The position numbers and the translations under genes were made by a program. DNA of 64,000 nucleotides from Haloglomus halophilum. Its GTDB lineage: Archaea > Halobacteriota > Halobacteria > Halobacteriales > Haloarculaceae. This document shows, piece by piece, positions 1 to 64,000 of the stretch; within the stretch, counting starts at the first letter, position 1; each line of letters starts with the position of its first letter. Under the pieces are notes generated by a model. That model was given only the letters and a program-made list of their open reading frames with translations. It searched no databases and was not told the DNA's origin. The stretch lies in contig NZ_CP101166.1 of assembly GCF_024298885.1 (NCBI RefSeq), positions 1,302,001 to 1,366,000 of the forward strand. Reading direction: 5' to 3'.

Positions 1-181
1 CGTCGGTCACGCGGTCCAGGACCGCGCGACACCGCACGGACTTCGAGGCGACCCGGACACGGGTCCCGGCAGCCCGGTTCTGCACCGTCTCGATGTTCGC
101 CTCCAGCGCGTCGAGGTCGACGAACGCCGCCGGGAGCGGGACGTCCGCCAGCGCCGTCCGGTACGCGTCGTACGTCTGCAC
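1..181 (-). CDS. PLP-dependent alanine racemase/D-amino-acid aldolase-like protein, 5' part only
   Basis: This is the first 60 codons of a gene that runs off the left edge. Reading the minus strand from GTG at 181 gives VQTYDAYRTALADVPLPAAF, then VDLDALEANIETVQNRA and RVRVASKSVRC. The VDLDALxxN helix and the Lys in VASKSVRC (expected PLP Schiff-base lysine) are the start of the fold-III barrel of the amino-acid deaminase/aldolase and DSD1-like group related to alanine racemase. An upstream in-frame GTG at 223 is a possible alternative start. Substrate (D-Ser, D-Thr or other) cannot be told from this fragment. Confidence 0.75.
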   Translation of the reverse strand, partial: MQTYDAYRTALADVPLPAAFVDLDALEANIETVQNRAAGTRVRVASKSVRCRAVLDRVTD

Positions 182-331
182 GTCCCGTCGGTTGGTACCG
201 GACCCCCTACTGGTTTCCCCCACAATGAACGGGCCGTCAAGTGTGACGCACCGCCCAGGCGTGGGGGCCGCCACGCGAGGGCTGCCGGGACCGGGAAGGC
301 TTAGTGTGCAAGGGCAATGGTACCAGATAGC

Positions 332-517
332 ATGGATATCGACACGGAGGTCGGGGAGTCAGCGGTCAGCGTGTACGTCGACGGGACCCTGGCAGGGACG
401 CTGGACCGGGAGTGGTGGCAGGACTGGAGCAGCCGCATCGACAACGAACCCGAGGAGTGCCTGGCCTCCTGTCTCTCCTCGGCGGACGACGACCTGGGGC
501 GCGCACTGGAGTCCTGA
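332..517 (+). CDS. Small acidic haloarchaeal protein, function unknown
   Basis: A 61-residue acidic protein (MDIDTEVGESAVSVYVDG...) with one WW pair and two Cys (residues 46 and 50). An in-frame ATG at 317 would add five residues. The only TATA-like stretch (GCTTAG near 299) lies about 30 bases before 332, which suits a leaderless transcript from 332. No known domain recognised. The amino-acid composition and Asp/Glu content match the neighbouring real genes, unlike the Arg-rich frames overlapping it. Confidence 0.6.
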   Translation: MDIDTEVGESAVSVYVDGTLAGTLDREWWQDWSSRIDNEPEECLASCLSSADDDLGRALES

Positions 518-574
518 CGCGGCGACGGTTCGACTCCGTCAGCTACGAGTGACGGGCGGCCCCACCGCGAACCG

Positions 575-799
575 ATGTCCGCCACCGCCCTCCGCCTGCA
601 GCTGTTCGGTATCGCACTCGTCCTCTACGGCGGCTTCTACGACCTCCAGCACGCCGTCCTCGGGTACAACGACCCCGGCGGCGACGCGAGTCTCGGCGCC
701 TACGTCGTCACGGCCGGGATGTTGCTGGTGTTCGTCGGGCTGGTCGCACCTGCGCTCCGGGCAAGCGACGGCGGAGACGCCCAATCCCGTGGCGAATAG
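575..799 (+). CDS. Small two-helix membrane protein
   Basis: A 74-residue protein with two hydrophobic helices (about residues 6-22 and 41-62) joined by a polar YDLQHAVLGYNDPGGDAS loop and ended by a short charged tail. This looks like the small DUF-type integral membrane proteins common in haloarchaea. No catalytic residues are visible and no function is assigned. It lies upstream of the MutS-like gene with a 153-base gap, so it is probably a separate unit. Confidence 0.6.
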   Translation: MSATALRLQLFGIALVLYGGFYDLQHAVLGYNDPGGDASLGAYVVTAGMLLVFVGLVAPALRASDGGDAQSRGE

Positions 800-828
800 C
801 CCAGACACCGTCCGAGCATCGCCCACAA

Positions 829-846
829 GTATCTAAATTCAGATAC
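829..846. repeat. Perfect 6-bp-arm palindrome between genes
   Basis: GTATCT-aaattc-AGATAC forms perfect six-base arms around a six-base AT-rich centre. It lies 30 bases after the small membrane protein gene and about 107 bases before the MutS-like gene. It could be a terminator stem or a dimeric-regulator site. The sequence alone does not decide. Confidence 0.4.
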
Positions 847-952
847 TATCAGACTACACCTCGACTTCCGGCATAATTCGCTGTTCCCATCGGATAGCCG
901 GGAGCGGTCGGACCCGCTACCGTTTTGGGCCGTCCACTCCCCACGACGCCCA

Positions 953-2950
953 ATGGACGTACGCGAGGTGCCGGGCGTCGGCGAGAAGACCGCCGACCGC
1001 CTCGCCGAGCTGGACGACCCGGAGGCCGCCCTCGAAGCGGGCGACGTGGCCGCCATCGCCCGCGCGCCGGGCATCAGCGACGGCCGTGCCGCCCGCATCG
1101 CCCGCGCAGCCATCCGCCATCGCCACGGCGACGACGGCGACTTCCTCGCGACCGACCGCGCCCGGGAGCTGTACCGCGACGCGCTCGACCTGCTGCAGGA
1201 CCGGGCCGTCACCGACTACGCCGCCCGCCGGCTGGAGACGCTGTACCCGTCGGCCAGCGAGTCCCGCATCGCCGAAGCGCGGGAGTTCACCGAGCGCGCG
1301 ATGGCTCGCGACCCGGAACCGGAGGTGCTGGAGGCGCTGGCGGGTGTCGAACCGCTCGAACAGCCCGGCGACGTGCGGGTCCGGGACCGCTGTCTCGCGA
1401 CGAGCGACGCCGAGACCTACTCGGCCGCACGCGACGCCATCCCGGAGCTGAGCGTCGAACTCGTCGACGATGCCCGCGCCATCGCCGAACTCGCGCGGGG
1501 CTACTCGACGGTCGTCGTGCTGGACGAGCAGTTCGCCGGGGTCGAGGTGGAGGGCGACGTGCGGGTCGAGCCGCGGGCGCTGGATGACCCGGCGAGCATC
1601 GTCCCCGAGCGGACGCTGGCGTTCTTCGCGCGCAACCGCGGCCCGCTCCGGGCCGCCGCCGCCGTCGCCCGGGCGGCCGACCTCGACGCGCCGCTGGACC
1701 CGGACGGCCTCGACGACGCGCTCGCCCAACTCAACGAGGACGGCACCGTCGCCGGCGACGAGCGACTCCGGAAGCTGACCGACGCCGTCGACGACCTCGA
1801 CGCCGCCGTCTCGATGGCCGAGAGCGTCGCCAACGACCGGTTGCGGGAGGCCATCGAGGACCAGGACGTGACCGTCGAGGGCGCGGACCTGCTCTCGCTC
1901 GTCGAGCGCGGCGCGGGCGTGGACTCGCTGCTGGAGCGTGAACTGGCCGACGAGTACGCCGCGGCCGTCGACGCCGCCCGCGACCACCTCGTCGACGCAC
2001 TCGGACTGGACGACTACGCCGACCTCGCCCGGCGGGCGTTCGGCGACGAACCCACGTTCCCGGTCGAGCACGACGAGCGCGCCGTCTCGCGGCTCCGCGA
2101 GGAGCTGACCGCCGCGCGCGACCGTCGCGCCACGGCGAGGAAGCGCGACCTCGCGGCCGACCTCGCGGACCTGCGCGAGCCCGCCAACGAACTCGTCGAC
2201 GACGCGCTCGAACTCGACGTCGAGCTGGCGGTCGCACGCTTCACCCGCGACTTCGACTGTACGATGCCGGCGTTCGTCGAGGACGGCGACGGCTTCACCA
2301 TCGAGGGCGGGCGCTCGCCCTTGCTGGACGTGCCGTTCGACGCGGTCGAACCCGTCGACTACGGGGTCGCGGGCGTGGCGCTCCTCTCGGGGGTGAACTC
2401 CGGCGGGAAGACCTCGACGCTCGACCTCGTCGGGCTGGTCGTCATCCTCGGACAGATGGGCCTGCCCGTCCCGGCAGAGTCGGCCGAGCTGGAGCGGTTC
2501 GAGGCGCTCCACTACCAGGCCAAATCGCAGGGCACGCTCGACGCCGGCGCGTTCGAGGCCACGCTCCGCGAGTTCGGCGACCTCGTGACCGGTGGAGACC
2601 GCCGGCTTGTCCTCGTGGACGAGCTGGAGTCCATCACGGAACCGGGCGCGAGCGCGGTCATCATCGCCGGCATCCTGGAAGCGCTCGCCGAGGGGGACTC
2701 GACGGCCGTCTTCGTCTCGCACCTCGCCGCCGAGATCCGCGCGGAGTGTGCCATCGACGTGACCGTCGACGGCATCGAGGCCGTCGGGCTGGCGGACGGC
2801 GAACTGGTGGTCGAGCGGTCGCCGCGCAAGGACCACCTCGCGCGCTCGACGCCCGAACTCATCGTCGAGAAGCTGGCCCAGAACGGCGAGAACGGAGGGG
2901 AACGGGCGTTCTACGACGACCTGCTCGCGAAGTTCGAATCCGAGGAATGA
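953..2950 (+). CDS. MutS-family (MutS5/MutS2-like) ATPase with N-terminal helix-hairpin-helix repeats
   Basis: A 665-residue protein. Residues 1-55 hold two helix-hairpin-helix motifs (VPGVGEKTADRLAEL and APGISDGRAARIARA), a non-specific DNA-binding module. The middle is a helical lever/clamp-like region. Residues from about 470 form the MutS ABC-type ATPase: Walker A GVNSGGKTS near 480-488, Walker B LVLVDELESITEPG near 552-565, followed by a FVSHLAAEI switch. No MutS mismatch-recognition domain I (F-x-E) and no C-terminal Smr nuclease are seen, which places it with archaeal MutS5/MutS2-like proteins rather than mismatch-repair MutS1. Its likely role is in DNA branch or recombination control. 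That role is inferred. Confidence 0.85.
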   Translation: MDVREVPGVGEKTADRLAELDDPEAALEAGDVAAIARAPGISDGRAARIARAAIRHRHGDDGDFLATDRARELYRDALDLLQDRAVTDYAARRLETLYPSASESRIAEAREFTERAMARDPEPEVLEALAGVEPLEQPGDVRVRDRCLATSDAETYSAARDAIPELSVELVDDARAIAELARGYSTVVVLDEQFAGVEVEGDVRVEPRALDDPASIVPERTLAFFARNRGPLRAAAAVARAADLDAPLDPDGLDDALAQLNEDGTVAGDERLRKLTDAVDDLDAAVSMAESVANDRLREAIEDQDVTVEGADLLSLVERGAGVDSLLERELADEYAAAVDAARDHLVDALGLDDYADLARRAFGDEPTFPVEHDERAVSRLREELTAARDRRATARKRDLAADLADLREPANELVDDALELDVELAVARFTRDFDCTMPAFVEDGDGFTIEGGRSPLLDVPFDAVEPVDYGVAGVALLSGVNSGGKTSTLDLVGLVVILGQMGLPVPAESAELERFEALHYQAKSQGTLDAGAFEATLREFGDLVTGGDRRLVLVDELESITEPGASAVIIAGILEALAEGDSTAVFVSHLAAEIRAECAIDVTVDGIEAVGLADGELVVERSPRKDHLARSTPELIVEKLAQNGENGGERAFYDDLLAKFESEE

Positions 2951-2966
2951 GGCGACCACACCGGGC

Positions 2967-4433
2967 TCAGAGGTCGCGGTCCCGGTAGCCGAGCCGCGCC
3001 AGCCGTTCCTGCACGGCCGCGGCGGGCTCGTGCCGCTCGGCGTCGTCGGTCGCCGTCGTCCTCTCGGTCGTCGCGGCGAGGTCGGCCAGGTGGTCGTCGA
3101 TGGCGGCCGAGAGCTCGGGTGCCGCCTCGTCGACCGCCTCGGCGGTACTCGTCCCGAGCCGGTAGGTCGTCTCCGTCCCGTCACGGCTCCCGTCAGGAGC
3201 GAACAGCCGCCGGACGACCTGCCGGTCGCCGTCGATGGCGGTGACGTGGTACGGCGTCGCCTCCGGGTTGCCGCGGTAGGCGAACACCGACCGGTCGCCG
3301 TCGGTCGGGAGGTCACGGACGGAGCGGCCGACGAGCCGGTCGTCGCCCGCCACGCCGGCCCCGTCGAGCAGCGTCGGGACGAGGTCGACCGCCGAGACGG
3401 CCGTCTCGATGCGGTCACGGGGCTCCTCGTTCCCCCGGTCGTGGACGAGACAGGGGACGTGGACGAGCGAGCCCAGCGGCGGACCGCCGTGCCGGAGCAG
3501 CCCGTGCTCGCCGAAGGCGTCGCCGTGGTCGGAGAACAGGACGGCGAGCGGGTCGTCCAGCGCGTCGAAGCCGTCGAACAGGCGCCCGAGGTGGCGGTCG
3601 AGGTACTCCGTCTCGCCGTGGTAGAGGCGCCGGAAGTCACGCATGTCTGCGGCGCTCATGGCGTCGGGGTCGTTCCCCTCCGAACGGCGCATCAGCCGGA
3701 CCGCACGCCGGCGGGAGAGGCCCTCGGAGACGGTCCCCTCGCGCGGGAGGTAGGGGACGTGCGGGTCCATGTAGTGACACCACGCGAAGCGCGGGCCGTC
3801 GGCGCGGCCGAGCCAGTCCAGCGCACGGTCGGTCAGGTCGGCAGCCGAGGTGTACGGCTCGCTCCCGGCCCACATCGAGAGCCAGCGGGCCTCGCCGTAG
3901 CCACGCCGGAGGGTGCGGGCCGGCACCGAGTCGTCGGGCAGCCGCCGGGCGAGTCGCTTGAGCCGGGCGACGGGGCCGTCGGCCGTTTCGGCCGCGTCGG
4001 GGGCGGTCGTGTCCCCGCCGTCGGCCGACCCGTCGCCAGCATCGCCCGCGCCGTGGCGTCCGACGACCGCCGCGGGGTCGTGGATGCCGTCGTCGAAGTG
4101 GTCGAAGCCGCGCTCGTAGCCGGTGCCGAGCGAGAGGTAGCCCGCCGAGTGGAAGGCGCCGGTCCGGTAGCCGGCGTCGGCGAACAGTTCGGCGACGTGC
4201 GGCCGCCCGGCGAGCGACTCCTCGCCGGCGTACGCCCGCGGACTGGTCCCCGTCAGGATACCCGGGAACGCCATCTTCGTGTAGCTCCCGACGGAGAACG
4301 CGCGGGCCGCGACCGTCGTCGCCGGATGGGCAGCGAGGTGGTCGAGCGCCGGCGTGGCAGGTGCCCGGTCGGCCATGAACCCGACCGTGTCCGCCCGGAG
4401 CGAGTCGACGGTGATCAGCAGCACGTCGCGCAT
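2967..4433 (-). CDS. Alkaline-phosphatase superfamily (sulfatase-like) hydrolase
   Basis: A 488-residue protein starting MRDVLLITVDSLRADTVGF, the metal-binding N-terminal strand of the sulfatase/phosphopentomutase superfamily. Later motifs are HYMDPHVPYLP, VLFSDHGDAFGEHG (metal-binding D-H) and HVPCLVHD, all typical of this fold. The usual C/S-x-P-x-R formylglycine site is not seen: the equivalent stretch reads FSVGSYTKMAFPGILTGT. A true sulfatase is therefore doubtful, and a phospho- or phosphoglycerol-transferase role on surface glycans is possible. ATG at 4433 sits right before the conserved strand; an in-frame ATG at 4460 is the alternative. The next two upstream genes are glycosyltransferases, the nearest co-directional and only 71 bases away. 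Confidence 0.8.
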   Translation of the reverse strand: MRDVLLITVDSLRADTVGFMADRAPATPALDHLAAHPATTVAARAFSVGSYTKMAFPGILTGTSPRAYAGEESLAGRPHVAELFADAGYRTGAFHSAGYLSLGTGYERGFDHFDDGIHDPAAVVGRHGAGDAGDGSADGGDTTAPDAAETADGPVARLKRLARRLPDDSVPARTLRRGYGEARWLSMWAGSEPYTSAADLTDRALDWLGRADGPRFAWCHYMDPHVPYLPREGTVSEGLSRRRAVRLMRRSEGNDPDAMSAADMRDFRRLYHGETEYLDRHLGRLFDGFDALDDPLAVLFSDHGDAFGEHGLLRHGGPPLGSLVHVPCLVHDRGNEEPRDRIETAVSAVDLVPTLLDGAGVAGDDRLVGRSVRDLPTDGDRSVFAYRGNPEATPYHVTAIDGDRQVVRRLFAPDGSRDGTETTYRLGTSTAEAVDEAAPELSAAIDDHLADLAATTERTTATDDAERHEPAAAVQERLARLGYRDRDL

Positions 4434-4504
4434 CGGCCGACCCGAGGCGGGGCGAGCCATTAGTCCCGGCGAATGCCCGGGCACCACGGGCGGCGCCGGG
4501 CGCG

Positions 4505-6226
4505 TCACAGGAGGTGGTTCCGGCAGTCGAACGCCGACCGCGACGGGATCGAGCCGTTCGCGGCCGTTCGCTCGGCGGCCGTTCGGCGCTCGTAGCGCGT
4601 CACCTCGATGGAGACGTACGACCGGTTCCGCGCCGGACGGTGGGTCTCCCGGACGATGCCGCGGAGCCGGCGCTCCTCGCGGTCGGAGATGTGTGCCAGG
4701 ACCGTCCAGACCGTCGAGCGATTGTGGACCGCCCGCCGGATGACATCGGGCGGGGTCGGGGACACCCCCATCGCCGACTGCACGTCGATGACGCCCCTGA
4801 CCGCGAGGTCCTCGCGGTCCCGGTAGCGGTCGTAGGCGACCATCGTGAGACAGCCGTCGACCAGCACGAGGTCGCCCGGGTCGGCGCGCGACTCGACGGT
4901 CCCGACGGCCTCCTCCCACTGGTCCTTCCCGTCGGTCGTGTGGTACGCCGCGACCGACGGGACCAGCGCGAGGACCAGCAGGGCCGCGAGCGCGACCCGG
5001 AGTGCCAGTGCGAGGCGGTCGCGCCGACCGTCCCTGCCGCGTCCACCCCCATCGGCCGCCGCCGGCGACCCCGTACTGGTCGCCCGCCGCGCATCCAGCC
5101 ACGCCGCCACACGGTCCGCCAGCCCGACGCCGCCGCGGGCGACGAGCAGGTAGCAGGCCGGCGCGGCCGGGAGCGCGTAGCGATACCAGAACACCGGCGT
5201 GATGAGGTAGGAGACGGCCACGAGGACGACGACCGGGACGGCGGCCCAGCACGCGAGGAGGAGGGTCGAACCCGTCCCCCGCGTGACGCGCCGGCGCCCC
5301 GTGGCGGCCGCGGCGGCGGGGACGAGTGCGGCGACGCCGAGGAGCGCGAGCAGGCCACCGACCGCGACACCGACGCCGGGCGTGGGCCACGCGCCGAAGA
5401 AGGCGAGCAGCGAGCGCGCGACCTCATCCAGCCCGGGGCGCGAGAGGTAGCTCAACGGGACGCCCTTGGCGAACTCGCGGGCCGCCGCGACGACGAGCGG
5501 GACGAGCGAGAGCGCGACGACGGCGGGCGCCCGGCGGTCGCCGGCCACGCCCGGCCAGCCGTCCGTGTCGAGGCCGCGGCTGTCGAGGCGAGCGGCGAGC
5601 GCGAGGTAAGCGAGGCCACCCAGCACCCCGAGGCCACCGAACGGATGGACGTAGGCCGCGCCGACCGCCGTGACGACGTAGCCGGCCGCCCATCGTAGCT
5701 CCTCGCGCCTGAGCAGGCAGTAGTACGAGGCCACCGTCAGCGCGGTCAGCATCGCGTACATCCGGACCTCCTGTGCGTAGTAGAGCTGGAAGCGCGAGCA
5801 CGCGGTCACGGCGAGCGCCAGCAGGCCGACGCGGCGGTCGAACAGCCGGCGGCCGAGCCCGTAGACGAACGGGAGCGCGGCGACGCCGAAGACGGCGGAG
5901 AACGTACGGAGCGCGGCGTCACCGCGGCCGACGACCCCGGCCCAGAGGTCCAGCAGGACGTAGTACGTGGGGAGGTGTGGCTGTTCCCGGGGGATCGCCG
6001 TGACGAGTTCCAGCGTGCCGAACCGCCGGAGCAGGGCGGCGGTGATGGCCTCGTCGACCCAGAGGCTCTCGGTCCCGAGTCCGTACAGCCGCAGGGCGAC
6101 GCCGACGACCGTGACCAGCGTCACCGCGAGGGCGTGGCGCGGATGCGCACGGACGACGGCAGCGGTCCGGCGCCACCGCTGCGCGAGTCGCCGCTGGAGG
6201 GCACGAGGGAGCGCGGAGCGGCCCAT
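4505..6226 (-). CDS. Membrane glycosyltransferase, GT39/ArnT-like (dolichol-phosphate-sugar type)
   Basis: A 573-residue polytopic protein. After a first helix comes LYGLGTESLWVDEAITAALL, the first-loop Asp-Glu motif of PMT/ArnT-type GT-C enzymes, then EVRMYAMLTAL, another hallmark of this family. About ten or more hydrophobic segments follow and a soluble C-terminal domain begins near residue 440. Such enzymes take a sugar from a polyprenyl/dolichyl phosphate carrier outside the membrane. ATG at 6226 is preferred over 6259 because the extra residues are unlike the family. The gene lies upstream of, and in line with, the sulfatase-like gene. Confidence 0.8.
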   Translation of the reverse strand: MGRSALPRALQRRLAQRWRRTAAVVRAHPRHALAVTLVTVVGVALRLYGLGTESLWVDEAITAALLRRFGTLELVTAIPREQPHLPTYYVLLDLWAGVVGRGDAALRTFSAVFGVAALPFVYGLGRRLFDRRVGLLALAVTACSRFQLYYAQEVRMYAMLTALTVASYYCLLRREELRWAAGYVVTAVGAAYVHPFGGLGVLGGLAYLALAARLDSRGLDTDGWPGVAGDRRAPAVVALSLVPLVVAAAREFAKGVPLSYLSRPGLDEVARSLLAFFGAWPTPGVGVAVGGLLALLGVAALVPAAAAATGRRRVTRGTGSTLLLACWAAVPVVVLVAVSYLITPVFWYRYALPAAPACYLLVARGGVGLADRVAAWLDARRATSTGSPAAADGGGRGRDGRRDRLALALRVALAALLVLALVPSVAAYHTTDGKDQWEEAVGTVESRADPGDLVLVDGCLTMVAYDRYRDREDLAVRGVIDVQSAMGVSPTPPDVIRRAVHNRSTVWTVLAHISDREERRLRGIVRETHRPARNRSYVSIEVTRYERRTAAERTAANGSIPSRSAFDCRNHLL

Positions 6227-6385
6227 CTCGACGGGGACGAGACGGTCGGGGCGTATCAACGGCCCGGAACGGTCTCGAGCCGGGTCGGAAGGCTCCAGGC
6301 GGACGAATACGATGTCCCTGTTCGTGCAACTGCTCGCGGCGACGTATGAAAACCACTATGGGCAGGCACCGGGATAACAACCCCA

Positions 6386-7771
6386 ATGAAAGTCAAGACG
6401 GCGGATGCGGCCGGCGTCTCCCTCCGCAAGGCCCTCATATATGGGGTGACGACGGCCCTGCTGGTCGGCGCCCTCACCCTCCCGGCGCTGGTCTCCGTCG
6501 CCTACGAGCGGACCCTCCGGACGGTCCTGCTGGTGTTGCTGCTGGGACTGGTGGGACGAACCTACCTGAGTTCGCTGCTCGCGTTCGCACGGACCGAGCC
6601 GCCGGGCGGGCTACCCGACGACCTGCCGCTCGTGAGCGTCGTCATCCCGGCGTACAACGAGGAGCCGGTCCTCGCGGACACCATCGAGGCCGCGCTGGCG
6701 CTCGACTACCCGCGCGAGTGCCTGGAGATCGTCGTCTGCTACGAGGCCGACTCGACCGACCGCACCGGCGAGATCGCCGAGCGCTACGGCGCCGAGCACG
6801 ACGCCGTCAAGGCCGTCGAGCGGGACGAGCCCGGCGGCGGCAAGGCCAAGGCGACCAACTACGCGCTCCAGTACGCCACCGGTGACCTCATCGCTTCCAT
6901 CGACGCCGACCACGAGTTCGCGCCCGACGCCGTCACGCGTGCGGTCCGGTGGTTCGAGAGCGACGACGACATCTGGTGCGTGAAGGGTCGCTGCTTCGGC
7001 CGGAACCCGACCGACTCGCTGCTCGCGCTCCACGCCACCGTCGAGCGCCACATCGCCGAGCTGGCCGACCTGTTCGGCCGGCAGGTGTTCGGCGGCTTCA
7101 CCATCTTCGGCGGCGGCCAGGCGTTCTTCCGGGCCGAGATGTTCGACGAACTCGGCATGTTCGACGAGGACGTCCTCGTCGAGGACATCGACATGTCGGC
7201 ACGCATCCACGCCCACGGCAAGCGCCTCCAGGTCGACCCCTACATCCTCACGTTCGAGGAGAACCCCGCCACCCTGTCGGGCTGGTGGAGCCAGCGCTCG
7301 CGCTGGGCCCGCGGCTGGATGCAGGTCGCGGTCCGACATCTCCTGCCGCTCTCGCGTAACGGGACGCTGAACCTCCGCCAGCGCGCCGACGCCGCCTACA
7401 CCTTCGGCTACGCGCTCCTCCCGGTCCTCCTCGTCCTCGTGGCGCCCCTGTTCATCCTCGACCGGTTCGTCCTCGATGCCTCGACCTGGCTCCCCTACGA
7501 CGACTACCTCTGGGCCGCCATCGGCCTGGGACCGGTCGTCTGCTCGTATCTCATCTTCGCGCGGGACTGGCGCGAGGGCTACTCGCACCACCCTGCGGAG
7601 TACCTGGCAGCGTTCACGCTCTGGTTCTACTTCTTCTTCCAGAGCATCGTCTACGTCGTCGCCTTCCTCGACGAGTTCGTCTTCGACACCGAATCGGTGT
7701 ACGTGACGACCTCGCGGTCGGGCGCGCCCGAGGAACCCGACCCGGAGCACTCGCCGACGACGGACGACTAG
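6386..7771 (+). CDS. Membrane family-2 glycosyltransferase (processive synthase-like)
   Basis: A 461-residue protein with two N-terminal transmembrane helices, a GT-A catalytic domain and three C-terminal helices. Motifs in order: VSVVIPAYNEE (nucleotide-sugar binding), EADSTDRT, SIDADHEF (DxD metal site), a GGGQAFFR segment, VEDIDMSAR (catalytic base ED) and QRSRWARGW (Q/RxxRW), the set found in hyaluronan/cellulose/N-acetylglucosaminyl synthases. It probably makes or extends a surface polysaccharide at the membrane. It is divergent from the GT39-like gene, with a shared 160-base upstream region. Confidence 0.85.
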   Translation: MKVKTADAAGVSLRKALIYGVTTALLVGALTLPALVSVAYERTLRTVLLVLLLGLVGRTYLSSLLAFARTEPPGGLPDDLPLVSVVIPAYNEEPVLADTIEAALALDYPRECLEIVVCYEADSTDRTGEIAERYGAEHDAVKAVERDEPGGGKAKATNYALQYATGDLIASIDADHEFAPDAVTRAVRWFESDDDIWCVKGRCFGRNPTDSLLALHATVERHIAELADLFGRQVFGGFTIFGGGQAFFRAEMFDELGMFDEDVLVEDIDMSARIHAHGKRLQVDPYILTFEENPATLSGWWSQRSRWARGWMQVAVRHLLPLSRNGTLNLRQRADAAYTFGYALLPVLLVLVAPLFILDRFVLDASTWLPYDDYLWAAIGLGPVVCSYLIFARDWREGYSHHPAEYLAAFTLWFYFFFQSIVYVVAFLDEFVFDTESVYVTTSRSGAPEEPDPEHSPTTDD

Positions 7772-7818
7772 CACGAGTCCGAACTTTTTCGCGGTGGCTC
7801 GGTCCGGGGGATGCCGAG

Positions 7819-8067
7819 CTAGTAGTTCCGCCGTCGGCCGAAGGTCCGGGTCACGACGCGCCCGGAGACGATGACCATCCCGAGGATGGAGATGAACAGT
7901 ATCAGCGCCGCCGTGCGGTTGACGAACCACGGGACCTCCGTGTACCGCAGGACGGCGTACATCGCCGCGATGGCCAGGCAGAGCCCGACACCCAGCACTG
8001 TCTCGGCGGTTCGCGACCGATACCACGGTCTCGGTGCTGGGAAGGACTCGGCGTCGGGTGTGGTCAT
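7819..8067 (-). CDS. Small two-helix membrane protein
   Basis: An 82-residue protein starting MTTPDAESFPAPRPWYRSRTAE, with two hydrophobic helices (about 25-42 and 52-70) and a basic RRRNY end. A GTG at 8076 would add three residues; the ATG is preferred. No known family recognised. It is convergent with the GT2 gene. Confidence 0.6.
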   Translation of the reverse strand: MTTPDAESFPAPRPWYRSRTAETVLGVGLCLAIAAMYAVLRYTEVPWFVNRTAALILFISILGMVIVSGRVVTRTFGRRRNY

Positions 8068-8141
8068 GGGCGACACATCTCGCCGATATCTAGGATTGGA
8101 CCGCGAATGGTTTGGGTGTAACGGCTAGCCGAACGGTCCGC

Positions 8142-9392
8142 TCACAGGATCAGCAGGAACACGGGATACGAGGCCGTGACCGCGAGCGCGGGTGTCAGCA
8201 CCCACATCGAGGCGATGCGTTTGGCCGCCCCGGCGTCGAACAGGCTCCGTTCGTCGAGGTCCGCGGGCCCCTCCGCGCCGACCTCCGGCACGTCCGGCAC
8301 CTCCTCGGGCGGCTCCGCCGGCTCCTCGTGGCGTGCGATGTCGCCGATGGTCGGGCCGGTGGGGGCCTCCTCGACACGCGAGGTGACCAGCGCCCCCGTC
8401 GAGACCTCCATGTCCGGGCGCTCGGGCGTCGGGGTCGCCAGCTCGGCCAGGGTCGCCGCCCGGCTCGCCCGGCCCCACCCCAGCCCGATGATGGTCGAGG
8501 TGGTGCTCACCGCCAGGCTCGCCGGGATGCCGAACTGGGAGAGCACCGTGATGACCGTGCCCCCGACCACGGAGACGATGAGCGAGGCCAGGATAGGCAG
8601 TTCCGTGATGTCGTCGCCGACCGTCGCCAGTGTGCGCCGGGCGATGGTGAACCCGCCCAGCCCGAAGGCGAACACCGCGAGCAGGACGCCCTGGTCGACG
8701 GTGAGGGGCCCCTGTGCGCCGACGAGGGGCGCGACGGCGTTGGCCGCGTTCGACGCGCCTGCCGAGAACGCCATGTAACAGCCGATGACGACCACGGAGA
8801 GCGACCCGACCACGTCACGGGGGGAGGCGTTCCGGTTGAACCGGGGGCGTGGCACCCGCCCGGAGCGGTCGAACTGGACGAGATGGAGGTCGAACTTCGT
8901 GAACGCGACGTAGCGGTCGAGATACGGGTAGACGTAGCGACCGACGACGACGCCGACGGTGAAGCTCAGCAGCGGTGCGACGATCCACGCCGAGACGATG
9001 ACGAACATGAGCGCCTGGTTGAGCGAGTCCGTGGCCAGGCCCAGCCCGACGATGGCACCGACGGCGGTCATCGAGGTCGACGCCGGGACGCCGTAGAGGT
9101 TCGAGATGAACAGCGACAGGCCCGTGAAGAAGAGGACGACGACGCTCGTGAGGGGGGTGAACTGCATCGCCGGCACGATGCTGCTGCTCATCGTCGCGAT
9201 GACGTTCCGGCCGACCGTCCACGCACCCAGGAAGGCGAACACGAGGAACAGCGCCGCCGCGGTCCCCTTCCGGACCAGCCGGGACCCGACCGCCGGGCCG
9301 AACGCCACCCCCGTCGAGGACCCGCCGATGTTGAACCCCACGAACACGGCCACGACGATTCCGGCCACGGTCAGCACGGTCAGCGACACCAT
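8142..9392 (-). CDS. PiT-family inorganic phosphate permease
   Basis: A 416-residue membrane protein with two inverted repeats typical of PiT transporters: FVGFNIGGSSTGVAFGPAVG near the N-terminus and AFSAGASNAANAVAPLVG in the second half, each carrying the G-x-N(D)-x-(A/G)-N-like signature. PASTSMTAVGAIVG and PASLAVSTTSTIIGLGWGRA are the matching PxS repeats. It imports phosphate (or another tetrahedral anion) with a cation. A long acidic loop near residues 310-380 separates the last helices. No PhoU-like gene adjoins it. Confidence 0.88.
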   Translation of the reverse strand: MVSLTVLTVAGIVVAVFVGFNIGGSSTGVAFGPAVGSRLVRKGTAAALFLVFAFLGAWTVGRNVIATMSSSIVPAMQFTPLTSVVVLFFTGLSLFISNLYGVPASTSMTAVGAIVGLGLATDSLNQALMFVIVSAWIVAPLLSFTVGVVVGRYVYPYLDRYVAFTKFDLHLVQFDRSGRVPRPRFNRNASPRDVVGSLSVVVIGCYMAFSAGASNAANAVAPLVGAQGPLTVDQGVLLAVFAFGLGGFTIARRTLATVGDDITELPILASLIVSVVGGTVITVLSQFGIPASLAVSTTSTIIGLGWGRASRAATLAELATPTPERPDMEVSTGALVTSRVEEAPTGPTIGDIARHEEPAEPPEEVPDVPEVGAEGPADLDERSLFDAGAAKRIASMWVLTPALAVTASYPVFLLIL

Positions 9393-9465
9393 GTTGTACC
9401 CGGGTCGGCATTGAGAGGGCCCGGGATATAACTCCCGGAGCCGCCCCGAGCCAGCCGGAGGCCCG

Positions 9466-10272
9466 CTACAGCACCAGTTCCTCGGCGGCCTCCCAGCGCG
9501 GGTGGAACTCCTCGCGGACGCTACCGGCGAACTCGCGGTCCTTCAGGTTCAGCATCGCGAACACCTCCTCGGACTGGAGCGGGTGTGGCACCTCGATGAC
9601 GACCTCGTTCCGGTCGACGAGCGTGAACGTGCCGGAGACGTCCTCGACGGTACGGACCTCGAAGCCGTCGTACTCGGAGAGGGTCTCGCGGTAGCGGTCG
9701 CCGAACTCCGGCGGGAGCGTCGGGACCAGCGCGGGCTTCATGAGGAAGTCCACATCCACGCCACGTTCCAGCGCCTCCTGCAGGCCGTCGAGCAGCGCGT
9801 TGCCGACCTCGCGGATGTCGAAGTAGCGCTCCGTGTACGTCGAGAGGACGATGACGATGCGCGAGTCGGCGGCCGCGATACGTTCGAGCAGGAGGTCGGC
9901 GGCCTCGTCGGCGCCGACCGCGGCCGTCCAGAACCGCTCCTCGACCGGCTCCGCGGTCTCCAGCTCCCCCTCCAGCTCGTCGACGATGGACTCGTACTGG
10001 GTGGCCTTCTCCTCGAGCTCGCGCTTCTTGTCCTCCAGCAGCCGGTCCAGCGCCGTCTCGGGCTCGACGGCGACGTACTTCTTCGGCCGGCTCGCGGACT
10101 GGGACCGGACGAGGTTGTACTGCTCGATGCTGTTGAGCACGTCGTAGATGCGCCCCATCGGCACGTCGCTCACCCGTGACAGCTCCTTCGCCGTCGTGGG
10201 GCCCGTCTTCAGTAGCGACCGATAGGCCCGTGCCTCGTACTCCGACAGTCCGAGGTCCCTGAGACTCGCCAT
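9466..10272 (-). CDS. TrmB-family transcriptional regulator
   Basis: A 268-residue protein. Residues 1-70 form the TrmB winged helix (LGLSEYEARAYRSLLKTGPTTAKELSRVSDVPMGRIYDVLNSI, quoted in parts: LGLSEYEARAY, AKELSRVSDVP, GRIYDVLNSI). A coiled coil spans about 75-115 and an effector-like C-terminal domain follows. The start at 10272 is fixed by a TATA box 24-29 bases upstream and by the family's short N-terminus; the 30 residues that could be read further upstream are not family-like. TrmB proteins control sugar and central-metabolism genes. The target here is unknown. Confidence 0.85.
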   Translation of the reverse strand: MASLRDLGLSEYEARAYRSLLKTGPTTAKELSRVSDVPMGRIYDVLNSIEQYNLVRSQSASRPKKYVAVEPETALDRLLEDKKRELEEKATQYESIVDELEGELETAEPVEERFWTAAVGADEAADLLLERIAAADSRIVIVLSTYTERYFDIREVGNALLDGLQEALERGVDVDFLMKPALVPTLPPEFGDRYRETLSEYDGFEVRTVEDVSGTFTLVDRNEVVIEVPHPLQSEEVFAMLNLKDREFAGSVREEFHPRWEAAEELVL

Positions 10273-10295
10273 ACCCGTTGCTGAACGGCGACACC

Positions 10296-10301
10296 TATAA
10301 A
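10296..10301 (-). promoter_or_regulatory. TATA box of the TrmB gene
   Basis: TTTATA on the minus strand, 24-29 bases before ATG 10272, which fits a leaderless haloarchaeal transcript. The following 10308-10335 stretch (AGTTTACCC... GTTGTTTACTC) contains two GTTTAC-like direct copies that might be an operator for autoregulation. Confidence 0.55.
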
Positions 10302-10364
10302 CACCGAGGAAGTTTACCCGTCTCGTCAGTTGTTTACTCGATTCCGGCGCCGAGCCGGGCACCG

Positions 10365-12011
10365 TCAGTCGAATTCCGCGACGACGGCCGCCATCTCGGC
10401 CGGTTCGCTCGCGGGCTCGGAGGTCGACTCGCCGCGGTGTGCGACCGCGTCCTCGCGGTCGCCCGGAACCACGACCTTCTCGTGGTCGGCCACGCGGAGC
10501 GCGGCGCGGTGGAGGTCGCTCCCGGCGGGCGGCGTCTCGACCACGAGCGGGTCGTTCACGTGCCGGGCGCAGGCGGTCGCGTAGCCCGCCACCTCGACAC
10601 CCATCCGGCCGGCGGCGCCCGCGAACGCTTCGAGCGCGGCGGCGGCCGCCTCCCGGTACCGGGCCTCGCCGGTGAGCACGGCGAGGTCCAGCAGGCCGTC
10701 GGCGGCCTCGACGTTCGTGTCCAGCGGGCGGAGCGGGCGGTCCAGCAGGCCCGGCCCCTCGGCGGGACCGTCCCGGAACGCGCCGGTGTCGTCCTGCAGG
10801 TCGAGCATCGCGTCGGCGACCGCGCGGGCAGCGTCGAGCCAGCGGTCCCCGCCGAGGACCTGCGCCGCCGTCGTCAGTCCGGTGAGGAGGCGGGCCTGGT
10901 CGACGAGCAGGCCGGCCTCGACCGTCTCGCCGTCGTCCGCGGCCGCCGGCGGGAAGTGCGTGACCTCGCCGTCGTCGACGAGTTCGTCGAGCACCGTCTC
11001 GAGCGCGCGCTCGGCGTAGCGTGCGGCGGGGGAGTGGTCCGTGACGGCGTGGTATCGGAGGAGCGCGTCGGCCACGAGGCCGTTCCGGTCGGCGAAGACG
11101 GTCCCGTCGACGTGGGGCGGGTCGGCGTCCTCGCGGGCGCTCGCCGAGAGGGTGAAGTAGTCGCCGCCGGCCTGACTGCCCGCGAACGCGCCGCGCTCGC
11201 CCGCGTCGTCGACCCAGAGGTCAGTCGTGAGGTAGTCGACGGTGGCCTCGGCGGCCTCGCGGTACGTCTCCTCGCCGGTGTAGAGGTAGCCGGCCGCGAA
11301 CGCACGGACCAGCGCGGCGTTCTCGTCGGTGAGCTTCTCGCGGTGGAGGCCGGACCAGTCCCGGCTGTCGGCGTAGCGGTAGAAGCCGCCGTCGTAGGTG
11401 TCGAGCAGGTGGGCGTGGATGGCCTCCAGCGTGCGTGTGGCGTGGTCGCGGGTGCGCTCGCGCTTGGCCGCGAACTCGACCGCACGGGGGAGCGGGAACT
11501 TCGCCCCCTCACCCCAGCCGCCGAACTCCTCGTCGAAGCCGGCGGTGACGCGGTCGACCATGTGCGCCTCGACCTGCGAGGTGACCTCGCCCGCGGGCGG
11601 CTCGTCGTCCAGTGCGCGGGGGACAGAGCCCGCGCCCGTCCCCTTCGCGTCCCAGGTCCGGCGCACCGAATCGAGGATGTCGCGGAACCCCTCGAGCCCG
11701 AGATAACCCGCGGCGGTGAGCACCTCGCCGTCGGGCGTGAGGAAGGCGGTCGCGGGGAAGCCCCCGACGTTGTAGCGTTCGCGCACCCGCGGGTGGCGGT
11801 CGGCATCCACGCGGACGGTGACGAACCCGTCCTTCAGGTGTGCGGCGACGCGTGGCTCGGCGTACGTCTCCTCGTCCATCGCCCGGCAGTGGGTGCACCA
11901 CGGCGCCGTCACCGACAGCAGCACGGGCCAGGTCCGTGCGTCGGCGGCGTCGAAGGCGTCGGTACCCCACTCGCGCCACTCAACCAGCGTCTCTGCGGCG
12001 GCCTCGTCCAT
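10365..12011 (-). CDS. DUF255/YyaL-like protein: thioredoxin fold plus six-hairpin glycosidase-like domain
   Basis: A 548-residue protein. The N-terminal thioredoxin-like domain has LLSVTAPWCTHCRAMDEETY with a CxxC pair at residues 39 and 42, and the cis-Pro segment NVGGFPATAFL. The rest is an (alpha/alpha)-barrel like N-acylglucosamine 2-epimerases and human SPATA20 (FAAGYLYTGEETYREAA, LLVDQARLLTGLTTAAQVLG). The reaction is unknown for the family; a redox-linked role is inferred from the CxxC. The usual YyaL opening (N-x-L-x...SPYL-x-x-H) is missing, so this copy is shortened at the front. The frame is open further upstream, but ATG 12011 starts the conserved part. Confidence 0.8.
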   Translation of the reverse strand: MDEAAAETLVEWREWGTDAFDAADARTWPVLLSVTAPWCTHCRAMDEETYAEPRVAAHLKDGFVTVRVDADRHPRVRERYNVGGFPATAFLTPDGEVLTAAGYLGLEGFRDILDSVRRTWDAKGTGAGSVPRALDDEPPAGEVTSQVEAHMVDRVTAGFDEEFGGWGEGAKFPLPRAVEFAAKRERTRDHATRTLEAIHAHLLDTYDGGFYRYADSRDWSGLHREKLTDENAALVRAFAAGYLYTGEETYREAAEATVDYLTTDLWVDDAGERGAFAGSQAGGDYFTLSASAREDADPPHVDGTVFADRNGLVADALLRYHAVTDHSPAARYAERALETVLDELVDDGEVTHFPPAAADDGETVEAGLLVDQARLLTGLTTAAQVLGGDRWLDAARAVADAMLDLQDDTGAFRDGPAEGPGLLDRPLRPLDTNVEAADGLLDLAVLTGEARYREAAAAALEAFAGAAGRMGVEVAGYATACARHVNDPLVVETPPAGSDLHRAALRVADHEKVVVPGDREDAVAHRGESTSEPASEPAEMAAVVAEFD

Positions 12012-12204
12012 ATCCGAGCGAGGGGAGTCCCGGTGGAAAGGGTGTCGTTCGGGGGCGTGCGGTCCCGTTGGGAAGCCCTCGACGCTCCGGATCACCTCGA
12101 CGACGGGACGGCGTCCCGGAACCTTGCCAGTTATTTACCGATGGGGCGAGACGGGGGGATATGGACACAGGACTATCGAGCAGCCGTAGCTCCCAGCTCC
12201 TCCG

Positions 12205-13533
12205 ATGGTGAACGTCGCGCTCTCGCTGGCGCAGGTCGTCGTCGCGCTGGTACTCGTGGTGCTCAACGGCTTCTTCGTCGCCGCGGAGTTCGCCTTCGTA
12301 CGGATACGCGGGACATCGGTCGAACAGCTCGTTTCGGAGGAGCGCCCCGGCGCGGGGACGCTCCAGGAGGTGATGGTGAACCTCGACGACTATCTCGCGA
12401 CGACGCAACTCGGCATCACCATCGCCTCGCTCGGGCTGGGGTGGGTCGGCGAACCCGCCGTCGCGTCGCTCCTCGAGCCCGTGCTGGCGCCGCTCCTCCC
12501 CACGAACCTCATCCATCTCGTCGCCTTCGCCATCGGGTTCAGTCTCATCACGTTCCTCCACGTCGTCTTCGGTGAGCTCGCGCCGAAGACGCTCGCCATC
12601 GCCCAGACCGAGCGGCTCTCGCTGTTCCTCGCCCCGCCGATGAAGTTCTTCTACTACATCCTCTACCCGGGCATCGTCGTCTTCAACGGGGCGGCCAACG
12701 CGTTCACGCGAGCACTCGGCGTGCCACCCGCCTCCGAGACGGACGAGACGCTCGGCGAACGGGAACTCCTTCGAGTGCTGACGCGGTCCGGCGAGGAAGG
12801 GGACATCGACGTTGCGGAGGTGACGATGATCGAGCGGGTCTTCGACCTCGACGACACCGTGGTTCGGGAGGTCATGGTCCCGCGACCGGACGTGGTGAGC
12901 GTTCCGGCGGACGCCTCGCTCTCGGACCTCCAGTCCGTCATCCTCGAGACCGGGCATACGCGCTATCCGGTTCTCGATGCCGACGATGCCGACCAGGTGG
13001 TCGGGTTCGTCGACGTCAAGGACGTGCTCCGAGCCGAGGTGGAGGACGGGGAGACCGAGTCGGTCGGCGATATCGCCCGCGATATCATCATCGCCCCCGA
13101 GACGATGGCACTGAGCGACCTCCTGCGGCAGTTCAGGGAGGACCAGCAGCAGATGGCCGCGGTCATCGACGAGTGGGGGGCGTTCGAGGGAATCGCGACC
13201 GTCGAGGACGTGGTCGAGGCGCTCGTCGGCGACCTGCGAGACGAGTTCGATCTGGACGAGCACGAACCCTCGATCCGCCAGCGTGACGATGGGGGGCACG
13301 ACATCGACGGCGGCGTCCCGTTGTCGAAGGTCAACGACACGCTCGACGGGGACTTCACGAGCGAGGAGGTCGAGACCATCGGTGGACTGGTGCTCGAACG
13401 GCTCAACCGTGCCCCGGAACGCGGCGACCGCATCGAGGTCGCCGGCTACGTCGTCGAGGTGACGGGCGTCGAGGGGACCCGGATATCGACGGTCCGGATC
13501 CACCGTGAGACGGATGACCCGGTGACGGATTGA
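12205..13533 (+). CDS. CNNM/CorC-type membrane protein with CBS pair (divalent-cation transporter family)
   Basis: A 442-residue protein. Residues 1-190 form the DUF21/CNNM membrane domain (LNGFFVAAEFAFVRIRG, VFGELAPKTLAI). Residues about 195-330 hold two CBS domains (VMVPRPDVVSVPADASL, RYPVLDAD, QMAAVIDEWG), and residues 350-435 form the CorC_HlyC domain. Family members export or regulate Mg2+/Co2+, sensing nucleotides through the CBS pair. No domain is missing and the length is normal. A possible TATA-like GTTATTTACC lies at 12128-12137. Confidence 0.9.
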   Translation: MVNVALSLAQVVVALVLVVLNGFFVAAEFAFVRIRGTSVEQLVSEERPGAGTLQEVMVNLDDYLATTQLGITIASLGLGWVGEPAVASLLEPVLAPLLPTNLIHLVAFAIGFSLITFLHVVFGELAPKTLAIAQTERLSLFLAPPMKFFYYILYPGIVVFNGAANAFTRALGVPPASETDETLGERELLRVLTRSGEEGDIDVAEVTMIERVFDLDDTVVREVMVPRPDVVSVPADASLSDLQSVILETGHTRYPVLDADDADQVVGFVDVKDVLRAEVEDGETESVGDIARDIIIAPETMALSDLLRQFREDQQQMAAVIDEWGAFEGIATVEDVVEALVGDLRDEFDLDEHEPSIRQRDDGGHDIDGGVPLSKVNDTLDGDFTSEEVETIGGLVLERLNRAPERGDRIEVAGYVVEVTGVEGTRISTVRIHRETDDPVTD

Positions 13534-13713
13534 GTGGGGGGCGAACCGAGTGGGGAGTACGTGGATGGTGGACCCGTTCGAGTTCCCCGCCGTCTCCCCC
13601 GAGAGCGCCGAGCCGTCCCCAGGGGGCGGACACCTTCGGCGGCGATACCCGCTGAAACGTGTCATTCGAGCGTCTGACGCGGAGTTTTGTGGGTGGAGTC
13701 CGCAGGCCCCGGT

Positions 13714-14670
13714 ATGGCTAGCCTCACGGACGTGTACGAGGGCGGGGCCGGGGGGCCCGACCTGCGGCGGCTCTACCTCGGCGTGGGTCTGTTCCTCGTC
13801 GGGGCGGCCCTCACCGTCGGCGGCATCGTCGTCGGCACCTCGACGGGTGTCGCCGAGCTGCTCGGCCTGGATACGTTCGGCGCCCGCGAGATCGCGGGCA
13901 TCGCCGCCGGCGTCGGCCTGCCGGCCACGTTCCTCGGCGTCGTGGTCGTCCTCCCACAGACGACCCGTCGCGTCAACGCCGCCGCCGTCCTCGGTAGCGC
14001 GGTGGCCCTGTTCGGTGTCGTCCTGTTCACCCGGGTCTACCCCCAGGCCTGGTTCGACAACGCGTTCCCGGTCGTCGCGGTCTACTTCGTCGGCATGATG
14101 ACGACGCTGTGGGCCCTGTTCAGCGCCGTCGCGAGCTTCAAGACCCGCAACGACCCCGGCGGCACAGTCGAGTTGCGGGTCACGGAGGGCGGCGAGACCC
14201 GCGTCGTCGAGGTGTCGAACCAGAGCCTCGCACAGAAGCTCGGCGGCATCGGGCTGATGGGCAGTACGCCCGACGGGAACGTCGAGACCCAGACCGCCGG
14301 TTCCACCCGCTCGGGGACGGCCTCGGCCTCGACCGCCGACGGCGGGGCCGAGGTCATGTCCTCCAGCAGCGACGGGGCGGAGTCTCTCACCGAGCGGGCC
14401 CGTTCGGGCTCGGGCCGGAACCAGCGTCACGCCGGCCGCACGGATGCCGCTGGCGCCACCAGCGACGGCGGGACGACCACCGAGGACGCCGAGGTGTTCT
14501 CCTCGGGCGTCGATGCCGACCCGCACCCCAACCAGGACCTCTACTGCGGCAACTGCTCGCACTTCCGCTACGTCCGCACGGACCAGGGCATGCAGCCCTA
14601 CTGCGGCCTCCACAGCGAGGTCATGGACGACATGGACGCCTGCGAGGAGTGGAACCCGAACAACCAGTAA
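13714..14670 (+). CDS. Haloarchaeal four-helix membrane protein with C-terminal Cys-rich tail
   Basis: A 318-residue protein. Residues 1-130 contain four transmembrane helices ending at TLWALFSAVASFKTR. A soluble region has a VELRVTEGGETRVVEVS strand pair and a long Ser/Thr/Gly-rich linker. The last 45 residues (DLYCGNCSHFRYV, YCGLHSEVMDDMDACEEW) have four Cys and two His in a zinc-finger-like spacing. Start ATG 13714 begins MASLTDVYEG; nine more residues could be read upstream. Recognised only as a conserved haloarchaeal family. The zinc role is inferred. Confidence 0.65.
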   Translation: MASLTDVYEGGAGGPDLRRLYLGVGLFLVGAALTVGGIVVGTSTGVAELLGLDTFGAREIAGIAAGVGLPATFLGVVVVLPQTTRRVNAAAVLGSAVALFGVVLFTRVYPQAWFDNAFPVVAVYFVGMMTTLWALFSAVASFKTRNDPGGTVELRVTEGGETRVVEVSNQSLAQKLGGIGLMGSTPDGNVETQTAGSTRSGTASASTADGGAEVMSSSSDGAESLTERARSGSGRNQRHAGRTDAAGATSDGGTTTEDAEVFSSGVDADPHPNQDLYCGNCSHFRYVRTDQGMQPYCGLHSEVMDDMDACEEWNPNNQ

Positions 14671-14736
14671 CGGCCGAATTCACCGATAATTAGCAGAGTT
14701 CTGGAGCTATCCGGCAGCCGATAGCGTTATCTCCAC

Positions 14737-15219
14737 CTACGAGCCGTTATCCTGGCGTATCTCGGCGAGCGTCTCGGCCACCCGGTCCCAGTGGCTTCCC
14801 TTCCAGAACTGCTGGCCACACCGCTCGCATTCCCAGACGGGGCCGTCGTCGGGGGCATGGGGCGCGCGTTCGGCACCGGCCGGGAGGCGTTCGACAGGGC
14901 CGTTACAGGCCCCACAGCGCGCGGGCCGGTCGTCGAGCGTGAGCGCGAGGCCGGCGTCGTGCAGCTCCCGGAGCTGGTCGGCCACGTCGCGTGACTCCAG
15001 CAGGAACCCGTGCGCTCCGGCCTGCGCGGCCAGCTGGACATCGCGCGTGAGGAGGGTCCGGCCCTCGGCGCGGGCCGCCGCGAGCAGTTCGTCGTCGGCC
15101 TCGGTGTCCCGGTGCTCGTCGAGCGCGTACGCCGCGTCGTGGCCGCACATCCGGAGGTACGTGGCGAGCTTGCCCAGCATGGCGTCGAGCAGGAACGGGC
15201 CGGCGGGGGCCTCGGGCAT
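14737..15219 (-). CDS. Mut7-C (DUF82) PIN-like RNase domain protein
   Basis: A 160-residue protein with FLLDAMLGKLATYLRMCGHDA (first PIN-like Asp), TEADDELLAAARAEGRTLLTRDVQL (further acidic residues and the TRD motif) and a C-terminal zinc ribbon CGACNG...CERCGQQFWKGSHW. This is the full arrangement of the Mut7-C RNase domain family, a predicted PIN-superfamily ribonuclease with a zinc-ribbon. Substrate RNA unknown. Convergent with the preceding gene. Confidence 0.85.
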   Translation of the reverse strand: MPEAPAGPFLLDAMLGKLATYLRMCGHDAAYALDEHRDTEADDELLAAARAEGRTLLTRDVQLAAQAGAHGFLLESRDVADQLRELHDAGLALTLDDRPARCGACNGPVERLPAGAERAPHAPDDGPVWECERCGQQFWKGSHWDRVAETLAEIRQDNGS

Positions 15220-15403
15220 CGGTCCGGCGTAGGGGGCGAGGGATGCTGAGCGTGACGGCTACCTGCCGGGCGCTCCCGCGAGGGGCGGGCCCCCACGCCG
15301 ATAGCGCCCCGTCGTCTTCCCTATGCAGCCGCTAACCGGCAGGGCCGCCGTAGCCGGGTCGGAAGACCTTTACTCGCCGAACGGCCCCCTATCGACCACA
15401 CAG

Positions 15404-16024
15404 ATGGCAACGGACGAGGCCGGCCGGTCGGTCGCCGCCCGGCGGTGGGTACTCGACTACGGCGTGTTCGTCCTGTTCGGGACCATCGCACTGGCCGGCA
15501 TCTACCTGTTCCTCTCTCGCGACGCCGAGTTCGCCCGGCAACTGCTCGCGAACGAGCGCTACTGGATGCCGGCGATGTTCGCGCTGTTCGTGCTGGAGGG
15601 CGCGATGTTGCTCTACTTCGCCCCCAGCGAGAGCCTCGTCCCGGTCGCGCTGCTGGTCATCGGGCAGTCGACGCGGGACATCGCCGTCATCGTCGGCATC
15701 GCGGTGGTCGGCGCGACCGTCGGCCAGTACCTCCTGTTCCTGCTGGCGAAACGCGGCGGCCGCGAGCGGCTGCTCGACCGGCCGTGGTTCCGGGTGAGCG
15801 AGGAGCGTCTGGCGCGGTTCGACGGCTGGTTCGACCGCTGGGGCCCGTACGTCGTCCCCGTCTCGAACTCGCTGCTGTTCACACGGGGGATGCTCACCGT
15901 CCCGGCCGGCTTCGCGGAGATGGAGGACCACCACTTCGTGGCGCTGTCGGCGCTCGGGACGCTCTCGTTCGAGCTCGGCCTCGCGGCGCTGGCGCTGGGC
16001 GTGTTCAGCTTCCTCGGCATCTGA
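15404..16024 (+). CDS. DedA/VTT-domain membrane protein
   Basis: A 206-residue membrane protein starting MATDEAGRSVAARRW. It has five or six hydrophobic helices with the VTT/DedA core: YFAPSESLVPVALL (re-entrant loop with E and P), VVGATVGQYLLFLLAKRGG and SNSLLFTRGMLTVPAGFAEM. Family members are half-transporters or lipid scramblases. ATG 15404 is preferred to the in-frame ATG at 15323, because the added residues are unlike the family. Confidence 0.8.
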   Translation: MATDEAGRSVAARRWVLDYGVFVLFGTIALAGIYLFLSRDAEFARQLLANERYWMPAMFALFVLEGAMLLYFAPSESLVPVALLVIGQSTRDIAVIVGIAVVGATVGQYLLFLLAKRGGRERLLDRPWFRVSEERLARFDGWFDRWGPYVVPVSNSLLFTRGMLTVPAGFAEMEDHHFVALSALGTLSFELGLAALALGVFSFLGI

Positions 16025-16045
16025 GCCGGCGCCACCACCGCTCCC

Positions 16046-17098
16046 TCAGCGCACCAGCGTCCGTCCGAGCGTCACCAGCCCGCCGAGCGCGACGATGAAC
16101 CCGTCCGAGACGAGCCGATAGGCCAGTATCACGGCGCCCGCCGCGGCCACGTCCAGGCCGAGCGCCGCGACCAGCACCGTGCCGAGCGCGAGGTCGACGC
16201 CGCCCGCGCCCGCGGGCAGGGGGACGGCGTTGCCGAGGCTCGACAGCGGCACCGCCAGGAGCGCGAGCGCCGGGACCGCCGCGTGGTCGAGCGCGACCAG
16301 CGTCGCCGAGAGCGCGAGCGCGGCGGCACCCCAGCCCGCCGTCGTGAGCGCGAACGCCAGCGCCAGCACCGGACGGTCCCGGCCCATCTCCCGGAACGTC
16401 TCACCGACGCCCGCGAGCGCGCGGTCCACGCGGTCGGGCGCGAGCGTGGCCGCGACGCGGTCCGAGAGCCGACCGAGCGTCGTCCGGCCGGCGCCCGCGA
16501 GCGCGTGGGCGAGCCGTCGGGCGGGACGCGGCCGGACCGCGACGACGGCGCCGACCCCCAGCACGGCCGCGACCGCGAGCGTGAGCACCGGCAGGAGGAG
16601 TCGGGCCTCCGCGGCGACGCCGGGCGTCGCCACGGTGAGGAGGGCGGCGGTCGCGGCGACCACGGCTGCGGGGAACCCGACCAGTTTGCCGGCCGTCGCG
16701 GCCGCGAGGTCGCGCTCGTACGGGAGAGGGGTCTCCCGGCCGAGCGCGTACGCCATCACGGCGGGGCCGCCGAGCCGGCCGCCCGGGAGCGTCAGCTTCG
16801 CGAAGTTGCCCGCGAGGTAGGCGAGCAGGAAGCGGCCGGGGGGAACGGGCGCGCCCGCCGCGCGGAAGAGGGCGCGCTGGGCCTCGCTCCAGCACGCGAG
16901 CGCGAGCAGCGTCGCGCCCGCGCCCGCCGCGAGCCACCGGGGGTCGGCACCCGCGAGGTCCGCGAGGACACGCCGCGGGCCGACCGCGAGCAGGAAGCCC
17001 ACGAGGAGGCCCAGCACGACGGCGACGACGGCGAGCCGGCGGGCCCGGGGACTCCGCCGGACGGCCGCGAGCAGGCTCTCGTCGGACTCGGTCGACAC
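16046..17098 (-). CDS. Flippase-like membrane protein (LPG_synthase_TM/UPF0104 family)
   Basis: A 350-residue protein with about eight transmembrane helices. AYLAGNFAKLTLPGGRLGGPAVMAYAL and PLPAGAGGVDLALG are the two conserved GG-containing membrane motifs of the lysylphosphatidylglycerol synthase TM-domain family (the AglD/YbhN type). There is no aminoacyltransferase domain, so it is a lipid-linked flippase-like protein rather than a synthase. Convergent with the DedA gene, 21 bases apart. Confidence 0.82.
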   Translation of the reverse strand: MSTESDESLLAAVRRSPRARRLAVVAVVLGLLVGFLLAVGPRRVLADLAGADPRWLAAGAGATLLALACWSEAQRALFRAAGAPVPPGRFLLAYLAGNFAKLTLPGGRLGGPAVMAYALGRETPLPYERDLAAATAGKLVGFPAAVVAATAALLTVATPGVAAEARLLLPVLTLAVAAVLGVGAVVAVRPRPARRLAHALAGAGRTTLGRLSDRVAATLAPDRVDRALAGVGETFREMGRDRPVLALAFALTTAGWGAAALALSATLVALDHAAVPALALLAVPLSSLGNAVPLPAGAGGVDLALGTVLVAALGLDVAAAGAVILAYRLVSDGFIVALGGLVTLGRTLVR

Positions 17099-17168
17099 GT
17101 CGGGCCGGAGGCGGGCCGGGCGTATGAGTGTGCTGTCGTACGGTGCGGTGTCGGCTCCGGCGCCCGTG

Positions 17169-18137
17169 TCAGTCCCCGTCGCGGGCGCCGGCGATGGCCC
17201 GGCGCAGGACGGGTAGCTCGCGCCGGAGCTCCCGGCGCTTCAGCAGCAGGAAGCCCACGAGGATGACGAGGAAGCCGACGGCCGTGAGGAGATCGACCAC
17301 CTCCCCGAGGAAGAGGAACCCCGTAACGGCGGCGAACACCGGGGCGACGTAGGAGACGAGGTTGATCTCGATGGGGCCGAGCCGGTCGAGCAGGTCGAAG
17401 TAGACGAGGAAGCCGGCGGCGCTCGCGACCAGCGAGAGGTAGCCCATCGCCGCGAGGCCGGCGAGGGCCTCGGGCCCCGTCAGTGCGTCCACCGCGACCG
17501 CGGGCGACTCGCCGATGGCGAGGCTGACGGCGTGCATCAACAGCGCGCCGCCGACCATCGCGTAGGCCTCCATCGTCTCGATGGGGATACCGGCGTCGAG
17601 CCAGCGCGTGATGACCGAGCCGAAGGAGAAGCACAGCACCGCGCCGAAGACGAGTCCCTTCGCCACGACGCCGCCCGCGAGCAGGTTCCCGGGGTCGGGA
17701 CGCGCGAGGAGGACGACGCCGACGAGCCCGAGCAGGAGGCCGGCGACGCCGACGGCGGTCAGGCGTTCCTCGGGGAGGAACGCTCTGGCGAAGAACGTCG
17801 TCATGACCGGGGAGAGCGAGACGATGACGGCGGCGCCGGCGCTCGTGACGGCGGGGTCGGTCTCGCCGACGAACAGGAAGGCGTGATAGCCGGCGATGAG
17901 GAAGACGGCGCCGACGGCGACGGCGGCCCACTCGCGGGCGCCGACGGGACGGGGGTGGTCCGTCGCGTAGGCGGCGTAGCCGAGCATGATGACGCCGGCG
18001 ATGTCGTAGCGGACGGCGGCGAACAGGACGGGGGCGGGGCCGAACAGGTCGGGCGTGAGCCCGGCCTTGATGGCCATGAACGCCGCTCCCCAGGCCGCGG
18101 CGAGGGCGAGGAACAGCGTCGCGTTCCGGTAGCGCAC
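17169..18137 (-). CDS. EamA/DMT-superfamily transporter
   Basis: A 322-residue membrane protein with ten helices in two EamA repeats. Family motifs are AWGAAFMAIKAGL in helix 1, LSPVMTTFFARAFLPEERL at the end of repeat 1 and YVAPVFAAVTGFLFLGEVVD at the end of repeat 2. It is a drug/metabolite exporter or importer of unknown substrate. The start is GTG 18137 (VRYRNATLFLALAAAWGAAF). There is no in-frame ATG close upstream, and the sequence before it is not membrane-like. Confidence 0.85.
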   Translation of the reverse strand: MRYRNATLFLALAAAWGAAFMAIKAGLTPDLFGPAPVLFAAVRYDIAGVIMLGYAAYATDHPRPVGAREWAAVAVGAVFLIAGYHAFLFVGETDPAVTSAGAAVIVSLSPVMTTFFARAFLPEERLTAVGVAGLLLGLVGVVLLARPDPGNLLAGGVVAKGLVFGAVLCFSFGSVITRWLDAGIPIETMEAYAMVGGALLMHAVSLAIGESPAVAVDALTGPEALAGLAAMGYLSLVASAAGFLVYFDLLDRLGPIEINLVSYVAPVFAAVTGFLFLGEVVDLLTAVGFLVILVGFLLLKRRELRRELPVLRRAIAGARDGD

Positions 18138-18280
18138 GGCGCGACTCCGGGCGGCGCCCGGGTCAACGTTTCGAGTCGTCTCGGGGGCATGAGCGGTCGG
18201 CCGAAGATGTTCAGCGACGTTCCCACCGGCTGAGAACAGACGAAAGCCGTCCTCAACGCCTGGGAACCGTCTGCGGCCGC

Positions 18281-18286
18281 TATTAT
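18281..18286 (+). promoter_or_regulatory. TATA-like box of the multicopper oxidase operon
   Basis: TATTAT lies 26-31 bases before ATG 18312 and only two bases before the other possible ATG at 18288. This spacing favours 18312 as the start of a leaderless message. Confidence 0.5.
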
Positions 18287-18311
18287 CATGGCCCCCGCAG
18301 GACCGGATGTG

Positions 18312-19457
18312 ATGACGCCGACCATCGGTGCGCCGGGTGACGGTATCGGACGACGAGAGTTCCTCGCTGCCACGGGAACCGTTGGAGCGACGGCCGCTGC
18401 GGGCTGTACGGCGATGAGCAGCCCGGACGTGCAGGAGGTCGATGCAGGGAGCACGCGACAGCAGCTCGGGTCGGACCTGCCGGCGACGGACCCGCCGGAG
18501 GTCGTCGACCTGGACGAGCGGGGCAACGAGGTGACGCTGAAGGCGGTGGCCGCGACCCACGATGCCCACCCCGGGAAGACCATGGGCGGGCCGGTCCGGC
18601 TGCCGCAGGTGTGGGCCTGGCAGGCCGACGACGGCCCTGCCAGCGTTCCGGGGCCGGTCCTCCGGGCCACGGAGGGCGCCACCATCGAGGTGACCCTGGA
18701 GAACACGATGTCGATGCCCCACACCATCCACTTCCACGGCTCACAGACCTCATGGAAGGACGACGGGGTCCCGACGACGACGGGCATCACGGTCGCGCCC
18801 GGAGAGTCCCACACCTACGAGATCCCCGCCAACACGCCCGGGACCCACATCTACCACTGCCACTACCAGACCCCGTGGCACATGGAGATGGGGATGTACG
18901 GCATCCTCCGGGTCGATCCGAAGGGGTACGAGCCCGCTGACAAGGAGTACTTCATGACCGTCCGCGAGTGGGACAGCCGGCTCTCCCGCCAGTACGCGGG
19001 GGGCGACGCCAGCTACGACATCACGAACCGCCGGCCGGACGTGTTCACGGTCAACGGGAAATGTGCCCCGCGCACGCTCCACCCGGAGGACGGCTCGCCG
19101 ATGATCGTCGAGCAGGGCGATACGGTCCGGGTCCACTGGGTGAACACCGGGTTCAAAGCGCACCCCCTGCACACCCACAACCACCGGTTCACGGTGGTCG
19201 AGAAGGACGGCGCGACCATCCCGGAGGTCGCCCGCCACGAGGAGGACGTGCTCAACGTCGCGCCCGCCGAGCGCTACACCATCGAGTTCGAGGCGGACGC
19301 CGACCCCGGCATCTACCTCATGCACTGCCACAAGGTCGACCACGTCCGCAACGGGGGCAGTTACCCCGGCGGGATGCTGACCGGGCTGGTCTACAAGGAG
19401 GCCATGAACACGACCATCTTCCGTGACCTGATGAAGTACGCGGGCTACGAGGGGTGA
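18312..19457 (+). CDS. Two-domain multicopper oxidase (Tat lipoprotein)
   Basis: A 381-residue exported protein. The signal is twin-arginine with a lipobox (GRREFLAATGTV... AAGC, Cys32), so it is probably lipid-anchored outside the membrane. Domain 1 has MPHTIHFHG (H137, H140, H142) and YHCHYQTPWHMEMGM (H182, C183, H184, H190, M195). Domain 2 has AHPLHTHNH (H284, H287, H289) and MHCHKVDH (H338, C339, H340, H344) with a later GGM (M355). Both domains therefore carry a possible type-1 copper set plus the type-2/3 His pairs, the pattern of two-domain type-A oxidases. It may oxidise copper, phenols or a halocyanin. The halocyanin gene starts five bases after the stop. Confidence 0.88.
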   Translation: MTPTIGAPGDGIGRREFLAATGTVGATAAAGCTAMSSPDVQEVDAGSTRQQLGSDLPATDPPEVVDLDERGNEVTLKAVAATHDAHPGKTMGGPVRLPQVWAWQADDGPASVPGPVLRATEGATIEVTLENTMSMPHTIHFHGSQTSWKDDGVPTTTGITVAPGESHTYEIPANTPGTHIYHCHYQTPWHMEMGMYGILRVDPKGYEPADKEYFMTVREWDSRLSRQYAGGDASYDITNRRPDVFTVNGKCAPRTLHPEDGSPMIVEQGDTVRVHWVNTGFKAHPLHTHNHRFTVVEKDGATIPEVARHEEDVLNVAPAERYTIEFEADADPGIYLMHCHKVDHVRNGGSYPGGMLTGLVYKEAMNTTIFRDLMKYAGYEG

Positions 19458-19462
19458 TTCCG

Positions 19463-20479
19463 ATGCCGACGCGACGCCAGGTGCTCGGCGCGACGGGCGC
19501 GGCACTGGCAGGGACGGCCCTCGTCGACACCGCAGCCGCACAGCCAGGCACCGACCTCACCGACTGGTTCGCGAAGACCTCGAACGCGACCGAGGTGGTC
19601 GACCGACGCGGACAGGACACCGTCACCGTCACGGTCGGGTCGGCCGCCAACGGCGGCGACTGGGGCTTCGGCCCCGCGGCCGTCCGGGTCGATCCCGGCG
19701 CGACCGTGCGCTGGGAGTGGAACGGCAAGGGCGGCGCGCACAACGTCGTCGCCACCGACGGCGCCTTCGAGTCGAAGCTCACCCAGGAGGAGGGCCACAG
19801 CTTCGAGTGGACCCCGGAGTCGGCGGGCGTGACGAAGTACTACTGCGCCCCCCACAAGGCGATGGGGATGCGCGGCGCCGTCGTCGCCGGCGGCCAGCCC
19901 GTCACGGTCGCGAAAGCGACGCCGACCCCCGCGGCCGCCGGGAGCGGTGGTAGCGGCGACGGCGGTGGTGACGACAGCGAGGGCCCGCCCGCCCGGACCT
20001 TCGACGGCTGGCTCGCCGAGACGGACAACTACGACGACGTGGTCGACGCCCGGGGACAGGACGAGGTGACCGTGGAGGTCGGTGCCGAGGGCAACGGCGG
20101 TCCGTTCGCCTTCGAACCCGCCGCCGTCCACGTCTCGCCCGGGACGACCGTCGTCTGGGAGTGGGTCGGGCCGAAGGAGTACGACGTGCAGGACCCGGAC
20201 CTGGGGCTGGCATCGGAGACACTCGCCTCCTCGGGGTACGCGTACGCGGTGGAGTTCGGGAGTGACGGGCTCTCGAAGTACACCTGCTCGAAGTACGGGG
20301 ACCGCGGGATGCGCGGCGTCGTCCTCGTCGGCGACGGGCCCGTGAGCGAACTGACGACACAGGGCGCGGCCGGTGCTGGCGGTGTCGGCGCGCTCATCGC
20401 CGCCTCGCTCGGGTGGCTCTACCGGTTCAACGACGGTGCGGCGACGACGACGGACCCCGAAGGTGTCCAGCGGGGCTAG
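19463..20479 (+). CDS. Double halocyanin (blue copper protein) with degenerate second domain
   Basis: A 338-residue Tat-exported protein (TRRQVLGATGAALAGTAL). Cupredoxin domain 1 has all type-1 copper ligands: H93 (GGAHNVV), C128, H131 and M136 (YYCAPHKAMGM). After a Gly/Ser-rich linker (about 153-175), domain 2 keeps C275 and M283 but has Y240 and Y278 where the two His should be. A C-terminal helix (LIAASLGWLY) probably anchors it to the membrane. It follows the multicopper oxidase with a five-base gap, so it is likely its electron partner. A near-copy of this design is next to nirK. Confidence 0.88.
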   Translation: MPTRRQVLGATGAALAGTALVDTAAAQPGTDLTDWFAKTSNATEVVDRRGQDTVTVTVGSAANGGDWGFGPAAVRVDPGATVRWEWNGKGGAHNVVATDGAFESKLTQEEGHSFEWTPESAGVTKYYCAPHKAMGMRGAVVAGGQPVTVAKATPTPAAAGSGGSGDGGGDDSEGPPARTFDGWLAETDNYDDVVDARGQDEVTVEVGAEGNGGPFAFEPAAVHVSPGTTVVWEWVGPKEYDVQDPDLGLASETLASSGYAYAVEFGSDGLSKYTCSKYGDRGMRGVVLVGDGPVSELTTQGAAGAGGVGALIAASLGWLYRFNDGAATTTDPEGVQRG

Positions 20480-20542
20480 CCGTCCCCGCGCACCGCGGCC
20501 GGCGGGCGAGCGTTGAAGCGTCTCGGGGAGCTAGCCGCCGGC

Positions 20543-20755
20543 ATGAGCGTCTCCGGACTCTGTCAGATATGCGAACAGCGCGAGGTGGTCGACGGCTGTG
20601 ACCGGTGTGGCCGTCTCGTCTGCGAGCGACATCTCGAGGAGGGGACCGGGCTCTGCGTGGAATGCTACGCGGAGGTCGACGGCGACTGGGAGGGCGGTGG
20701 CCGCCCGGACCGCGACGGGCGCGGCCCGGACGGGGTGGACACGTACCGGTTCTAG
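20543..20755 (+). CDS. Small zinc-finger protein (B-box/AN1-like Cys-His pattern)
   Basis: A 70-residue protein starting MSVSGLCQICEQREVV. CQIC, CDRCGRLVCERH and CVEC give seven Cys and one His arranged like a compact cross-brace zinc finger. The tail is Gly/Asp-rich. The stop codon overlaps the stop of the convergent next gene within the four bases CTAG (20752-20755). Function unknown; small zinc-finger proteins are common in haloarchaea. Confidence 0.72.
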   Translation: MSVSGLCQICEQREVVDGCDRCGRLVCERHLEEGTGLCVECYAEVDGDWEGGGRPDRDGRGPDGVDTYRF

Positions 20756-21813
20756 AGCAGCGACGCGACCGCCGAGAGGAACCAGCCCACCCCGGCGAGC
20801 GCGACGAGTGCGCCGAACCCCTTCGTGAGCGCGACGTTCCAGTCGGCGGGTTCGACCTCCGACCACCGGGTCTTGCTCCCGATGGCGTCCGTCTGTTCGT
20901 CGAACTTCGCGAGTCCGTAGGCGAACCTGTAGATGCCGGCGCCGGCGAGCGCGACGACCGGACCCAGCACGAGCCCGCCCGAACCCGACCCCTGATCGGA
21001 GGGGCCGTCGCGGCCGTCGCCGGGTGGCGTCGGGCCGAAGATGTCGTCGTCCGCGTCGGCCCCGTCGCCGGGCTCCGGTCCCACGGCGCCCCCGGTCGAC
21101 GTGGGGGTCACCGCGCGGGTCCCGACGGCGACCTCGTCGAGGTAGGCCCGGGACCGCAGCTCCACCGTCCAGCTGGCGTTCGGCGCGCCCGTCGCGACCG
21201 TGGCGTCCCACGCCCCCGTCACCGTCCGCTCCTCGGGCTCCCGGACCGCGACGTGGACGGTCCCGTGCTCCCAGCGCATCGCCAGGTCGACGAAGCGGCC
21301 GGAGGGCGCGGTCAGGTTCGTCCGGACGGTCGTCCCGTTCGCCCGCCGGACCACGACCGCGACCGCGGCGCCGTTCTCGCGGCCGACGTTCTCGAGGGCT
21401 ACCGAGGCGGCCGAGTCGTTGTCCGCGACGGCACGGATGGCACCGCCATCGCCAACATCGACCGTCGCCCGGAGCACGCCCGTCCGGCCGTCGATCCGCG
21501 TGGCGGTCAGTGTCGCGGACCCGTTCGTGACCGCCAGCGAGCACTCACCGTTCGTGCCGATGCGGAGCACCGTCCCGCCGGTCCAGTCGTCGGCCGTATC
21601 GTTCGCGAGGCCGGCGGCGTAGTCGTACTCGGCCGAGAGATACCCGAGGTGGCCGCTGTCGTCCCGGAACTCGCAAGCGTCGGACTGAGCCAGGGCCGCC
21701 GGCCGTGTGTCGGGAGCGTCCGTCGCAGCCACGGCGGGCGGAGCGAGGACCGCGGTGATCAGTGTGGCGGCGAGCAGTGCGACGACGATGTCGGAGGGCT
21801 GATGCGGTGTCAT
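20752..21813 (-). CDS. Secreted/anchored surface protein with C-terminal transmembrane helices
   Basis: A 353-residue protein. A signal peptide (DIVVALLAATLITAVLAPPAVAA) leads to a beta-rich, acidic, Asn-X-Ser/Thr-rich ectodomain (several possible N-glycosylation sites, such as NGS and NLT). A disordered GDGADADDD linker follows, then two C-terminal helices (about LVLGPVVALAGAGIYRF and GFGALVALAGVGWFLSAV). ATG 21813 begins MTPHQPSD; an ATG at 21876 is the alternative. No domain recognised. Confidence 0.68.
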   Translation of the reverse strand: MTPHQPSDIVVALLAATLITAVLAPPAVAATDAPDTRPAALAQSDACEFRDDSGHLGYLSAEYDYAAGLANDTADDWTGGTVLRIGTNGECSLAVTNGSATLTATRIDGRTGVLRATVDVGDGGAIRAVADNDSAASVALENVGRENGAAVAVVVRRANGTTVRTNLTAPSGRFVDLAMRWEHGTVHVAVREPEERTVTGAWDATVATGAPNASWTVELRSRAYLDEVAVGTRAVTPTSTGGAVGPEPGDGADADDDIFGPTPPGDGRDGPSDQGSGSGGLVLGPVVALAGAGIYRFAYGLAKFDEQTDAIGSKTRWSEVEPADWNVALTKGFGALVALAGVGWFLSAVASLL

Positions 21814-21894
21814 CGGTGGAGGGACGCCCGCCTCGGCGGCGGCCGAGAGCGGACCGGGGTGTCGTGGGTCGTTCACGACGCCGGGCGCAAAAGT

Positions 21895-22713
21895 TCACCT
21901 GAACTCGTCGAGCCGCCGCTTCAGCCGCCGGGCCGCGTCGCCCGCCGCAGAGAAGTAGTTGTCCGGGTCCCGTGCGTCCTCGCCGGCGAAGATGATACCC
22001 CGCGAGGAGTTGACGAGGCCGACCCCGTCGGCCAGCCCGTACTCGACGGCGGCCTCGGCGTCGCCACCCTGTGCGCCGACCCCGGGGACGAGGAAGGGGA
22101 GGTCCGGGACGAGTTCGCGGACGGCCTCCAGTTCGTCGGGCGTCGTGGCGCCGACGACGAGGAACACGTCGGCGGCCGACTCGCGGTCCCACTCGGCACA
22201 GCGCTGGGCGACGTACTCGTAGAGGTGCTTGTCGTTGCCGACCTCGAGGTTCTGGAAGTCGGCGCCGCCCGCGTTCGAGGTGCGGGCGAGGACGACCACG
22301 CCGGCGTCCCGGCTGAGGAACGGCTCCAGCGAGTCCCGGCCGAGGTACGGGTTGACGGTGATGGCGTCGGCGTCGAGCCCCTCGGGGTCGAGCGCCGTCG
22401 CGTACTGGCGCGCGGTGTTGCCGATGTCCCCCCGTTTCGCGTCGAGCAGGACCGGGACGCCCTTCCCGTGGGCGTAGGCGACCGTCTCCTGGAGCGCGCG
22501 CCAGCCGTCGGCGTCCTCGTAGAACGCGGCGTTGGGCTTGTAGCAGGCCGCGTGCTCGTGCGTGGCGTCGATGATGCGGCGGTTGAACGCCCAGCGCGGC
22601 AGGTCGTGGTCGGCCACGGCGTCGGGGAGCCGGTCGGGGTCGGGGTCGAGGCCGACCGAGACGACGCTGCCGGTCGCCTCGATACGGGCCCGGAGGTCCT
22701 CGCGGAAGCTCAT
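21895..22713 (-). CDS. pyrF: Orotidine 5'-phosphate decarboxylase
   Basis: A 272-residue enzyme of pyrimidine synthesis (OMP to UMP). VVSVGLDPDPDRLP opens the barrel. LLDAKRGDIGNTA holds the catalytic D91-x-K93-x-x-D96 triad, and FLVPGVGAQGGD is the phosphate-binding loop. The length (about 270) and DxKRxDI context match the long, type-2 OMP decarboxylases. ATG 22713 (MSFREDLRARIEATGS) is preferred to 22761, which adds a non-conserved stretch. Divergent from the HAD gene. Confidence 0.93.
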   Translation of the reverse strand: MSFREDLRARIEATGSVVSVGLDPDPDRLPDAVADHDLPRWAFNRRIIDATHEHAACYKPNAAFYEDADGWRALQETVAYAHGKGVPVLLDAKRGDIGNTARQYATALDPEGLDADAITVNPYLGRDSLEPFLSRDAGVVVLARTSNAGGADFQNLEVGNDKHLYEYVAQRCAEWDRESAADVFLVVGATTPDELEAVRELVPDLPFLVPGVGAQGGDAEAAVEYGLADGVGLVNSSRGIIFAGEDARDPDNYFSAAGDAARRLKRRLDEFR

Positions 22714-22793
22714 GTGCGGGCGCTCGGCGGGGGGCGGCAAGGCGGTTGCGTTCGACGGCAACCCTCAAACCGTCCAGCCACGTACAGACAATC

Positions 22794-23462
22794 GTGCTAC
22801 AGGCGGTGGGGTTCGACCTCGACGGGACGTTGCTGGTGGCCGACCGGGACCGCGAGACCCTGCTCCACGCGGCCTGCGACCGGGTCAGCGCGCCGCGACT
22901 CGCCCGCGAGGACTACCTCCGGGCCCACCGCGACCGGCAGGGTGGCGCCGACCGGGAGGCCGTCTTCGCGGCGCTGCTGGCCACCTACGACACGAGCGTC
23001 GATCCCGCGGCCCTGGCCGGCGCCTACGACGACCTCGTGACGGCGGCGACCGGGCCGCTCCCGGGCGCGGCCGACCTCGTCCGCGGGCTGCGCGAGCAGT
23101 ACGGCGTCGGTCTCCTCACGGACGGCCCCGTCGAGACCCAGGAGCGGAAGCTCGACCACGTGGGCTGGGCGGACCTGTTCGACGCCGTCGTCGTCACGGG
23201 GTCGCTGCCGGCGCCGAAACCTGACGAGCGGGCGTTCGAGGCGCTGTGCGAGGCCCTCGACGCCCCGCCCGAGGCGACCGCCTACGTCGGTGACGCCCCG
23301 GCGCCCGACATCGCGGGCGCGGCCGCAGCCGGCCTCCGGCCGGTGCAGGTGCTGTACGACGACGGACCCGACCCGCATCCGGCGGCCGCTGCGACCGTCG
23401 AGCGGGCCGAACTCGTCGAGCGGCTCCCGACGGTCCTCGACGCACTCGGGGACGAGAGATAG
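22794..23462 (+). CDS. HAD-superfamily hydrolase (phosphatase-like)
   Basis: A 222-residue protein beginning with GTG at 22794 (VLQAVGFDLDGTLL). It has motif I D8-x-D10-G-T, motif II LLTDGP, motif III Lys in APKPDERAF and motif IV YVGDAPAPDI, with a helical cap between. All four HAD motifs are intact, so it is an active phosphatase of phosphoglycolate-phosphatase-like type with unknown substrate. There is no ATG in frame near the conserved start. Confidence 0.85.
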   Translation: MLQAVGFDLDGTLLVADRDRETLLHAACDRVSAPRLAREDYLRAHRDRQGGADREAVFAALLATYDTSVDPAALAGAYDDLVTAATGPLPGAADLVRGLREQYGVGLLTDGPVETQERKLDHVGWADLFDAVVVTGSLPAPKPDERAFEALCEALDAPPEATAYVGDAPAPDIAGAAAAGLRPVQVLYDDGPDPHPAAAATVERAELVERLPTVLDALGDER

Positions 23463-23556
23463 AGAGCTATCGAACACTCCAGAGAACTGTGAAGGCGACA
23501 GCCGTTCGACGGTTGTCCGACGCGCTCGCGCGAAACGTTGCCAATCACCCCGTGGA

Positions 23557-23562
23557 TTTAAG
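23557..23562 (+). promoter_or_regulatory. TATA box of the RNase H-like gene
   Basis: TTTAAG in GTGGATTTAAGTCG lies 25-30 bases before ATG 23587, the normal spacing for a leaderless haloarchaeal transcript. It supports that start within a much longer open frame. Confidence 0.55.
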
Positions 23563-23586
23563 TCGTCGCGTCACTGTAGCGTACTC

Positions 23587-24243
23587 ATGGCCGCGTACAG
23601 TCGGCCGGCCCTGCGGAACCTGTTCGACGACTCCCCGACCCCCCACATCGCGCATCCACCGCGCACCCATCATCGCGACTACTACCTCGCAGCCGATGGC
23701 TCGTTCCGCCAATCCGGCGAGGGGGGGCTGGGCGTCCTCATCGAGACCCGTGACGGCCGTACCGTCGCGCGACTGGCGGTCCCCGACCGGGTCCCGGACA
23801 ACAACGTCGCCGAGTACCGGGCGCTACATCTCGGGCTGGACGTGCTCGCCGAGCACGCCGAGTCCGACGCACGCGTCGGCGTCCTCGTCGACCACGACGA
23901 CCTCGCGGCCAACGTCAACCGGGCGACGCTGGCCTCGATGGGTGACCGACCGCCACACCCCTATCGCGTGCCACGGGCGGCACGCCACCACTGGCGGGGG
24001 ATCCGCGCCCGGGTCGCACGGTTCGCGGAGCTACGGGCCGCGCGCATCAACTCGCGAGAGAACCCCGCACATCCGCTGGCGAACACGCCCGAGCAGTACC
24101 GCGGCGCGCAGGTCCGTCCGGACCCGGACGACCTGCCCGGCGAACCGGCGGACCTCCGCGACGAGCCGGGTACCCGCAACCGTCGGAGCGAGCCCGAACA
24201 GGTACCGCCGCCGTCACGGGCCGACCGACACGCCTCCGACTAG
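23587..24243 (+). CDS. RNase HI-like protein
   Basis: A 218-residue protein. YYLAADGSFRQSGEGGLGVLI carries the first catalytic Asp strand, NNVAEYRALHLGLDVL the Glu helix and VGVLVDHDDLAANV the second Asp. This is the D-E-D core of RNase HI, which cuts RNA in RNA-DNA hybrids. The last conserved acidic position, usually Asp in an AD-A-LA context near the C-terminus, appears as His in PAHPLAN. The roughly 50-residue C-terminal tail is disordered and Pro/Arg-rich. Activity is likely but unproven. Confidence 0.68.
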   Translation: MAAYSRPALRNLFDDSPTPHIAHPPRTHHRDYYLAADGSFRQSGEGGLGVLIETRDGRTVARLAVPDRVPDNNVAEYRALHLGLDVLAEHAESDARVGVLVDHDDLAANVNRATLASMGDRPPHPYRVPRAARHHWRGIRARVARFAELRAARINSRENPAHPLANTPEQYRGAQVRPDPDDLPGEPADLRDEPGTRNRRSEPEQVPPPSRADRHASD

Positions 24244-24357
24244 GGAGGCGGCCACCACTGCCCGCCCTGGGGCGCCGGGGGTTCCTCGCTCTCCGCCGTG
24301 GCACGGCGTGCCCGTACCGGGGGTAATGATTAGTACGACCGGCCCTCCCTCCCGACG

Positions 24358-24651
24358 ATGACAGGCACTGACGACCTGCAGGAGACGACGACGTTCGACG
24401 AGGGTGGATTCATCGAGATCTCGATCGACGGGCGACGAGTCGCCCGGCTGGAGGAGATCTCCGACCTGAAGAAATCGGTGGTGGACCGGGTCGTGATGGT
24501 TCGCGTACTGGAGCGGATGGTCGAGGGAGAGCGAGCGGCACTCGAGGAGGAGCTGGACCGGGAGCCCGACGAGATCCTCGCGGAGGTGGACCCGACCATC
24601 GAGTTCTACAACTCGGACGAGGTGGAGTGGGAGCAGATACGCCTGGACTGA
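24358..24651 (+). CDS. Small acidic haloarchaeal protein, function unknown
   Basis: A 97-residue protein (MTGTDDLQETTTFDEGG...) with a short N-terminal beta section (GGFIEISIDGRRVARL) and a helical, charged middle (KKSVVDRVVMVRVLERMVEGERAALEEELDREP). No domain recognised. It is co-directional with the next small gene, 82 bases on. Protein composition fits the genome, so it is very likely real. Confidence 0.65.
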   Translation: MTGTDDLQETTTFDEGGFIEISIDGRRVARLEEISDLKKSVVDRVVMVRVLERMVEGERAALEEELDREPDEILAEVDPTIEFYNSDEVEWEQIRLD

Positions 24652-24733
24652 GCCCCGTCGGCGCCGTCCCCGTCACCCGGGAGCCGTCGAAACGGTCATG
24701 GTCTCGCCGAGCAAATCCCTGGACGGAACCGTC

Positions 24734-25024
24734 ATGAGTGACCGACCCCGCGAGGCGCCGGACGCCTCCGAGTACCCGCAGACCTGGATGGACAGCATCG
24801 ACGAGGTGCTCGACGAGGCGATGACCCGCGACGAGGGACTCGAACTCACCGCGGAGGACCTCCGCGTGGCGGTACCGCTCCGCTTCGGGGAGGACGCGCC
24901 GCGCGCCGAGTGGGAGTTCGACGGCAGCGTCCGCATCGACGTGGAGGGCGAACGTGGACCGCTGGCCGAGTGGGTCCGGCTGTGGGGGGCGCAGCTGCCC
25001 GAGCGGCAGACGCAGGACGACTGA
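24734..25024 (+). CDS. Small acidic haloarchaeal protein, function unknown
   Basis: A 96-residue protein starting MSDRPREAPDASEYPQTW. It has a helical DSIDEVLDEAMTRDEG segment and a C-terminal beta-like AEWEFDGSVRIDVEGE. No family recognised. An in-frame ATG at 24698 is possible but adds residues that look untranslated. It ends just before a hairpin-rich convergent region. Confidence 0.62.
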   Translation: MSDRPREAPDASEYPQTWMDSIDEVLDEAMTRDEGLELTAEDLRVAVPLRFGEDAPRAEWEFDGSVRIDVEGERGPLAEWVRLWGAQLPERQTQDD

Positions 25025-25074
25025 CACCGCCCGCCGAGCCAGTCGCGGAGGACCCGGAACCGGAGAGGACATAT

Positions 25075-25103
25075 CTATCGAATGATGCCGAATTTTTCGA
25101 TAG
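25075..25103. terminator. Inverted repeat (8-bp arms, 13-base spacer) between convergent genes
   Basis: CTATCGAA at 25075-25082 and TTCGATAG at 25096-25103 are perfect complements around an AT-rich spacer ending in a T run. It lies in the 173-base gap between two convergent genes, so it may be a bidirectional terminator stem. Confidence 0.4.
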
Positions 25104-25128
25104 TTCGTCGTTTCATCGAGTTAACGCC

Positions 25129-25147
25129 CAGATAGTAGACGTATCTG
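25129..25147. repeat. Second inverted repeat in the same convergent gap
   Basis: CAGATA (25129-25134) and TATCTG (25142-25147) flank a seven-base loop. It lies 25 bases after the first stem and 50 bases from the end of the oxidase gene on the other strand, and might serve that gene's 3' end. Confidence 0.35.
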
Positions 25148-25197
25148 CGCAGGAGGACGGTCGGGAGGAAGGGACAGACGCGTCGACCGGGCGTCGG

Positions 25198-26181
25198 TCA
25201 GTCGTCGCCGGCGGCGGGCGACGGCGTACTGCCGCCCTCGCCGTCGTCGAGCTTGACGAGCTCGTCGACCGGCGGGATGTCGGCCTCCGAGTCCGTGATG
25301 ATCTCGATACGCCGGGTGAGCTTGTCGCTGGCGTACTCCACGAGCGCGGAGGGGTCGATGAAGCCCGAATCCGAGTAGGAGACGATACCGGCGATGTTGG
25401 GCATCTGCTCCTGCAGGACGTCCTGGACGACCTGTTCGTCGACCGCGCCGCTGGCGAGCATCTCCTGGACGTGGTACATCCCGAAGCCGACGTGGCGACC
25501 CTCGTCGCTCCGGATGTAGCCGACGCCCTTGACGAGCCCCTCCAGCTCGGGGAACTCGGGCACGTCGTCGAGCGTGATGTCGCCGCCGCCGTCCGAGAAC
25601 GAGGAGGTGATGCCGTAGTAGCCGGTCTGTGCGAGGACGGACTCGACGGCCAGGTGGTAGTGACAGAACGCACGAACGCGGTTCTCGGGGGTGTCGTCCT
25701 CGAGGAGCGTGTGCATGGCCGCCTCGGTGTCGTCGAACAGCTGGTTGTACGCCGGCATGAAGTACCGGTCGTCGGTCGGATTGGTGATCTCGAGGCCGTG
25801 GTGCTCGGCGACCGGATTGATGACCTCGCGCCAGTAGCGGTCGAAGAAGGCGGTGTGTTTGGCCTCCTCGTAGATCTGGCTGGAGACGAACATCTGGTCG
25901 TTGATGTCGTCCATGGCGATGGCCAGCGGCGCGAGGTCCTCGGTCACGGCCTCCTCGCCCGCACCGAACAGGGCGATGGTCTGCCGGAGGTCGTCGAAGC
26001 CCTCCTCGTCGATGATCTCCTCGTCGGCCTCGATCATCCGTCGGCGGTCCTGCTCGATGAGTTCCTGCTCGATGTCCTCGTAGGGGTCCCAGTGGTTGTA
26101 GACGGCGTGGCGGAAGTAGCCGCCGACCCGTCCGTCGGGGTCCAGCCTGAGGTCGCGGTTGTCGTCGGCGTATCGGCTCAT
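25198..26181 (-). CDS. R2-like ligand-binding oxidase (R2lox type, Mn/Fe ferritin-like)
   Basis: A 327-residue ferritin-like helical protein related to ribonucleotide reductase R2. The metal ligands are readable: E76 (GEEAV), E106 and H109 (YEEAKH), E180 (HYHLAVE), E227 and H230 (DEGRH). V79 sits three after E76 and Y175 five before E180, matching the Val-Tyr crosslink pair of R2lox. The R2 radical Tyr position (four after H109) is Phe113. No R1 gene is nearby. These facts favour a two-electron Mn/Fe oxidase over a class I RNR subunit. The C-terminal 25 residues are acidic and disordered. The usual database name is ribonucleotide reductase beta subunit. Confidence 0.8.
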   Translation of the reverse strand: MSRYADDNRDLRLDPDGRVGGYFRHAVYNHWDPYEDIEQELIEQDRRRMIEADEEIIDEEGFDDLRQTIALFGAGEEAVTEDLAPLAIAMDDINDQMFVSSQIYEEAKHTAFFDRYWREVINPVAEHHGLEITNPTDDRYFMPAYNQLFDDTEAAMHTLLEDDTPENRVRAFCHYHLAVESVLAQTGYYGITSSFSDGGGDITLDDVPEFPELEGLVKGVGYIRSDEGRHVGFGMYHVQEMLASGAVDEQVVQDVLQEQMPNIAGIVSYSDSGFIDPSALVEYASDKLTRRIEIITDSEADIPPVDELVKLDDGEGGSTPSPAAGDD

Positions 26182-26407
26182 GGTCCATCACCTACTGTGG
26201 CCTGTCAATCCCTGTCAGTGGCGCCGGCGATATGAGGGCCGCTTAAGTAGGGTGCCGTGGCAGGGACGGAATCACGGTGATACCGGATGACGGGCGGTGC
26301 AGCGCCGCTCACGCCGTGTCTTCTACTGACGGTGGGAGCCGTACGGGAGTAAAATAGCGCGGCCTGCAGTGAAAGGGGTAAAGTCACCTGCCATCCAGAA
26401 CCCGGGT

Positions 26408-27058
26408 ATGCGCTACGCGACCGTCGTCATCACGCCGCGCGAGGGGGGGCTGAACCCCGCGGATTCGGCGCTCGTCGCGTCGCCGGCGGTCGAGCGGGAC
26501 GTGGTCCATCAGGTGAACCTCCTCAACGACGGGACCATCGTGATGCTGTACGCCCTGCGGGGGAACATCGACGAGGCCGTCCAGGAACTCCGTGGGTGTG
26601 ACTCCGTCATCGCGGTCGACGGGTCGGGGGAGGGCGAGGGGCTCATCTACCTCCACATCGAGCCCGACGAGACCTCGCTGCAGCTGATGGAGATCATCCA
26701 GGACAACGAGGTGGTGCTCCAGACGCCGCTGGAGTGTACCCGCGGCGGCGGCCTCCGGGTCACCATCGTCGGGGACGACGCCACCATCCAGCGCGCCGTC
26801 GACGACGTGCCCGACGGCGTCACCGTCTCGCTCGAGGGCATCGGCGACTACCACCCCGAGGCCGACAAGCTGTACGGCACCCTCACCGCACGCCAGCGTG
26901 AGGTGCTGGAGGCCGCTGTCGAGAAGGGCTACTACGAGGTCCCCCGCCGCGCGACCCACGAGGATATCGCGAATGAGGTCGGCCTCTCGGCGGGCACCGT
27001 GGGCGAACACCTCCGCAAGGTCGAGGGACGGGTGCTGTCGTCGCTCGTGACGCGGTGA
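26408..27058 (+). CDS. Bat-type (bacterio-opsin activator, HTH_10) transcriptional regulator
   Basis: A 216-residue protein starting MRYATVVITPREGGLNPADS. The N-terminal 140 residues form the Bat-type sensor region (QVNLLNDGTIVMLYALRG, CTRGGGLRVTIVGDD). The C-terminal HTH_10 domain has LTARQREVLEAAVEKGYYEVPRR followed by IANEVGLSAGTVGEHLRKVE, the classic signature. No PAS or GAF domain is present. ATG 26408 is preferred because an upstream ATG at 26369 adds 13 atypical residues; a TATA-like TAAAATAG lies near 26350. Confidence 0.87.
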   Translation: MRYATVVITPREGGLNPADSALVASPAVERDVVHQVNLLNDGTIVMLYALRGNIDEAVQELRGCDSVIAVDGSGEGEGLIYLHIEPDETSLQLMEIIQDNEVVLQTPLECTRGGGLRVTIVGDDATIQRAVDDVPDGVTVSLEGIGDYHPEADKLYGTLTARQREVLEAAVEKGYYEVPRRATHEDIANEVGLSAGTVGEHLRKVEGRVLSSLVTR

Positions 27059-27141
27059 TGTGGCGGGAGACGACACGACCGTGAGACGGCACAAGAGCCG
27101 ACCGCGTATCCCTAAGTGGTATCAGCCAGTAATCCCACCTG

Positions 27142-27915
27142 ATGGCCCTGGAGACGCTGACCGACGCGGAGTTCGCACAGTACCAGCGGGAGGGGTACGT
27201 GGTGAAGCGCGGGCTGTTCGATGCGGACACGGTCGCGCGAGTGCGCGAGCGCCTGCGCGAGTACACGCACGGGGACCGGCCCGTGGAGGGGTTCGACGAG
27301 CAGGTCGAACCCGAGGCAGCGGATGAGGGGGTCGACGAGGCCGACGCCGTCCGGAAGTTCGAGGGGCTCGGCCTGCTCGACGACGAGGTCGTCCACGACC
27401 TCGCGACCGACGACCGGCTCGTGACGGTCGCACAGGACCTGCTGGGCCCCGACGTGAAGCTCCTGCGCAGCGCCGCGATGTTCAAGCCCCCACACGTCGG
27501 GAGCGAGAAGGGCCTCCATCAGGACTCCGCGTACTACCCCGTCCGTCCGTACGACCAGGTGACGACGTGGGTCGCCCTGGACGACGCGACGCCCGAGAAC
27601 GGCTGCATGGAGGTCCTCCCCGGCGGCCACATGGAGGGGTTGCTGGAGCACGAGACCCAGGAGTACGAGACGGACATCGTCATCCCGGAGGACCTCGGCG
27701 AGATGGAGCAACTCCCGATGGAGGCCGGCGACGTCCTCTTCCAGCACTCGCTGTTGCCCCACCGGACATCGCCGAACACGACCGACCGGTGGCGGCGCGC
27801 GATGATATTCATGTACATGGACGCGCGTTCGCGGTTCACCGTCCCCGAGGCCGAGCGGCCGCCGTGGGTCGACTCCGTGGACGTGGCCGGCGACTCCTAC
27901 CCGGGAAGCGTGTAG
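27142..27915 (+). CDS. Phytanoyl-CoA dioxygenase (PhyH) family Fe(II)/2-oxoglutarate oxygenase
   Basis: A 257-residue protein with the double-stranded beta-helix oxygenase core. GLHQDSAYYP gives the iron ligands H126 and D128, and the distal His is probably H207 in LLPHRTSPNTT, with Arg residues after it for 2-oxoglutarate. CMEVLPGGHMEG is the family's GS/PGSH-like turn. It should hydroxylate a small substrate using O2, Fe(II) and 2-oxoglutarate. The substrate is not readable. It follows the Bat-type regulator by 83 bases and may share its control. Confidence 0.85.
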   Translation: MALETLTDAEFAQYQREGYVVKRGLFDADTVARVRERLREYTHGDRPVEGFDEQVEPEAADEGVDEADAVRKFEGLGLLDDEVVHDLATDDRLVTVAQDLLGPDVKLLRSAAMFKPPHVGSEKGLHQDSAYYPVRPYDQVTTWVALDDATPENGCMEVLPGGHMEGLLEHETQEYETDIVIPEDLGEMEQLPMEAGDVLFQHSLLPHRTSPNTTDRWRRAMIFMYMDARSRFTVPEAERPPWVDSVDVAGDSYPGSV

Positions 27916-27938
27916 CGGGCCGGGCACGCGTGCGGCCG

Positions 27939-28112
27939 TCAGTCGTCAGCGGCCGGGCGCCGGTCGCTGACGACGGTGATCCCGCGGTTGGACTCGATGG
28001 CGTCCAGCAGGCCGACCGACCGCCGGAACTCGCGTTTCACGGCGGGGTCCTCCGCCTGAGCCATCGCGTGCTGGTACGACGCCCGGGCACTGTCGATGGT
28101 TCGCTGCTCCAT
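27939..28112 (-). CDS. Small haloarchaeal protein (57 residues), function unknown
   Basis: Reading from ATG 28112 gives a 57-residue protein, MEQRTIDSARASYQHAMAQA, continuing through EFRRSVGLLDAIESNRGITVVSD and ending ADD. It has an amphipathic helical first half and a short beta-like end, with an acidic-genome composition and good codon use. It is convergent with the PhyH gene, whose stop is 24 bases away. No family recognised. Confidence 0.6.
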   Translation of the reverse strand: MEQRTIDSARASYQHAMAQAEDPAVKREFRRSVGLLDAIESNRGITVVSDRRPAADD

Positions 28113-28383
28113 ACCATACCGGATGCCCGGAGCCTCCCAGCCGGTTCCCCCGAACAGTTCGGGCGCTTATATCGACGGACGGTGCCCACCGCCGACATCG
28201 GCGTCGAACGGCCAGGGAACCGGGGGCTGCCGAACCCGGAGAGCTACCGCTCCACCCGGGGGCGGCAGCCCGGCCGCTGGACGCCGCCCGAGAGCGGCTT
28301 CGCCCGGCTGGCACTCACGTGTGCTGGTAGATAACCCACCTCGAAGACACACAATGGTAATGAATGGTTTTGAGCGGTAAGAC

Positions 28384-28388
28384 TTAAT
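28384..28388 (+). promoter_or_regulatory. TATA-like box before the coiled-coil protein
   Basis: TTAAT in GACTTAATACC sits 28-32 bases before ATG 28416. It is the only clear element in the 303-base gap 28113-28415. The rest of that gap holds no gene I can support. Confidence 0.5.
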
Positions 28389-28415
28389 ACCGATGGCGTC
28401 ATAGGTGGAAGTACA

Positions 28416-29090
28416 ATGGCAGACAACAACTCACCGTTCGGCCTCGCGTTCGAGGCACAGCGCAGCGCGATCGAGACCACCCAGGACAGCATCCACACGG
28501 CCGTCGGCATCCAGCGCGACGTGAACGAGGCGTTCGTCGACAGCATCGACCCCGTGATGGAGGTCCAGAACAGCTCCGCCGACTTCGCCCGCACGGGCGT
28601 GGACGCGGTCCTCGACGCCGCCGAGGCCGCGGTCCCCGGTGACACCAACCTGGACGATGTCCGCGAGACCATCGACGAGCAGCTCGACGAGCTGGCGGAC
28701 ACCCGCGTCGACATCTCCGAGCAGGTCGAGGAGAACGTCCGCGACGGCGCCGACTCCGTCGACGAGTTCCTGGCCGACTTCCTCGAGAACCTCGACGAGC
28801 AGGTCGACTCCCTCCTCGAGTCCAGCGAGGACCTCGAGGACCAGACCGTCGAGACACTGGAGGACCTCCAGGGGAACATCGAGGAGCTGCAGGACGAGTT
28901 CGAGTCCCGCAGCGACGACCTCGAGGAGCAGGTCGCCGACCAGCTCGACTCCTTCCAGGAGCGCTTCGAGGACAGCGCCGACCAGCTCCAGGACGGCTTC
29001 GACGAGGCCGGCGACCGCCTGAACGAGGCCGCCGAGGACTTCGAGGACGCCGCCGAGGACGTCACCGAGCGCGTCGACGTCAGCGCGTAA
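28416..29090 (+). CDS. Acidic coiled-coil protein, phasin-like, function unknown
   Basis: A 224-residue all-helical protein. Residues 1-75 (SPFGLAFEAQRSAIETTQDS, QRDVNEAFVDSIDP) look like the amphipathic front of PHA-granule phasins. From about residue 76 to the end it is a near-continuous acidic coiled coil with seven- and eleven-residue repeats (DDVRETIDEQLDEL, LEDQTVETLEDLQGNIEEL). No Cys, no signal, no membrane helix. The phasin comparison is only by pattern; a structural or surface-associating role is equally possible. It has its own TATA-like box and a strong codon bias, suggesting good expression. Confidence 0.7.
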   Translation: MADNNSPFGLAFEAQRSAIETTQDSIHTAVGIQRDVNEAFVDSIDPVMEVQNSSADFARTGVDAVLDAAEAAVPGDTNLDDVRETIDEQLDELADTRVDISEQVEENVRDGADSVDEFLADFLENLDEQVDSLLESSEDLEDQTVETLEDLQGNIEELQDEFESRSDDLEEQVADQLDSFQERFEDSADQLQDGFDEAGDRLNEAAEDFEDAAEDVTERVDVSA

Positions 29091-29271
29091 GCCGACTCGG
29101 TTCTCACGGCTCCCTGACGGTCACGACACTCCCTTTCCCCGGGTGGCCACACCCACCCGGCATCTTCACAGCGGTCGGCAGCACACACCTGCCGGCCCGT
29201 TCTCACACGCCGAGCGACAGCGCCGCCGCTCCACGGCGTGGCGCGCGGAGGAACGAGCCGCGGAGGGTCGT

Positions 29272-29478
29272 CTACGACTCGAACGGCTCCTCATCGCGAT
29301 GGTTGTCGACGTTCTCCTGCTCCTGGGCCTCGTTCCGGCGTTCGAGGTCCTCCTCGCCGGTCATGCGCTCCTGTTCCTCCTCGCGGACCTGTTCGGCCTC
29401 CTCGATGTCCTCGGCCTCCGTTTCTTCTTCCTCTCCCGCGAGTTCGACATCGCGGCCGTGGTCATCGCTTTCGGTCAT
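29272..29478 (-). CDS. Small Glu-rich protein (68 residues)
   Basis: A 68-residue protein of which about half is Asp/Glu (MTESDDHGRDVELAGEEEE...), ending NHRDEEPFES. It is predicted to be disordered or a single charged helix. Nothing on either strand competes with it as a gene. Function unknown. It lies between the coiled-coil gene and the tnpB element. Confidence 0.55.
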   Translation of the reverse strand: MTESDDHGRDVELAGEEEETEAEDIEEAEQVREEEQERMTGEEDLERRNEAQEQENVDNHRDEEPFES

Positions 29479-29579
29479 GGCGGGCGGCGGTAGTCGCGTG
29501 GCACTGAAACGTTCTGGGCCGAACAGGTCGGCGTTCGAAAAGGGGATGAAGCCTAGGCCGGAATATCAACTACCCCGTC

Positions 29580-30836
29580 TCACTCCGACGTGGCCGCAGG
29601 TCGGGCGCGGGGTTTGTCCGTGAACTCAGCCTCGAACCCGTCGGGGTAGGAGGTGAATCCGCCGTTCGGCGTCACTGTTCCGGACTTCAGGGCGAGTTGA
29701 CTGTCACCCGTCCGTCGAGACGACTGTCGACCCCGACGGACGTACCGCAATCCGATATTCTTCGCCGCGTTGTAGTCGGCATTCGATTCGGATCCACACT
29801 CCAGGCAGTGGAATTCGGACCGGGATGGCCGATTCCCCTCAGCCGTGAATCTACACTCCGAACACCGCGTCGAGGTGTACGCTGGGCCCACCTGTTTTAC
29901 CGTGATGCCGGTAGCTTCAGCCTTGTATCTGGTCTGTTCGTACAGCCTCCGAAACGCCCACGTGTGCCCCCAAGAGCCACTCGTCCGATCGCGAATGTTC
30001 GTCAGGTTCTCGAACGCGATCACGTCGCAGTCGTACCGCCGTGCTTCGGTGATAATGGAGTCTGATGCCTGGTGAACCACATCCCGAACGTACCGGAGCT
30101 GGCGACCGCTCGCCGTAGCCAGTGTTCGGTGGGCGCTCCGCGTTCCGGTTCGCTGGAGCCCAGCACGGACCCTCTCGAATTCACGGAGCCGGTGGGTAAG
30201 TTCTCGTCCGTTGATGAAGTGTGCCGTGCTGGTGACCGCGAGGTTCTCCACACCGAGGTCGACCCCGAGAACCGTTCCGTCCTCGGCGGTCTCCCGCTCG
30301 GTATCGGTCTTGTGTCGCTTGAATCCGAGATGCAGGAAGAATCCCCCATCACGGGTGGTAAGCGTGCTTTCGGTCACGCTCCACTCACCCGAGTCGAGGA
30401 ACTGCTGCTGGTAGCCGTCCTCACCCTCTGGAAGTGCCAGCTGACACCGGACGCGGTCTTCCGTCGTGGCGAGTGAAACGGTATCGTCCTCGAACAGCGT
30501 CATCGTCCGGCTGTCGTATCTCACCGTTGGCGCGGTGAACGTGGGCTTGCTGGCTTGCTTCCCATCGGAGCGCCGCTCGACGCACCCGGTAATCGCTTCT
30601 GCAGACTGGTGTGTGGCGAGAATCGTGTGCTGACTCCCGAGTTCGGTTTGCTCGCGTACGGCATCGTAGGCGAAGGACTGTACGTCGGACTTAGCGCTAC
30701 ATCGCTCCCACGCCAGGTTCGTTGCGATCTGACACCCTCGCTTCCACTCGGTGATGGTCTCTTCGAGACGCTCGCGCTGCTCGTCGTCCACTGAGAGACG
30801 GGTAATCGCAGTCCGATACACGTACTCGTCTGCCAC
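29580..30836 (-). CDS. tnpB: TnpB, RNA-guided nuclease of an IS200/IS605-type (IS1341-like) element
   Basis: A 418-residue protein with the N-terminal helical domain, a RuvC-like nuclease and a zinc finger. The RuvC residues are D193 (GVDLGVENLA), E276 (IAFENLTNIRD) and D354 (NADYNAAKN). The zinc ligands are C325, C328, C344 and C347 (CSEC, CLEC). All are intact, so it should be active. TnpB is an RNA-guided endonuclease that cuts at a short TAM and helps keep the element in place; its guide (omega) RNA normally overlaps the 3' end of the gene. There is no tnpA beside it. The GC content is visibly lower than in neighbours. GTG 30836 is the start, fixed by a TATA box. Confidence 0.93.
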   Translation of the reverse strand: MADEYVYRTAITRLSVDDEQRERLEETITEWKRGCQIATNLAWERCSAKSDVQSFAYDAVREQTELGSQHTILATHQSAEAITGCVERRSDGKQASKPTFTAPTVRYDSRTMTLFEDDTVSLATTEDRVRCQLALPEGEDGYQQQFLDSGEWSVTESTLTTRDGGFFLHLGFKRHKTDTERETAEDGTVLGVDLGVENLAVTSTAHFINGRELTHRLREFERVRAGLQRTGTRSAHRTLATASGRQLRYVRDVVHQASDSIITEARRYDCDVIAFENLTNIRDRTSGSWGHTWAFRRLYEQTRYKAEATGITVKQVGPAYTSTRCSECRFTAEGNRPSRSEFHCLECGSESNADYNAAKNIGLRYVRRGRQSSRRTGDSQLALKSGTVTPNGGFTSYPDGFEAEFTDKPRARPAATSE

Positions 30837-30861
30837 AGGAACCGTAGCTACGCTCTGGTAC

Positions 30862-30868
30862 TTAAAAA
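30862..30868 (-). promoter_or_regulatory. TATA box of tnpB
   Basis: TTTTTAA on the minus strand lies 26-32 bases before GTG 30836, giving a leaderless transcript. It supports the GTG start. Confidence 0.6.
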
Positions 30869-30888
30869 TGAGTGACGGGGACGGGAGA

Positions 30889-30960
30889 AGCCTGAGGCGG
30901 GATTTGAACCCGCGCTCTCGTCCTTACCAAGGACGCGCTTTACCGCTAAGCTACCCAGGC
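30889..30960 (-). tRNA. tRNA-Thr (GGT anticodon)
   Basis: The minus strand reads a full cloverleaf: acceptor GCCTGGG pairs with CTCAGGC (one G-U), a D arm with AGCTTAGCGGTAAAGC, an anticodon stem GTCC/GGAC around loop TTGGTAA (anticodon GGT), and a T arm GCGGGTTCAAATCCCGC. The discriminator base is T, usual for archaeal tRNA-Thr. No intron. CCA is not encoded. The tnpB element ends directly against its 3' side. Confidence 0.95.
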
Positions 30961-31056
30961 ACCGCCTGTCGGTAGCCCGGTTCGCTTGTTAGGCGTTTCG
31001 TTTCTCCCCGTCCGAGACACGCGGTGACGCGGTGGAAACTCGCAGCCAGCGCGGGG

Positions 31057-31791
31057 TCAGCCGCCGCTCCGCTCGACGGGGGGTTCCTCGCCGCCGTCGA
31101 GGCGGCGCAGGTCGGCCGCGAGCGACTCGGCCCCCAGGTCCGCGACCGGCGGGAAGCCACCGGACTGGACGCCCGACGAGGTTCGTCCTTCCGCCTCACC
31201 GCCGGACTGTACGTCCGACGCGGCTCGCCCGTCGGACTCGCCCCCATCGACGAGGGCGTCGACCAGCCAGTCGCGGTCGGGCGGGGCGTCGCCACCCGCC
31301 GCCGTGGTGCCGGCGACCAGCGCGAGGTCGAGCACGTCGCGTTCCAGTCGCTCGTCGTACGAGGGGTCGTCGGCCTCCCGGCGGTGGGTCTGGTCGCGGC
31401 CGAAGGCCCGGACCACGCCGACCGCACGGTCAGCGGCCTCGGTGCGGGCGAGCAGGTAGAACCCGCGCGCGACGAGCACGTCGGCCGCGAGGATGCCCAT
31501 GTCGCCGCGGTCACGGTCGCCGGCGGCCCACGGGTCCTCGCGGGCGAGGTCGCGGGTGAGCCGGAGCCCGTCGTAGATGAGCTGGACGCCGGCGGCACGC
31601 TCGACGAGGCCGTCGATACCGTCGAACTCGGTCGGGGAGTCCGCTGGCACCGTCGCGGCCAGCAGCGTGAGCGCTCCGGGGACCATCGACCCGTCCGCGA
31701 GAAGGGACTCGATGTCCGACCGGAGCGCGTCGGGAACCACGTCGCCGACGGCCTCGGTCGCGGCCCGACGGACCGCGGCGGCTTCCTCCAT
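31057..31791 (-). CDS. Haloarchaeal all-helical protein, family without known function
   Basis: A 244-residue protein starting MEEAAAVRRAATEAVGDVV. The helical pattern GVQLIYDGLRLTRDLARED and ILAADVLVARGFYLLARTEA resembles a catalytically inactive isoprenyl-diphosphate-synthase-like or component-I fold, without DDxxD motifs. The last 60 residues are a Gly/Asp/Ser-rich tail with a repeated SDVQSGG/SGVQSGG motif. Divergent from the enoyl-CoA hydratase gene, 60 bases away. Confidence 0.65.
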   Translation of the reverse strand: MEEAAAVRRAATEAVGDVVPDALRSDIESLLADGSMVPGALTLLAATVPADSPTEFDGIDGLVERAAGVQLIYDGLRLTRDLAREDPWAAGDRDRGDMGILAADVLVARGFYLLARTEAADRAVGVVRAFGRDQTHRREADDPSYDERLERDVLDLALVAGTTAAGGDAPPDRDWLVDALVDGGESDGRAASDVQSGGEAEGRTSSGVQSGGFPPVADLGAESLAADLRRLDGGEEPPVERSGG

Positions 31792-31851
31792 CGCCACTAA
31801 GTACGCCGACGGAGGGCAAAGGCCTTTGGAAACCACCACCTCTCCCGGACA

Positions 31852-32601
31852 ATGAGCGACCCCGTCCGCGTCGTCGACGACGGCGACGTCCGAGTCGTCA
31901 CGCTCGACCGACCGGACCAGCGCAACGCGCTCACCGGCGACGCGCTCGACGCCATCCGCGAGGCGGTGCGGGACCCGCCGCCGGTGGTCCACATCCGGGG
32001 CGAGGGGTCGGCGTTCTCCGCCGGGGCCGACCTCGGCGAGGTCCGCCGGGTCGCGACGATGGTGGACGCGGCCGCCGACGACGAGCCGATGAACCCGGAC
32101 GAGGCCCGTGACGTGGTCGGGCCGTTCGTCCGGAAGGGCCAGCGCACGGCCCGCGCGGTCGAGGAGAGCGACGCCGTCGTCGTCGCGGGTATCGACGGTG
32201 CGGCGCGTGGCGGGGGCGTCGAAATCGCGCTCGCCTGCGACCTCCGCATCGCCACGACGGACGCGACGTTCGCCGAGCCCGGGGCGACGTTCGGCCTGTT
32301 CGGCGCGTGGGGCGGGACCGCCCGGCTCCCGAAAATCGTCGGACAGGGCGACGCGCTGGACCTCTCGGTCTCGGGCCGGGTCATCGACGCCGACGAGGCA
32401 CTGCGAATGGGCCTCGTCCAGCGCATCGTCGACGACCCGCTGGTGGTGAGCGAGAACCTCGCGGAGAACAGCCCGATGGCGATGCGCCTCGTCAAGGAGC
32501 GGGTCCGTGACGACCGGCCACTGGAGGTGCAGGAGGAGCGCGAAGCACGCGCGTTCGCGGCGCTGGTTTCGGAGTACGCCGACGAACTGACCGAGCGCTG
32601 A
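31852..32601 (+). CDS. Enoyl-CoA hydratase/isomerase family (crotonase) protein
   Basis: A 249-residue crotonase-fold protein. SAFSAGADLGEV forms the first oxyanion-hole segment, DGAARGGGVEIALACDLRIA the second, with the usual first catalytic Glu, and WGGTARLPKIVG follows. The second catalytic Glu, normally in a P-E-x-x-x-G context, is replaced: FAEPGATFGLF has Gly there. Hydration of enoyl-CoA is therefore uncertain. An isomerase, thioesterase or other crotonase reaction is possible. It starts 60 bases from the divergent gene. Confidence 0.8.
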   Translation: MSDPVRVVDDGDVRVVTLDRPDQRNALTGDALDAIREAVRDPPPVVHIRGEGSAFSAGADLGEVRRVATMVDAAADDEPMNPDEARDVVGPFVRKGQRTARAVEESDAVVVAGIDGAARGGGVEIALACDLRIATTDATFAEPGATFGLFGAWGGTARLPKIVGQGDALDLSVSGRVIDADEALRMGLVQRIVDDPLVVSENLAENSPMAMRLVKERVRDDRPLEVQEEREARAFAALVSEYADELTER

Positions 32602-32611
32602 CCCGTCGCGA

Positions 32612-34708
32612 CTACCGCACCTTCGTCCCGAGCGGCGAGTCGCCGTGCGTCGTGAGCAGGTCGGCCTCCTCGCCCGCCGCCAGCACCATCCCGTTGGACT
32701 CGACGCCGAACAGCTCCGACTTCTCCATGTTCGCAACGAGGACCACCCGCGTGCCGGGCAACTCGTCCACGTCGTGGAGCTGTCGGAGGCCGGCGACGAC
32801 CTGCCGGGTCTCGACGCCGATGTCGACCTCCAGCCGGAGGAGCTTGTCGGCACCCTCGATGGGCTCGGCCGATTCGATGCGCCCGACCCGGAGGTCGAGG
32901 CCCTGGAAGTCGTCGAAGCTGATGCGGTCGTCCGTTAGGGGTTCGAGGTCCATGTCGTCGGTAGTGGTGTCGTCGGTCGTCTCGCTCTCGTCGGTCTCGT
33001 CCGCCGCCTCGTCGTCGCTGGCGGACTCTTCGATGCGCTGTTCGAGCTTCTCGTTCAGGTCCTCGACGCGCTCGTCCTCGATCTTGGTGACGAGTTCGTC
33101 GGGTTCGGCGAACTCCGCGGCGGGGGCGTCGTGGGCCGCTTCGAGGGTCACCTCGTGGACGTCGCCGTCGGCGCCGACCTGGTCGTAGAGGCGCTCGGCC
33201 GTGTCGGGCGCGAGCGGCTCGAACAGGACCGCGAGGGCGACCGAGAGCTGGACGCAGTCGCGGATGACCTGTTCGGCGCGCTCCGGGTCGTCGTCGACGA
33301 GGTTCCACGGCTCCTCGGACTGGATGTACTCGTTGCCGTACCGGGCGAGGTCGAGCGCGGCCTCGCCGACCTGCCGGACCGAGTAGTCGTTGACCGCCTC
33401 GCGGACGTCGTCGACGGCCTGCTCGATGCGCTCGCTGACCTCGGGTGACACCTCCGTGTCGGGCGTGCCGCCGTAGTTGCGCTGGGCGAAGAGGAGCGAG
33501 CGGTAGGCGAAGTTGCCGTACGCGCCGACGAGCTCGCTGTTGACGCGGGACTGGAACTTCTCCCACGAGAAGTCGACGTCCTGCTGGAGGCCGCCGTTCG
33601 TGGCGAGGTAATACCGGAGGAGGTCCGGGTGGAACCCCTCGTCGAGGTACTCGCGGGCCCAGATTGCGCGGTTCCGGCTCGTGGACAGGCCCTTCCCGTT
33701 GATGGTGATGAAGCCGGTCGCGGCGACGGCGCGGGGCTCGGTGTAGCCCGCGGCGTGGAGCATCGCCGGCCAGAAGACGGTGTGGTGCTGGATGATATCC
33801 CGGCCGATGACGTGGACGACCTCGCCGGAGTCGTCGCGCCAGACGTCCTCCCAGTCGTACGCGTCGGCACCGACGCGCTCGGAGTACTGCTTCGTCGAGG
33901 AGATGTACTCGATGGGGGCGTCCACCCAGACGTAGAGGACGAGCGCGTCCTCCTCGTCCTCGTCGCCGGGGTAGTCGATACCCCAGTCCATATCGCGGGT
34001 GATACACCAGTCCCGGAGTTCGCCCTCGATCCACTCGCGGGGCTGGTTCTTCGCGTTGTCCGTCCCCTCGAGGCGGTCGATGAACTCCTGGAGGTAGTCC
34101 TGCAGTTCGGAGACGCGGAAGAACTTGTGGGTGCGCTCGCGGTACTCGGCGGGGTTGCCGGTGACGGTGGAGACGGGGTCCTCGATCTCCCCGGGCTCGA
34201 GGTGGCGGCCACACCCCTCGTCGCACTCGTCGCCGCGGGCCTGCTCCCCGCAGTACGGGCAGGTGCCCTCGACGAAGCGGTCGGGGAGCGCCTGGCCCTC
34301 CTCGGGGTCGAACGCGACCATGATCTCCTTCTCGTAGACGTACCCCTCCGACTCCAGCGTGCGGACGATATCCCGCGTGAGTTCGGTGTTCGTCTCGTCG
34401 TCCGTGTGGCCGTAGTTGTCGAAGTCGACGTCGAACTTCGGGAAGGTCTCCTGGTACTGCTCGTGGTACTCCAGCGCGAACTGCTCGGGGGAGACGCCCT
34501 GCTCGGCGGCGTTGACGGCGATGGGAGTGCCGTGCATGTCGGAGCCGCAGACGTAGGCGGTCTGCTGGCCGAGCTTGCGCAGGGCCCGGTTGTACGCGTC
34601 CGCGGCGACGTACCCCCGCAGGTGACCGACGTGGAGGTCGCCGTTCGCGTACGGCAGCCCACACGTGACGACGGCGGTCCCGTCGGTGGGGAACGGCTCG
34701 TGGCTCAT
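32612..34708 (-). CDS. metG: Methionyl-tRNA synthetase with C-terminal tRNA-binding domain
   Basis: A 698-residue class I synthetase that charges tRNA-Met. HVGH (residues 26-29, after GLPYANGDL) is the HIGH motif, GKGLSTSR near 340 the KMSKS-like motif, and CPYCGEQARGDECDEGCGR the zinc knuckle. After the anticodon-binding domain comes a long acidic linker (SASDDEAADETDESETTDD) and an EMAP/OB-fold tRNA-binding domain (ISFDDFQGLDLRVGRIESAE to the end). This linker is a haloarchaeal feature. ATG 34708 begins MSHEPFPTDG. Confidence 0.95.
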   Translation of the reverse strand: MSHEPFPTDGTAVVTCGLPYANGDLHVGHLRGYVAADAYNRALRKLGQQTAYVCGSDMHGTPIAVNAAEQGVSPEQFALEYHEQYQETFPKFDVDFDNYGHTDDETNTELTRDIVRTLESEGYVYEKEIMVAFDPEEGQALPDRFVEGTCPYCGEQARGDECDEGCGRHLEPGEIEDPVSTVTGNPAEYRERTHKFFRVSELQDYLQEFIDRLEGTDNAKNQPREWIEGELRDWCITRDMDWGIDYPGDEDEEDALVLYVWVDAPIEYISSTKQYSERVGADAYDWEDVWRDDSGEVVHVIGRDIIQHHTVFWPAMLHAAGYTEPRAVAATGFITINGKGLSTSRNRAIWAREYLDEGFHPDLLRYYLATNGGLQQDVDFSWEKFQSRVNSELVGAYGNFAYRSLLFAQRNYGGTPDTEVSPEVSERIEQAVDDVREAVNDYSVRQVGEAALDLARYGNEYIQSEEPWNLVDDDPERAEQVIRDCVQLSVALAVLFEPLAPDTAERLYDQVGADGDVHEVTLEAAHDAPAAEFAEPDELVTKIEDERVEDLNEKLEQRIEESASDDEAADETDESETTDDTTTDDMDLEPLTDDRISFDDFQGLDLRVGRIESAEPIEGADKLLRLEVDIGVETRQVVAGLRQLHDVDELPGTRVVLVANMEKSELFGVESNGMVLAAGEEADLLTTHGDSPLGTKVR

Positions 34709-34786
34709 GTCCGGACACGGGAACGGGGGCCGCTAAAACCCGCCGGTTCCGCGAGGCTCGTCGCCGTACGTCGGCGGCGACCGGGC

Positions 34787-35440
34787 TCAGAGCAGCACCA
34801 GCGCCCCCTCGACGACCGCGACGAAGAAGACGAGGCGGCCGGCGCTTCCGGCGAACGTGGCGAGCGCGAACTTGACGTAGTCCTCCTCGAGGACGGAGAA
34901 CGCGTAGATGGAGAGCGTGTCGGGGAACCCGGGCACGCAGAGCGCCAGCGCGAGGCCGGCGTAGCCGTACTCCTTCGCCAGCTGGACCGTCCGGCGCTCG
35001 GCCAGCGACACCACGTTGAACCGCGAGCGGCGGAGGAGTCTGATGACCGGACCGGACTCCTTGGCCTCCTGGCCGAGGCCGAACGCGAGGACGCTCCCCG
35101 CGGCCTTGCCGGCGCCACTGACGACGATGATGATGCCGATCTCGGTCCAGTAGGGGAGTCCCAGCCGGAGCGGTGTCGCGAGCACGACCTCGCTGGGGAG
35201 CGGGAGGATGAACGCGATGAGGAAGCTGTAGACGAAGATGACGACCAGGCCGAACGGCCCGGTCGCGGCCCGTACCGCCTCCTCCAGCGCACGGAAGATA
35301 CCGACGTGGAAGTGGCCGACCGGGAGCAGCCCGGGAAGCGCGGTGAGGGCCGCCAGCAGGCCGGCACCGGCCCACGAGGCGGACGCCGCGACGGAGGGGA
35401 CCAGGGCGAGGAGGTCGAGGACGGCCGGCAGCGAGGTCAC
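34787..35440 (-). CDS. VTT-domain (YqaA/DedA-like) membrane protein
   Basis: A 217-residue protein with five or six transmembrane helices. IAFILPLPSEVVLATPLRLG carries the VTT re-entrant P-x-E element and VVSGAGKAAGSVLAFGLG the Gly-rich second one, as in YqaA and DedA proteins. Its likely role is lipid or small-solute handling in the membrane. It is upstream of metG on the same strand, 78 bases away. Confidence 0.8.
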   Translation of the reverse strand: MTSLPAVLDLLALVPSVAASASWAGAGLLAALTALPGLLPVGHFHVGIFRALEEAVRAATGPFGLVVIFVYSFLIAFILPLPSEVVLATPLRLGLPYWTEIGIIIVVSGAGKAAGSVLAFGLGQEAKESGPVIRLLRRSRFNVVSLAERRTVQLAKEYGYAGLALALCVPGFPDTLSIYAFSVLEEDYVKFALATFAGSAGRLVFFVAVVEGALVLL

Positions 35441-35525
35441 TGGGTGCGGGTAGCGTGGGGCACGGTGTAAGTCTTGATACCCGGTATCGTCGACCGTCGA
35501 GCGCCCGTGTGCGTGACCACTGGCC

Positions 35526-36533
35526 TCACCTCAGGAGCGCGGCGACTCGCGCCGGAAGCCCGGCGACGACCGCCCATGCCAGTAGCTGTGCGACCGCCGC
35601 GACCACCATCGCCGCGACGGTCGGGAACGGCCACTCGTCGCGCGTGTACGTCGCCGCGCCCCACGCCACGAACGGGAGCGCGAGCAGGGTCGCCCCGGCG
35701 ACGAGCGGCGGGATGACCCGGCCCCACAGCGCCGCGAGCGACCCGAACGCGACGACGGTACCCGCGACGTAGGCCACGCGGAGCCGGGCCGGCGACCACC
35801 GCGTCGGCAGGGTCCGCTTCCCGACGGCAGCGTCGGCCCGCCGGTCGGGCCACTGGGTCGCGAGCAGGTTGACGAACACCAGCGCCGTGAACGGGAGCAC
35901 CGCGAGACAGACCGCCAGCTCGAACGAGCCCGCGAGCGCCGCCGCGCCGTAGTGGGGCAGGAGCAGCCCGCCGAGGACGGCGTTGTCGAGTTCCCCGAGC
36001 CCGTTCCACGCCAGCGCCAGCGGCGGCAACGAGTAGCCCCAGCCAAGGACCGCGCTGACGACCAGCACGGCGGCCGCGACCGTCGGCAGCGCGCCGGTCG
36101 CCCAGAGCAGTCCAGCCACGAGCGCGGCGACGACGGCCGTCGCGAGCATCGCGTCGCGCGCGAGCCGTTTCGGGAGCCGGGCCTCGTGTAGTCCGCCGCT
36201 CCCGCCCGAGAACGGCGTCCGGTCGGTCAGCGCGTCCGTCTCGTAGTCGGCGTACTCGTTGGCGTAGTGGATGCTCGCGGCGGTCGGCAGCAGGGCGGCC
36301 AGCCCCGCGAGCGCCGCCCCGGCCGAGAGCGCCGCGCCCTGTGCGACGGCGATGGTCGCGCCCATCGCGTAGACGGCGACGACGAGCAACAGCTGGTCCG
36401 GCCGGCTCGTCGTCCAGAGCGCCCACGCCACCGTCGAGAGGTCGGCATCCCGGACGCGACGCGGCGCGGGGTCGACGGTCGACGGGTCGAGGTCGTGGCC
36501 CTCGCCGAGCGCGCCGTCCGTCGTGTCCTCCAT
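35526..36533 (-). CDS. UbiA-family prenyltransferase (MenA-like)
   Basis: A 335-residue membrane protein with eight or nine helices. NEYADYETDALTDRTPFSGG is the first, metal-diphosphate-binding Asp-rich motif and NLLATQWPDRRADAAVGKRT the second. The arrangement and the GGSGGL that follows motif 1 match the MenA-type prenyltransferases, which attach a polyprenyl chain to the menaquinone head group. A GG or GGGP lipid role cannot be excluded. ATG 36533 starts MEDTTDGALG; the frame extends to 36632 without family-like residues. Confidence 0.82.
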   Translation of the reverse strand: MEDTTDGALGEGHDLDPSTVDPAPRRVRDADLSTVAWALWTTSRPDQLLLVVAVYAMGATIAVAQGAALSAGAALAGLAALLPTAASIHYANEYADYETDALTDRTPFSGGSGGLHEARLPKRLARDAMLATAVVAALVAGLLWATGALPTVAAAVLVVSAVLGWGYSLPPLALAWNGLGELDNAVLGGLLLPHYGAAALAGSFELAVCLAVLPFTALVFVNLLATQWPDRRADAAVGKRTLPTRWSPARLRVAYVAGTVVAFGSLAALWGRVIPPLVAGATLLALPFVAWGAATYTRDEWPFPTVAAMVVAAVAQLLAWAVVAGLPARVAALLR

Positions 36534-36613
36534 CACCCGGACCTGGGGCTGCGTGGCCGTCAACCTGTCCGTGGTCGGCAGCGCCGGTACCCGACCGTGG
36601 GAGGTCGCCGCCC

Positions 36614-37327
36614 CTACGCGACGAGCCGCCACTCGGGCGACCCGGCGCTACCCCGGCCCGTCGTCTCCACGACGCCCCGGCGCTCCAGTTCCGCGAGCAC
36701 CTCGCCCAGCCGGTCGCCCTGGATGACCTCGAAGTGGACGCGGTCGATGTCGTGGTAGTCGTAGAACAGGTGGTAGAGCTCGTCCTCGGAGAAGCGGTCG
36801 CCCTCTGCGAGTTCCATCAGCCGCGGCACGAGGTCGCACATGTCCTCGATGAAGTTCCACGGGTAGACCATCCACGCGAACTCGTCGGGATGCGAGGCCA
36901 CGAAATCCAGCTCGGCCTCGCTGCCGGGCAGCAGCTGCAGGGTTCCCGTCCGCACCTGTGCGGGTGGCTGGCCGAGGCTCTCGAGGTGGTCGACCGTGTG
37001 CTGGAAGGTCTGTCCGGTGTCGGCGATGTCGTCGACCACGAGCAGGTCCTTGTCCGCCACGGCGCCGTCGGCCAGCGGGTACTTGACCGAGGGCCCGTCG
37101 CCGGCCTCGCCGGTGCCGACGTAGTGCTCGACCTTGATGCTGATGAGGTCGTCCACGTCGAGGTAGTCACAGACGATACGGGCGGGCACGAGGCCACCGC
37201 GCGCGATGGCCACGACGGCGTCCGGGTCGTAGTCGCCACGTACCTCGTGGGCCAGGTCCCGCGCGAGGCCGTCGACGTAGTCCCAGGTGAGGAGTCGGCA
37301 GGGGAACTCGTCCGGCAGGTCGCTCAT
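36614..37327 (-). CDS. Phosphoribosyltransferase (purine/xanthine PRTase-like)
   Basis: A 237-residue protein. AVVAIARGGLVPARIVCDYL is the PRTase flexible region, and DLLVVDDIADTGQTFQHTVDHL the PRPP-binding motif (two acidic residues then D-T-G-x-T). The middle matches the type I PRTase fold. A C-terminal extension of about 90 residues, ending in a winged-helix-like RLGEVLAELERRGVVETTG, is unlike a plain Hpt or Gpt. It may be a regulatory or specialised PRTase. The base substrate is not readable. Confidence 0.82.
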   Translation of the reverse strand: MSDLPDEFPCRLLTWDYVDGLARDLAHEVRGDYDPDAVVAIARGGLVPARIVCDYLDVDDLISIKVEHYVGTGEAGDGPSVKYPLADGAVADKDLLVVDDIADTGQTFQHTVDHLESLGQPPAQVRTGTLQLLPGSEAELDFVASHPDEFAWMVYPWNFIEDMCDLVPRLMELAEGDRFSEDELYHLFYDYHDIDRVHFEVIQGDRLGEVLAELERRGVVETTGRGSAGSPEWRLVA

Positions 37328-37743
37328 GTGTTAGGTCGTGGTTGGGGAGGGCTCGCTAAAAGTATGGGCGGCTTGTGCTTTCTGAGTTATATCGGTGTTA
37401 TGTCATCTACTTCCCACTATACCGAATAATTCCGAGTTTCGGAGATGTAATCCACTGGTTCGCGCATAGAGTGAGGTTCGGAGACAGAGACACCTCCGAA
37501 GCCCTCGCGTGCTCCGGGTCCCTGACTCGCTGCGCTCCTCACTCGCTCCCTTCGGTCGCTCGTTGCGGTGCTTGCGTCGTCAGATGACCCGGAGCCCGCT
37601 CGCCCTTCGAGTCCACCAGGGACGTGGAACGTGGCACGGGCGCGACGGCCCTGCCCTTCCCCAGGTCGCGCGGGCTCGCTTGCGCTCGCCACGCGCTCCC
37701 GGCCCGTGGTTGCAGAGGCTCACGTCCCCGTCAGTCGAACCGG

Positions 37744-37788
37744 CGCGCGCTGGCGGCTGTGCCGCAGGCCAGCCACCGCCAGCGCGCG
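37744..37788. repeat. 13-bp perfect inverted repeat
   Basis: CGCGCGCTGGCGG (37744-37756) and CCGCCAGCGCGCG (37776-37788) are perfect complements around a 19-base loop. This is the strongest single stem in the foldback region. Confidence 0.75.
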
Positions 37789-37915
37789 AGGGATGAGAAG
37801 CGCAGCGACCGAAGGGAGCGAGCATCGCAGTCGGCTGGGGAGGTACGAGGCTCACGAAGCCGACTGACCAACACGCGGCCCTGGTGTCCTCGCGAGCGAA
37901 GCGAGCGAGGTGGTT

Positions 37916-37936
37916 CGAGACGGCAGAGCCGTCTCG
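37916..37936. repeat. 9-bp hairpin in the foldback region
   Basis: CGAGACGGC-AGA-GCCGTCTCG is a perfect nine-base stem with a three-base loop. It is followed within 7 bases by another perfect hairpin. Confidence 0.75.
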
Positions 37937-37942
37937 TCATGC

Positions 37943-37988
37943 CGAAAATCTTCGATTTTCGAGCAGCTCGAGGGAGCAAGCTCTCTCG
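37943..37988. repeat. Two adjacent hairpins in the foldback region
   Basis: CGAAAATC-TTC-GATTTTCG (37943-37961) is a perfect eight-base stem. Then CGAGGGAGC-aa-GCTCTCTCG (37969-37988) is a nine-base stem with one G-T pair. Serial hairpins of this kind recur in haloarchaeal intergenic DNA. Confidence 0.7.
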
Positions 37989-38207
37989 GTGGACTCGAAG
38001 GGCGAGGGCGCTCGTCGGCTCCCCGGCGAAGCTAGCACCGAGCGACCGAAGGGAGCGAGGCGCGCAGCGAGCCGCGGAGTCACGAGCGCCCGAGGGCTTC
38101 GTGGCCGTCTCCATCGTCGTCGCAGTCACCCGAGCAGCCACCAGAACAGACACCACCGTACCACAGCCGACACGACTTAACCGCCCACCCCCAACACGCA
38201 ACCAAGC

Positions 38208-39206
38208 ATGAGCGGCCACGACGCACCCACGAGCGGCCTCGGACCCCGCCGACTGCGCGCGGACGGCGTCCGGGAACTCGTCAGCGAGACCGACGTGCAG
38301 GCCAGCGACCTCGTCGCACCCGTCTTCGTCGACGCCACCACGGACGAGCGCCAGCCCATCCCCTCGATGCCGGGCCACGAACGTGTCCCCGTCGACGAGG
38401 CGGTCCCGCGCGTCCGCGAGGTACTGGAAACCGGTGTCGAGGCGGTCATCGTCTTCGGCATCCCCGAGTCGAAGGACCCGGAGGGCTCGCGCGCCGACGC
38501 CGAGGACGGGGTCGTCCAGCGCGCGACACGGGCCATCACTGCCGAGACCGAGGCCTACGTCATCACGGACCTCTGTCTCTGCGAGTACACCGACCACGGG
38601 CACTGCGGCCTCCTCGAGGACGACGCCGCCGAGGACCCGCGGCTCACGGTCCGGAACGACGCCACCCTGGAGCGGTACCGCTCCATCGCGGTCTCGCAGG
38701 CCGAGGCGGGCGCCGACATGATCGCGCCCTCCGGCATGATGGACGGACAGGTCGCAGCCATCCGCGACGCGCTGGACGACGCCGGCCACGACGACGTGCC
38801 CATCATGGCGTACGCCGCGAAGTACGCCTCCGCGTTCTACGGGCCGTTCCGTGACGCCGCCGACGGCGCGCCGGCGTTCGGCGACCGCCGGCACTACCAG
38901 ATGGACCCGGCGAACGCCCGCGAGGCGCGCCGCGAGGTCGCCCGCGACGCGGCCGAGGGCGCCGACGTGCTGATGGTCAAGCCCGCACTCCCGTACCTCG
39001 ACGTCGTCGCGGACGTGCGCCGCGAGTTCGACCACCCCGTCGCCGCGTACAACGTCAGCGGCGAGTACGCGATGCTCCACGCCGCCGCCGAGCAGGGCTG
39101 GCTCGACCTCGAAGCGGCCGCCTACGAGTCGCTGCTCTCCATCAAGCGGGCGGGCGCGGACCTCATCATCACCTACTTCGCCGAGGATCTGGCCGACCAG
39201 CTCTGA
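38208..39206 (+). CDS. hemB: Porphobilinogen synthase (delta-aminolevulinate dehydratase)
   Basis: A 332-residue enzyme that joins two 5-aminolevulinate molecules to porphobilinogen in heme and cobalamin synthesis. The Schiff-base lysines are K205 (AAKYASAFYGPF) and K258 (MVKPALPYLD). Catalytic zinc ligands C123, C125 and C133 are in DLCLCEYTDHGHC. All functional residues are present. hemL, the enzyme that makes its substrate, is 5.6 kb downstream past the ammonium loci. Confidence 0.95.
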   Translation: MSGHDAPTSGLGPRRLRADGVRELVSETDVQASDLVAPVFVDATTDERQPIPSMPGHERVPVDEAVPRVREVLETGVEAVIVFGIPESKDPEGSRADAEDGVVQRATRAITAETEAYVITDLCLCEYTDHGHCGLLEDDAAEDPRLTVRNDATLERYRSIAVSQAEAGADMIAPSGMMDGQVAAIRDALDDAGHDDVPIMAYAAKYASAFYGPFRDAADGAPAFGDRRHYQMDPANAREARREVARDAAEGADVLMVKPALPYLDVVADVRREFDHPVAAYNVSGEYAMLHAAAEQGWLDLEAAAYESLLSIKRAGADLIITYFAEDLADQL

Positions 39207-39254
39207 CCCAGGGCTCCGACCCGGGGCTCCGACCCGGCGGAGCCATGACCTGCT

Positions 39255-39266
39255 GTTGACGAACGG
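39255..39266 (+). promoter_or_regulatory. Copy 1 of GTTGACGAACGG motif upstream of amt
   Basis: GTTGACGAACGG occurs here and again at 39340-39351, 85 bases on. The core GACGAACG recurs inverted (CGTTCGTC) at 39430-39437 and before the second amt at 42165-42172. A nitrogen-regulator operator is inferred. The whole 316-base gap 39207-39522 has no gene, and begins with a tandem GGGCTCCGACCC pair (39212-39236). Confidence 0.35.
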
Positions 39267-39339
39267 ACCCTTCCGGCAGAAATTTCCGACCAAACGGTCC
39301 GCGCATGCCGCTGAGCGTGTGCGAACGAACAGCATCCCG

Positions 39340-39351
39340 GTTGACGAACGG
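39340..39351 (+). promoter_or_regulatory. Copy 2 of GTTGACGAACGG motif
   Basis: Same twelve bases as the copy at 39255. Direct orientation, spaced about eight helical turns from the first copy. Confidence 0.35.
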
Positions 39352-39427
39352 TCGGTATGCTGGTGACGATTGCCCAGATATCCCGACAAACGGCCGCATT
39401 AAACACCTAATATCCTTCCCAATTTTC

Positions 39428-39438
39428 GACGTTCGTCC
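39428..39438 (+). promoter_or_regulatory. GACGTTCGTCC motif shared with the second amt locus
   Basis: GACGTTCGTCC contains the reverse complement of GACGAACG. An identical eleven-base copy is found at 42163-42173. It lies about 40 bases before the TATA-like element, where activators of archaeal promoters often bind. Confidence 0.4.
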
Positions 39439-39471
39439 TCTTACTCCCAGGAATCGTCGGAATCGTCAAGC

Positions 39472-39485
39472 CAAACCTTATGTAG
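39472..39485 (+). promoter_or_regulatory. Promoter of leader-amt-glnK operon
   Basis: CAAACCTTATGTAG holds a BRE-like CAAAC and a TATA-like TTATG. The same block, CAAACGTTTATGTAG, precedes the second amt leader. TTATGTAG begins 45 bases before the leader start here and 42 there. Transcription should start about 18 bases before the leader ATG. Confidence 0.5.
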
Positions 39486-39522
39486 TGGAGGACCACTGGC
39501 ATCCAGTGCGCAGAGATACACG

Positions 39523-39585
39523 ATGACGTGGAAATACTTCGGAAACGCTGACGAATCGGAAGCAAAGTTCGAGGTGAGTTCGTGA
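39523..39585 (+). CDS. Leader peptide of amt-glnK (20 residues), translationally coupled
   Basis: A 20-codon ORF, starting MTWKYFGNAD and ending KFEVSS. Its TGA (39583-39585) overlaps the amt ATG (39585-39587) as TGATG. It starts in the expected short 5' leader just after the promoter. A second, different leader with the same placement and overlap precedes the second amt. Ribosomes finishing this ORF would restart on amt, so the leader probably sets amt translation. The role is inferred. Confidence 0.55.
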   Translation: MTWKYFGNADESEAKFEVSS

Positions 39586-41015
39586 TGATCGAACCGATCC
39601 TGCTCCAGGGTGACGTGACCGCCATCGCGAACAGCATCAACGCGGTGTGGGTGCTGATGGTGTGTTTCCTGATCTTCTTCATGCAGCCCGGGTTCGCGCT
39701 GCTGGAGGCCGGACAGGTACGCGCCAAGAACGCCGGCAACGTCGTGATGAAGAACATGACCGACTGGTCGATGGGCGTGCTGGTCTTCTTCCTCGTCGGC
39801 GCGGGCGTCTCCGCGATGGCGGGGATGCTCGGTTCGCCCGGGGAGGCGCTCTCCATCTCCGGTGCGTTCAGCCACATCAACGACCCGACGGCGTGGATCG
39901 GCTGGCTGTTCGGCGCCGTCTTCGCGATGACCGCCGCGACCATCGTCTCCGGGGCCATCGCCGAGCGGATGAAGTTCTCGGCGTACGTCGTGTACGCCTT
40001 CGTCCTCGTGGCCGTCCTCTACCCGGTCGTCTCCGGGTCGACCTGGGGCGGGACGGGGCTGCTCTCCTCGACGGGCTTCCTCGGGGAGGCACTCGACGTC
40101 GGCTACAAGGACTTCGCCGGCGCGACCGTCGTCCACGCGATGGGCGGCATCGCCGGGCTCACCGCGGCCTACATGGTCGGCCCGCGCAAGGGCCGCTTCG
40201 ACGAGAACGGTGACGCCCAGCCCATCCCCGGGCACTCCGTCCTGTTCGCGGTCATCGGGACGCTCATCCTGGCCTTCGGCTGGTACGCGTTCAACGTCGG
40301 CACCCAGGCGACCGTCCTCACGACGGACGGCTCGTTCAACGGGGCCGCGCTGGGCCGTGTCGCGCTGAACACCACCCTCGCGATGGGCGCGGGCATGGTG
40401 TTCTCCACCCTGACCACGGCGGTCTGGGAGGGCAAGCCGGACCCGCTGTTCGGCGCCAACGGCCTCCTGGCCGGCCTGGTCGCCATCACCGGCGCGTGTG
40501 CCCACGTCACCTGGTGGGGCGCCCTCGTCATCGGCATCGTCGGCGGCATCCAGACGCCCATCGTCTACCGCTGGGTCGTCGACTCGCTGAAGATCGACGA
40601 CGTCTGTGGCGTCTTCGCGGTCCACGGCTCGGCCGGCTTCATCGGGACCATCATGATCCCGTTCTTCGACGTGGCCGGCTTCTCGGTCAACCAGCTGATC
40701 ATGCAGGTCGCCGGCTCCGCGTTCATCGGGACGTTCACCGTCCTCGGCACGATGGTGACGCTGCTGGTGGTCGACGCGGTCATCGGGCTGCGCGTCTCCG
40801 AGGAGGAGGAGGTCACCGGCCTCGACCCCTCCGAACACGGGATGCACGCCTACCCCGAGTTCACGGACGACTCCGGCCCCGAGCGCGCGGTCGCCGACGG
40901 CGGCAGCGTGCCCGGGTCGGGCACGGAGGTCAGGCCGGATGGGGGCTTCATCGACCGCTCCGGCATGGATGCCGACATCGAGCCCGCCGTCACGGAGGTG
41001 ACCGACGATGAGTGA
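39585..41015 (+). CDS. amt: Ammonium transporter (Amt/MEP/Rh family)
   Basis: A 476-residue membrane channel with eleven helices. [14 protein letters not shown] is the conserved front motif. The pore His pair is in [15 protein letters not shown] and [14 protein letters not shown] cytoplasmic tail of about 70 acidic, Gly-rich residues follows ([10 protein letters not shown] onward), the part on which GlnK docks. ATG 39585 overlaps the leader stop; the in-frame GTG at 39582 is the alternative. The end overlaps glnK by eight bases. It imports NH4+/NH3. Confidence 0.93.
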
Positions 41016-41373
41016 CGCGCCCAACGACGGCGGCGTGAAGCTGGTGACGGCGTTCATCCGCCCGGACATGCTGGGCGAGGTGAAGGCCGCCCTCGTGGAC
41101 GTGGGTGCGCCATCCATCACGGTGACGAACGTCTCCGGTCGCGGGTCACAGCCCGCGAAGAAGGGCCAGTGGCGCGGCGAGGAGTACACCGTCGACCTGC
41201 ACTCGAAGGTGAAGGTCGAGTGCTACGTGGCGGAGGTGCCCGCCGACGAGGTCGCCGAGGCCATCGTCGAGGCCGCCAAGACCGGCGAACCCGGCGACGG
41301 CAAGGTGTTCGTCTCGCCGGTCGAGGAGGCCTACCAGATCCGGACTGGGGTGACCGGACAGGACGCGGTGTAG
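41008..41373 (+). CDS. glnK: PII nitrogen regulator GlnK
   Basis: A 121-residue PII protein that binds ATP/ADP and 2-oxoglutarate and closes Amt when nitrogen is ample. [23 protein letters not shown] is the N-terminal strand-helix. The T-loop is [21 protein letters not shown], quoted as [10 protein letters not shown] then [11 protein letters not shown], with Trp55 where bacterial uridylylated Tyr51 is. [15 protein letters not shown] is the C-loop/B-loop region. No uridylylation is expected. It overlaps amt by eight bases, so the two are made together. Confidence 0.95.
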
Positions 41374-41376
41374 GCC

Positions 41377-41856
41377 GTGGCCAACACCGACTCCGCCGAC
41401 GGAGGGTCGGAGGAGCCGGACGGGACGGGGGACGACGAACCGGCCGTCGATGCCACCCGGGGCGGTCCGCACGACCGGGCGACGGTCACCGCGGCCGACG
41501 CCGCGACCGCCGACCGACTGGCTGCGCTCGAGGAATCGGGCGCCGTCGACGGCTACGTCCCGCTCGTCGACTACGACGCGCTCGGGCTTCGGACGGCGCT
41601 CCTCCGGATCGACGCCCACCACGGGAACGCCCGCACCATCGCGGACGACCTCCGCGACGGCCCCGGCGTGGCGGTCTACCTGGCCAGCGGGCGGTTCGAC
41701 GTGCAGGCCGTCTGTCGGTTCCCGTCGGCCGCCGCGTTCGAGCGAACCGCGACCCGGCTGGCGAGTGACCCCCGGGTCCGTGCCCACCGCATCGCGGTCG
41801 CCCGGCACGCCGTCGTCGAGGACGGGCCGCTCGCCGCGCTGCACGGCGACGACTGA
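41377..41856 (+). CDS. AsnC/Lrp-type effector-binding (RAM) domain protein lacking a full helix-turn-helix
   Basis: A 159-residue protein starting with GTG three bases after glnK. Residues from about 40 read RLAALEESGAVDGYVPLVDYDALGL, the Lrp linker, then the RAM domain (TALLRIDAHHGNARTIADDL, GVAVYLASGRFDVQAVCRF). The N-terminal 35 residues are an acidic, disordered segment instead of the first two helices of the winged helix. The protein may sense glutamine or another amino acid without binding DNA, or act by pairing with a full Lrp protein. The operon with amt-glnK indicates nitrogen sensing. Confidence 0.75.
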   Translation: MANTDSADGGSEEPDGTGDDEPAVDATRGGPHDRATVTAADAATADRLAALEESGAVDGYVPLVDYDALGLRTALLRIDAHHGNARTIADDLRDGPGVAVYLASGRFDVQAVCRFPSAAAFERTATRLASDPRVRAHRIAVARHAVVEDGPLAALHGDD

Positions 41857-42162
41857 CACACCTCCTACTCCACACCGCCGTTCCGCACGGCGACACGCCG
41901 AGATGTCACCCGTACACGGTCGACGGTAGCACCGCTGTATCTCCGTTCCATGTTCCATCCCGCGCCCCCACAGCCGCACGTGCCACTGCTCCACGCGCCG
42001 CGGCCCTACGCCACTGCCTACGCGCCGCGACCCCTACGACACGGCTCCACGCGCCGCTCTCGACCCCCAACCCGGGACCGACACGACCCACCCCGCGGCG
42101 GATCGGTGGACGAGTGTCGTGCGCGCGGACCGAAACCCGTCCGAACGGCCAGTTCCACGGCG

Positions 42163-42173
42163 GACGTTCGTCC
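42163..42173 (+). promoter_or_regulatory. GACGTTCGTCC motif upstream of the fused amt
   Basis: Identical to the eleven-base block at 39428-39438. With the base before it, GGACG-TT-CGTCC is a short palindrome. The 482-base gap 41857-42338 holds no gene I can support; its first 250 bases carry CGCGCC-rich short repeats only. Confidence 0.4.
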
Positions 42174-42289
42174 AGTGAACTGTCGATGAACGTCCGAGAG
42201 GTGGACGGATTACGACCTTATATCGATATTATTCTACCCCAAATCGGACAGTCGTCTATCCATACGTATGAAAATGGACATTCACAACT

Positions 42290-42304
42290 CAAACGTTTAT
42301 GTAG
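42290..42304 (+). promoter_or_regulatory. Promoter of leader-amt-PII gene
   Basis: CAAACGTTTATGTAG matches CAAACCTTATGTAG before the first amt. TTATGTAG begins 42 bases before the leader ATG. The 100 bases before it (42205-42300) are unusually AT-rich. Confidence 0.5.
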
Positions 42305-42338
42305 GAGTATCTGCTGACGAGATGACGTGAGAGACACC

Positions 42339-42404
42339 ATGAACGTTGCAGAATGCGAGTTCGAAATAGACAGTCGTTCGGAACCTGAGGTGGACCGCGC
42401 GTGA
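42339..42404 (+). CDS. Leader peptide of the Amt-PII gene (21 residues), translationally coupled
   Basis: A 21-codon ORF, starting [13 protein letters not shown] and ending EVDRA. Its TGA (42402-42404) shares its last base with the amt ATG (42404-42406), again TGATG. It is rich in Glu/Asp like the first leader but is not the same sequence. The same length and overlap in both loci argue against chance. Confidence 0.55.
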
Positions 42405-44146
42405 TGGACGTACTGCTCCAGTCCGGCACGGAGCTGAGCACGCTGGTCGAGGGGGTCAACCTGCTGTGGGTGCTGACGGTGACCTTCCTCATCTTCTTCA
42501 TGCACGCCGGCTTCGCGATGCTGGAGGCGGGCCAGGTCCGCTCGAAGAACGTCGCCAACCAGCTGACGAAGAACATGCTCACCTGGAGTATCGGCGTCAT
42601 CGCGTTCTTCCTCGTCGGCGCGGGCGTCGCGAGCGTGACTGGTCAGTTGACCGGACCGAACGCGCTCGTCCCGGGTGACCTCATCGCGACCTGGAGCGCC
42701 GGGTCGGCGGGCTGGGTGAGCTGGCTGTTCGGCGCCGTCTTCGCGATGACCGCCGCCACCATCGTCTCCGGGGCGGTGGCGGGCCGCGCGAAGCTCCGCG
42801 CGTACGTCACGTACACGATACTGCTGGCCGCGGTCATCTACCCGGTCGTCGTCGGGTTCACCTGGGCGGGCCAGGGGCTCCTCACCTCCGACGGCCTCAT
42901 CGGACTGGGCTTCCAGGACTTCGCGGGCGGTGTCATCGTCCACGGCATGGGCGGTGTCGCCGGCCTCACCGCGGCCTGGATCATCGGCCCGCGCATCGAC
43001 CGCTACAACGAGGACGGCAGCGTCAACGTCATCCCCGGCCACTCGCTGACGTTCGCGGTGCTGGGGACGCTCATCCTCGCCTTCGGCTGGTACGGCTTCA
43101 ACGTCGGCACCGCCGCGTCGGTGTTCGACGCGACGGCCGCCGCCGACCAGGGCATCCTCTCGCTGGGTGCGTTCGACTACGTCGGCCGCGTCGCGCTGAC
43201 CACGACGCTGGGGATGGCCGCGGGCGCCATCGGCGCCGGCGGCATGGCGCTGTACAAGACCGGCAAGGTCGACACGCTGTACGTCGCCAATGGGATGCTC
43301 GCCGGTCTCGTCGGCATCACCTCCATCACGGACGGCATCCTCTGGGTGGGCGCGCTCGCGGTCGGCCTCATCGCCGGCGCGCAGCTGCCCATCGTCTTCG
43401 GCTTCGTGGAGAAGCGGCTCAAGATCGACGACGTCTGTGCGGTCTTCCCGGTCCACGGGAGTGCGGGGCTGCTCGGCGCGCTGCTGTTCCCGTTCGTCGC
43501 GACCGACACCTGGGCGAGCGGCTTCGACGCCGCGTTCTTCGTCGACGCGCTCGTCGGACAGATCGCGCTGGTCGTGGTCATCACGGTCTGGACGGTCGCC
43601 GCGACCGCGGCCGTCTTCGGTGCGCTGAAGGCCATCGGTGAGGCCCGCGTCTCCCGCGAGCACGAACTGGAGGGGCTGGACGTCTCCGAGCACGGCGTCG
43701 ACACCTACCCCGAGTTCGGCCGCCCCGAGACCGCCACGGACGGCGGTTACGTGCAGGACGACCGCGGCATCATCCGCCCGGACGGCGGCGTCGCCAACGA
43801 CGGCAGCATCAAGATGGTCACGGCGTACATCCGCCCGGACGTGCTGGGCGAGGTGAAGGGCGCCCTCGTCGAGGTCGGTGCCCCCTCCATCACGGTGACG
43901 AACGTCTCCGGCCGCGGTAGCCAGCCCGCGAAGAAGGGCCAGTGGCGCGGCGAGGAGTACACCGTCGACCTCCACCAGAAGGTGAAGGTCGAGTGTGTCG
44001 TCGCGGACGTGCCCGCCGACGAGGTCGCCGAGGCCATCGCGGACGCGGCCAAGACCGGCGAACCCGGCGACGGCAAGGTGTTCATCATGCCGGTCGAGGG
44101 CGCCCACCAGATCCGGACGGGCAAGACCGGCCGCGAGGCCGTCTGA
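42404..44146 (+). CDS. Amt ammonium transporter fused to a C-terminal PII (GlnK) domain
   Basis: A 580-residue single polypeptide. Residues 1-430 form the Amt channel ([14 protein letters not shown]; pore His in [15 protein letters not shown] and [14 protein letters not shown]). A 35-residue linker ([10 protein letters not shown] to GGVANDGS) leads to a complete PII domain, about residues 467-580 ([17 protein letters not shown]-loop [36 protein letters not shown]). No frameshift or stop separates the two, unlike the first locus. The PII part is nearly identical in DNA to the free glnK. Every channel would carry its own regulator, and PII trimer and Amt trimer symmetries match. Confidence 0.92.
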
Positions 44147-44649
44147 CCACGACTGCGACACCGACTCGAACCGCGCCGGCCTCCCCGGCACACTGACGCT
44201 GTTTTCCGCTGGGTTCGTTGCACCGGTGCCGTTTTTCGATTGCTTTCGATATTTTACGATCGTTCGGAAGTACTGGCGACAGAATTAGCTAGTTGCATCA
44301 TAATCCTCGGGATGGTCCAATTCGAGCGCAGTCGCTCGTCGTGGATGGTGGATAGCGGCCAGCGGGAGCAGCCCGCCGGCCGACTGCAGGAACGGGACCG
44401 ACCGGGTGGAGCGGTCGGCCAGGCCGGGGTCGCGAACGAAGGAACAGCCACACGACGCACGACGCGTGGCACCAGCCGTGGTTCGCCCGGCGTCGAACCG
44501 GATGCCGATACGACACCGCCTTGGAGGTGTTGTCCTGTCTTGCTTGCCTTGTTGTTCTCTCGTGCTTCGCATCCATCCCTATGCAGTGGTTGCATATAAT
44601 ACCCCAGATTGGAGGCAATAGCTACACTTCTCAGAGACATCCATGGATG
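44147..44649. other. Gene-free stretch after the Amt-PII gene
   Basis: The 657 bases 44147-44803 contain no gene I can support. A T-run in GCCGTTTTTCGATTG near 44228 may end the Amt-PII transcript. TAGTTGCATCATAATCC (44291 on) and TGGTTGCATATAATACC (44587 on) are imperfect direct copies around 270 bases. A 128-residue frame on the minus strand is Arg/Ser-rich and unlike local proteins. It could be a decayed insertion. Confidence 0.5.
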
Positions 44650-44678
44650 AGCGTCTAAGAATTCCCCATCTAGACGCT
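44650..44678. repeat. Inverted repeat, 8-bp arms and 13-base spacer
   Basis: AGCGTCTA (44650-44657) and TAGACGCT (44671-44678) are perfect complements with a 13-base spacer, the same geometry as 25075-25103. It lies 126 bases before hemL. Confidence 0.5.
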
Positions 44679-44803
44679 AGATTGTAATCCCATCCGTTCG
44701 GGGAGGCTCGGCCGTCGTGAATCGGCTACGCCTCGGTTCGAGAGCGACCCGGCGCCGGGCGCGGTGAGCAAGCTACTTTCGCCCCCCGGCAGTAGACCGG
44801 CGT

Positions 44804-46144
44804 ATGAATCGCGAGCGCTCGCGGGACCTCTACGACCGTGCGCTGTCCGTGTTGCCGGGCGGCGTGAACAGCTCGGTTCGGGCGGCCCCCCAGCCGTATC
44901 CCACCTTCGTCGAGCGGGGCGACGGCGGCCACGTCATCGACGCCGACGGCAACCGGCTGGTCGACTGGGTGATGGGCCTGGGCCCGATGCTGCTGGGCCA
45001 CGACATGCCCGAACCGGTGCAGGCGGCGGTGCAGTCCCGTGCCAGCGAGGGGCCGATGTACGGGATGCCCACCGAGATCGAGGTCGAGCACGCCGAGTTC
45101 GTCTGCCGCCACGTCCCCTCGGTGGAGATGCTCCGCTTCGTCAACAGCGGGACGGAGGCGACCGTCTCGGCGGTGCGGCTCGCGCGGGGCATCACCGGAC
45201 GCAACAAGATCGTCGTGATGCAGGGCGGCTACCACGGCGCCCAGGAGTCCACGCTCGTCGAGGGCGACGCCGACCACCACCGGCCGTCCACGAACGGCAT
45301 CCCGCAGTCGTTCGCGAAGCATACGCTCCCGGTCCCGTTCAACGACGAGGAAGCGATGCAGGAGGTGTTCGCCGAGCACGGTGACGACATCGCGGGCGTC
45401 CTCATCGAGCCGGTCCAGGCGAACATGGGCATCGTCACGCCCGAGGCGGGCTACCACGAGGCCGTCGCGGACCTCTGTGAGGGCCACGGCGCCCTGCTCA
45501 TCTGGGACGAGGTCATCACGGGCTTCCGGGTCGGCGGCCTCCAGTGCGCCCAGGGGAAGTACGACATCGACCCCGACATCACGACGTTCGGGAAGATCAT
45601 CGGCGGCGGCTACCCGGTCGGCGCCATCGGCGGCAAGACCGAGTACATCGAGCAGTTCACGCCCTCGGGCGACGTGTTCCAGGCCGGCACCTTCTCCGGA
45701 CACCCCGTGACCATGGCGGCCGGGCTGGAGACGCTCCGCTACTGTGCCGAGAACGACGTGTACGACCACGTCAACGACCTGGGGCGGCAGCTCCGCGAGG
45801 GACTCACCGACATCGTCGCCGACCAGGCACCCGCGTACACGGTGACGGGACTGGACTCCATGTTCAAGGTCATCTTCACGCGCGCGGACGGCCCGTCACA
45901 GAGCGAGTGCTGTGCGAACGGCTGCCGGCAGGACCCCTCGTGCGACCGCTACGACTCGTGTCCGAAGCGCGGCACGGACACGGACGAGGCCGCGACGGAC
46001 CGCTACGCCCGCATCTTCCGCCCGCGGATGCTGGACGAGGGCGTGCTCGTCTCGCAGAACCAGTACGAGACCAACTTCGTCTCCCACGGCCACACCGAGG
46101 ACGATGTCGAGCGGACGCTGGAGGCGTACAAGGAGTGCCTCTGA
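44804..46144 (+). CDS. hemL: Glutamate-1-semialdehyde 2,1-aminomutase
   Basis: A 446-residue PLP enzyme making 5-aminolevulinate for tetrapyrroles. [10 protein letters not shown] opens it as in all Hem[19 protein letters not shown] binds cofactor, [12 protein letters not shown] holds the PLP Asp, and K264 ([15 protein letters not shown]) is the Schiff-base lysine. Between residues 366 and 395 there is a Cys-rich insertion ([21 protein letters not shown]369, C370, C374, C380, C386) where bacterial HemL has a short loop. Confidence 0.95.
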
Positions 46145-46151
46145 CGGGGCG

Positions 46152-46409
46152 ATGCCACCGTCCGACGAGGGGTGGAACGACCCACCGCTGCCCGACGAGG
46201 AGCCCGACCCCTCGATAGCGTGGCCGACACACGGGCATGCGACCGCCGCGTGGGCCGGCTGGTTGGCGCTGGGCTACGCACTCGTGGTCGGTGGGCGGGC
46301 ACTGCTTGCGGGCGTCGTTCCGCTCGGGGTGCTCCCGGTTGCGGGCGTCGGGGTCGGGCTGCTGGTCGGCGTCCGGCTGACCGGAGGCGACCCGCGGGTG
46401 TGGCGGTAG
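46152..46409 (+). CDS. Small two-helix membrane protein downstream of hemL
   Basis: An 85-residue protein starting MPPSDEGWNDPPLPDEEP. A Pro/Asp-rich front is followed by two helices (AAWAGWLALGYALVVGGRALL and VLPVAGVGVGLLVGVRL). It begins eight bases after the hemL stop, so it is in the same transcript. No function recognised. Confidence 0.65.
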   Translation: MPPSDEGWNDPPLPDEEPDPSIAWPTHGHATAAWAGWLALGYALVVGGRALLAGVVPLGVLPVAGVGVGLLVGVRLTGGDPRVWR

Positions 46410-46439
46410 GCGGGGGACACGTCGACAGTGGGAGGGCTC

Positions 46440-46709
46440 TCACCGGCGGTCGTCGTCCCGGCGCCGCCGGTCGTTCCCGTCACGCCACCCCCGCACCGTG
46501 GCGATTACGGCGACCAGCGCCACCAGCACGACCAGGACGACGACCGTGACGACGCCGATCTGGACGCCCAGGCGGTACGGACCGTCGTACGGCAGCATCC
46601 GGCCGATAGCCGAGGCGGCGGAGATGGAGACGAACAGCACGAGGAATCGCGGAACGAGGCCGAGCGAGCGATACTGCTCGTCGAAACGGCGATACCACTC
46701 GGGGACCAT
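46440..46709 (-). CDS. Small two-helix membrane protein
   Basis: An 89-residue protein starting MVPEWYRRFDEQYRSLGLVPRF. It has two hydrophobic helices (about 22-38 and 45-72) and a very basic, Asp/Arg tail ([14 protein letters not shown]). Convergent with the small protein after hemL. No family recognised. Confidence 0.65.
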   Translation of the reverse strand: MVPEWYRRFDEQYRSLGLVPRFLVLFVSISAASAIGRMLPYDGPYRLGVQIGVVTVVVLVVLVALVAVIATVRGWRDGNDRRRRDDDRR

Positions 46710-46750
46710 ACGGCACGGTCGACACCGCGACGTAAAAGGGTTCGCCGGCC

Positions 46751-47008
46751 TCAGGCCGCGCCGCTGCCGTACGTCTCCTCCAGGTACTCGACGATGTCGT
46801 CGGACTCGGGCATCCCCTCGACGCCGTGCTCCTCGTCGACGAGGACGGGCACGCCGGTCTGTCCGGAGACCTCCTTCACCTCGGTCCGCTCGTCGTGCGA
46901 TCGGGGGACCATGTGGGACTCGTACTCGAGTCCGAGCTCGTCCAGCTTGTCGATGACCTTCGCGCAGTAGGGACAGCCCTCCAGTTCGTACAGTTCGAGG
47001 TTCGCCAT
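46751..47008 (-). CDS. Glutaredoxin-like protein
   Basis: An 85-residue thioredoxin-fold protein. LYELEGCPYCAKVIDKLDELG carries the CPYC redox pair (C12, C15). GVPVLVDEEHG has the cis-Pro and GMPESDDIVEYLEE the C-terminal helix, as in glutaredoxins and the GST N-terminal domain. Haloarchaea lack glutathione and use gamma-glutamylcysteine, so that thiol is its likely partner (inferred). It is upstream of, and co-directional with, the small membrane protein. Confidence 0.88.
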   Translation of the reverse strand: MANLELYELEGCPYCAKVIDKLDELGLEYESHMVPRSHDERTEVKEVSGQTGVPVLVDEEHGVEGMPESDDIVEYLEETYGSGAA

Positions 47009-47142
47009 CGCTGCACGGTACGGGTGCAAGTGATAAAGGCACGACGGTGATGTGCGTGGCCGGCACGGAGACAGCCCGGGGAAGCCGAGTGGAGGAAGGA
47101 CAGGAAAGGAGGAGACGGAGACGAGGAGGGGAGCGTGCCGGG

Positions 47143-48231
47143 CTACTCGGCGGGGTCGAAGACCTCGGGGGGCTCGGGCCCCTCGACGTTCACAATCGCG
47201 AGCGCGCCCTTCCGGGCGACCCGCGAGAGCGCGTGGTCGACCAGCTTGTAGCCGCCCGGCACCGGCGAGTGCATCGTCACGATGGCCGTGCTGCCGGGCA
47301 GGACCGGCGTCGTCTGGACGTAGCGCTGGGGCTCCGAGGCGATGGACCCCTGGCTCCAGACCTCGTCCCACACCGAGCCGATGGCGTGGAAGGAGCTGAA
47401 CTGGTTGGGGCCGCCGACGCCGTAGAAGATGCGGACCGTCTCGTCGGTCTTCACGTTCATCTCGTCGTACTTGCCGGGGGTGATGGCGTACTTCTCGCCG
47501 TTGATGAGCGAGTAGGTCGGGTTCTCGTCGGCCATCTTCTCGAAGTCGAACTGGTGGTGGCCCTCCTGACCGGTGTCACCGTTCGTGTACACCTCGTGCT
47601 GGCCGAGGTAGAACTCGTGGTCGACCTCGGGCAGGCCCTCCTCGGGCTCGACGAGGATGATGCCGAACATCCCGCTGGAGATGTGGTAGTCGACGTTCGC
47701 GACCGCACAGTGGTAGATGAACGCACCCGGGTAGGTCACCTTGAACTTCAGGTTGGTCTCCTCGCCCGGCCCGACCGTCGTCGCCTCGGCGCCGCCGCCG
47801 GGGCCACGGCACGCGTGGAAGTCCACGTTGTGCGCCATCGTGCTGGAGGTGTTGTTGCGGAAGGTCAGGTCGACCGTGTCACCCACGCGGGTCCGGACGA
47901 ACGGCCCAGGAATCTGTCGATTGAACGTCATGTACGTGAACGTGACGCCGGGCTCGATCTCCGCGACTACCTCCTCCGTCTCCAGTGTCACCGGGACGAC
48001 CGCGGGTTCGTCGCGCGTGATCGGCGGCGGGAGGTCCCGTGGGTCCGCGGCGACACGGTCGACATCGACCGCCTTCGCCGGTTCCAGGTCGGCTGCCTCG
48101 GCCGGCTCTCCGCCCGTGTTCGGGTCGACCGCACTGAGACCCGGGCGCCCGGAGCAGCCGGCGAGAGCCGCAGCGCCGCCGACACCCATCCCCTGAAGCA
48201 TCCGTCGTCGCGTGGTGTTGGGTTGGTTCAT
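47143..48231 (-). CDS. nirK: Copper-containing nitrite reductase (NirK)
   Basis: A 362-residue exported enzyme reducing nitrite to NO, a denitrification step. The signal is twin-arginine with a lipobox (TTRRRMLQGMGV... LAGC). Type-1 Cu ligands: H134, C175, H183, M188. Type-2 Cu ligands: H139, H174, H333. Catalytic D137 and H282. All are present (AHNVDFHA, YHCAVANVDYHISSGM, SSFHAIG, VDHALSRVA), and the spacings match the bacterial enzymes within one residue. It is divergent from a double halocyanin, its likely electron donor. A TATATATTC stretch lies about 40 bases upstream. Confidence 0.94.
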   Translation of the reverse strand: MNQPNTTRRRMLQGMGVGGAAALAGCSGRPGLSAVDPNTGGEPAEAADLEPAKAVDVDRVAADPRDLPPPITRDEPAVVPVTLETEEVVAEIEPGVTFTYMTFNRQIPGPFVRTRVGDTVDLTFRNNTSSTMAHNVDFHACRGPGGGAEATTVGPGEETNLKFKVTYPGAFIYHCAVANVDYHISSGMFGIILVEPEEGLPEVDHEFYLGQHEVYTNGDTGQEGHHQFDFEKMADENPTYSLINGEKYAITPGKYDEMNVKTDETVRIFYGVGGPNQFSSFHAIGSVWDEVWSQGSIASEPQRYVQTTPVLPGSTAIVTMHSPVPGGYKLVDHALSRVARKGALAIVNVEGPEPPEVFDPAE

Positions 48232-48337
48232 GATTACAGCCTGAGAGAGGCCCCGGCCACGAATATATACACATACACATTCCTATATGTCGAGAATCAC
48301 AGAAGCGTGTTACCCCCGGTAGCGCCGAGGAGCAGGT

Positions 48338-49330
48338 ATGACCGAGCACACATCCACCACGATGCCGCGGCGGCGGTTCCTCCGGACGGCCGCGCTGGCG
48401 GGGACCCTCGCTGCGACCGGCGTCGGCGCCGGGGCCGGCACGGCCGCGGCGGCCGACGAGGAGTTCGAGGCCTGGTTCTCGAACGTGGGCAACTACGACG
48501 GCGTCGCGGACTACCGCGGACAGTCCGAGGTCAGCGTTGCCGTCGGGTCGGAAGCCAACGGCGGCGCGTTCGGCTTCGGCCCGGCCGCCATCCAGGTCGA
48601 CCCCGGCACGACCGTCGTCTGGGAGTGGACCGGCGACGGCGGCCTCCACAACGTCGCCGAGACCGGGGGCGCCTTCGAGAGCGAGCTGACCGACGAGGGG
48701 GGCTACACCTTCGAGCAGGCCGTCGAGACCGAGGGGGTCCACTACTACGTCTGCGTGCCCCACGAGCAGATGGGCATGAAGGGGGCTGTCGTCGTCGGTG
48801 ACCTCGGCGTGGGGTCGGCCCAGACGGTGGCCGAGGAGCCCATCTACGGCCACTGGCTCGACGGCGTGAGCAACTACGATGGGACGGTCGATATGACCGG
48901 GCGTGAGGAGATCCGCATCGCCGTCGGCACCGAGGGCAACGGCGGGATGTACGCCTTCGACCCGCCAGCGGTCAAGGTCGACTCCGGAACGACCGTCGTC
49001 TGGGAGTGGACCGGCGAGGCCGAACACGACGTGGTCGACGAGCGACTCGGCTACGCGAGCCCCCGGCTCAGCGAGGCCGGCGACACGTTCAGCCGCCGGT
49101 TCGAGGGCGAGGGCATCAGCAAGTACGCCTGCTCGACGCTGGAGGACATCGGGATGAAGGGCGCCATCGTGGTCGGGGACCCGCCGGCCCCGAACGAGCT
49201 CCCGCCGATGGTCGAGCGAGGCGTCTGGGGCCTGCTCGGGCTCGCGGTCCTCTCGCCGCTCGCGGCCGGCGAGTACCTCCGGCGGCAGCGGCGACCGGAA
49301 CGGCGAGAAGTTCCGGCAGCACCACGATAG
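48338..49330 (+). CDS. Double halocyanin with degenerate second copper site
   Basis: A 330-residue Tat-exported blue copper protein (PRRRFLRTAALAG). Domain 1 has all ligands: H104 (GGLHNVA), C139, H142, M147 (YVCVPHEQMGM). Domain 2 keeps H230 (EAEHDVV), C265 and M273, but Leu268 replaces the second His (YACSTLEDIGM). A C-terminal helix (VWGLLGLAVLSPLAAGEYL) anchors it, ending in a basic tail. It is divergent from nirK across 106 bases, so it probably passes electrons to NirK. The related protein at 19463-20479 sits beside the multicopper oxidase. Confidence 0.9.
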   Translation: MTEHTSTTMPRRRFLRTAALAGTLAATGVGAGAGTAAAADEEFEAWFSNVGNYDGVADYRGQSEVSVAVGSEANGGAFGFGPAAIQVDPGTTVVWEWTGDGGLHNVAETGGAFESELTDEGGYTFEQAVETEGVHYYVCVPHEQMGMKGAVVVGDLGVGSAQTVAEEPIYGHWLDGVSNYDGTVDMTGREEIRIAVGTEGNGGMYAFDPPAVKVDSGTTVVWEWTGEAEHDVVDERLGYASPRLSEAGDTFSRRFEGEGISKYACSTLEDIGMKGAIVVGDPPAPNELPPMVERGVWGLLGLAVLSPLAAGEYLRRQRRPERREVPAAPR

Positions 49331-49632
49331 CGTCGAGCGGAGACCACAAACGGATTATACAGGATTCTCTAGCCCAGATGCACTACTCCAGACCCAATAA
49401 GAGCCATATGACACATAATGGCGCCCATTACACGGTCGATTCTCACTCGTCCCGCGGTCACCCGCCTTCTCCAGACCACCGGGGCGCGTGCCTCTGACCG
49501 TCCGTCCACGTACTGATTCACGGGACGCCCTGCGACCCGAACCGCTAAACGGGATGGGGGCATCACCGCGGATATGCAGCAAAGTTCGCGGAGCCACCGC
49601 CACGGCACGTCCAGAACTCGTCCGAACCGGGG
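49331..49632. other. Gene-free stretch before the UspA gene
   Basis: 302 bases with no gene I can support on either strand. Its first 110 bases are AT-richer than the rest, and CCCAATAAGAGCC near 49392 is TATA-like but not at a useful distance from the next start. Confidence 0.4.
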
Positions 49633-50076
49633 GTGGTCCGGGTGACCGACCTGCTCGGAGCACCGGTGGTCCCGGTCGCCGACGACGAGGACGCCCGCAT
49701 GACCGCGCGGGCGCTCGCGCCGCTCCTCGAGGGAACGGCGACAGTGTCGCTCGTCTACGTGGTCGAGAAGGCCGGCGGCGCGGCGGACAAGGCCAGCGTC
49801 GAGCAGCGTGAGCTCCACGCCGAGAAGGCGTTCGACGCCTTCGAGCAGACGCTCGACGACGTGGCGGTCCCCGCGACGGTCGAAACCGAAATCGTGTACG
49901 ACACGGATGTCGTCGAGGGCATCTTCGGCGCGGCCGCGGAGTACGACGCGACCGCGGTGGCGTTCGTTCCCCGCGGCGGGGGGACCCTGCTGAGCCTGTT
50001 GACCGGAAAGCGGACGGAACGACTCGTGACCGAGAACGACCTCCCCGTGGTGTCGCTCCCGTCACCCGAATCATGA
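49633..50076 (+). CDS. Universal stress protein (UspA) family
   Basis: A 147-residue UspA-fold protein. [21 protein letters not shown] opens the Rossmann-like fold and [24 protein letters not shown] has a reduced version of the ATP loop (G-x2-G-x9-G-S/T). [12 protein letters not shown] ends it. GTG 49633 or GTG 49642 may start it. Its stop overlaps the ATG of the truncated permease (ATGA, 50073-50076). Usp proteins often accompany amino-acid permeases in haloarchaea. Confidence 0.8.
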
Positions 50077-50387
50077 GCGGCGACGAGGAGCTCGCGAAGG
50101 ACCTCGGGCCGCTGGCGGCCCTGACCATCGGCGCCGGGACGATGATCGGCGCCGGCATCTTCGTGCTGCCGGGGGAGGCGGCGGTCGCGGCGGGCCCCAT
50201 CGTGGCGCTCTCGTTCGTCGTCGGTGGGGTCATCTCGCTGTTCACCGCGATGTCGGCCAGCGAACTCGGAACCGCGATGCCGAAGGCCGGCGGGAGCTAC
50301 TACTACGTCAACCACGCGCTCGGGCCGCTGTTCGGCTCCATCGCCGGCTGGGGGAACTGGATGGGGCTCGCCTTCGCGTCGGAGTAG
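50073..50387 (+). pseudogene. APC-family amino-acid permease, truncated after about 104 residues
   Basis: The frame reads a normal permease front: [26 protein letters not shown], then [20 protein letters not shown] and [34 protein letters not shown], the first three helices. It then stops at once (E, TAG). A full APC permease has about 12 helices and 450 or more residues. The rest is absent: 72 bases later adk begins. So a deletion probably removed the remaining gene. It is still coupled to uspA by ATGA, and may be expressed as a three-helix fragment. Confidence 0.85.
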
Positions 50388-50430
50388 CCCCTCTCCCGGT
50401 CGAGCCGACGGCGGAACGGTTTCTGCAATG

Positions 50431-50436
50431 TTTTAA
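50431..50436 (+). promoter_or_regulatory. TATA box of adk
   Basis: TTTTAA lies 24-29 bases before ATG 50460, normal spacing for a leaderless transcript. Confidence 0.6.
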
Positions 50437-50459
50437 CCCGGTAGGCCGAACGGCGCGCC

Positions 50460-51107
50460 ATGAGCCAGCCGAACATCCTGCTGCTCGGGCCGCCGGGCGC
50501 GGGCAAGGGTACGCAGTCGAGCAACATCGTCGAGGAGTACGGCGTCGACCACGTCACCACGGGCGACGCGCTCCGTTCGAACAAGGGGATGGACATCTCC
50601 GACCTCGACGTCGAGTACGACACGCCGGGCGGCTTCATGGACGCCGGCGAACTCGTTCCGGACGAGGTCGTCAACGAGATCGTCAAGACGGCGCTCCAGG
50701 AGGCCGACGGCTACGTCCTCGACGGCTACCCGCGCAACCTCGACCAGGCGAAGTACCTCGACGAGATCACCGAGCTGGACGTCGTGGCGCTGCTGGAGGT
50801 GCCCCGGGAGGAGCTCGTCGAGCGCCTGACCGGCCGCCGGATCTGTGACGAGTGTGGCACCAACTACCACGTCGAGTTCAGCCCGCCGGAGGAGGCGGGC
50901 GTCTGCGACAAGTGTGGCGGCGAACTGATCCAGCGCGACGACGACACGGAGGAGACGGTGCGCGAGCGGCTCAACGTGTTCGACGAGAACACCCAGCCCG
51001 TCATCGACCACTACGACATCCGCGACGACCTCGTCCGCATCGACGGCGAGGGCGCCCCCGACGAGGTCTGGGAGGAGCTCCACGCCGCCATCGAGGACGA
51101 GGTCTGA
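50460..51107 (+). CDS. adk: Adenylate kinase (zinc-containing LID)
   Basis: A 215-residue enzyme (ATP + AMP = 2 ADP). [14 protein letters not shown] is the P-loop and [10 protein letters not shown] the NMP-binding segment. The LID has [12 protein letters not shown] and CDKCGG, a four-Cys zinc site. Its length and layout are of the bacterial-like long Adk that haloarchaea use. TATA-box spacing supports ATG 50460. Confidence 0.95.
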
Positions 51108-51185
51108 GGCGACGGCGGCGGTCCGGTACCGTTCTCCGGGCGGTCGGCGACGAGGCTTTACCTGCCCGGGTGGCGTAGCGCCGGT

Positions 51186-51587
51186 ATGGACATCGACGAG
51201 GTGGAGCTGACCATCCCGGAGCCGGTCATCGAGCTACTGCCGGGCGACGGTGAGAACGCCGCGCGCGACATGGAACGTGCTGTGGCGGGCTTCGAGCGCC
51301 ACGTCAACGCCACCATCGAGACCGCCGACGACGCGGCCGAGGTGGCCGCCGAGGTGCTGGACGTGGTCAAGCATCTCGAAGCACGCATCGAGACCTACGA
51401 CGATTTCGTCCCGGAGCTGCGCGCGTGGGGCCAGTCGCCGGCCTACGCCATCGCCTGGCGGGACCTCTACGCCGACCTGGTCCGACAGCTCACCACCCAC
51501 GAGGGGCTGGCCGACCGCCTCGAACGCGAGGGGAACCGCCGACTCGTCGACGACGGCATCCGGCTGAAGAACCTGAAGAAGGACTAG
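51186..51587 (+). CDS. Haloarchaeal helical protein, function unknown
   Basis: A 133-residue, mainly helical protein starting MDIDEVELTIPEPVIELLPG. Helices include DMERAVAGFERHVNATIETADDA and SPAYAIAWRDLYADLVRQLTT. No Cys and no membrane segment. Known only as a hypothetical. It follows adk by 78 bases, so may be co-transcribed. Confidence 0.65.
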   Translation: MDIDEVELTIPEPVIELLPGDGENAARDMERAVAGFERHVNATIETADDAAEVAAEVLDVVKHLEARIETYDDFVPELRAWGQSPAYAIAWRDLYADLVRQLTTHEGLADRLEREGNRRLVDDGIRLKNLKKD

Positions 51588-51731
51588 CGAGCGCAGCTAC
51601 CACGGGATTTCTCACGTGAGTTCCATCGGGGGCGTCCGGAGAACGAACCCAGTTCCGTCGGCGTTCGGAGTCGGACCCACCGAACGACGACCGGAGAAAG
51701 ACCGATACGTCCGCCGGCCCCACCGTCGGGT

Positions 51732-52271
51732 ATGAGCCGGTCGGACGAACTGGAGTACGACTCCGAGGTCGACATCGACGGCCTCCTGTCGGAGGACCAG
51801 GAGTCCGACCGGAGCGACCGGGGCGACCCAGCAGAGCGATCGTCGAACCACGAGACGGCGTCCGGCGGCGGTCTGCGGTCGCGGCTCCCGTCGCGCCCCT
51901 CGTTCTCCCGGCCCTCGCTCCCCCTGCCGCGGTTCACGATACGGGGGCTGGGGCTGTCGCTCGTCGTCTCCATCGTCGCGTTCGTGGCGGCGAGCCTCGT
52001 CGTCCCGCTCGGGGGCATCGCGGGGCTCGTCGGCATCTTCGTCGCGGCCTTCGGACTGGGACTGGTGGGGCACGGCCACTACCTCGAACTCGCGGTCGCG
52101 GGGGCGGGGACCGCGGCGGCTGGCACGCTGCTCAGTCAACTGTTCATCGCCGCAGTGGCGGACCTGACGGTGCCGCTGGCGGCCGTCGGCGGGACGGCCG
52201 GGTTGCTGGCGGCGGTGCTGGGCTGTTACTTCGGTCGGGACCTGCACGACGGGCTGACGCGGGGAGTCTGA
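51732..52271 (+). CDS. Membrane protein with acidic N-terminal tail
   Basis: A 179-residue protein. The first 75 residues are a disordered Asp/Ser-rich tail with SRLPSRPSFSRPSLPLPRF repeats. The rest has four hydrophobic helices rich in Gly/Ala (GLGLSLVVSIVAFVAASLVV to AVLGCYFG). It resembles DUF456-type proteins, but I could not assign it. Confidence 0.68.
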   Translation: MSRSDELEYDSEVDIDGLLSEDQESDRSDRGDPAERSSNHETASGGGLRSRLPSRPSFSRPSLPLPRFTIRGLGLSLVVSIVAFVAASLVVPLGGIAGLVGIFVAAFGLGLVGHGHYLELAVAGAGTAAAGTLLSQLFIAAVADLTVPLAAVGGTAGLLAAVLGCYFGRDLHDGLTRGV

Positions 52272-52305
52272 GCGGCGCGATAGCGTCGACGCGACCCGTC
52301 GGGAG

Positions 52306-53019
52306 TCAGTCCCCGGCGACCTGCCAGCCGTCCTCCGTGCGTTCGATGACGCCGTGGTCGGCGAGCAGCCGGAGCGCCTCGTCGACGGCCTCGGGGGAGG
52401 CATCGACCTGCCGGGCGATGCGCTCGGGCGCCGCCGCGCCATCGGCGACCGCCGCGGCCACCTCGGCGTAGAACCGGCCCTCCATCCCGCCGAGGTCGTC
52501 GAACCGCTCGCTGAGGTCGTCCATCACGTCGGTGAGCCGGCCCTGGACCCACCGCTGGGCCATCGAGAGTTCGTTCTCCAGTGCCTCCAGCCGCCCCAGT
52601 TCGCCAGCCAGCGACGCGAGGTCGCCGCCCGGGCGCCCTTCGCCGTCAGCGTCGTCCTCACCGTCCCCGGCTGCCGCGTTCGGGTCGAGACCCATATCCA
52701 GCGAGAGGTAGCGACAGCGCGACATGTCGAACCCGCGGCTGGCGGGGTAGGCCGACTTCGTCCCGAAGCCGTACGGGGAGACCGACACCTCCAGCCGGAG
52801 GTTCCGGGCGATGGAGAAGTACTTGCGCCGCTGGCTGTCGACGCGGGACTCGACGAGACCCGCCTCCTCCAGTTTCCGGAGGTGGTCGATGACGGCCTTC
52901 GGGCTCACGCCGAGGTACTCGGATATCTCGGTGACGTAGCAGGGCTTGCGCGCCAGAAGCCGGAGGATGCGCCGCCGGTTCTCGTTCCCGAGCAGATCGA
53001 GCAGCGCCGCCGAGTCCAT
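52306..53019 (-). CDS. ArsR-type winged-helix transcriptional regulator
   Basis: A 237-residue regulator. NENRRRILRLLARKPCYVTEISEYLGVSPKAVIDHLRKLEEAGLV is the ArsR winged helix (read as ENRRRILRLL, YVTEISEYLGVSPKAVIDHL, KLEEAGLV), with DSQRRKYFSIA as the wing. A middle domain (SVSPYGFGTKSAY) and a coiled-coil section follow. The C-terminus carries a second HTH-like stretch (PERIARQVDASPEAVDEALRLLADHGVIERTE). No metal-binding Cys pair, so the signal is not a metal in the usual ArsR way. Confidence 0.85.
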   Translation of the reverse strand: MDSAALLDLLGNENRRRILRLLARKPCYVTEISEYLGVSPKAVIDHLRKLEEAGLVESRVDSQRRKYFSIARNLRLEVSVSPYGFGTKSAYPASRGFDMSRCRYLSLDMGLDPNAAAGDGEDDADGEGRPGGDLASLAGELGRLEALENELSMAQRWVQGRLTDVMDDLSERFDDLGGMEGRFYAEVAAAVADGAAAPERIARQVDASPEAVDEALRLLADHGVIERTEDGWQVAGD

Positions 53020-53061
53020 TACTCGGGAGGAGGTCGCCGAGAGGAAAAAGCGTGTCTACCG

Positions 53062-54051
53062 TTACGCGTCACCGGAACCGCCCGCGCTACTGCCGTCACC
53101 GGGGGGCCCGGACCCCCCGTCGGCCGAATCGCCACCCGAACCGTCCCCGGAGCTATCGGTGGAGTCGGAGCCGTCGGAATCGCCCGTGGAGCCATCGCCA
53201 GCGCCCGTGTCGTCGCCGGCGCTCCCGCTCGTGCTGGCGTTGTCGTCGCTGCCGGAGTCACCCGATGCGCCGCCGCCCGCGTTGGCGCCGGCGTCGTCGT
53301 TCCCGCGCTCGTCCGGCGGCCCGCGCTCGCCGTCGGTCACGTTCCCGTCCTCCTCGGCACCGGCCCCGTTGCCGCGCTCGCCGGGCGGCCCGGCATCACC
53401 ACTCGGGCCGCGCTCCCCGGGAGGGCCCTGGTCACCACTCCGGCCGGGCGTGTCGGGCATGCCGGCCAGCCCGCGGGCCATCTCGGCGACCTCGGGGCCG
53501 GTCAGCTCGCCGGCCTCCGTCCGGAGCCGCTCCAGCCGGGTCTCGTTGACGCCGACCCGTTCGGCGACCGACTCGGTCTGGTTGACGTTCTGTTCGAGCT
53601 GGCTGGCCCGGGTCGCGAGCCGCGCGGCCCGGACCCGCTCGCCGACCGTCAGGTTGCGCTCGGCGAGCAGTTCGGCCCGCTCCGCGCGGAGCTGGGCCAC
53701 GCGCTCGCTCAGCTCGGTCGTCCGCTGGCGGACCACGGCGGCCCGGGCCTGCCCGTCGGTCCGGTTGACCGCGGCCGTGAACATCCCGTGTTGCACCTCG
53801 CCCTCGGCCTCCGCAGCACTGGCCTGGGCGAAGGAGGCGACCGTCAGGCCGAAGGAGGCGTTCCCGTCGGCCTCGCTCTCGTTCGCGGTGGTCGTGCTCG
53901 TCTCGTTCCCGTCGGTCGCCGTCGGCGTGGGGGTCGGTGTTGCCTCCTGCGTGGCGACCGCCGGAAGGGCCCCGCTGGCGCCGGCGACCGCACCGGTCCC
54001 GACGGCAGCGAGGACCACGGCGACCGCAATCAGGATCGAGGCTCGTCTCAT
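53062..54051 (-). CDS. Secreted protein with coiled coil and short collagen-like Gly-X-Y run
   Basis: A 329-residue exported protein. A signal peptide (RRASILIAVAVVLAAVGTGAVAG) is followed by a Thr/Pro/Asn-glycan-rich spacer, and a helical domain (about 70-200) with heptads (TELSERVAQLRAERAELLAERN). Residues 203-229 form nine perfect Gly-X-Y triplets (GDQGPPGERGPSGDAGPPGE in part). A long Gly/Ser/Asp-rich tail ends it with no visible anchor. ATG 54051 is used; three extra residues could be read from 54060. Function unknown. A surface or matrix role is inferred. Confidence 0.72.
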   Translation of the reverse strand: MRRASILIAVAVVLAAVGTGAVAGASGALPAVATQEATPTPTPTATDGNETSTTTANESEADGNASFGLTVASFAQASAAEAEGEVQHGMFTAAVNRTDGQARAAVVRQRTTELSERVAQLRAERAELLAERNLTVGERVRAARLATRASQLEQNVNQTESVAERVGVNETRLERLRTEAGELTGPEVAEMARGLAGMPDTPGRSGDQGPPGERGPSGDAGPPGERGNGAGAEEDGNVTDGERGPPDERGNDDAGANAGGGASGDSGSDDNASTSGSAGDDTGAGDGSTGDSDGSDSTDSSGDGSGGDSADGGSGPPGDGSSAGGSGDA

Positions 54052-54187
54052 CACCACCACCTATCCGCCACACCGGCTAAAACCCGGCCAGTTGTTCGAA
54101 CGGTTCACGGGCGGGCGGCCGCGTGAACGGAATGAACTGGAGATGAAATGGGACGTTTAGCGGCCCGCAGACCGTTTATGCGGTCGC

Positions 54188-54817
54188 TTAGACACGCATC
54201 CGCTCGAACGCGAGGGCGGCGAGGGCGACCGCGAGGACCGACGTGCAGACCGACGCGACAGCCAGTCCCATCCCCGGGTCGTACCGCAGCGGCGGGTGGA
54301 GGCCGAACCCGTAGTCGGCGAGGTCGTTCACGAGCGCACAGCCGAGCGCGAACACGAGCGCGCCACGCGTCGTGCGCGCCGCGTGCGGGAGCAGGTACGC
54401 GGCTGCGACGAACGCCAGGTGGCTCCCGATGACGCCGAAGTAGGCGAACGGGTCCGGGAAGTAGGCCCCGAAGCCGAGATTGAGCGCGACGAGCGTCCAG
54501 AGCCCCGTCTCGACGAGCCAGACGAACGCCAGCGTGTGCAGGTACGCGAGCGGGCGGTTGAACGGGGCGTCCTCGAGCGGGCGCCCCAGCGCCGGCAGGA
54601 GGGTGGCGAAGGCCAGCGACCCCAGGAACGTGGCAGCGGGCGAGTCCGCGAACAGCGGCCACAGGAACGTCGAGACGCCCGCCAGCCCGCGGTCGACGTA
54701 CCAGCGCAGGCCGATGACGCCGATGGCGAGCGTCCCGAAGACGAGCCAGACGAGCGTCGGTGCCGCCTCCAGGTACTCGCGGGCGTACCGCCGCGGGATG
54801 GGGTTGAACCGGCGCAC
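54188..54817 (-). CDS. DUF1405-type membrane protein
   Basis: A 209-residue membrane protein with six helices: FNPIPRRYAREYLEAAPTLV front, then GVIGLRWYVD, FLWPLFADSPAATFLGSLAFA, WLVETGLWTLV, YFGVIGSHLAFVAAAYLLPHA and ALVFALGCALVNDLADYGFG. The PLFADSP and DLADYGFG motifs match DUF1405. The start is GTG 54817 (VRRFNPIPRRY); a TTG 39 bases before it is less likely. Function unknown. Confidence 0.78.
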   Translation of the reverse strand: MRRFNPIPRRYAREYLEAAPTLVWLVFGTLAIGVIGLRWYVDRGLAGVSTFLWPLFADSPAATFLGSLAFATLLPALGRPLEDAPFNRPLAYLHTLAFVWLVETGLWTLVALNLGFGAYFPDPFAYFGVIGSHLAFVAAAYLLPHAARTTRGALVFALGCALVNDLADYGFGLHPPLRYDPGMGLAVASVCTSVLAVALAALAFERMRV

Positions 54818-54933
54818 GGCTCCTGCGATGGTGCCAGGCGGCAAAACCGTGCCGGGGACGGCCGCGCCGGGAGCCGCGGGGGAGGTCACCCACAGAACGC
54901 AAGAGGGTTGACGCACGGCCCGCGAGAAGGGGT

Positions 54934-56799
54934 ATGACCGACCATTTCGAGGTCCACGCGCGGGACGGGGCGGCCCGCATCGGCGAGGTCCGCCTCCCGA
55001 CCCCGCTCCGGACGCCGGGACTGGTGGGGGACCGGCTCCACGACGCCGGGAGCGAGTGGGCCGCCGCCCGCGCGACGCCCGACGGGGACCCGGACGCGCT
55101 GACGGTGCTCCCGCACCGCGCACTGCCGCCAGGAACGCCCGACAGCGTCCGGGAGACGTTCGGCGGGGCCGGGAACGCCGCGACCGGCGACAGCCCGCAC
55201 CCCGAAGACGGCGTGGCCGCCGGCGAGGACGCCCCGGACGCCGCCGACCTCGAGTTCCCGACCGCCGTCGTGGTGGGGCCCGACACCGCCGCGGACCACG
55301 GCGCCGACGCGTACGTCCTCTCCGGTGGCCCGTCGCTCGTGGGGCACGCCGCGTCGTTCGTCGACGCCATCACGGGCGTCCGCCGCGCGATTCCGGACGA
55401 CAGCGCGCTGTACCTGGCCGGGGGCGCGACACCCGCGAACGTCGCGGCGCTGGTCTACGCCGGCGTGGACCTCGTGGACGCCGACCGCGCGTACGTGCGC
55501 GGGACCGAGGGGTTCTACCAGACGACCGACGGCGAGTACTTCCTGGAGGATCTGGAGGAGCTCCCCTGCGCGTGTCCGGCCTGTCAGGGCGGGCGCGAGG
55601 CGTTCGACCGCGAGGCGTGTGCCGAGCACAACGTCAACGCGCTGGAGACGGCGCTGGCGACCGTCCGCACGCGGGTCCGGGACGGCCGCCTGCGCGACTA
55701 CCTCGAAGGGCAGGGCCGCCACGAGTCGTTCCCGACTTCGGTGCTCCGCCGCCTCGACCAGGAGTACGCCTACGTCGAGGAGCGCGCCCCCCTCTTCCGC
55801 CGTGAGTCGATGCTCTCGGCGACCGACGACACCCTCCGGCGGCCGGAAATCCAGCGCTTCGCCGACCGCGTGACGAGCCGCTACGTCCCGCGGTTCGACG
55901 ACCTGCCGCTGCTGCTGGTCCCCTGTTCGGCCACCAAACCGTACAGCGAGTCACAGAGTCACGCGCAGTTCCACCGCGCCATCGACTACCGCGCCCACAC
56001 CGTGTCGATGACCTCGCCCATCGGCATCGTGCCCCAGGAGCTGGAGACCACGTACCCGGCCCAGCACTACGATTCGGTGGTGACCGGGCGCTGGACCGAG
56101 ACCGAGTACGAGTTCGTCGCGGCGGTCCTCCGGCGCTATCTCGACCGGGCCGACTACCCGCGCGTCGTCGCGCACCTGCCCGAGGACTACCGCCCCATCG
56201 TCGAGCGCGCCATCGACCGCCTCGACGACGCGCCGCCGGTCCAGTTCACCGTCGACGACCACCCGACGACGGACGACTCGCTGGCAAACCTCGCGGGCGC
56301 GCTGGAGGGGGCGGACCGCTTCAGCAAGCGCGAACGCGAGCACCGAACCGTCCGCGCGCTCGCGGACTACGTCTTCGGCGAGGGCGCTGGCGAGGACTTC
56401 TTCCGCGAGCTGCGGACGGGCGGTCGCTACCCCAAATTACGCGCGATGGACGCCGGCATCGAGGCGCGGCCCGGCGACGACACCGACGACGACGGCGCCG
56501 TCCACGTCGCCACGATGGTCCCCAACTACGGCACGCTCTCGCTCACGCTCGCGGGCGCGCGCCGCTGGGCCAGCAGCGACGTGCCGACCAAGCGCGTGGA
56601 GATCGACGCGTTCGTCCCGCAGGGCAGCGTCCTCGCGCCGGGCGTCGTCGACGCGGACGACTCGATTCGTGTGGGCGACGAGGTCGTCGTCGAGGGGCCG
56701 AAGGCGTTCGCCGTCGGCCGCGCGCAGGCCCACGGCCGCGCGATGGTCGATTCGACGCGCGGCGTCGTGGTGCAGGTCCGGCACTCGCAGGAGAAGTAA
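54934..56799 (+). CDS. arcS: Archaeosine synthase ArcS (TGT-like with PUA domain)
   Basis: A 621-residue protein of tRNA modification (preQ0 at G15 to archaeosine). The N-terminal half is the TGT-like barrel, with a zinc site C212, C214, C217 and H232 (CACPACQ, AEHN). The ArcS-specific core is LLLVPCSATKPYSESQSHAQF (quoted as PCSATKPYSESQSH). The C-terminus has a PUA domain (KRVEIDAFVPQGSVLAPGVVD to RHSQEK). Unlike the base-exchange enzyme TgtA, it adds a Lys to preQ0 in the tRNA. Domain order and length fit the haloarchaeal form. Confidence 0.93.
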   Translation: MTDHFEVHARDGAARIGEVRLPTPLRTPGLVGDRLHDAGSEWAAARATPDGDPDALTVLPHRALPPGTPDSVRETFGGAGNAATGDSPHPEDGVAAGEDAPDAADLEFPTAVVVGPDTAADHGADAYVLSGGPSLVGHAASFVDAITGVRRAIPDDSALYLAGGATPANVAALVYAGVDLVDADRAYVRGTEGFYQTTDGEYFLEDLEELPCACPACQGGREAFDREACAEHNVNALETALATVRTRVRDGRLRDYLEGQGRHESFPTSVLRRLDQEYAYVEERAPLFRRESMLSATDDTLRRPEIQRFADRVTSRYVPRFDDLPLLLVPCSATKPYSESQSHAQFHRAIDYRAHTVSMTSPIGIVPQELETTYPAQHYDSVVTGRWTETEYEFVAAVLRRYLDRADYPRVVAHLPEDYRPIVERAIDRLDDAPPVQFTVDDHPTTDDSLANLAGALEGADRFSKREREHRTVRALADYVFGEGAGEDFFRELRTGGRYPKLRAMDAGIEARPGDDTDDDGAVHVATMVPNYGTLSLTLAGARRWASSDVPTKRVEIDAFVPQGSVLAPGVVDADDSIRVGDEVVVEGPKAFAVGRAQAHGRAMVDSTRGVVVQVRHSQEK

Positions 56800-56869
56800 T
56801 CACGCACCCCCGGCGCCACCGCTGCGGTCACCCCACCGCTCATCACCCCGCCACCCGACACTCCGACCG

Positions 56870-57268
56870 ATGACCGACCTCACGCCCGAGGACCTCTCCG
56901 AGGGCATCGTCGTCACGCACGAGCGGACGTTCACGCCCGGGGAGGTCCGCACGTTCACGACGGTCTCCGGCGACGAGGGGGACCACCACGTCGAGACCGA
57001 CGAGGAAGGGCGCCTCCTCGTGCAGGGACTGCTCACGGCCACACTCCCGACGAAGGTGGGTGGTGACCTCAACGTGCTGGCCTCGCGGATGGAGTTCGAG
57101 TTCCGCCGCCCCGTCTACACCGGCCAGCATATCGCCTGCGAGGTGACGTTCGTCGACGTGGACCACGGGGACCGGGTCGAGGTCACCGCGGCGTTCGAGG
57201 CCGTCCGCACCGACGACGACACGACCGTCATGGCCGGACTGTTCGAGGGCATCATCCGTCGTGGATAG
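56870..57268 (+). CDS. MaoC-like hot-dog fold protein
   Basis: A 132-residue protein starting MTDLTPEDLSEGIVV. FTTVSGDEGDHHVETDEEGRLLVQGLLTATL is the hydratase-2-like motif (D...H), with QGLLTA as the helix and VYTGQHIACEVTFVDV as the last strands. MaoC proteins are (R)-specific enoyl-CoA hydratases or thioesterase-like binders. The key Asp and His are both present. It starts 71 bases after arcS. Confidence 0.82.
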   Translation: MTDLTPEDLSEGIVVTHERTFTPGEVRTFTTVSGDEGDHHVETDEEGRLLVQGLLTATLPTKVGGDLNVLASRMEFEFRRPVYTGQHIACEVTFVDVDHGDRVEVTAAFEAVRTDDDTTVMAGLFEGIIRRG

Positions 57269-57343
57269 TGGCCATTCTCCACTTATGTAGCGACTAAAAC
57301 GCGAAAGCGAGCTATTATTCCGTAATTAACCAGGGTGCAGATG

Positions 57344-57604
57344 TCACTCGGAGGATTCAGCAGCGGTATCGTGGCGCTGCTCCGTGGTGGCGAGCCCGGC
57401 GAAGACGCTGCCGAGGAGGTACACGGTTGCGCCCAGCAGCACCAGCAGGGCGGCCTCGTCGCCGAACGCCAGTGCCGGGCGGAGGAACTCGCGGCCGCGG
57501 GTGGTGTGGAGCCAGTCGACGAACAGCACTGGCCACAGCGAGAGGGGTATCAGCAGGAGGGCGGTGCAGCGCCGGATGGTCCGACGGAGGGCGGTATCGG
57601 ACAT
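57344..57604 (-). CDS. Small two-helix membrane protein
   Basis: An 86-residue protein starting MSDTALRRTIRRCTALLLIPL. Two hydrophobic helices (ALLLIPLSLWPVLFVDWL and ALLVLLGATVYLLGSVFAGL) and an acidic end. A nine-codon upstream extension is possible (57631). Function unknown. Confidence 0.65.
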   Translation of the reverse strand: MSDTALRRTIRRCTALLLIPLSLWPVLFVDWLHTTRGREFLRPALAFGDEAALLVLLGATVYLLGSVFAGLATTEQRHDTAAESSE

Positions 57605-57684
57605 GTCGGCGACCGTGGAACCGGCGAGCAAGTGTCTTCCGGTCGGCGGGAGGGGCCCGGGCCTCGGCAGCGGCCGACGCGTGC

Positions 57685-57888
57685 TCAGTCGTCGCCGGTC
57701 CGGTCGGCGTCCGGGTCCGTGTCGGCGTCCGACTCGGACTTCGGAATCGGCTGTGGGCCGAGTCGCCCGTGTTCCTCGAGCGCGATGGCGTACTGGATCG
57801 CGTTCCTGATGTGGTATCTCGCCGCAGGGTCCTCGACGGTCTCCAGTAATCGGTACAGTTCGGCCGTGTCAAGCTGTCTCGTGCCCAT
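57685..57888 (-). CDS. Small helical protein with acidic tail
   Basis: A 67-residue protein: a helical front (RQLDTAELYRLLETVEDP, ARYHIRNAIQYAIALEE) and an Asp-rich disordered tail. No family recognised. It reads away from a palindrome-rich intergenic region shared with the DUF106 gene. Confidence 0.65.
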   Translation of the reverse strand: MGTRQLDTAELYRLLETVEDPAARYHIRNAIQYAIALEEHGRLGPQPIPKSESDADTDPDADRTGDD

Positions 57889-57910
57889 CTGTCAGCGTCC
57901 ACCCCCTCCC

Positions 57911-57978
57911 CCCACACCGTGTGGGATACTTCCGTGGGTTGCGGACCCACCCATATAATTCGTGTGGTGGTTTCACAC
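57911..57978. promoter_or_regulatory. Three consecutive palindromes in a divergent promoter region
   Basis: CCCACAC-C-GTGTGGG (57911-57925), GTGGGT-tgcgg-ACCCAC (57934-57950) and GTGTG-gtggttt-CACAC (57962-57978) follow one another, with CATATAATTCG (57952-57961) between the last two. All use GTGTG/GTGGG half-sites. The region is between a minus-strand gene (starts 57888) and a plus-strand gene (starts 58079). A multi-site operator is the simplest reading. Confidence 0.5.
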
Positions 57979-58078
57979 ATGGGAATTCCTCCGACCAGCG
58001 CTGTTCGACCGAGGGGACCTCGTGAGCATGCTCTGGACAGTGAAAGGTTGATTAGCGGGCGACGGCTACGAGCGGGCA

Positions 58079-59020
58079 ATGGCACGGACCGCAGAACGAG
58101 TGGAGTCCCTCATCGACGAGGACCCGGAGATGCGCGACGCACTCCAGACGGTCCTCGACCGGGCCGAGGGTGGCCGGGTGACGTGGGAGGCAGTGAGCGA
58201 CGACCTGACGACCGGACAGTGGAGCCGGCTCATCCAGGAGCGCGTCCTCGAGAAGACGGGTGACGGGGGCTGCAAGGTCAACGACCCCGGCGACGTGGCG
58301 GCCGTCGTCGGCGGCGCGAGCGCGGCGAGCGTCACGGACGGCGGGACGACCACGGGCGCGTCGAGCGCGTCGAGTACGTCATCGGACGTGGACATCGACG
58401 ACGAGGACTCCTCGTGGTCGGTGTACGACAAGATGGCCGCGGTCGGCGCGCTGGGCCTGTTCGCGGGCTACTCGCTCCCGAACGTCCGGAACGCCATCGC
58501 GAGCGTCCTCGACATCGGGCTGGGGCCGCTGGAGGCCGCACTCCCGTTCTACGCGGTCATCCTCGTTCTCTCGCTGTTCACGGGCCTGTACTCGACCATC
58601 CTCCAGGACAACCTGATGGACACCTCGAAGATGGCCAAGTACCAGGAGCGGCTTCAGGAGATCCAGGAGCGCGAGAAGGAGGCCCGCGAGCGCGACGACG
58701 AGGAGGAACTCGACCGCATCCAGGAGGAGAAGATGGAGGCCATGGGCGACAACCTCGGCATGTTCAAAGAGCAGTTCCGCCCGATGGTCTGGATCATGCT
58801 GTTCACCATCCCGGTGTTCCTCTGGATGTACTGGATGATCCGCGAGCATCCGGGCGAGCTGGGCACGATGGTCATCCCGCTGGTGGGCGAGCGCGAGTGG
58901 ACCGCCGGCGTCGCCGGCCCCATCCAGGTGTGGATCGTCTGGTACTTCCTCTGCTCGATGGGGTTCACCCAGGTCATCCGCAAGACGTTCAACATCCAGA
59001 CGACGCCGGACACGAGCTGA
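58079..59020 (+). CDS. DUF106 (EMC3/TMCO1-like) Oxa1-superfamily membrane protein
   Basis: A 313-residue protein. The first 110 residues are soluble with an acidic Ser/Thr/Asp linker. The membrane part (about 120-310) has the three-helix Oxa1/EMC3 core: a first helix ALPFYAVILVLSLFTGLYSTI, a charged cytosolic hairpin (KMAKYQERLQEIQEREKEAR, EELDRIQEEKMEAM), then PMVWIMLFTIPVFLWMYWMI and QVWIVWYFLCSMGFTQVIRK. Relatives insert or fold membrane proteins (YidC, EMC3). In many archaea it neighbours adk; here adk is 7 kb away. Confidence 0.86.
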   Translation: MARTAERVESLIDEDPEMRDALQTVLDRAEGGRVTWEAVSDDLTTGQWSRLIQERVLEKTGDGGCKVNDPGDVAAVVGGASAASVTDGGTTTGASSASSTSSDVDIDDEDSSWSVYDKMAAVGALGLFAGYSLPNVRNAIASVLDIGLGPLEAALPFYAVILVLSLFTGLYSTILQDNLMDTSKMAKYQERLQEIQEREKEARERDDEEELDRIQEEKMEAMGDNLGMFKEQFRPMVWIMLFTIPVFLWMYWMIREHPGELGTMVIPLVGEREWTAGVAGPIQVWIVWYFLCSMGFTQVIRKTFNIQTTPDTS

Positions 59021-59060
59021 ACGGTTCCTCGCGGCGTCTCGTTCCCGTTTCCTGACCGCC

Positions 59061-59795
59061 TCAGAACCAGCCGCCGCCACCCCGACGGCGGCGTCGCCGC
59101 CGGCGGACGCGTTCACGGCGCTCGTCGACGAGCGCGAAGTAGGCACCGACGCCGAGCAGCGTGACCGCGATAGCCAGCCCCGCGAGCGCCTCGTCCGCGA
59201 CGAACGCGAAGTAGCCCACCGCGAGCGCCGCGCCGCCCAGCGTCAGGACGACGGCGGCGCCCTCGACCCGGCGAGGGAGCCGCGCCGTGGCACGCCGGGT
59301 GTGGTACTCGGCAGCCCCGAGGACGAGCACGCCGGCGGCGAAGGCCGCCGTGCTCGTCATCCCGGCGAGGTCGCCCGTGACCCGACCGAGCGCGACGCCC
59401 GCGAGCAGGACGAGGACGCCGGCGGCGGCCGCGAGCGCGAGCGTGGCGTCCGGCGGGAGCGGGTTCACCGACTCGCCGTGGGTCGCGTGGAACAGCGCCG
59501 CCGGCACGACGAGCACGAGCGCGACCAGCAACCCGAGGAAGGGGCGCAGCGTCGCCAGCCCGTACGTGAGCGCGAGCGCCCCGGCGACCGTCGCGGCCGC
59601 CAGCATCGGGTCCGGGAGCAGGGTCGCGGCCGGGTCGTCGTCGACCCTCACGGCGTACCCGACGAAGGCGTAGAGGACGAGCACGCTGACCAGCGCCGTC
59701 GAGAGGGGGTCGCCGAACAGGACGCCGTACAGCGCGAACGAGAGCGACAGCACCACTCCCACGAGGACGGCGGCTTCGGGCACGCGACGGCTCAT
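59061..59795 (-). CDS. Polytopic membrane protein, function unknown
   Basis: A 244-residue protein with seven or eight helices almost without loops (PEAAVLVGVVLSLSFALYGV front; LALAAAAGVLVLLAGVALGRV; GLAIAVTLLGVGAYFALV), ending in a very basic RRRRRRRRGGGGWF tail. No conserved polar motif. It could be a scaffold or small transporter. ATG 59795 starts MSRRVPEAAV. Confidence 0.68.
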   Translation of the reverse strand: MSRRVPEAAVLVGVVLSLSFALYGVLFGDPLSTALVSVLVLYAFVGYAVRVDDDPAATLLPDPMLAAATVAGALALTYGLATLRPFLGLLVALVLVVPAALFHATHGESVNPLPPDATLALAAAAGVLVLLAGVALGRVTGDLAGMTSTAAFAAGVLVLGAAEYHTRRATARLPRRVEGAAVVLTLGGAALAVGYFAFVADEALAGLAIAVTLLGVGAYFALVDERRERVRRRRRRRRGGGGWF

Positions 59796-59853
59796 ACCCG
59801 GGGTGAGAGGCCCAGCCGCCAAAGAGCGTCGGTCCCGGCAGACCACTGCCGGG

Positions 59854-60501
59854 CTACTCCGTGCGCAGCGCGTACTGCAGCACGCCGAGCGCCGAGCGGC
59901 CGTCACGCATCCCGCCGCCCAGCGCCGCGTCACGGAGTTCGTCGAACCGTGCGGTCGTCACCCGGATGGACTCGTTGTCGTCGAGGGCCTGCTGACCGGT
60001 CGGCTCGCAGCCGTGCGCGACGAAGTAGTGGAAGGTCGCGTCCAGCAGCCCGTTCGAGGGCTCGTGGGCGACGAGGAACTCCACGGCGGCAGCCTCGTAG
60101 CCCGTCTCCTCGGCCAACTCACGGCGCGCGGCCTCGGCGAGCGGCTCGTCGCCCTCGACGTTGCCCGCCGGGAGGCCACGGTTCACACGCTCGACGGACT
60201 GGCGCCACTCCTCGATGAGGACCACATCGCCGTCCTCGGTGAACGGAAGGATGACCACGGAGTCGCCGTTCTCGACGCTGTGGAACGCCGTCTCGGTGCC
60301 GTCGGGAAGCCGGACCTCGTCGCGCCGCACGGTGAATCCGGGGCAGTCGTAGTCGGTCGTCGAGTCGAGCGTCTCCCACGCCAGCGGGTCGGTGGCCCCC
60401 TCGGTCGCCTCGGTCGCGATCCGGTCGTCGGCATCCGAGTCGGCGTCAGGGTCGGCGTCGGCGTCGGCGGTGTCAGCGTCGCGGTCGGCGTCGTCGGTCA
60501 T
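59854..60501 (-). CDS. Nudix hydrolase (ADP-ribose pyrophosphatase-like)
   Basis: A 215-residue protein. The complete Nudix box is in GNVEGDEPLAEAARRELAEE followed by TGYE (G-x5-E-x7-R-E-x-x-E-E-x-G). The segment before it (VVILPFTEDGDVVLIEEWRQ) is the usual ADPRase/YffH front. It hydrolyses a nucleoside diphosphate linked to X, likely ADP-ribose. The first 35 residues are a near-pure Asp/Ala repeat (DADTADADADPDADSDADD), a low-complexity acidic tail. ATG 60501 is the start. Confidence 0.88.
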   Translation of the reverse strand: MTDDADRDADTADADADPDADSDADDRIATEATEGATDPLAWETLDSTTDYDCPGFTVRRDEVRLPDGTETAFHSVENGDSVVILPFTEDGDVVLIEEWRQSVERVNRGLPAGNVEGDEPLAEAARRELAEETGYEAAAVEFLVAHEPSNGLLDATFHYFVAHGCEPTGQQALDDNESIRVTTARFDELRDAALGGGMRDGRSALGVLQYALRTE

Positions 60502-60616
60502 ACCCGAGCAGGCGGCGGGCATGGGGAAAAGCCCGACGACGCGGGCGGCTGGCGGGGGCGGCTGGCCGGGCCGCGTCTGCTCAGTCGGCGGGCCGCGCCT
60601 GCTGGACCGCGCCCGC

Positions 60617-61282
60617 TCAGTCGGCGGCCCGCGGGTGGTCGCCCTCGATGTCCTCCCGCATCTCCACGAACTCCTCCTCGCTCTCGGCGACACCGGTCGT
60701 CACGAGCAGGCGAACCGCCCGCGAGACCGACAGGTCCGTCTCGTGGAGGCGGTCGTCGGGGACGAAGATGAGGTGGCCGGCCGTCGGGTTCGGGCTGTGC
60801 GGGACGACGACCGTCGAGGTCTTCTCACCCGCGACCTCGTCGGCGGCCGCGGGCGCGTCGGCGGTGACGAATCCCATCGAGTAGACGTCCAGCCGCGGGT
60901 ACTCCACGATGACGACCCGGCGGAAGCGGGTGTCACCCTCCGAGAGCGCGTTGCTCACCTGGCGGACGCCGGTGTAGACGACGCTCACCAGCGGTACGAG
61001 GCTGACGGCCCGGTCGATGGCGTCGACCAGTCGGCGCCCGGTCCCGTAGCTCGCGAGCAGCCCGAGCAGCGTGAGGCCGACGAGGAGCACGACCAGCGCG
61101 AGCCCCCGCGCCGCGAGCGTGTCGTTGACGACGCGACCGAGGCCCAGCGTCGCCACGACCGGGTCCAGCACGCCCGACAGCCGGCGCACGACGAACTGGA
61201 CGACGAACAGGGTGACCGCGAGCGGTGCGACCAGCAGGAGACCGGTGACGAACCCGTCACGGAGTTCCGACCCGAGGCTCAT
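60617..61282 (-). CDS. DUF502 family membrane protein
   Basis: A 221-residue membrane protein. Two helices (FVTGLLLVAPLAVTLFVVQFVV and ALVVLLVGLTLLGLLASY), a P-L-V-S-V-V-Y motif (SLVPLVSVVYTGVRQV), then a soluble beta domain with VVIVEYPRLDVYSMGFVT and VVVPHSPNPTAGHLIFVPDDRL, the DUF502 signature. Members are seen in bacteria and archaea. Function unknown. ATG 61282 begins MSLGSELRDG. Confidence 0.83.
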   Translation of the reverse strand: MSLGSELRDGFVTGLLLVAPLAVTLFVVQFVVRRLSGVLDPVVATLGLGRVVNDTLAARGLALVVLLVGLTLLGLLASYGTGRRLVDAIDRAVSLVPLVSVVYTGVRQVSNALSEGDTRFRRVVIVEYPRLDVYSMGFVTADAPAAADEVAGEKTSTVVVPHSPNPTAGHLIFVPDDRLHETDLSVSRAVRLLVTTGVAESEEEFVEMREDIEGDHPRAAD

Positions 61283-61433
61283 ACCCGCCTCGCGAAGCAC
61301 TGGCGCTTAAATCTCGGCCACGGAGCCACGCGAGGGGCGACCGCCGCCGGGCAGCCGTCCCGAACCATGGCACGGCGGAACGGGGCTCGTGGCAGCAACA
61401 AGAACGAAGTAAGCGGGGCGCTTCGCGCCGGGC

Positions 61434-62300
61434 ATGTCCGTCCAGCAGTACCTGGAGCGCCTGTTCACCTGGGAGAGCCTGCAGAACACGACACGCGGGG
61501 TGGAGTTCGAACTGAAGAACCGGCTCATCGAGGGGGAACTCCACGAGATCGGCAACGTGACGCTGGACGACGAGACGGTCGACCCCGAGGATATCACGCT
61601 GGAGCTGTCGAACGGGACGCTGGTCGAGGCGGCGACGGTCTCGGCCGACGACCCCGTCCCGTTCGACCTCGCGGAGACGGTCCAGGTCATCATCGACGCC
61701 CCCCGGCTCCGCAAGGGAACCCACACGCTGGGCATGGAGATGGACATCGAGGGGTTCGGGATGGTCGGCTTCGAGACGGACGACGATGTGACCGAGGCGG
61801 ACCTGGTCGATGTCGACCCGGCGGAGTACACGGTCGCGGAACTGGAGGACCTGGTCGACGAGCTCCGGGAGCCGGTCGAACTGGAGCGGCTCCTCGAACG
61901 CGAGCGCGAGGGGAAGGCCCGCAAGACCGCCATCGAGGCCATCGAGGACCGCCTCGAGGTGGCCCGCGAGGAAGCACCCGACGAGGAGGAGATCGAGTAC
62001 ACCGCCGAGAACGCCGACCCCGGCGGCAGTCTCGTCGAGGAACTGCTGGTCGACATCCTCGAGTCACCCCAGCGCGTGACCGTCTACCTCACGGCGTTCC
62101 GCCAGCAGCCGACCACGCCCGGAGCCATCGCCAGCCAGACGCTGTTCACCGAGGAGGCGGTCGAGGAGACGCTGGGCGACTTCGAGATGGAGGGCATCGC
62201 CGAGCGAAACGGCGACGAGGAGTACGAGGTGGTCTCCCCGGTGACGGTCATCCGGAAGCGGCAGAACCGGCTCTGGAACCTGCTGAGCCGCGGGCTCTGA
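61434..62300 (+). CDS. Haloarchaeal acidic protein with C-terminal winged-helix-like region
   Basis: A 288-residue acidic protein. Residues 1-110 form a beta-rich domain (RGVEFELKNRLIEGELHEIG). The middle is helical and highly charged (LEDLVDELREPVELERLLER). The last 100 residues (LLVDILESPQRVTVYLTAFR, QTLFTEEAVEETLGDFEMEGIAERN, YEVVSPVTVIRKRQNRLWN) look like a winged helix. No catalytic motif. Convergent with the kinase gene, three bases apart. Confidence 0.68.
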   Translation: MSVQQYLERLFTWESLQNTTRGVEFELKNRLIEGELHEIGNVTLDDETVDPEDITLELSNGTLVEAATVSADDPVPFDLAETVQVIIDAPRLRKGTHTLGMEMDIEGFGMVGFETDDDVTEADLVDVDPAEYTVAELEDLVDELREPVELERLLEREREGKARKTAIEAIEDRLEVAREEAPDEEEIEYTAENADPGGSLVEELLVDILESPQRVTVYLTAFRQQPTTPGAIASQTLFTEEAVEETLGDFEMEGIAERNGDEEYEVVSPVTVIRKRQNRLWNLLSRGL

Positions 62301-62303
62301 GCC

Positions 62304-63851
62304 TCAGGAGACGGAGCCGGCCGACTCGGGGGCGTCGGAGCCGTCGCCGGCGTCACCGTCGAGGGCAGCCTCCAGTTGCTCGATTATCTCCCCCGGGTTC
62401 GCCCCCTTCTCGATGTAGCCCACCGCGCCGCGTTCCTGGGCCTTCTCGACCATCCGTCCCTTCTGGAAGCCGGAGTAGATGACCACGTCCGCGTCCGGCG
62501 CGACATCGCGGATCTCCGGGAGCGCCTCCAGCCCGTCCATCCGCGGCATCGACAGGTCCAGCAGGACCACGTCCGGCTCCGTCTCCGCGGCGACCTCGAT
62601 GCCCTCCTCGCCGGTGCCGGCCTCGCCGACCACCTCGTACCGGTCGGTCTTCTCCAGCACCGTCCGGACGAGCGACCGGAGCCCCTCCACGTCGTCGACG
62701 AGGATGACCGAGCGGGGCCCGGAATCCGCGTCCGACCCCGACGCGAGCTCCGACTCGGTCGCCGTCTCCGGGCTCGAGTCGGCCACCCGAGCCGGCTCGG
62801 CCACCACGCCCGGGGGAACGATGACGTGGAACGACGACCCCTCGCCGGGCTCGGTCTCGACCTCGATGCGACCGCCGAGGTCGTCGACGATACCCTGACA
62901 GAGCGCGAGGCCCACACCGGACCCGTCGACCTCCCGGCCGGCGCTGCCCCGCTCGAACAGGTCGAAGAGGGTGTCGACCTCGTCCGGGTCGATGCCGATG
63001 CCGTTGTCCGCGACGGTTATCCGGACGGAGTCGCCGTCCGCTCCTGCCTGCTCGGCGGAGATACGGACGCGGTGTGGGGAGTCGTCCTGGTACTTCAGCG
63101 CGTTCGAGACGAGGTTCTCGAACAGGCGGACGAGCCGATGACGCTGCCCCCGAATCGTCGGGAGCGACCCGATGTCTACCGACGCCGGCTCGTCCCAGCG
63201 GGCCGGGAGCGCGTCGACCACCTCGTCGAGGATGTCGTTCAGGTCGACCGCCTCGCTCTCCGGCCGTTCGGTTTCGTCGAGGCCGACCCGGGCGTACGTC
63301 AGGAGGTCGTCGAGGAGGGTCTCGGCCCGGTCGACGGCACCGTGGGCTCCTTGCAGGTGGTCGAGAGCCTCCTCGTCGAGTTCGTCCTCGACGGCGGGCC
63401 GCAGCAGTTCCAGGTACCCCCGGATGACGCCCAGCGGCTGTTGCAGATCGTGCGAGACGCCGGAGACGAACTGCTGGAGGTCGTCCGAGTGGTCGGCCAG
63501 CCGGTCGGCGGGGACCACGAGAAGCAGGCTCCCATCGCCGGGGGCGTCGCCGAGCGCAACCGCCACCTCGACCGGGTCACCATCGACGGGCGTCGCCCGG
63601 ACGCGCTGGAACGACGCCGTATCGTGGCCGGTGGATGCAGCCTCGGGGCCCGCCGGTCGTTCGGCGGCGTCCGCGATTGGATCGGGCAGCTCTGCGGGGA
63701 ACAGCCTGGCGAGCGGGGTCCCCTGCAGACCGTCGCCGAGCAGGTCGCGTGCGGCGGTGTTCGCGGCGGTGACCTGCCCGTCCGCGACGACGAGCGCGGC
63801 GGTCGGAAGCGACTCGAGTGGGACCGTCGGCGTCTCGTCGGAGCGACTCAC
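62304..63851 (-). CDS. Histidine kinase with C-terminal receiver domain
   Basis: A 515-residue cytosolic hybrid. Residues 1-110 form a PAS-like sensor (LPTAALVVADGQVTAANTAAR). The dimerisation/phosphoacceptor helix has H134 (SGVSHDLQQPLGVIRGYLELL, quoted from SHDLQQPLGV). The ATPase domain has N247-x-x-N250, DNGIG (282-286) and GSGVGLALC (310-318). A linker leads to a receiver domain (VILVDDVEG, phosphoacceptor D432 in LLDLSMP, FQKGR). The receiver comes last, a hybrid-kinase order. The start is GTG 63851, overlapping the upstream gene's TGA. No output domain is fused. Confidence 0.92.
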   Translation of the reverse strand: MSRSDETPTVPLESLPTAALVVADGQVTAANTAARDLLGDGLQGTPLARLFPAELPDPIADAAERPAGPEAASTGHDTASFQRVRATPVDGDPVEVAVALGDAPGDGSLLLVVPADRLADHSDDLQQFVSGVSHDLQQPLGVIRGYLELLRPAVEDELDEEALDHLQGAHGAVDRAETLLDDLLTYARVGLDETERPESEAVDLNDILDEVVDALPARWDEPASVDIGSLPTIRGQRHRLVRLFENLVSNALKYQDDSPHRVRISAEQAGADGDSVRITVADNGIGIDPDEVDTLFDLFERGSAGREVDGSGVGLALCQGIVDDLGGRIEVETEPGEGSSFHVIVPPGVVAEPARVADSSPETATESELASGSDADSGPRSVILVDDVEGLRSLVRTVLEKTDRYEVVGEAGTGEEGIEVAAETEPDVVLLDLSMPRMDGLEALPEIRDVAPDADVVIYSGFQKGRMVEKAQERGAVGYIEKGANPGEIIEQLEAALDGDAGDGSDAPESAGSVS

Positions 63852-64000
63852 GGCTCGGTCACCTCCGGCGTCGGCTCCAGCCGGACCGTCCAGTCGGCGC
63901 TCGCGGCGCCGTGTGGCCCGTGGAGCCGGGCTTCGAGTTCCCACTCCCCGGGGCGGTCGAGGACATCGTCCGGGAGCCGCCACGCGCCGCCATCCCGGAC
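63848..64000 (-). CDS. 3' end of a gene upstream of the kinase (partial)
   Basis: The last 50 codons of a gene entering from the right edge, ending EVTEP and TGA at 63848-63850, which overlaps the GTG of the kinase (GTGA). Readable part: WRLPDDVLDRPGEWELEARL, then GAASADWTVRLEPTP. This beta-rich pattern (PGEWELEARL) resembles an Ig-like extracellular domain. It is likely co-transcribed with the kinase. Product unknown. Confidence 0.6.
   Translation of the reverse strand, partial: VRDGGAWRLPDDVLDRPGEWELEARLHGPHGAASADWTVRLEPTPEVTEP

Follow-up and report, generated by a model that had tools for sequence, protein, structure and literature searches.

A conserved mini-ORF overlapping the start of ammonium transporter genes in Halobacteriales, with a probable role in translational coupling

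Ammonium transporter (amt) genes of the order Halobacteriales are commonly preceded by a short open reading frame whose stop codon overlaps the amt start codon, and this leader pattern is real and not a product of chance. Its frame, its overlap with amt, its spacing from the promoter and a Shine-Dalgarno (SD)-like motif at its end are all conserved. Taking these features together, we consider it likely that the amt mRNA begins with a mini-ORF of about 20-32 codons and carries amt as its second cistron. Transcription would start at the mini-ORF start codon (usually GUG) or a few nucleotides before it, so that ribosomes would enter on the mini-ORF by leaderless or near-leaderless initiation. They would then terminate at the overlapping leader stop and reinitiate at the amt start, often aided by the SD-like motif in the last mini-ORF codons, and Amt synthesis would therefore be obligatorily coupled to leader translation. 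The leader sequence would matter mainly as an open frame of suitable length, except that its codons 13-17 would matter as DNA, carrying a copy of a palindrome also located upstream of the promoter.

Leader ORFs at two amt loci and across Halobacteriales

The window, a 64,000-nt stretch of the Haloglomus halophilum genome, contains two amt loci on the forward strand. At the first, a leader ORF (39523..39585; ATG start, 20 codons plus TGA, translation MTWKYFGNADESEAKFEVSS) precedes amt1 (39585..41015, PF00909), whose ATG lies at 39585. It is followed by glnK1 (41008..41373), which encodes a P-II protein (PF00543) and overlaps the amt1 end, and by a gene for a small Lrp/AsnC-like ligand-domain protein (41377..41856; E 2.6e-4, 21.2 bits, under the Pfam cut-off of 25). 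At the second, amt2 (42404..44146, ATG at 42404) encodes an ammonium transporter fused to a P-II domain. The initial annotation had placed leaders at 39523-39585 and 42339-42404, and these coordinates are borne out, with 20 and 21 codons counted from the ATG. In both window loci the leader TGA and the amt ATG share bases as TGATG, and the same promoter block, TTATGTAG, precedes both leaders at 39478 and 42297, also as originally described. Counterparts of the amt1 leader were found at three loci (L003, L004, and L083).

The two window leaders alone are weak evidence, since the same overlap test was also passed by 862 of 4400 shuffles of upstream regions (19.6%) and by 10 of 60 control loci (hemL 6/30, hemB 4/30); the initial argument that such a pair is hard to explain by chance thus holds through the comparative data rather than through the pair itself. 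An overlapping mini-ORF was present in 88 of 110 dereplicated amt loci of Halobacteriales (Fisher p 7e-16 against the controls, a statistic that ignores shared ancestry). The strict test was failed by 22 of the 110 loci, and by 14 when abutting stops were allowed. In a frame-blind test of 55 loci with a recognizable core, the frame of the core was open from a start near the transcription start site (TSS) to the amt junction in 53, whereas the two other frames were open in 0/55 each. Loss of the leader frame in relatives had been named as one of two results that would speak against the leader, and the frame was not lost. That these are chance upstream ORFs happening to overlap the amt start is hardly credible: about one in five shuffled regions produces one, but the amt counts against the controls, the fixed TATA-to-GTG spacing described below and the frame test refute this explanation.

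In favour of a link between leader and transporter, in one genome (G031) where amt was decayed the leader was likewise interrupted by a stop. Some loci departed from the common form. Three plasmid-borne amt paralogs lacked the short GTG form and had longer overlapping upstream frames, with an ATG at 62 codons in L388, an ATG at 24 or 61 codons in L390, and 86 codons in L389. The outgroup set beyond Halobacteriales comprised 20 amt loci, of which L360, L374, and L382 were left out as misregistered; a loose ORF test was passed by 2 of the remaining 17 (L375 and L383), near the base rate. This weakly suggests a leader confined to Halobacteriales. None of the 136 amt, 30 hemL, 30 hemB, and 25 single-family loci was misregistered. 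The leader pattern with up to three mismatches was matched in 73 of 146 genomes; 9 of the 30 matches examined as loci precede amt, and the Amt signature was absent from the next 700 nt in the other 21.

Promoter spacing, leader start and the amt junction

The TATA-box-like TTATGTAG of amt1 (39478..39485, + strand) places the predicted TSS at 39508, 30 nt downstream, and that of amt2 (42297..42304, + strand) places it at 42327; TSS positions throughout are deduced from TATA spacing. By shuffles, TTATGTAG is expected 0.06 times in the window, and a third copy, at 57283, is not followed by amt. A GTG located 30-31 nt after the TATA box begins the leader in 69 of 136 amt loci (51 after dereplication), and a leaderless mRNA is therefore predicted. 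Because relatives start at this distance, the start of the amt2 leader is probably the in-frame GTG at 42327 (leader 42327..42404, + strand, 25 codons plus TGA), which would leave the ATG at 42339, taken as the start in the initial annotation, as an internal codon; the probable leaderless GTG start had been missed there. The equivalent codon of amt1, at 39508, reads GCG, and the amt1 leader likely starts at ATG 39523, codon 5 of the GCG 39508 frame, with a predicted 5'UTR of ~15 nt, where a leaderless transcript would have about 5 nt at most. A CCTTATA element lies further upstream of amt2 (42216..42222, + strand, -111 from the predicted TSS); it is present in 44 of the 51 TSS-anchored loci, in 42 of them at -114..-111.

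Both window leaders carry an SD-like motif close to the amt start, GAGGTGA in the amt1 leader (39571..39577, + strand), 7 nt before the amt1 ATG, and GAGGTGG in the amt2 leader (42387..42393, + strand), before the amt2 ATG. Such a motif lies within the leader end, ahead of the amt start, in 37 of 57 leaders and is absent (at 5 nt) in 20; upstream of the leader start it was found in 0/57, and in the controls in 1/30 hemL and 0/30 hemB. In gene pairs coupled by termination-reinitiation, an SD inside the first gene is common but not essential. The haloarchaeal SD reportedly serves reinitiation and not de novo starts: in Haloferax volcanii it was without effect de novo, and in four overlapping pairs the second gene was strictly dependent on translation of the first (PMC6728339). 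Since the motif occurs only at the leader end, termination-reinitiation is the best reading of the leader-amt junction. The translational coupling proposed initially gains support from the recurrent ORF with its open frame and stop/start overlap, together with the SD-like motif placed at the amt start and never before the leader. We discarded the idea that leader and Amt are fused by a frameshift, as the ATGA and TGATG overlaps force Amt mostly into the -1 frame.

Coupling through the leader may also account for a result in H. mediterranei, where N-terminal Flag tags at both amtB starts yielded transcripts but undetected protein (PMC3831643), as would be expected if the tag disturbed the leader-amt junction. 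The authors of that study explained the result otherwise, and a C-terminal Flag on AmtB2 likewise went undetected (PMC3831643).

The leader might instead sense nitrogen or translation status, with ribosome stalling or attenuation setting amt expression; sensing of translation rate was the other possibility raised in the initial annotation. The conserved position, frame, and overlap of the leader would suit such a role, the low GC3 of the leader (0.57 vs 0.91 in amt) suggests that it may be decoded slowly, and ammonium is reported to shut off amt (PMC3831643). However, single-sequence folding of the window leaders (134-135 nt) gave z-scores of -1.14 and +1.14, nothing beyond chance, and alifold on 75-nt alignments of 19 or 51 leaders found no fold exceeding column shuffles. 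Neither attenuator hairpins nor a terminator after the leader were found in the window folds and alignments. In the composition of the 57 leaders and the peptides inspected there was no run of codons for a sensed amino acid, and Gln codons were not in excess (2.9% of residues). Control is moreover already seen at the transcript level and without GlnK (PMC3831643). We regard sensing as unlikely. A GGAC-N4-GTCC leader hairpin was rejected, with no covariation and no consensus fold (pairs formed in 30, 18, 30, 39, and 35 of 51 leaders, against 30.1, 22.3, 31.4, 38.4, and 34.7 expected).

Leader peptide and operator-like palindrome

Judged by substitution patterns, the leader peptide appears mostly unconserved, with clear coding selection indicated in one family. 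Order-wide, over 36 pairs, pN/pS was 0.80 in frame, compared with 0.72 and 0.92 out of frame, and outside the coding-selected family it was 0.88 (0.76-0.98), compared with 1.01 and 0.92. Within that family (23 dereplicated leaders) it was 0.50 (0.33-0.69), compared with 0.73 and 1.36; S15, P17, D18, and D19 were invariant in 23/23, with third positions varying at D18-V21. At codons 13-17 of the same family pN/pS was 1.05, as expected from constraint at the DNA level. The initial annotation had called both window peptides rich in Glu and Asp. These make up 10.8% and 4.7% of residues in 57 leaders, but this is uninformative, since haloarchaeal proteins are described as typically having low isoelectric points (PMC4983044, section 12).

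The selected family, with its four invariant residues, would fit a small protein that acts in trans, with Amt or GlnK as possible targets, comparable to nitrogen control in Methanosarcina mazei, where sP36 is described as acting on AmtB1 (PMC10714827). We consider this fairly unlikely: pN/pS outside the family is close to that of the other frames, codons 13-17 within it show DNA-like constraint, and sP36 as described has 61 aa, against 20-32 codons for most leaders. V-D-E-R-P as a conserved peptide motif was likewise rejected, one family excepted, and moved to the DNA level, because codon positions 1, 2, and 3 differed equally often (96, 87, and 90 times) and an operator position weight matrix (PWM) matched at +39.

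The V-D-E-R-P codons of the leaders coincide with the palindrome CTGGACGNNCGTCCAG, of which further copies lie near -168 or -84. This match of the leader core to an operator-like DNA palindrome had been overlooked in the initial annotation. As the leader core repeats a palindrome found upstream of the promoter, CTGGACGNNCGTCCAG is probably a DNA operator, and probably the binding site of a nitrogen regulator. In the window, where these sites were assigned no strand, a putative copy TTCGACGTTCGTCCTC (10/14) lies upstream of the amt1 promoter (39425..39440) at -83 from the predicted TSS, in the -85..-83 class, with a score equalled at 11 window positions. Upstream of amt2, GCGGACGTTCGTCCAG (12/14; 42160..42175) lies at -167 and has the top window score, and inside the amt2 leader the core ATAGACAGTCGTTCGG (9/14; 42366..42381) lies at +39 with a PWM score of 10.2, a score reached at 34 window positions. 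The amt1 leader core is barely operator-like (6/14, PWM -1.6).

Across the order, the palindrome occurs at fixed positions (near -168, -84, and +39) and is enriched over controls. The operator pattern was found in 70 of 110 amt upstream regions, compared with 10.5 in shuffles and 5/30 in each hem control; the shuffle comparison is favourable to the operator, because the consensus was picked by 7-mer counts from the same upstream regions. With a PWM built on strictly upstream sites, the best leader position was +39 in 41 of 51 leaders. The pattern alone is unspecific in the window genome, where CTGGACGNNCGTCCAG with 2 mismatches had 122 matches, compared with 86 for a reversed control. GGACGWWCGTCC has 10 exact sites in this genome, of which the sole intergenic one precedes amt2, and no regulon was derivable from a search of the genome with GGACGWWCGTCC and CTGGACGNNCGTCCAG.

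These sites raise the possibility that only DNA matters, the initially transcribed segment bearing an operator and the open frame being a by-product. The conserved core does copy the upstream palindromes, in one family codon 16 switches between R and C while its third base stays the same, and amino-acid selection is weak order-wide. However, an operator needs no open frame ending in the amt start, as seen in 53/55 loci against 0/55 for each other frame, nor an SD-like motif confined to the junction, and one family shows coding selection; we therefore judge this explanation distinctly unlikely. A coupled mini-ORF remains the preferred reading. We raise only tentatively, and with more doubt than belief, a composite module in which the amt promoter stands between operators, near -168 or -84 on one side and at +39 on the other, the +39 site lies inside a leaderless mini-ORF with a weak start (GUG), and Amt is made only after leader translation. 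In such a module, nitrogen control of transcription and a gate on translation would be combined within about 80 nt of mRNA, and amt output would also track leaderless-initiation capacity during nitrogen starvation.

Significance and comparison with known systems

If correct, coupling of amt to its leader would make the leader a widely conserved archaeal regulatory uORF controlling a central nitrogen gene. It would also show how a membrane protein is translated from an internal start in haloarchaea, whose mRNAs mostly start leaderless. The palindrome is a candidate operator for a haloarchaeal nitrogen regulator, and model haloarchaea gain a directly testable case.

The component mechanisms are known, and we found no report of their combination in the literature. 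In bacterial coupling and attenuator leader peptides, a short upstream ORF controls access to the main start. Unlike in bacterial attenuator leaders, no RNA fold beyond chance was found here, and initiation in the host is leaderless. An archaeal small protein tied to an ammonium transporter is also known from M. mazei, the 61 aa sP36 (PMC10714827), which is likened to the leaders here by description. Leaderless GUG transcripts, 118 of which are reported in H. volcanii (PMC4983044, section 10), similarly have GUG at or next to the mRNA 5' end, whereas here the GUG opens a mini-ORF at a fixed TATA distance in one gene family order-wide. H. volcanii also has short uORFs (15-31 aa) ahead of ordinary genes, within long 5'UTRs (PMC4983044, section 12 and Table 2); the 16 cases given there, in 5'UTRs of 150-250 nt, name no amt, and the amt leaders differ from them in overlapping the main start. 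Closest in arrangement and organism group are the haloarchaeal overlapping gene pairs, which share the ATGA/TGATG overlaps and an SD inside the upstream gene; the pairs described in PMC6728339 consist of ordinary genes, whereas amt is paired with an upstream ORF of 20-32 codons that seemingly serves it.

Genomic setting and compared loci

The two leader ORFs reported in the initial annotation were recovered where it had placed them, and in both the TGA overlaps the ATG of the ammonium transporter gene (amt). The gene order was hemB - leader1 - amt1 - glnK1 - small Lrp/AsnC-like gene - leader2 - amt2 - hemL, with amt2 being a P-II fusion. We take the ORFs at 38208 and 44804 to be hemB and hemL, respectively, from reading the ORFs rather than from a family search. 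The hemB - amt - glnK - hemL neighbourhood (38208-46144) was found again in further haloarchaeal genomes (e.g., G006 and G035). The haloarchaeal genome containing the window has a size of 4.4 Mb; among the matches listed, Haloglomus irregulare was the nearest named isolate (Amt1 85% identical), and a Halobacteriales MAG showed 87% identity to Amt1 of the window.

Of the 392 genomes searched in the order, 362 gave a match; the loci compared were drawn mainly from 150 listed places, a subset of all matches. We used 136 loci, comprising 30 from the order search, amt2 of the window, 100 of the 120 other listed places, and loci L003-L007; L008-L010 (upstream stretch identical to that of L091-L093), L011 (masked upstream), and bacterial loci were excluded. 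All 136 loci were correctly placed, and 110 remained after dereplication (80% over 120 nt). Fisher values are only indicative because homologous loci are not independent.

Conservation of the leader frame and its junction with amt

A loose test (at least 12 codons, with a stop in another frame within -14 to +15 of any in-frame start) detected leaders at 125 of the 136 amt loci. A strict test (17-45 codons, stop at -2, +1, or +4) detected them at 111/136 loci, or 88/110 after dereplication, and at 96/110 dereplicated loci when abutting and nearby stops were included. The strict test also detected 6/30 hemL controls, 4/30 hemB controls, and 862/4400 shuffles. The probability that a given leader is accidental thus reaches about one in five at most, so that the evidence lies in the conservation. 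The initial annotation considered its two leaders hard to explain by chance; the pair by itself argues only weakly against chance, and the case comes from the comparison of loci.

The frame was examined using the core, a conserved leader stretch located frame-blind by a PWM that was built from 51 GTG leaders and is therefore partly circular. After 18 loci without a clear TATA box and 37 without a clear core were set aside from the 110, the core's frame was open from a start near the inferred TSS to the amt junction in 53 of the remaining 55, versus 0/55 for each of the two other frames. The comparison of haloarchaeal upstream regions suggested by the initial annotation bore out, within Halobacteriales, conservation of both the leader reading frame and its overlap with amt. 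SD-like motifs of at least 5 nt preceded amt at 37/57 GTG leaders (not dereplicated) and the leader itself at 0/57, with 1/30 in hemL and 0/30 in hemB controls. In haloarchaea, SD motifs are reported to be nonfunctional in de novo initiation and widely used at overlapping gene pairs, and coupling was strict in four tested overlapping pairs (PMC6728339). Together with frame conservation and motif placement, these reports make termination-reinitiation at the leader/amt junction the natural reading.

Three plasmid-borne amt paralogs differ from the short-leader pattern. In Natrinema, unannotated frames overlapping the amt start reach back to an ATG at 62 codons (L388) or at 61 codons, with another ATG at 24 (L390); in Haladaptatus (L389), an annotated 86-codon ORF (542-802) overlaps amt. 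These longer frames may stand in for the short leader as coupled partners of the paralogs, and coupling may predate the short form.

Leader starts and peptides

One candidate start per locus, scored higher for GTG, for motif residues, and for an upstream TATA-like box at a distance of 14-40 nt, was obtained in 129/136 loci. Of these, 71 were GTG codons lying 30 or 31 nt from the box, a distance not favoured by the score, and 35 had no recognised box. Removal by hand of L104 and L105, which were unlike the rest, left 69 GTG loci (51 dereplicated). The logo of GTG leaders comprised AA (-35), TTTATATA (-30), TGA (-12), CGTGA (-1), ACGAAC (+12), and TGGACGAACGT (+40). A third copy of TTATGTAG lies at 57283-57290 in the window, intergenic and without amt behind it. 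By the TATA-spacing rule, the amt2 leader would start at GTG 42327; at amt1 the equivalent codon is GCG (39508), and an ATG at codon 5 in the same frame takes over. Leaders of the Halarchaeum type (L091-L093), and L095, which resembles them, also use an ATG further in as their start. Leaderless GUG transcripts (118) are reported in H. volcanii, with read coverage about half of the average (PMC4983044, section 10).

Order-wide, the leader peptide is hardly conserved. Over 36 independent pairs, in-frame pN/pS was 0.80 (0.66-0.98), and the two alternative frames gave 0.72 and 0.92; differences numbered 96, 87, and 90 at first, second, and third codon positions, respectively. For 47 leaders from families other than f17, pN/pS was 0.88 in frame versus 1.01 and 0.92. 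The f17 family contains Haladaptatus, since its member L103 has the whole 170-nt upstream stretch in common with L389 of Haladaptatus pallidirubidus. Here pN/pS was 0.50 (0.33-0.69) versus 0.73 and 1.36 (23/24 leaders after dereplication, five starts set by hand; L293 and L297 as paralog leaders, L291 as decayed, and L294-L296 excluded). S15, P17, D18, and D19 were invariant in f17 and third positions varied across D18-V21; codons 13-17 had a pN/pS of 1.05. The decayed L291 has an in-frame TAA and precedes an amt gene in pieces with stops (genome G031).

An operator-like palindrome within the leader

A CTGGACGNNCGTCCAG palindrome (at least 10 of 14) occurred upstream of the promoter at 70/110 amt loci (shuffle mean 10.5, largest 19), the consensus having been picked from the same regions and the searched stretch possibly reaching into the leader in a few loci; 5/30 hemL and 5/30 hemB controls had it. 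When -260 to -42 was searched in the 51 TSS-anchored loci, 34 had the palindrome, with 22 at -170 to -167, nine at -85 to -83, and three elsewhere. Within the leaders, a PWM built only on these upstream sites scored highest at +39 in 41/51, where typical leaders encode V-D-E-R-P. Because the -168 site is outside the predicted transcript, palindrome conservation points to an action at DNA rather than RNA. In the window, the best palindrome (12 of 14) lies upstream of amt2 at 42160, the amt2 leader site is weaker, and another lies upstream of amt1 at 39425; the match has been lost from the amt1 leader core. Taken alone, the palindrome pattern defines no regulon in the genome of the window. Between the two amt units, 41377-41856 encodes a short Lrp/AsnC-like ligand-domain protein with no evident DNA-binding part, a candidate partner of the putative regulator.

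A CCTTATA-like element was found upstream in 44/51 TSS-anchored loci (42 at -114 to -111; 42216-42222 at amt2). The distance between the -168 palindrome and this element matches that from the -84 palindrome to the -30 TATA box, as though a promoter unit had been duplicated about 84 bp apart.

None of the papers listed in literature searches describes an archaeal amt leader ORF, as judged by title and abstract start. An AT-rich AAAGACTAART motif, not the CTGGACGNNCGTCCAG palindrome, is reported in a motif study of H. volcanii (PMC6801745). In H. mediterranei, both N-terminal Flag fusions of AmtB were transcribed with the protein undetected (PMC3831643); a disturbed leader junction would explain this, as would the reasons offered by the authors. 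The same study reports amtB-glnK transcripts on nitrate and none on ammonium, also without GlnK.
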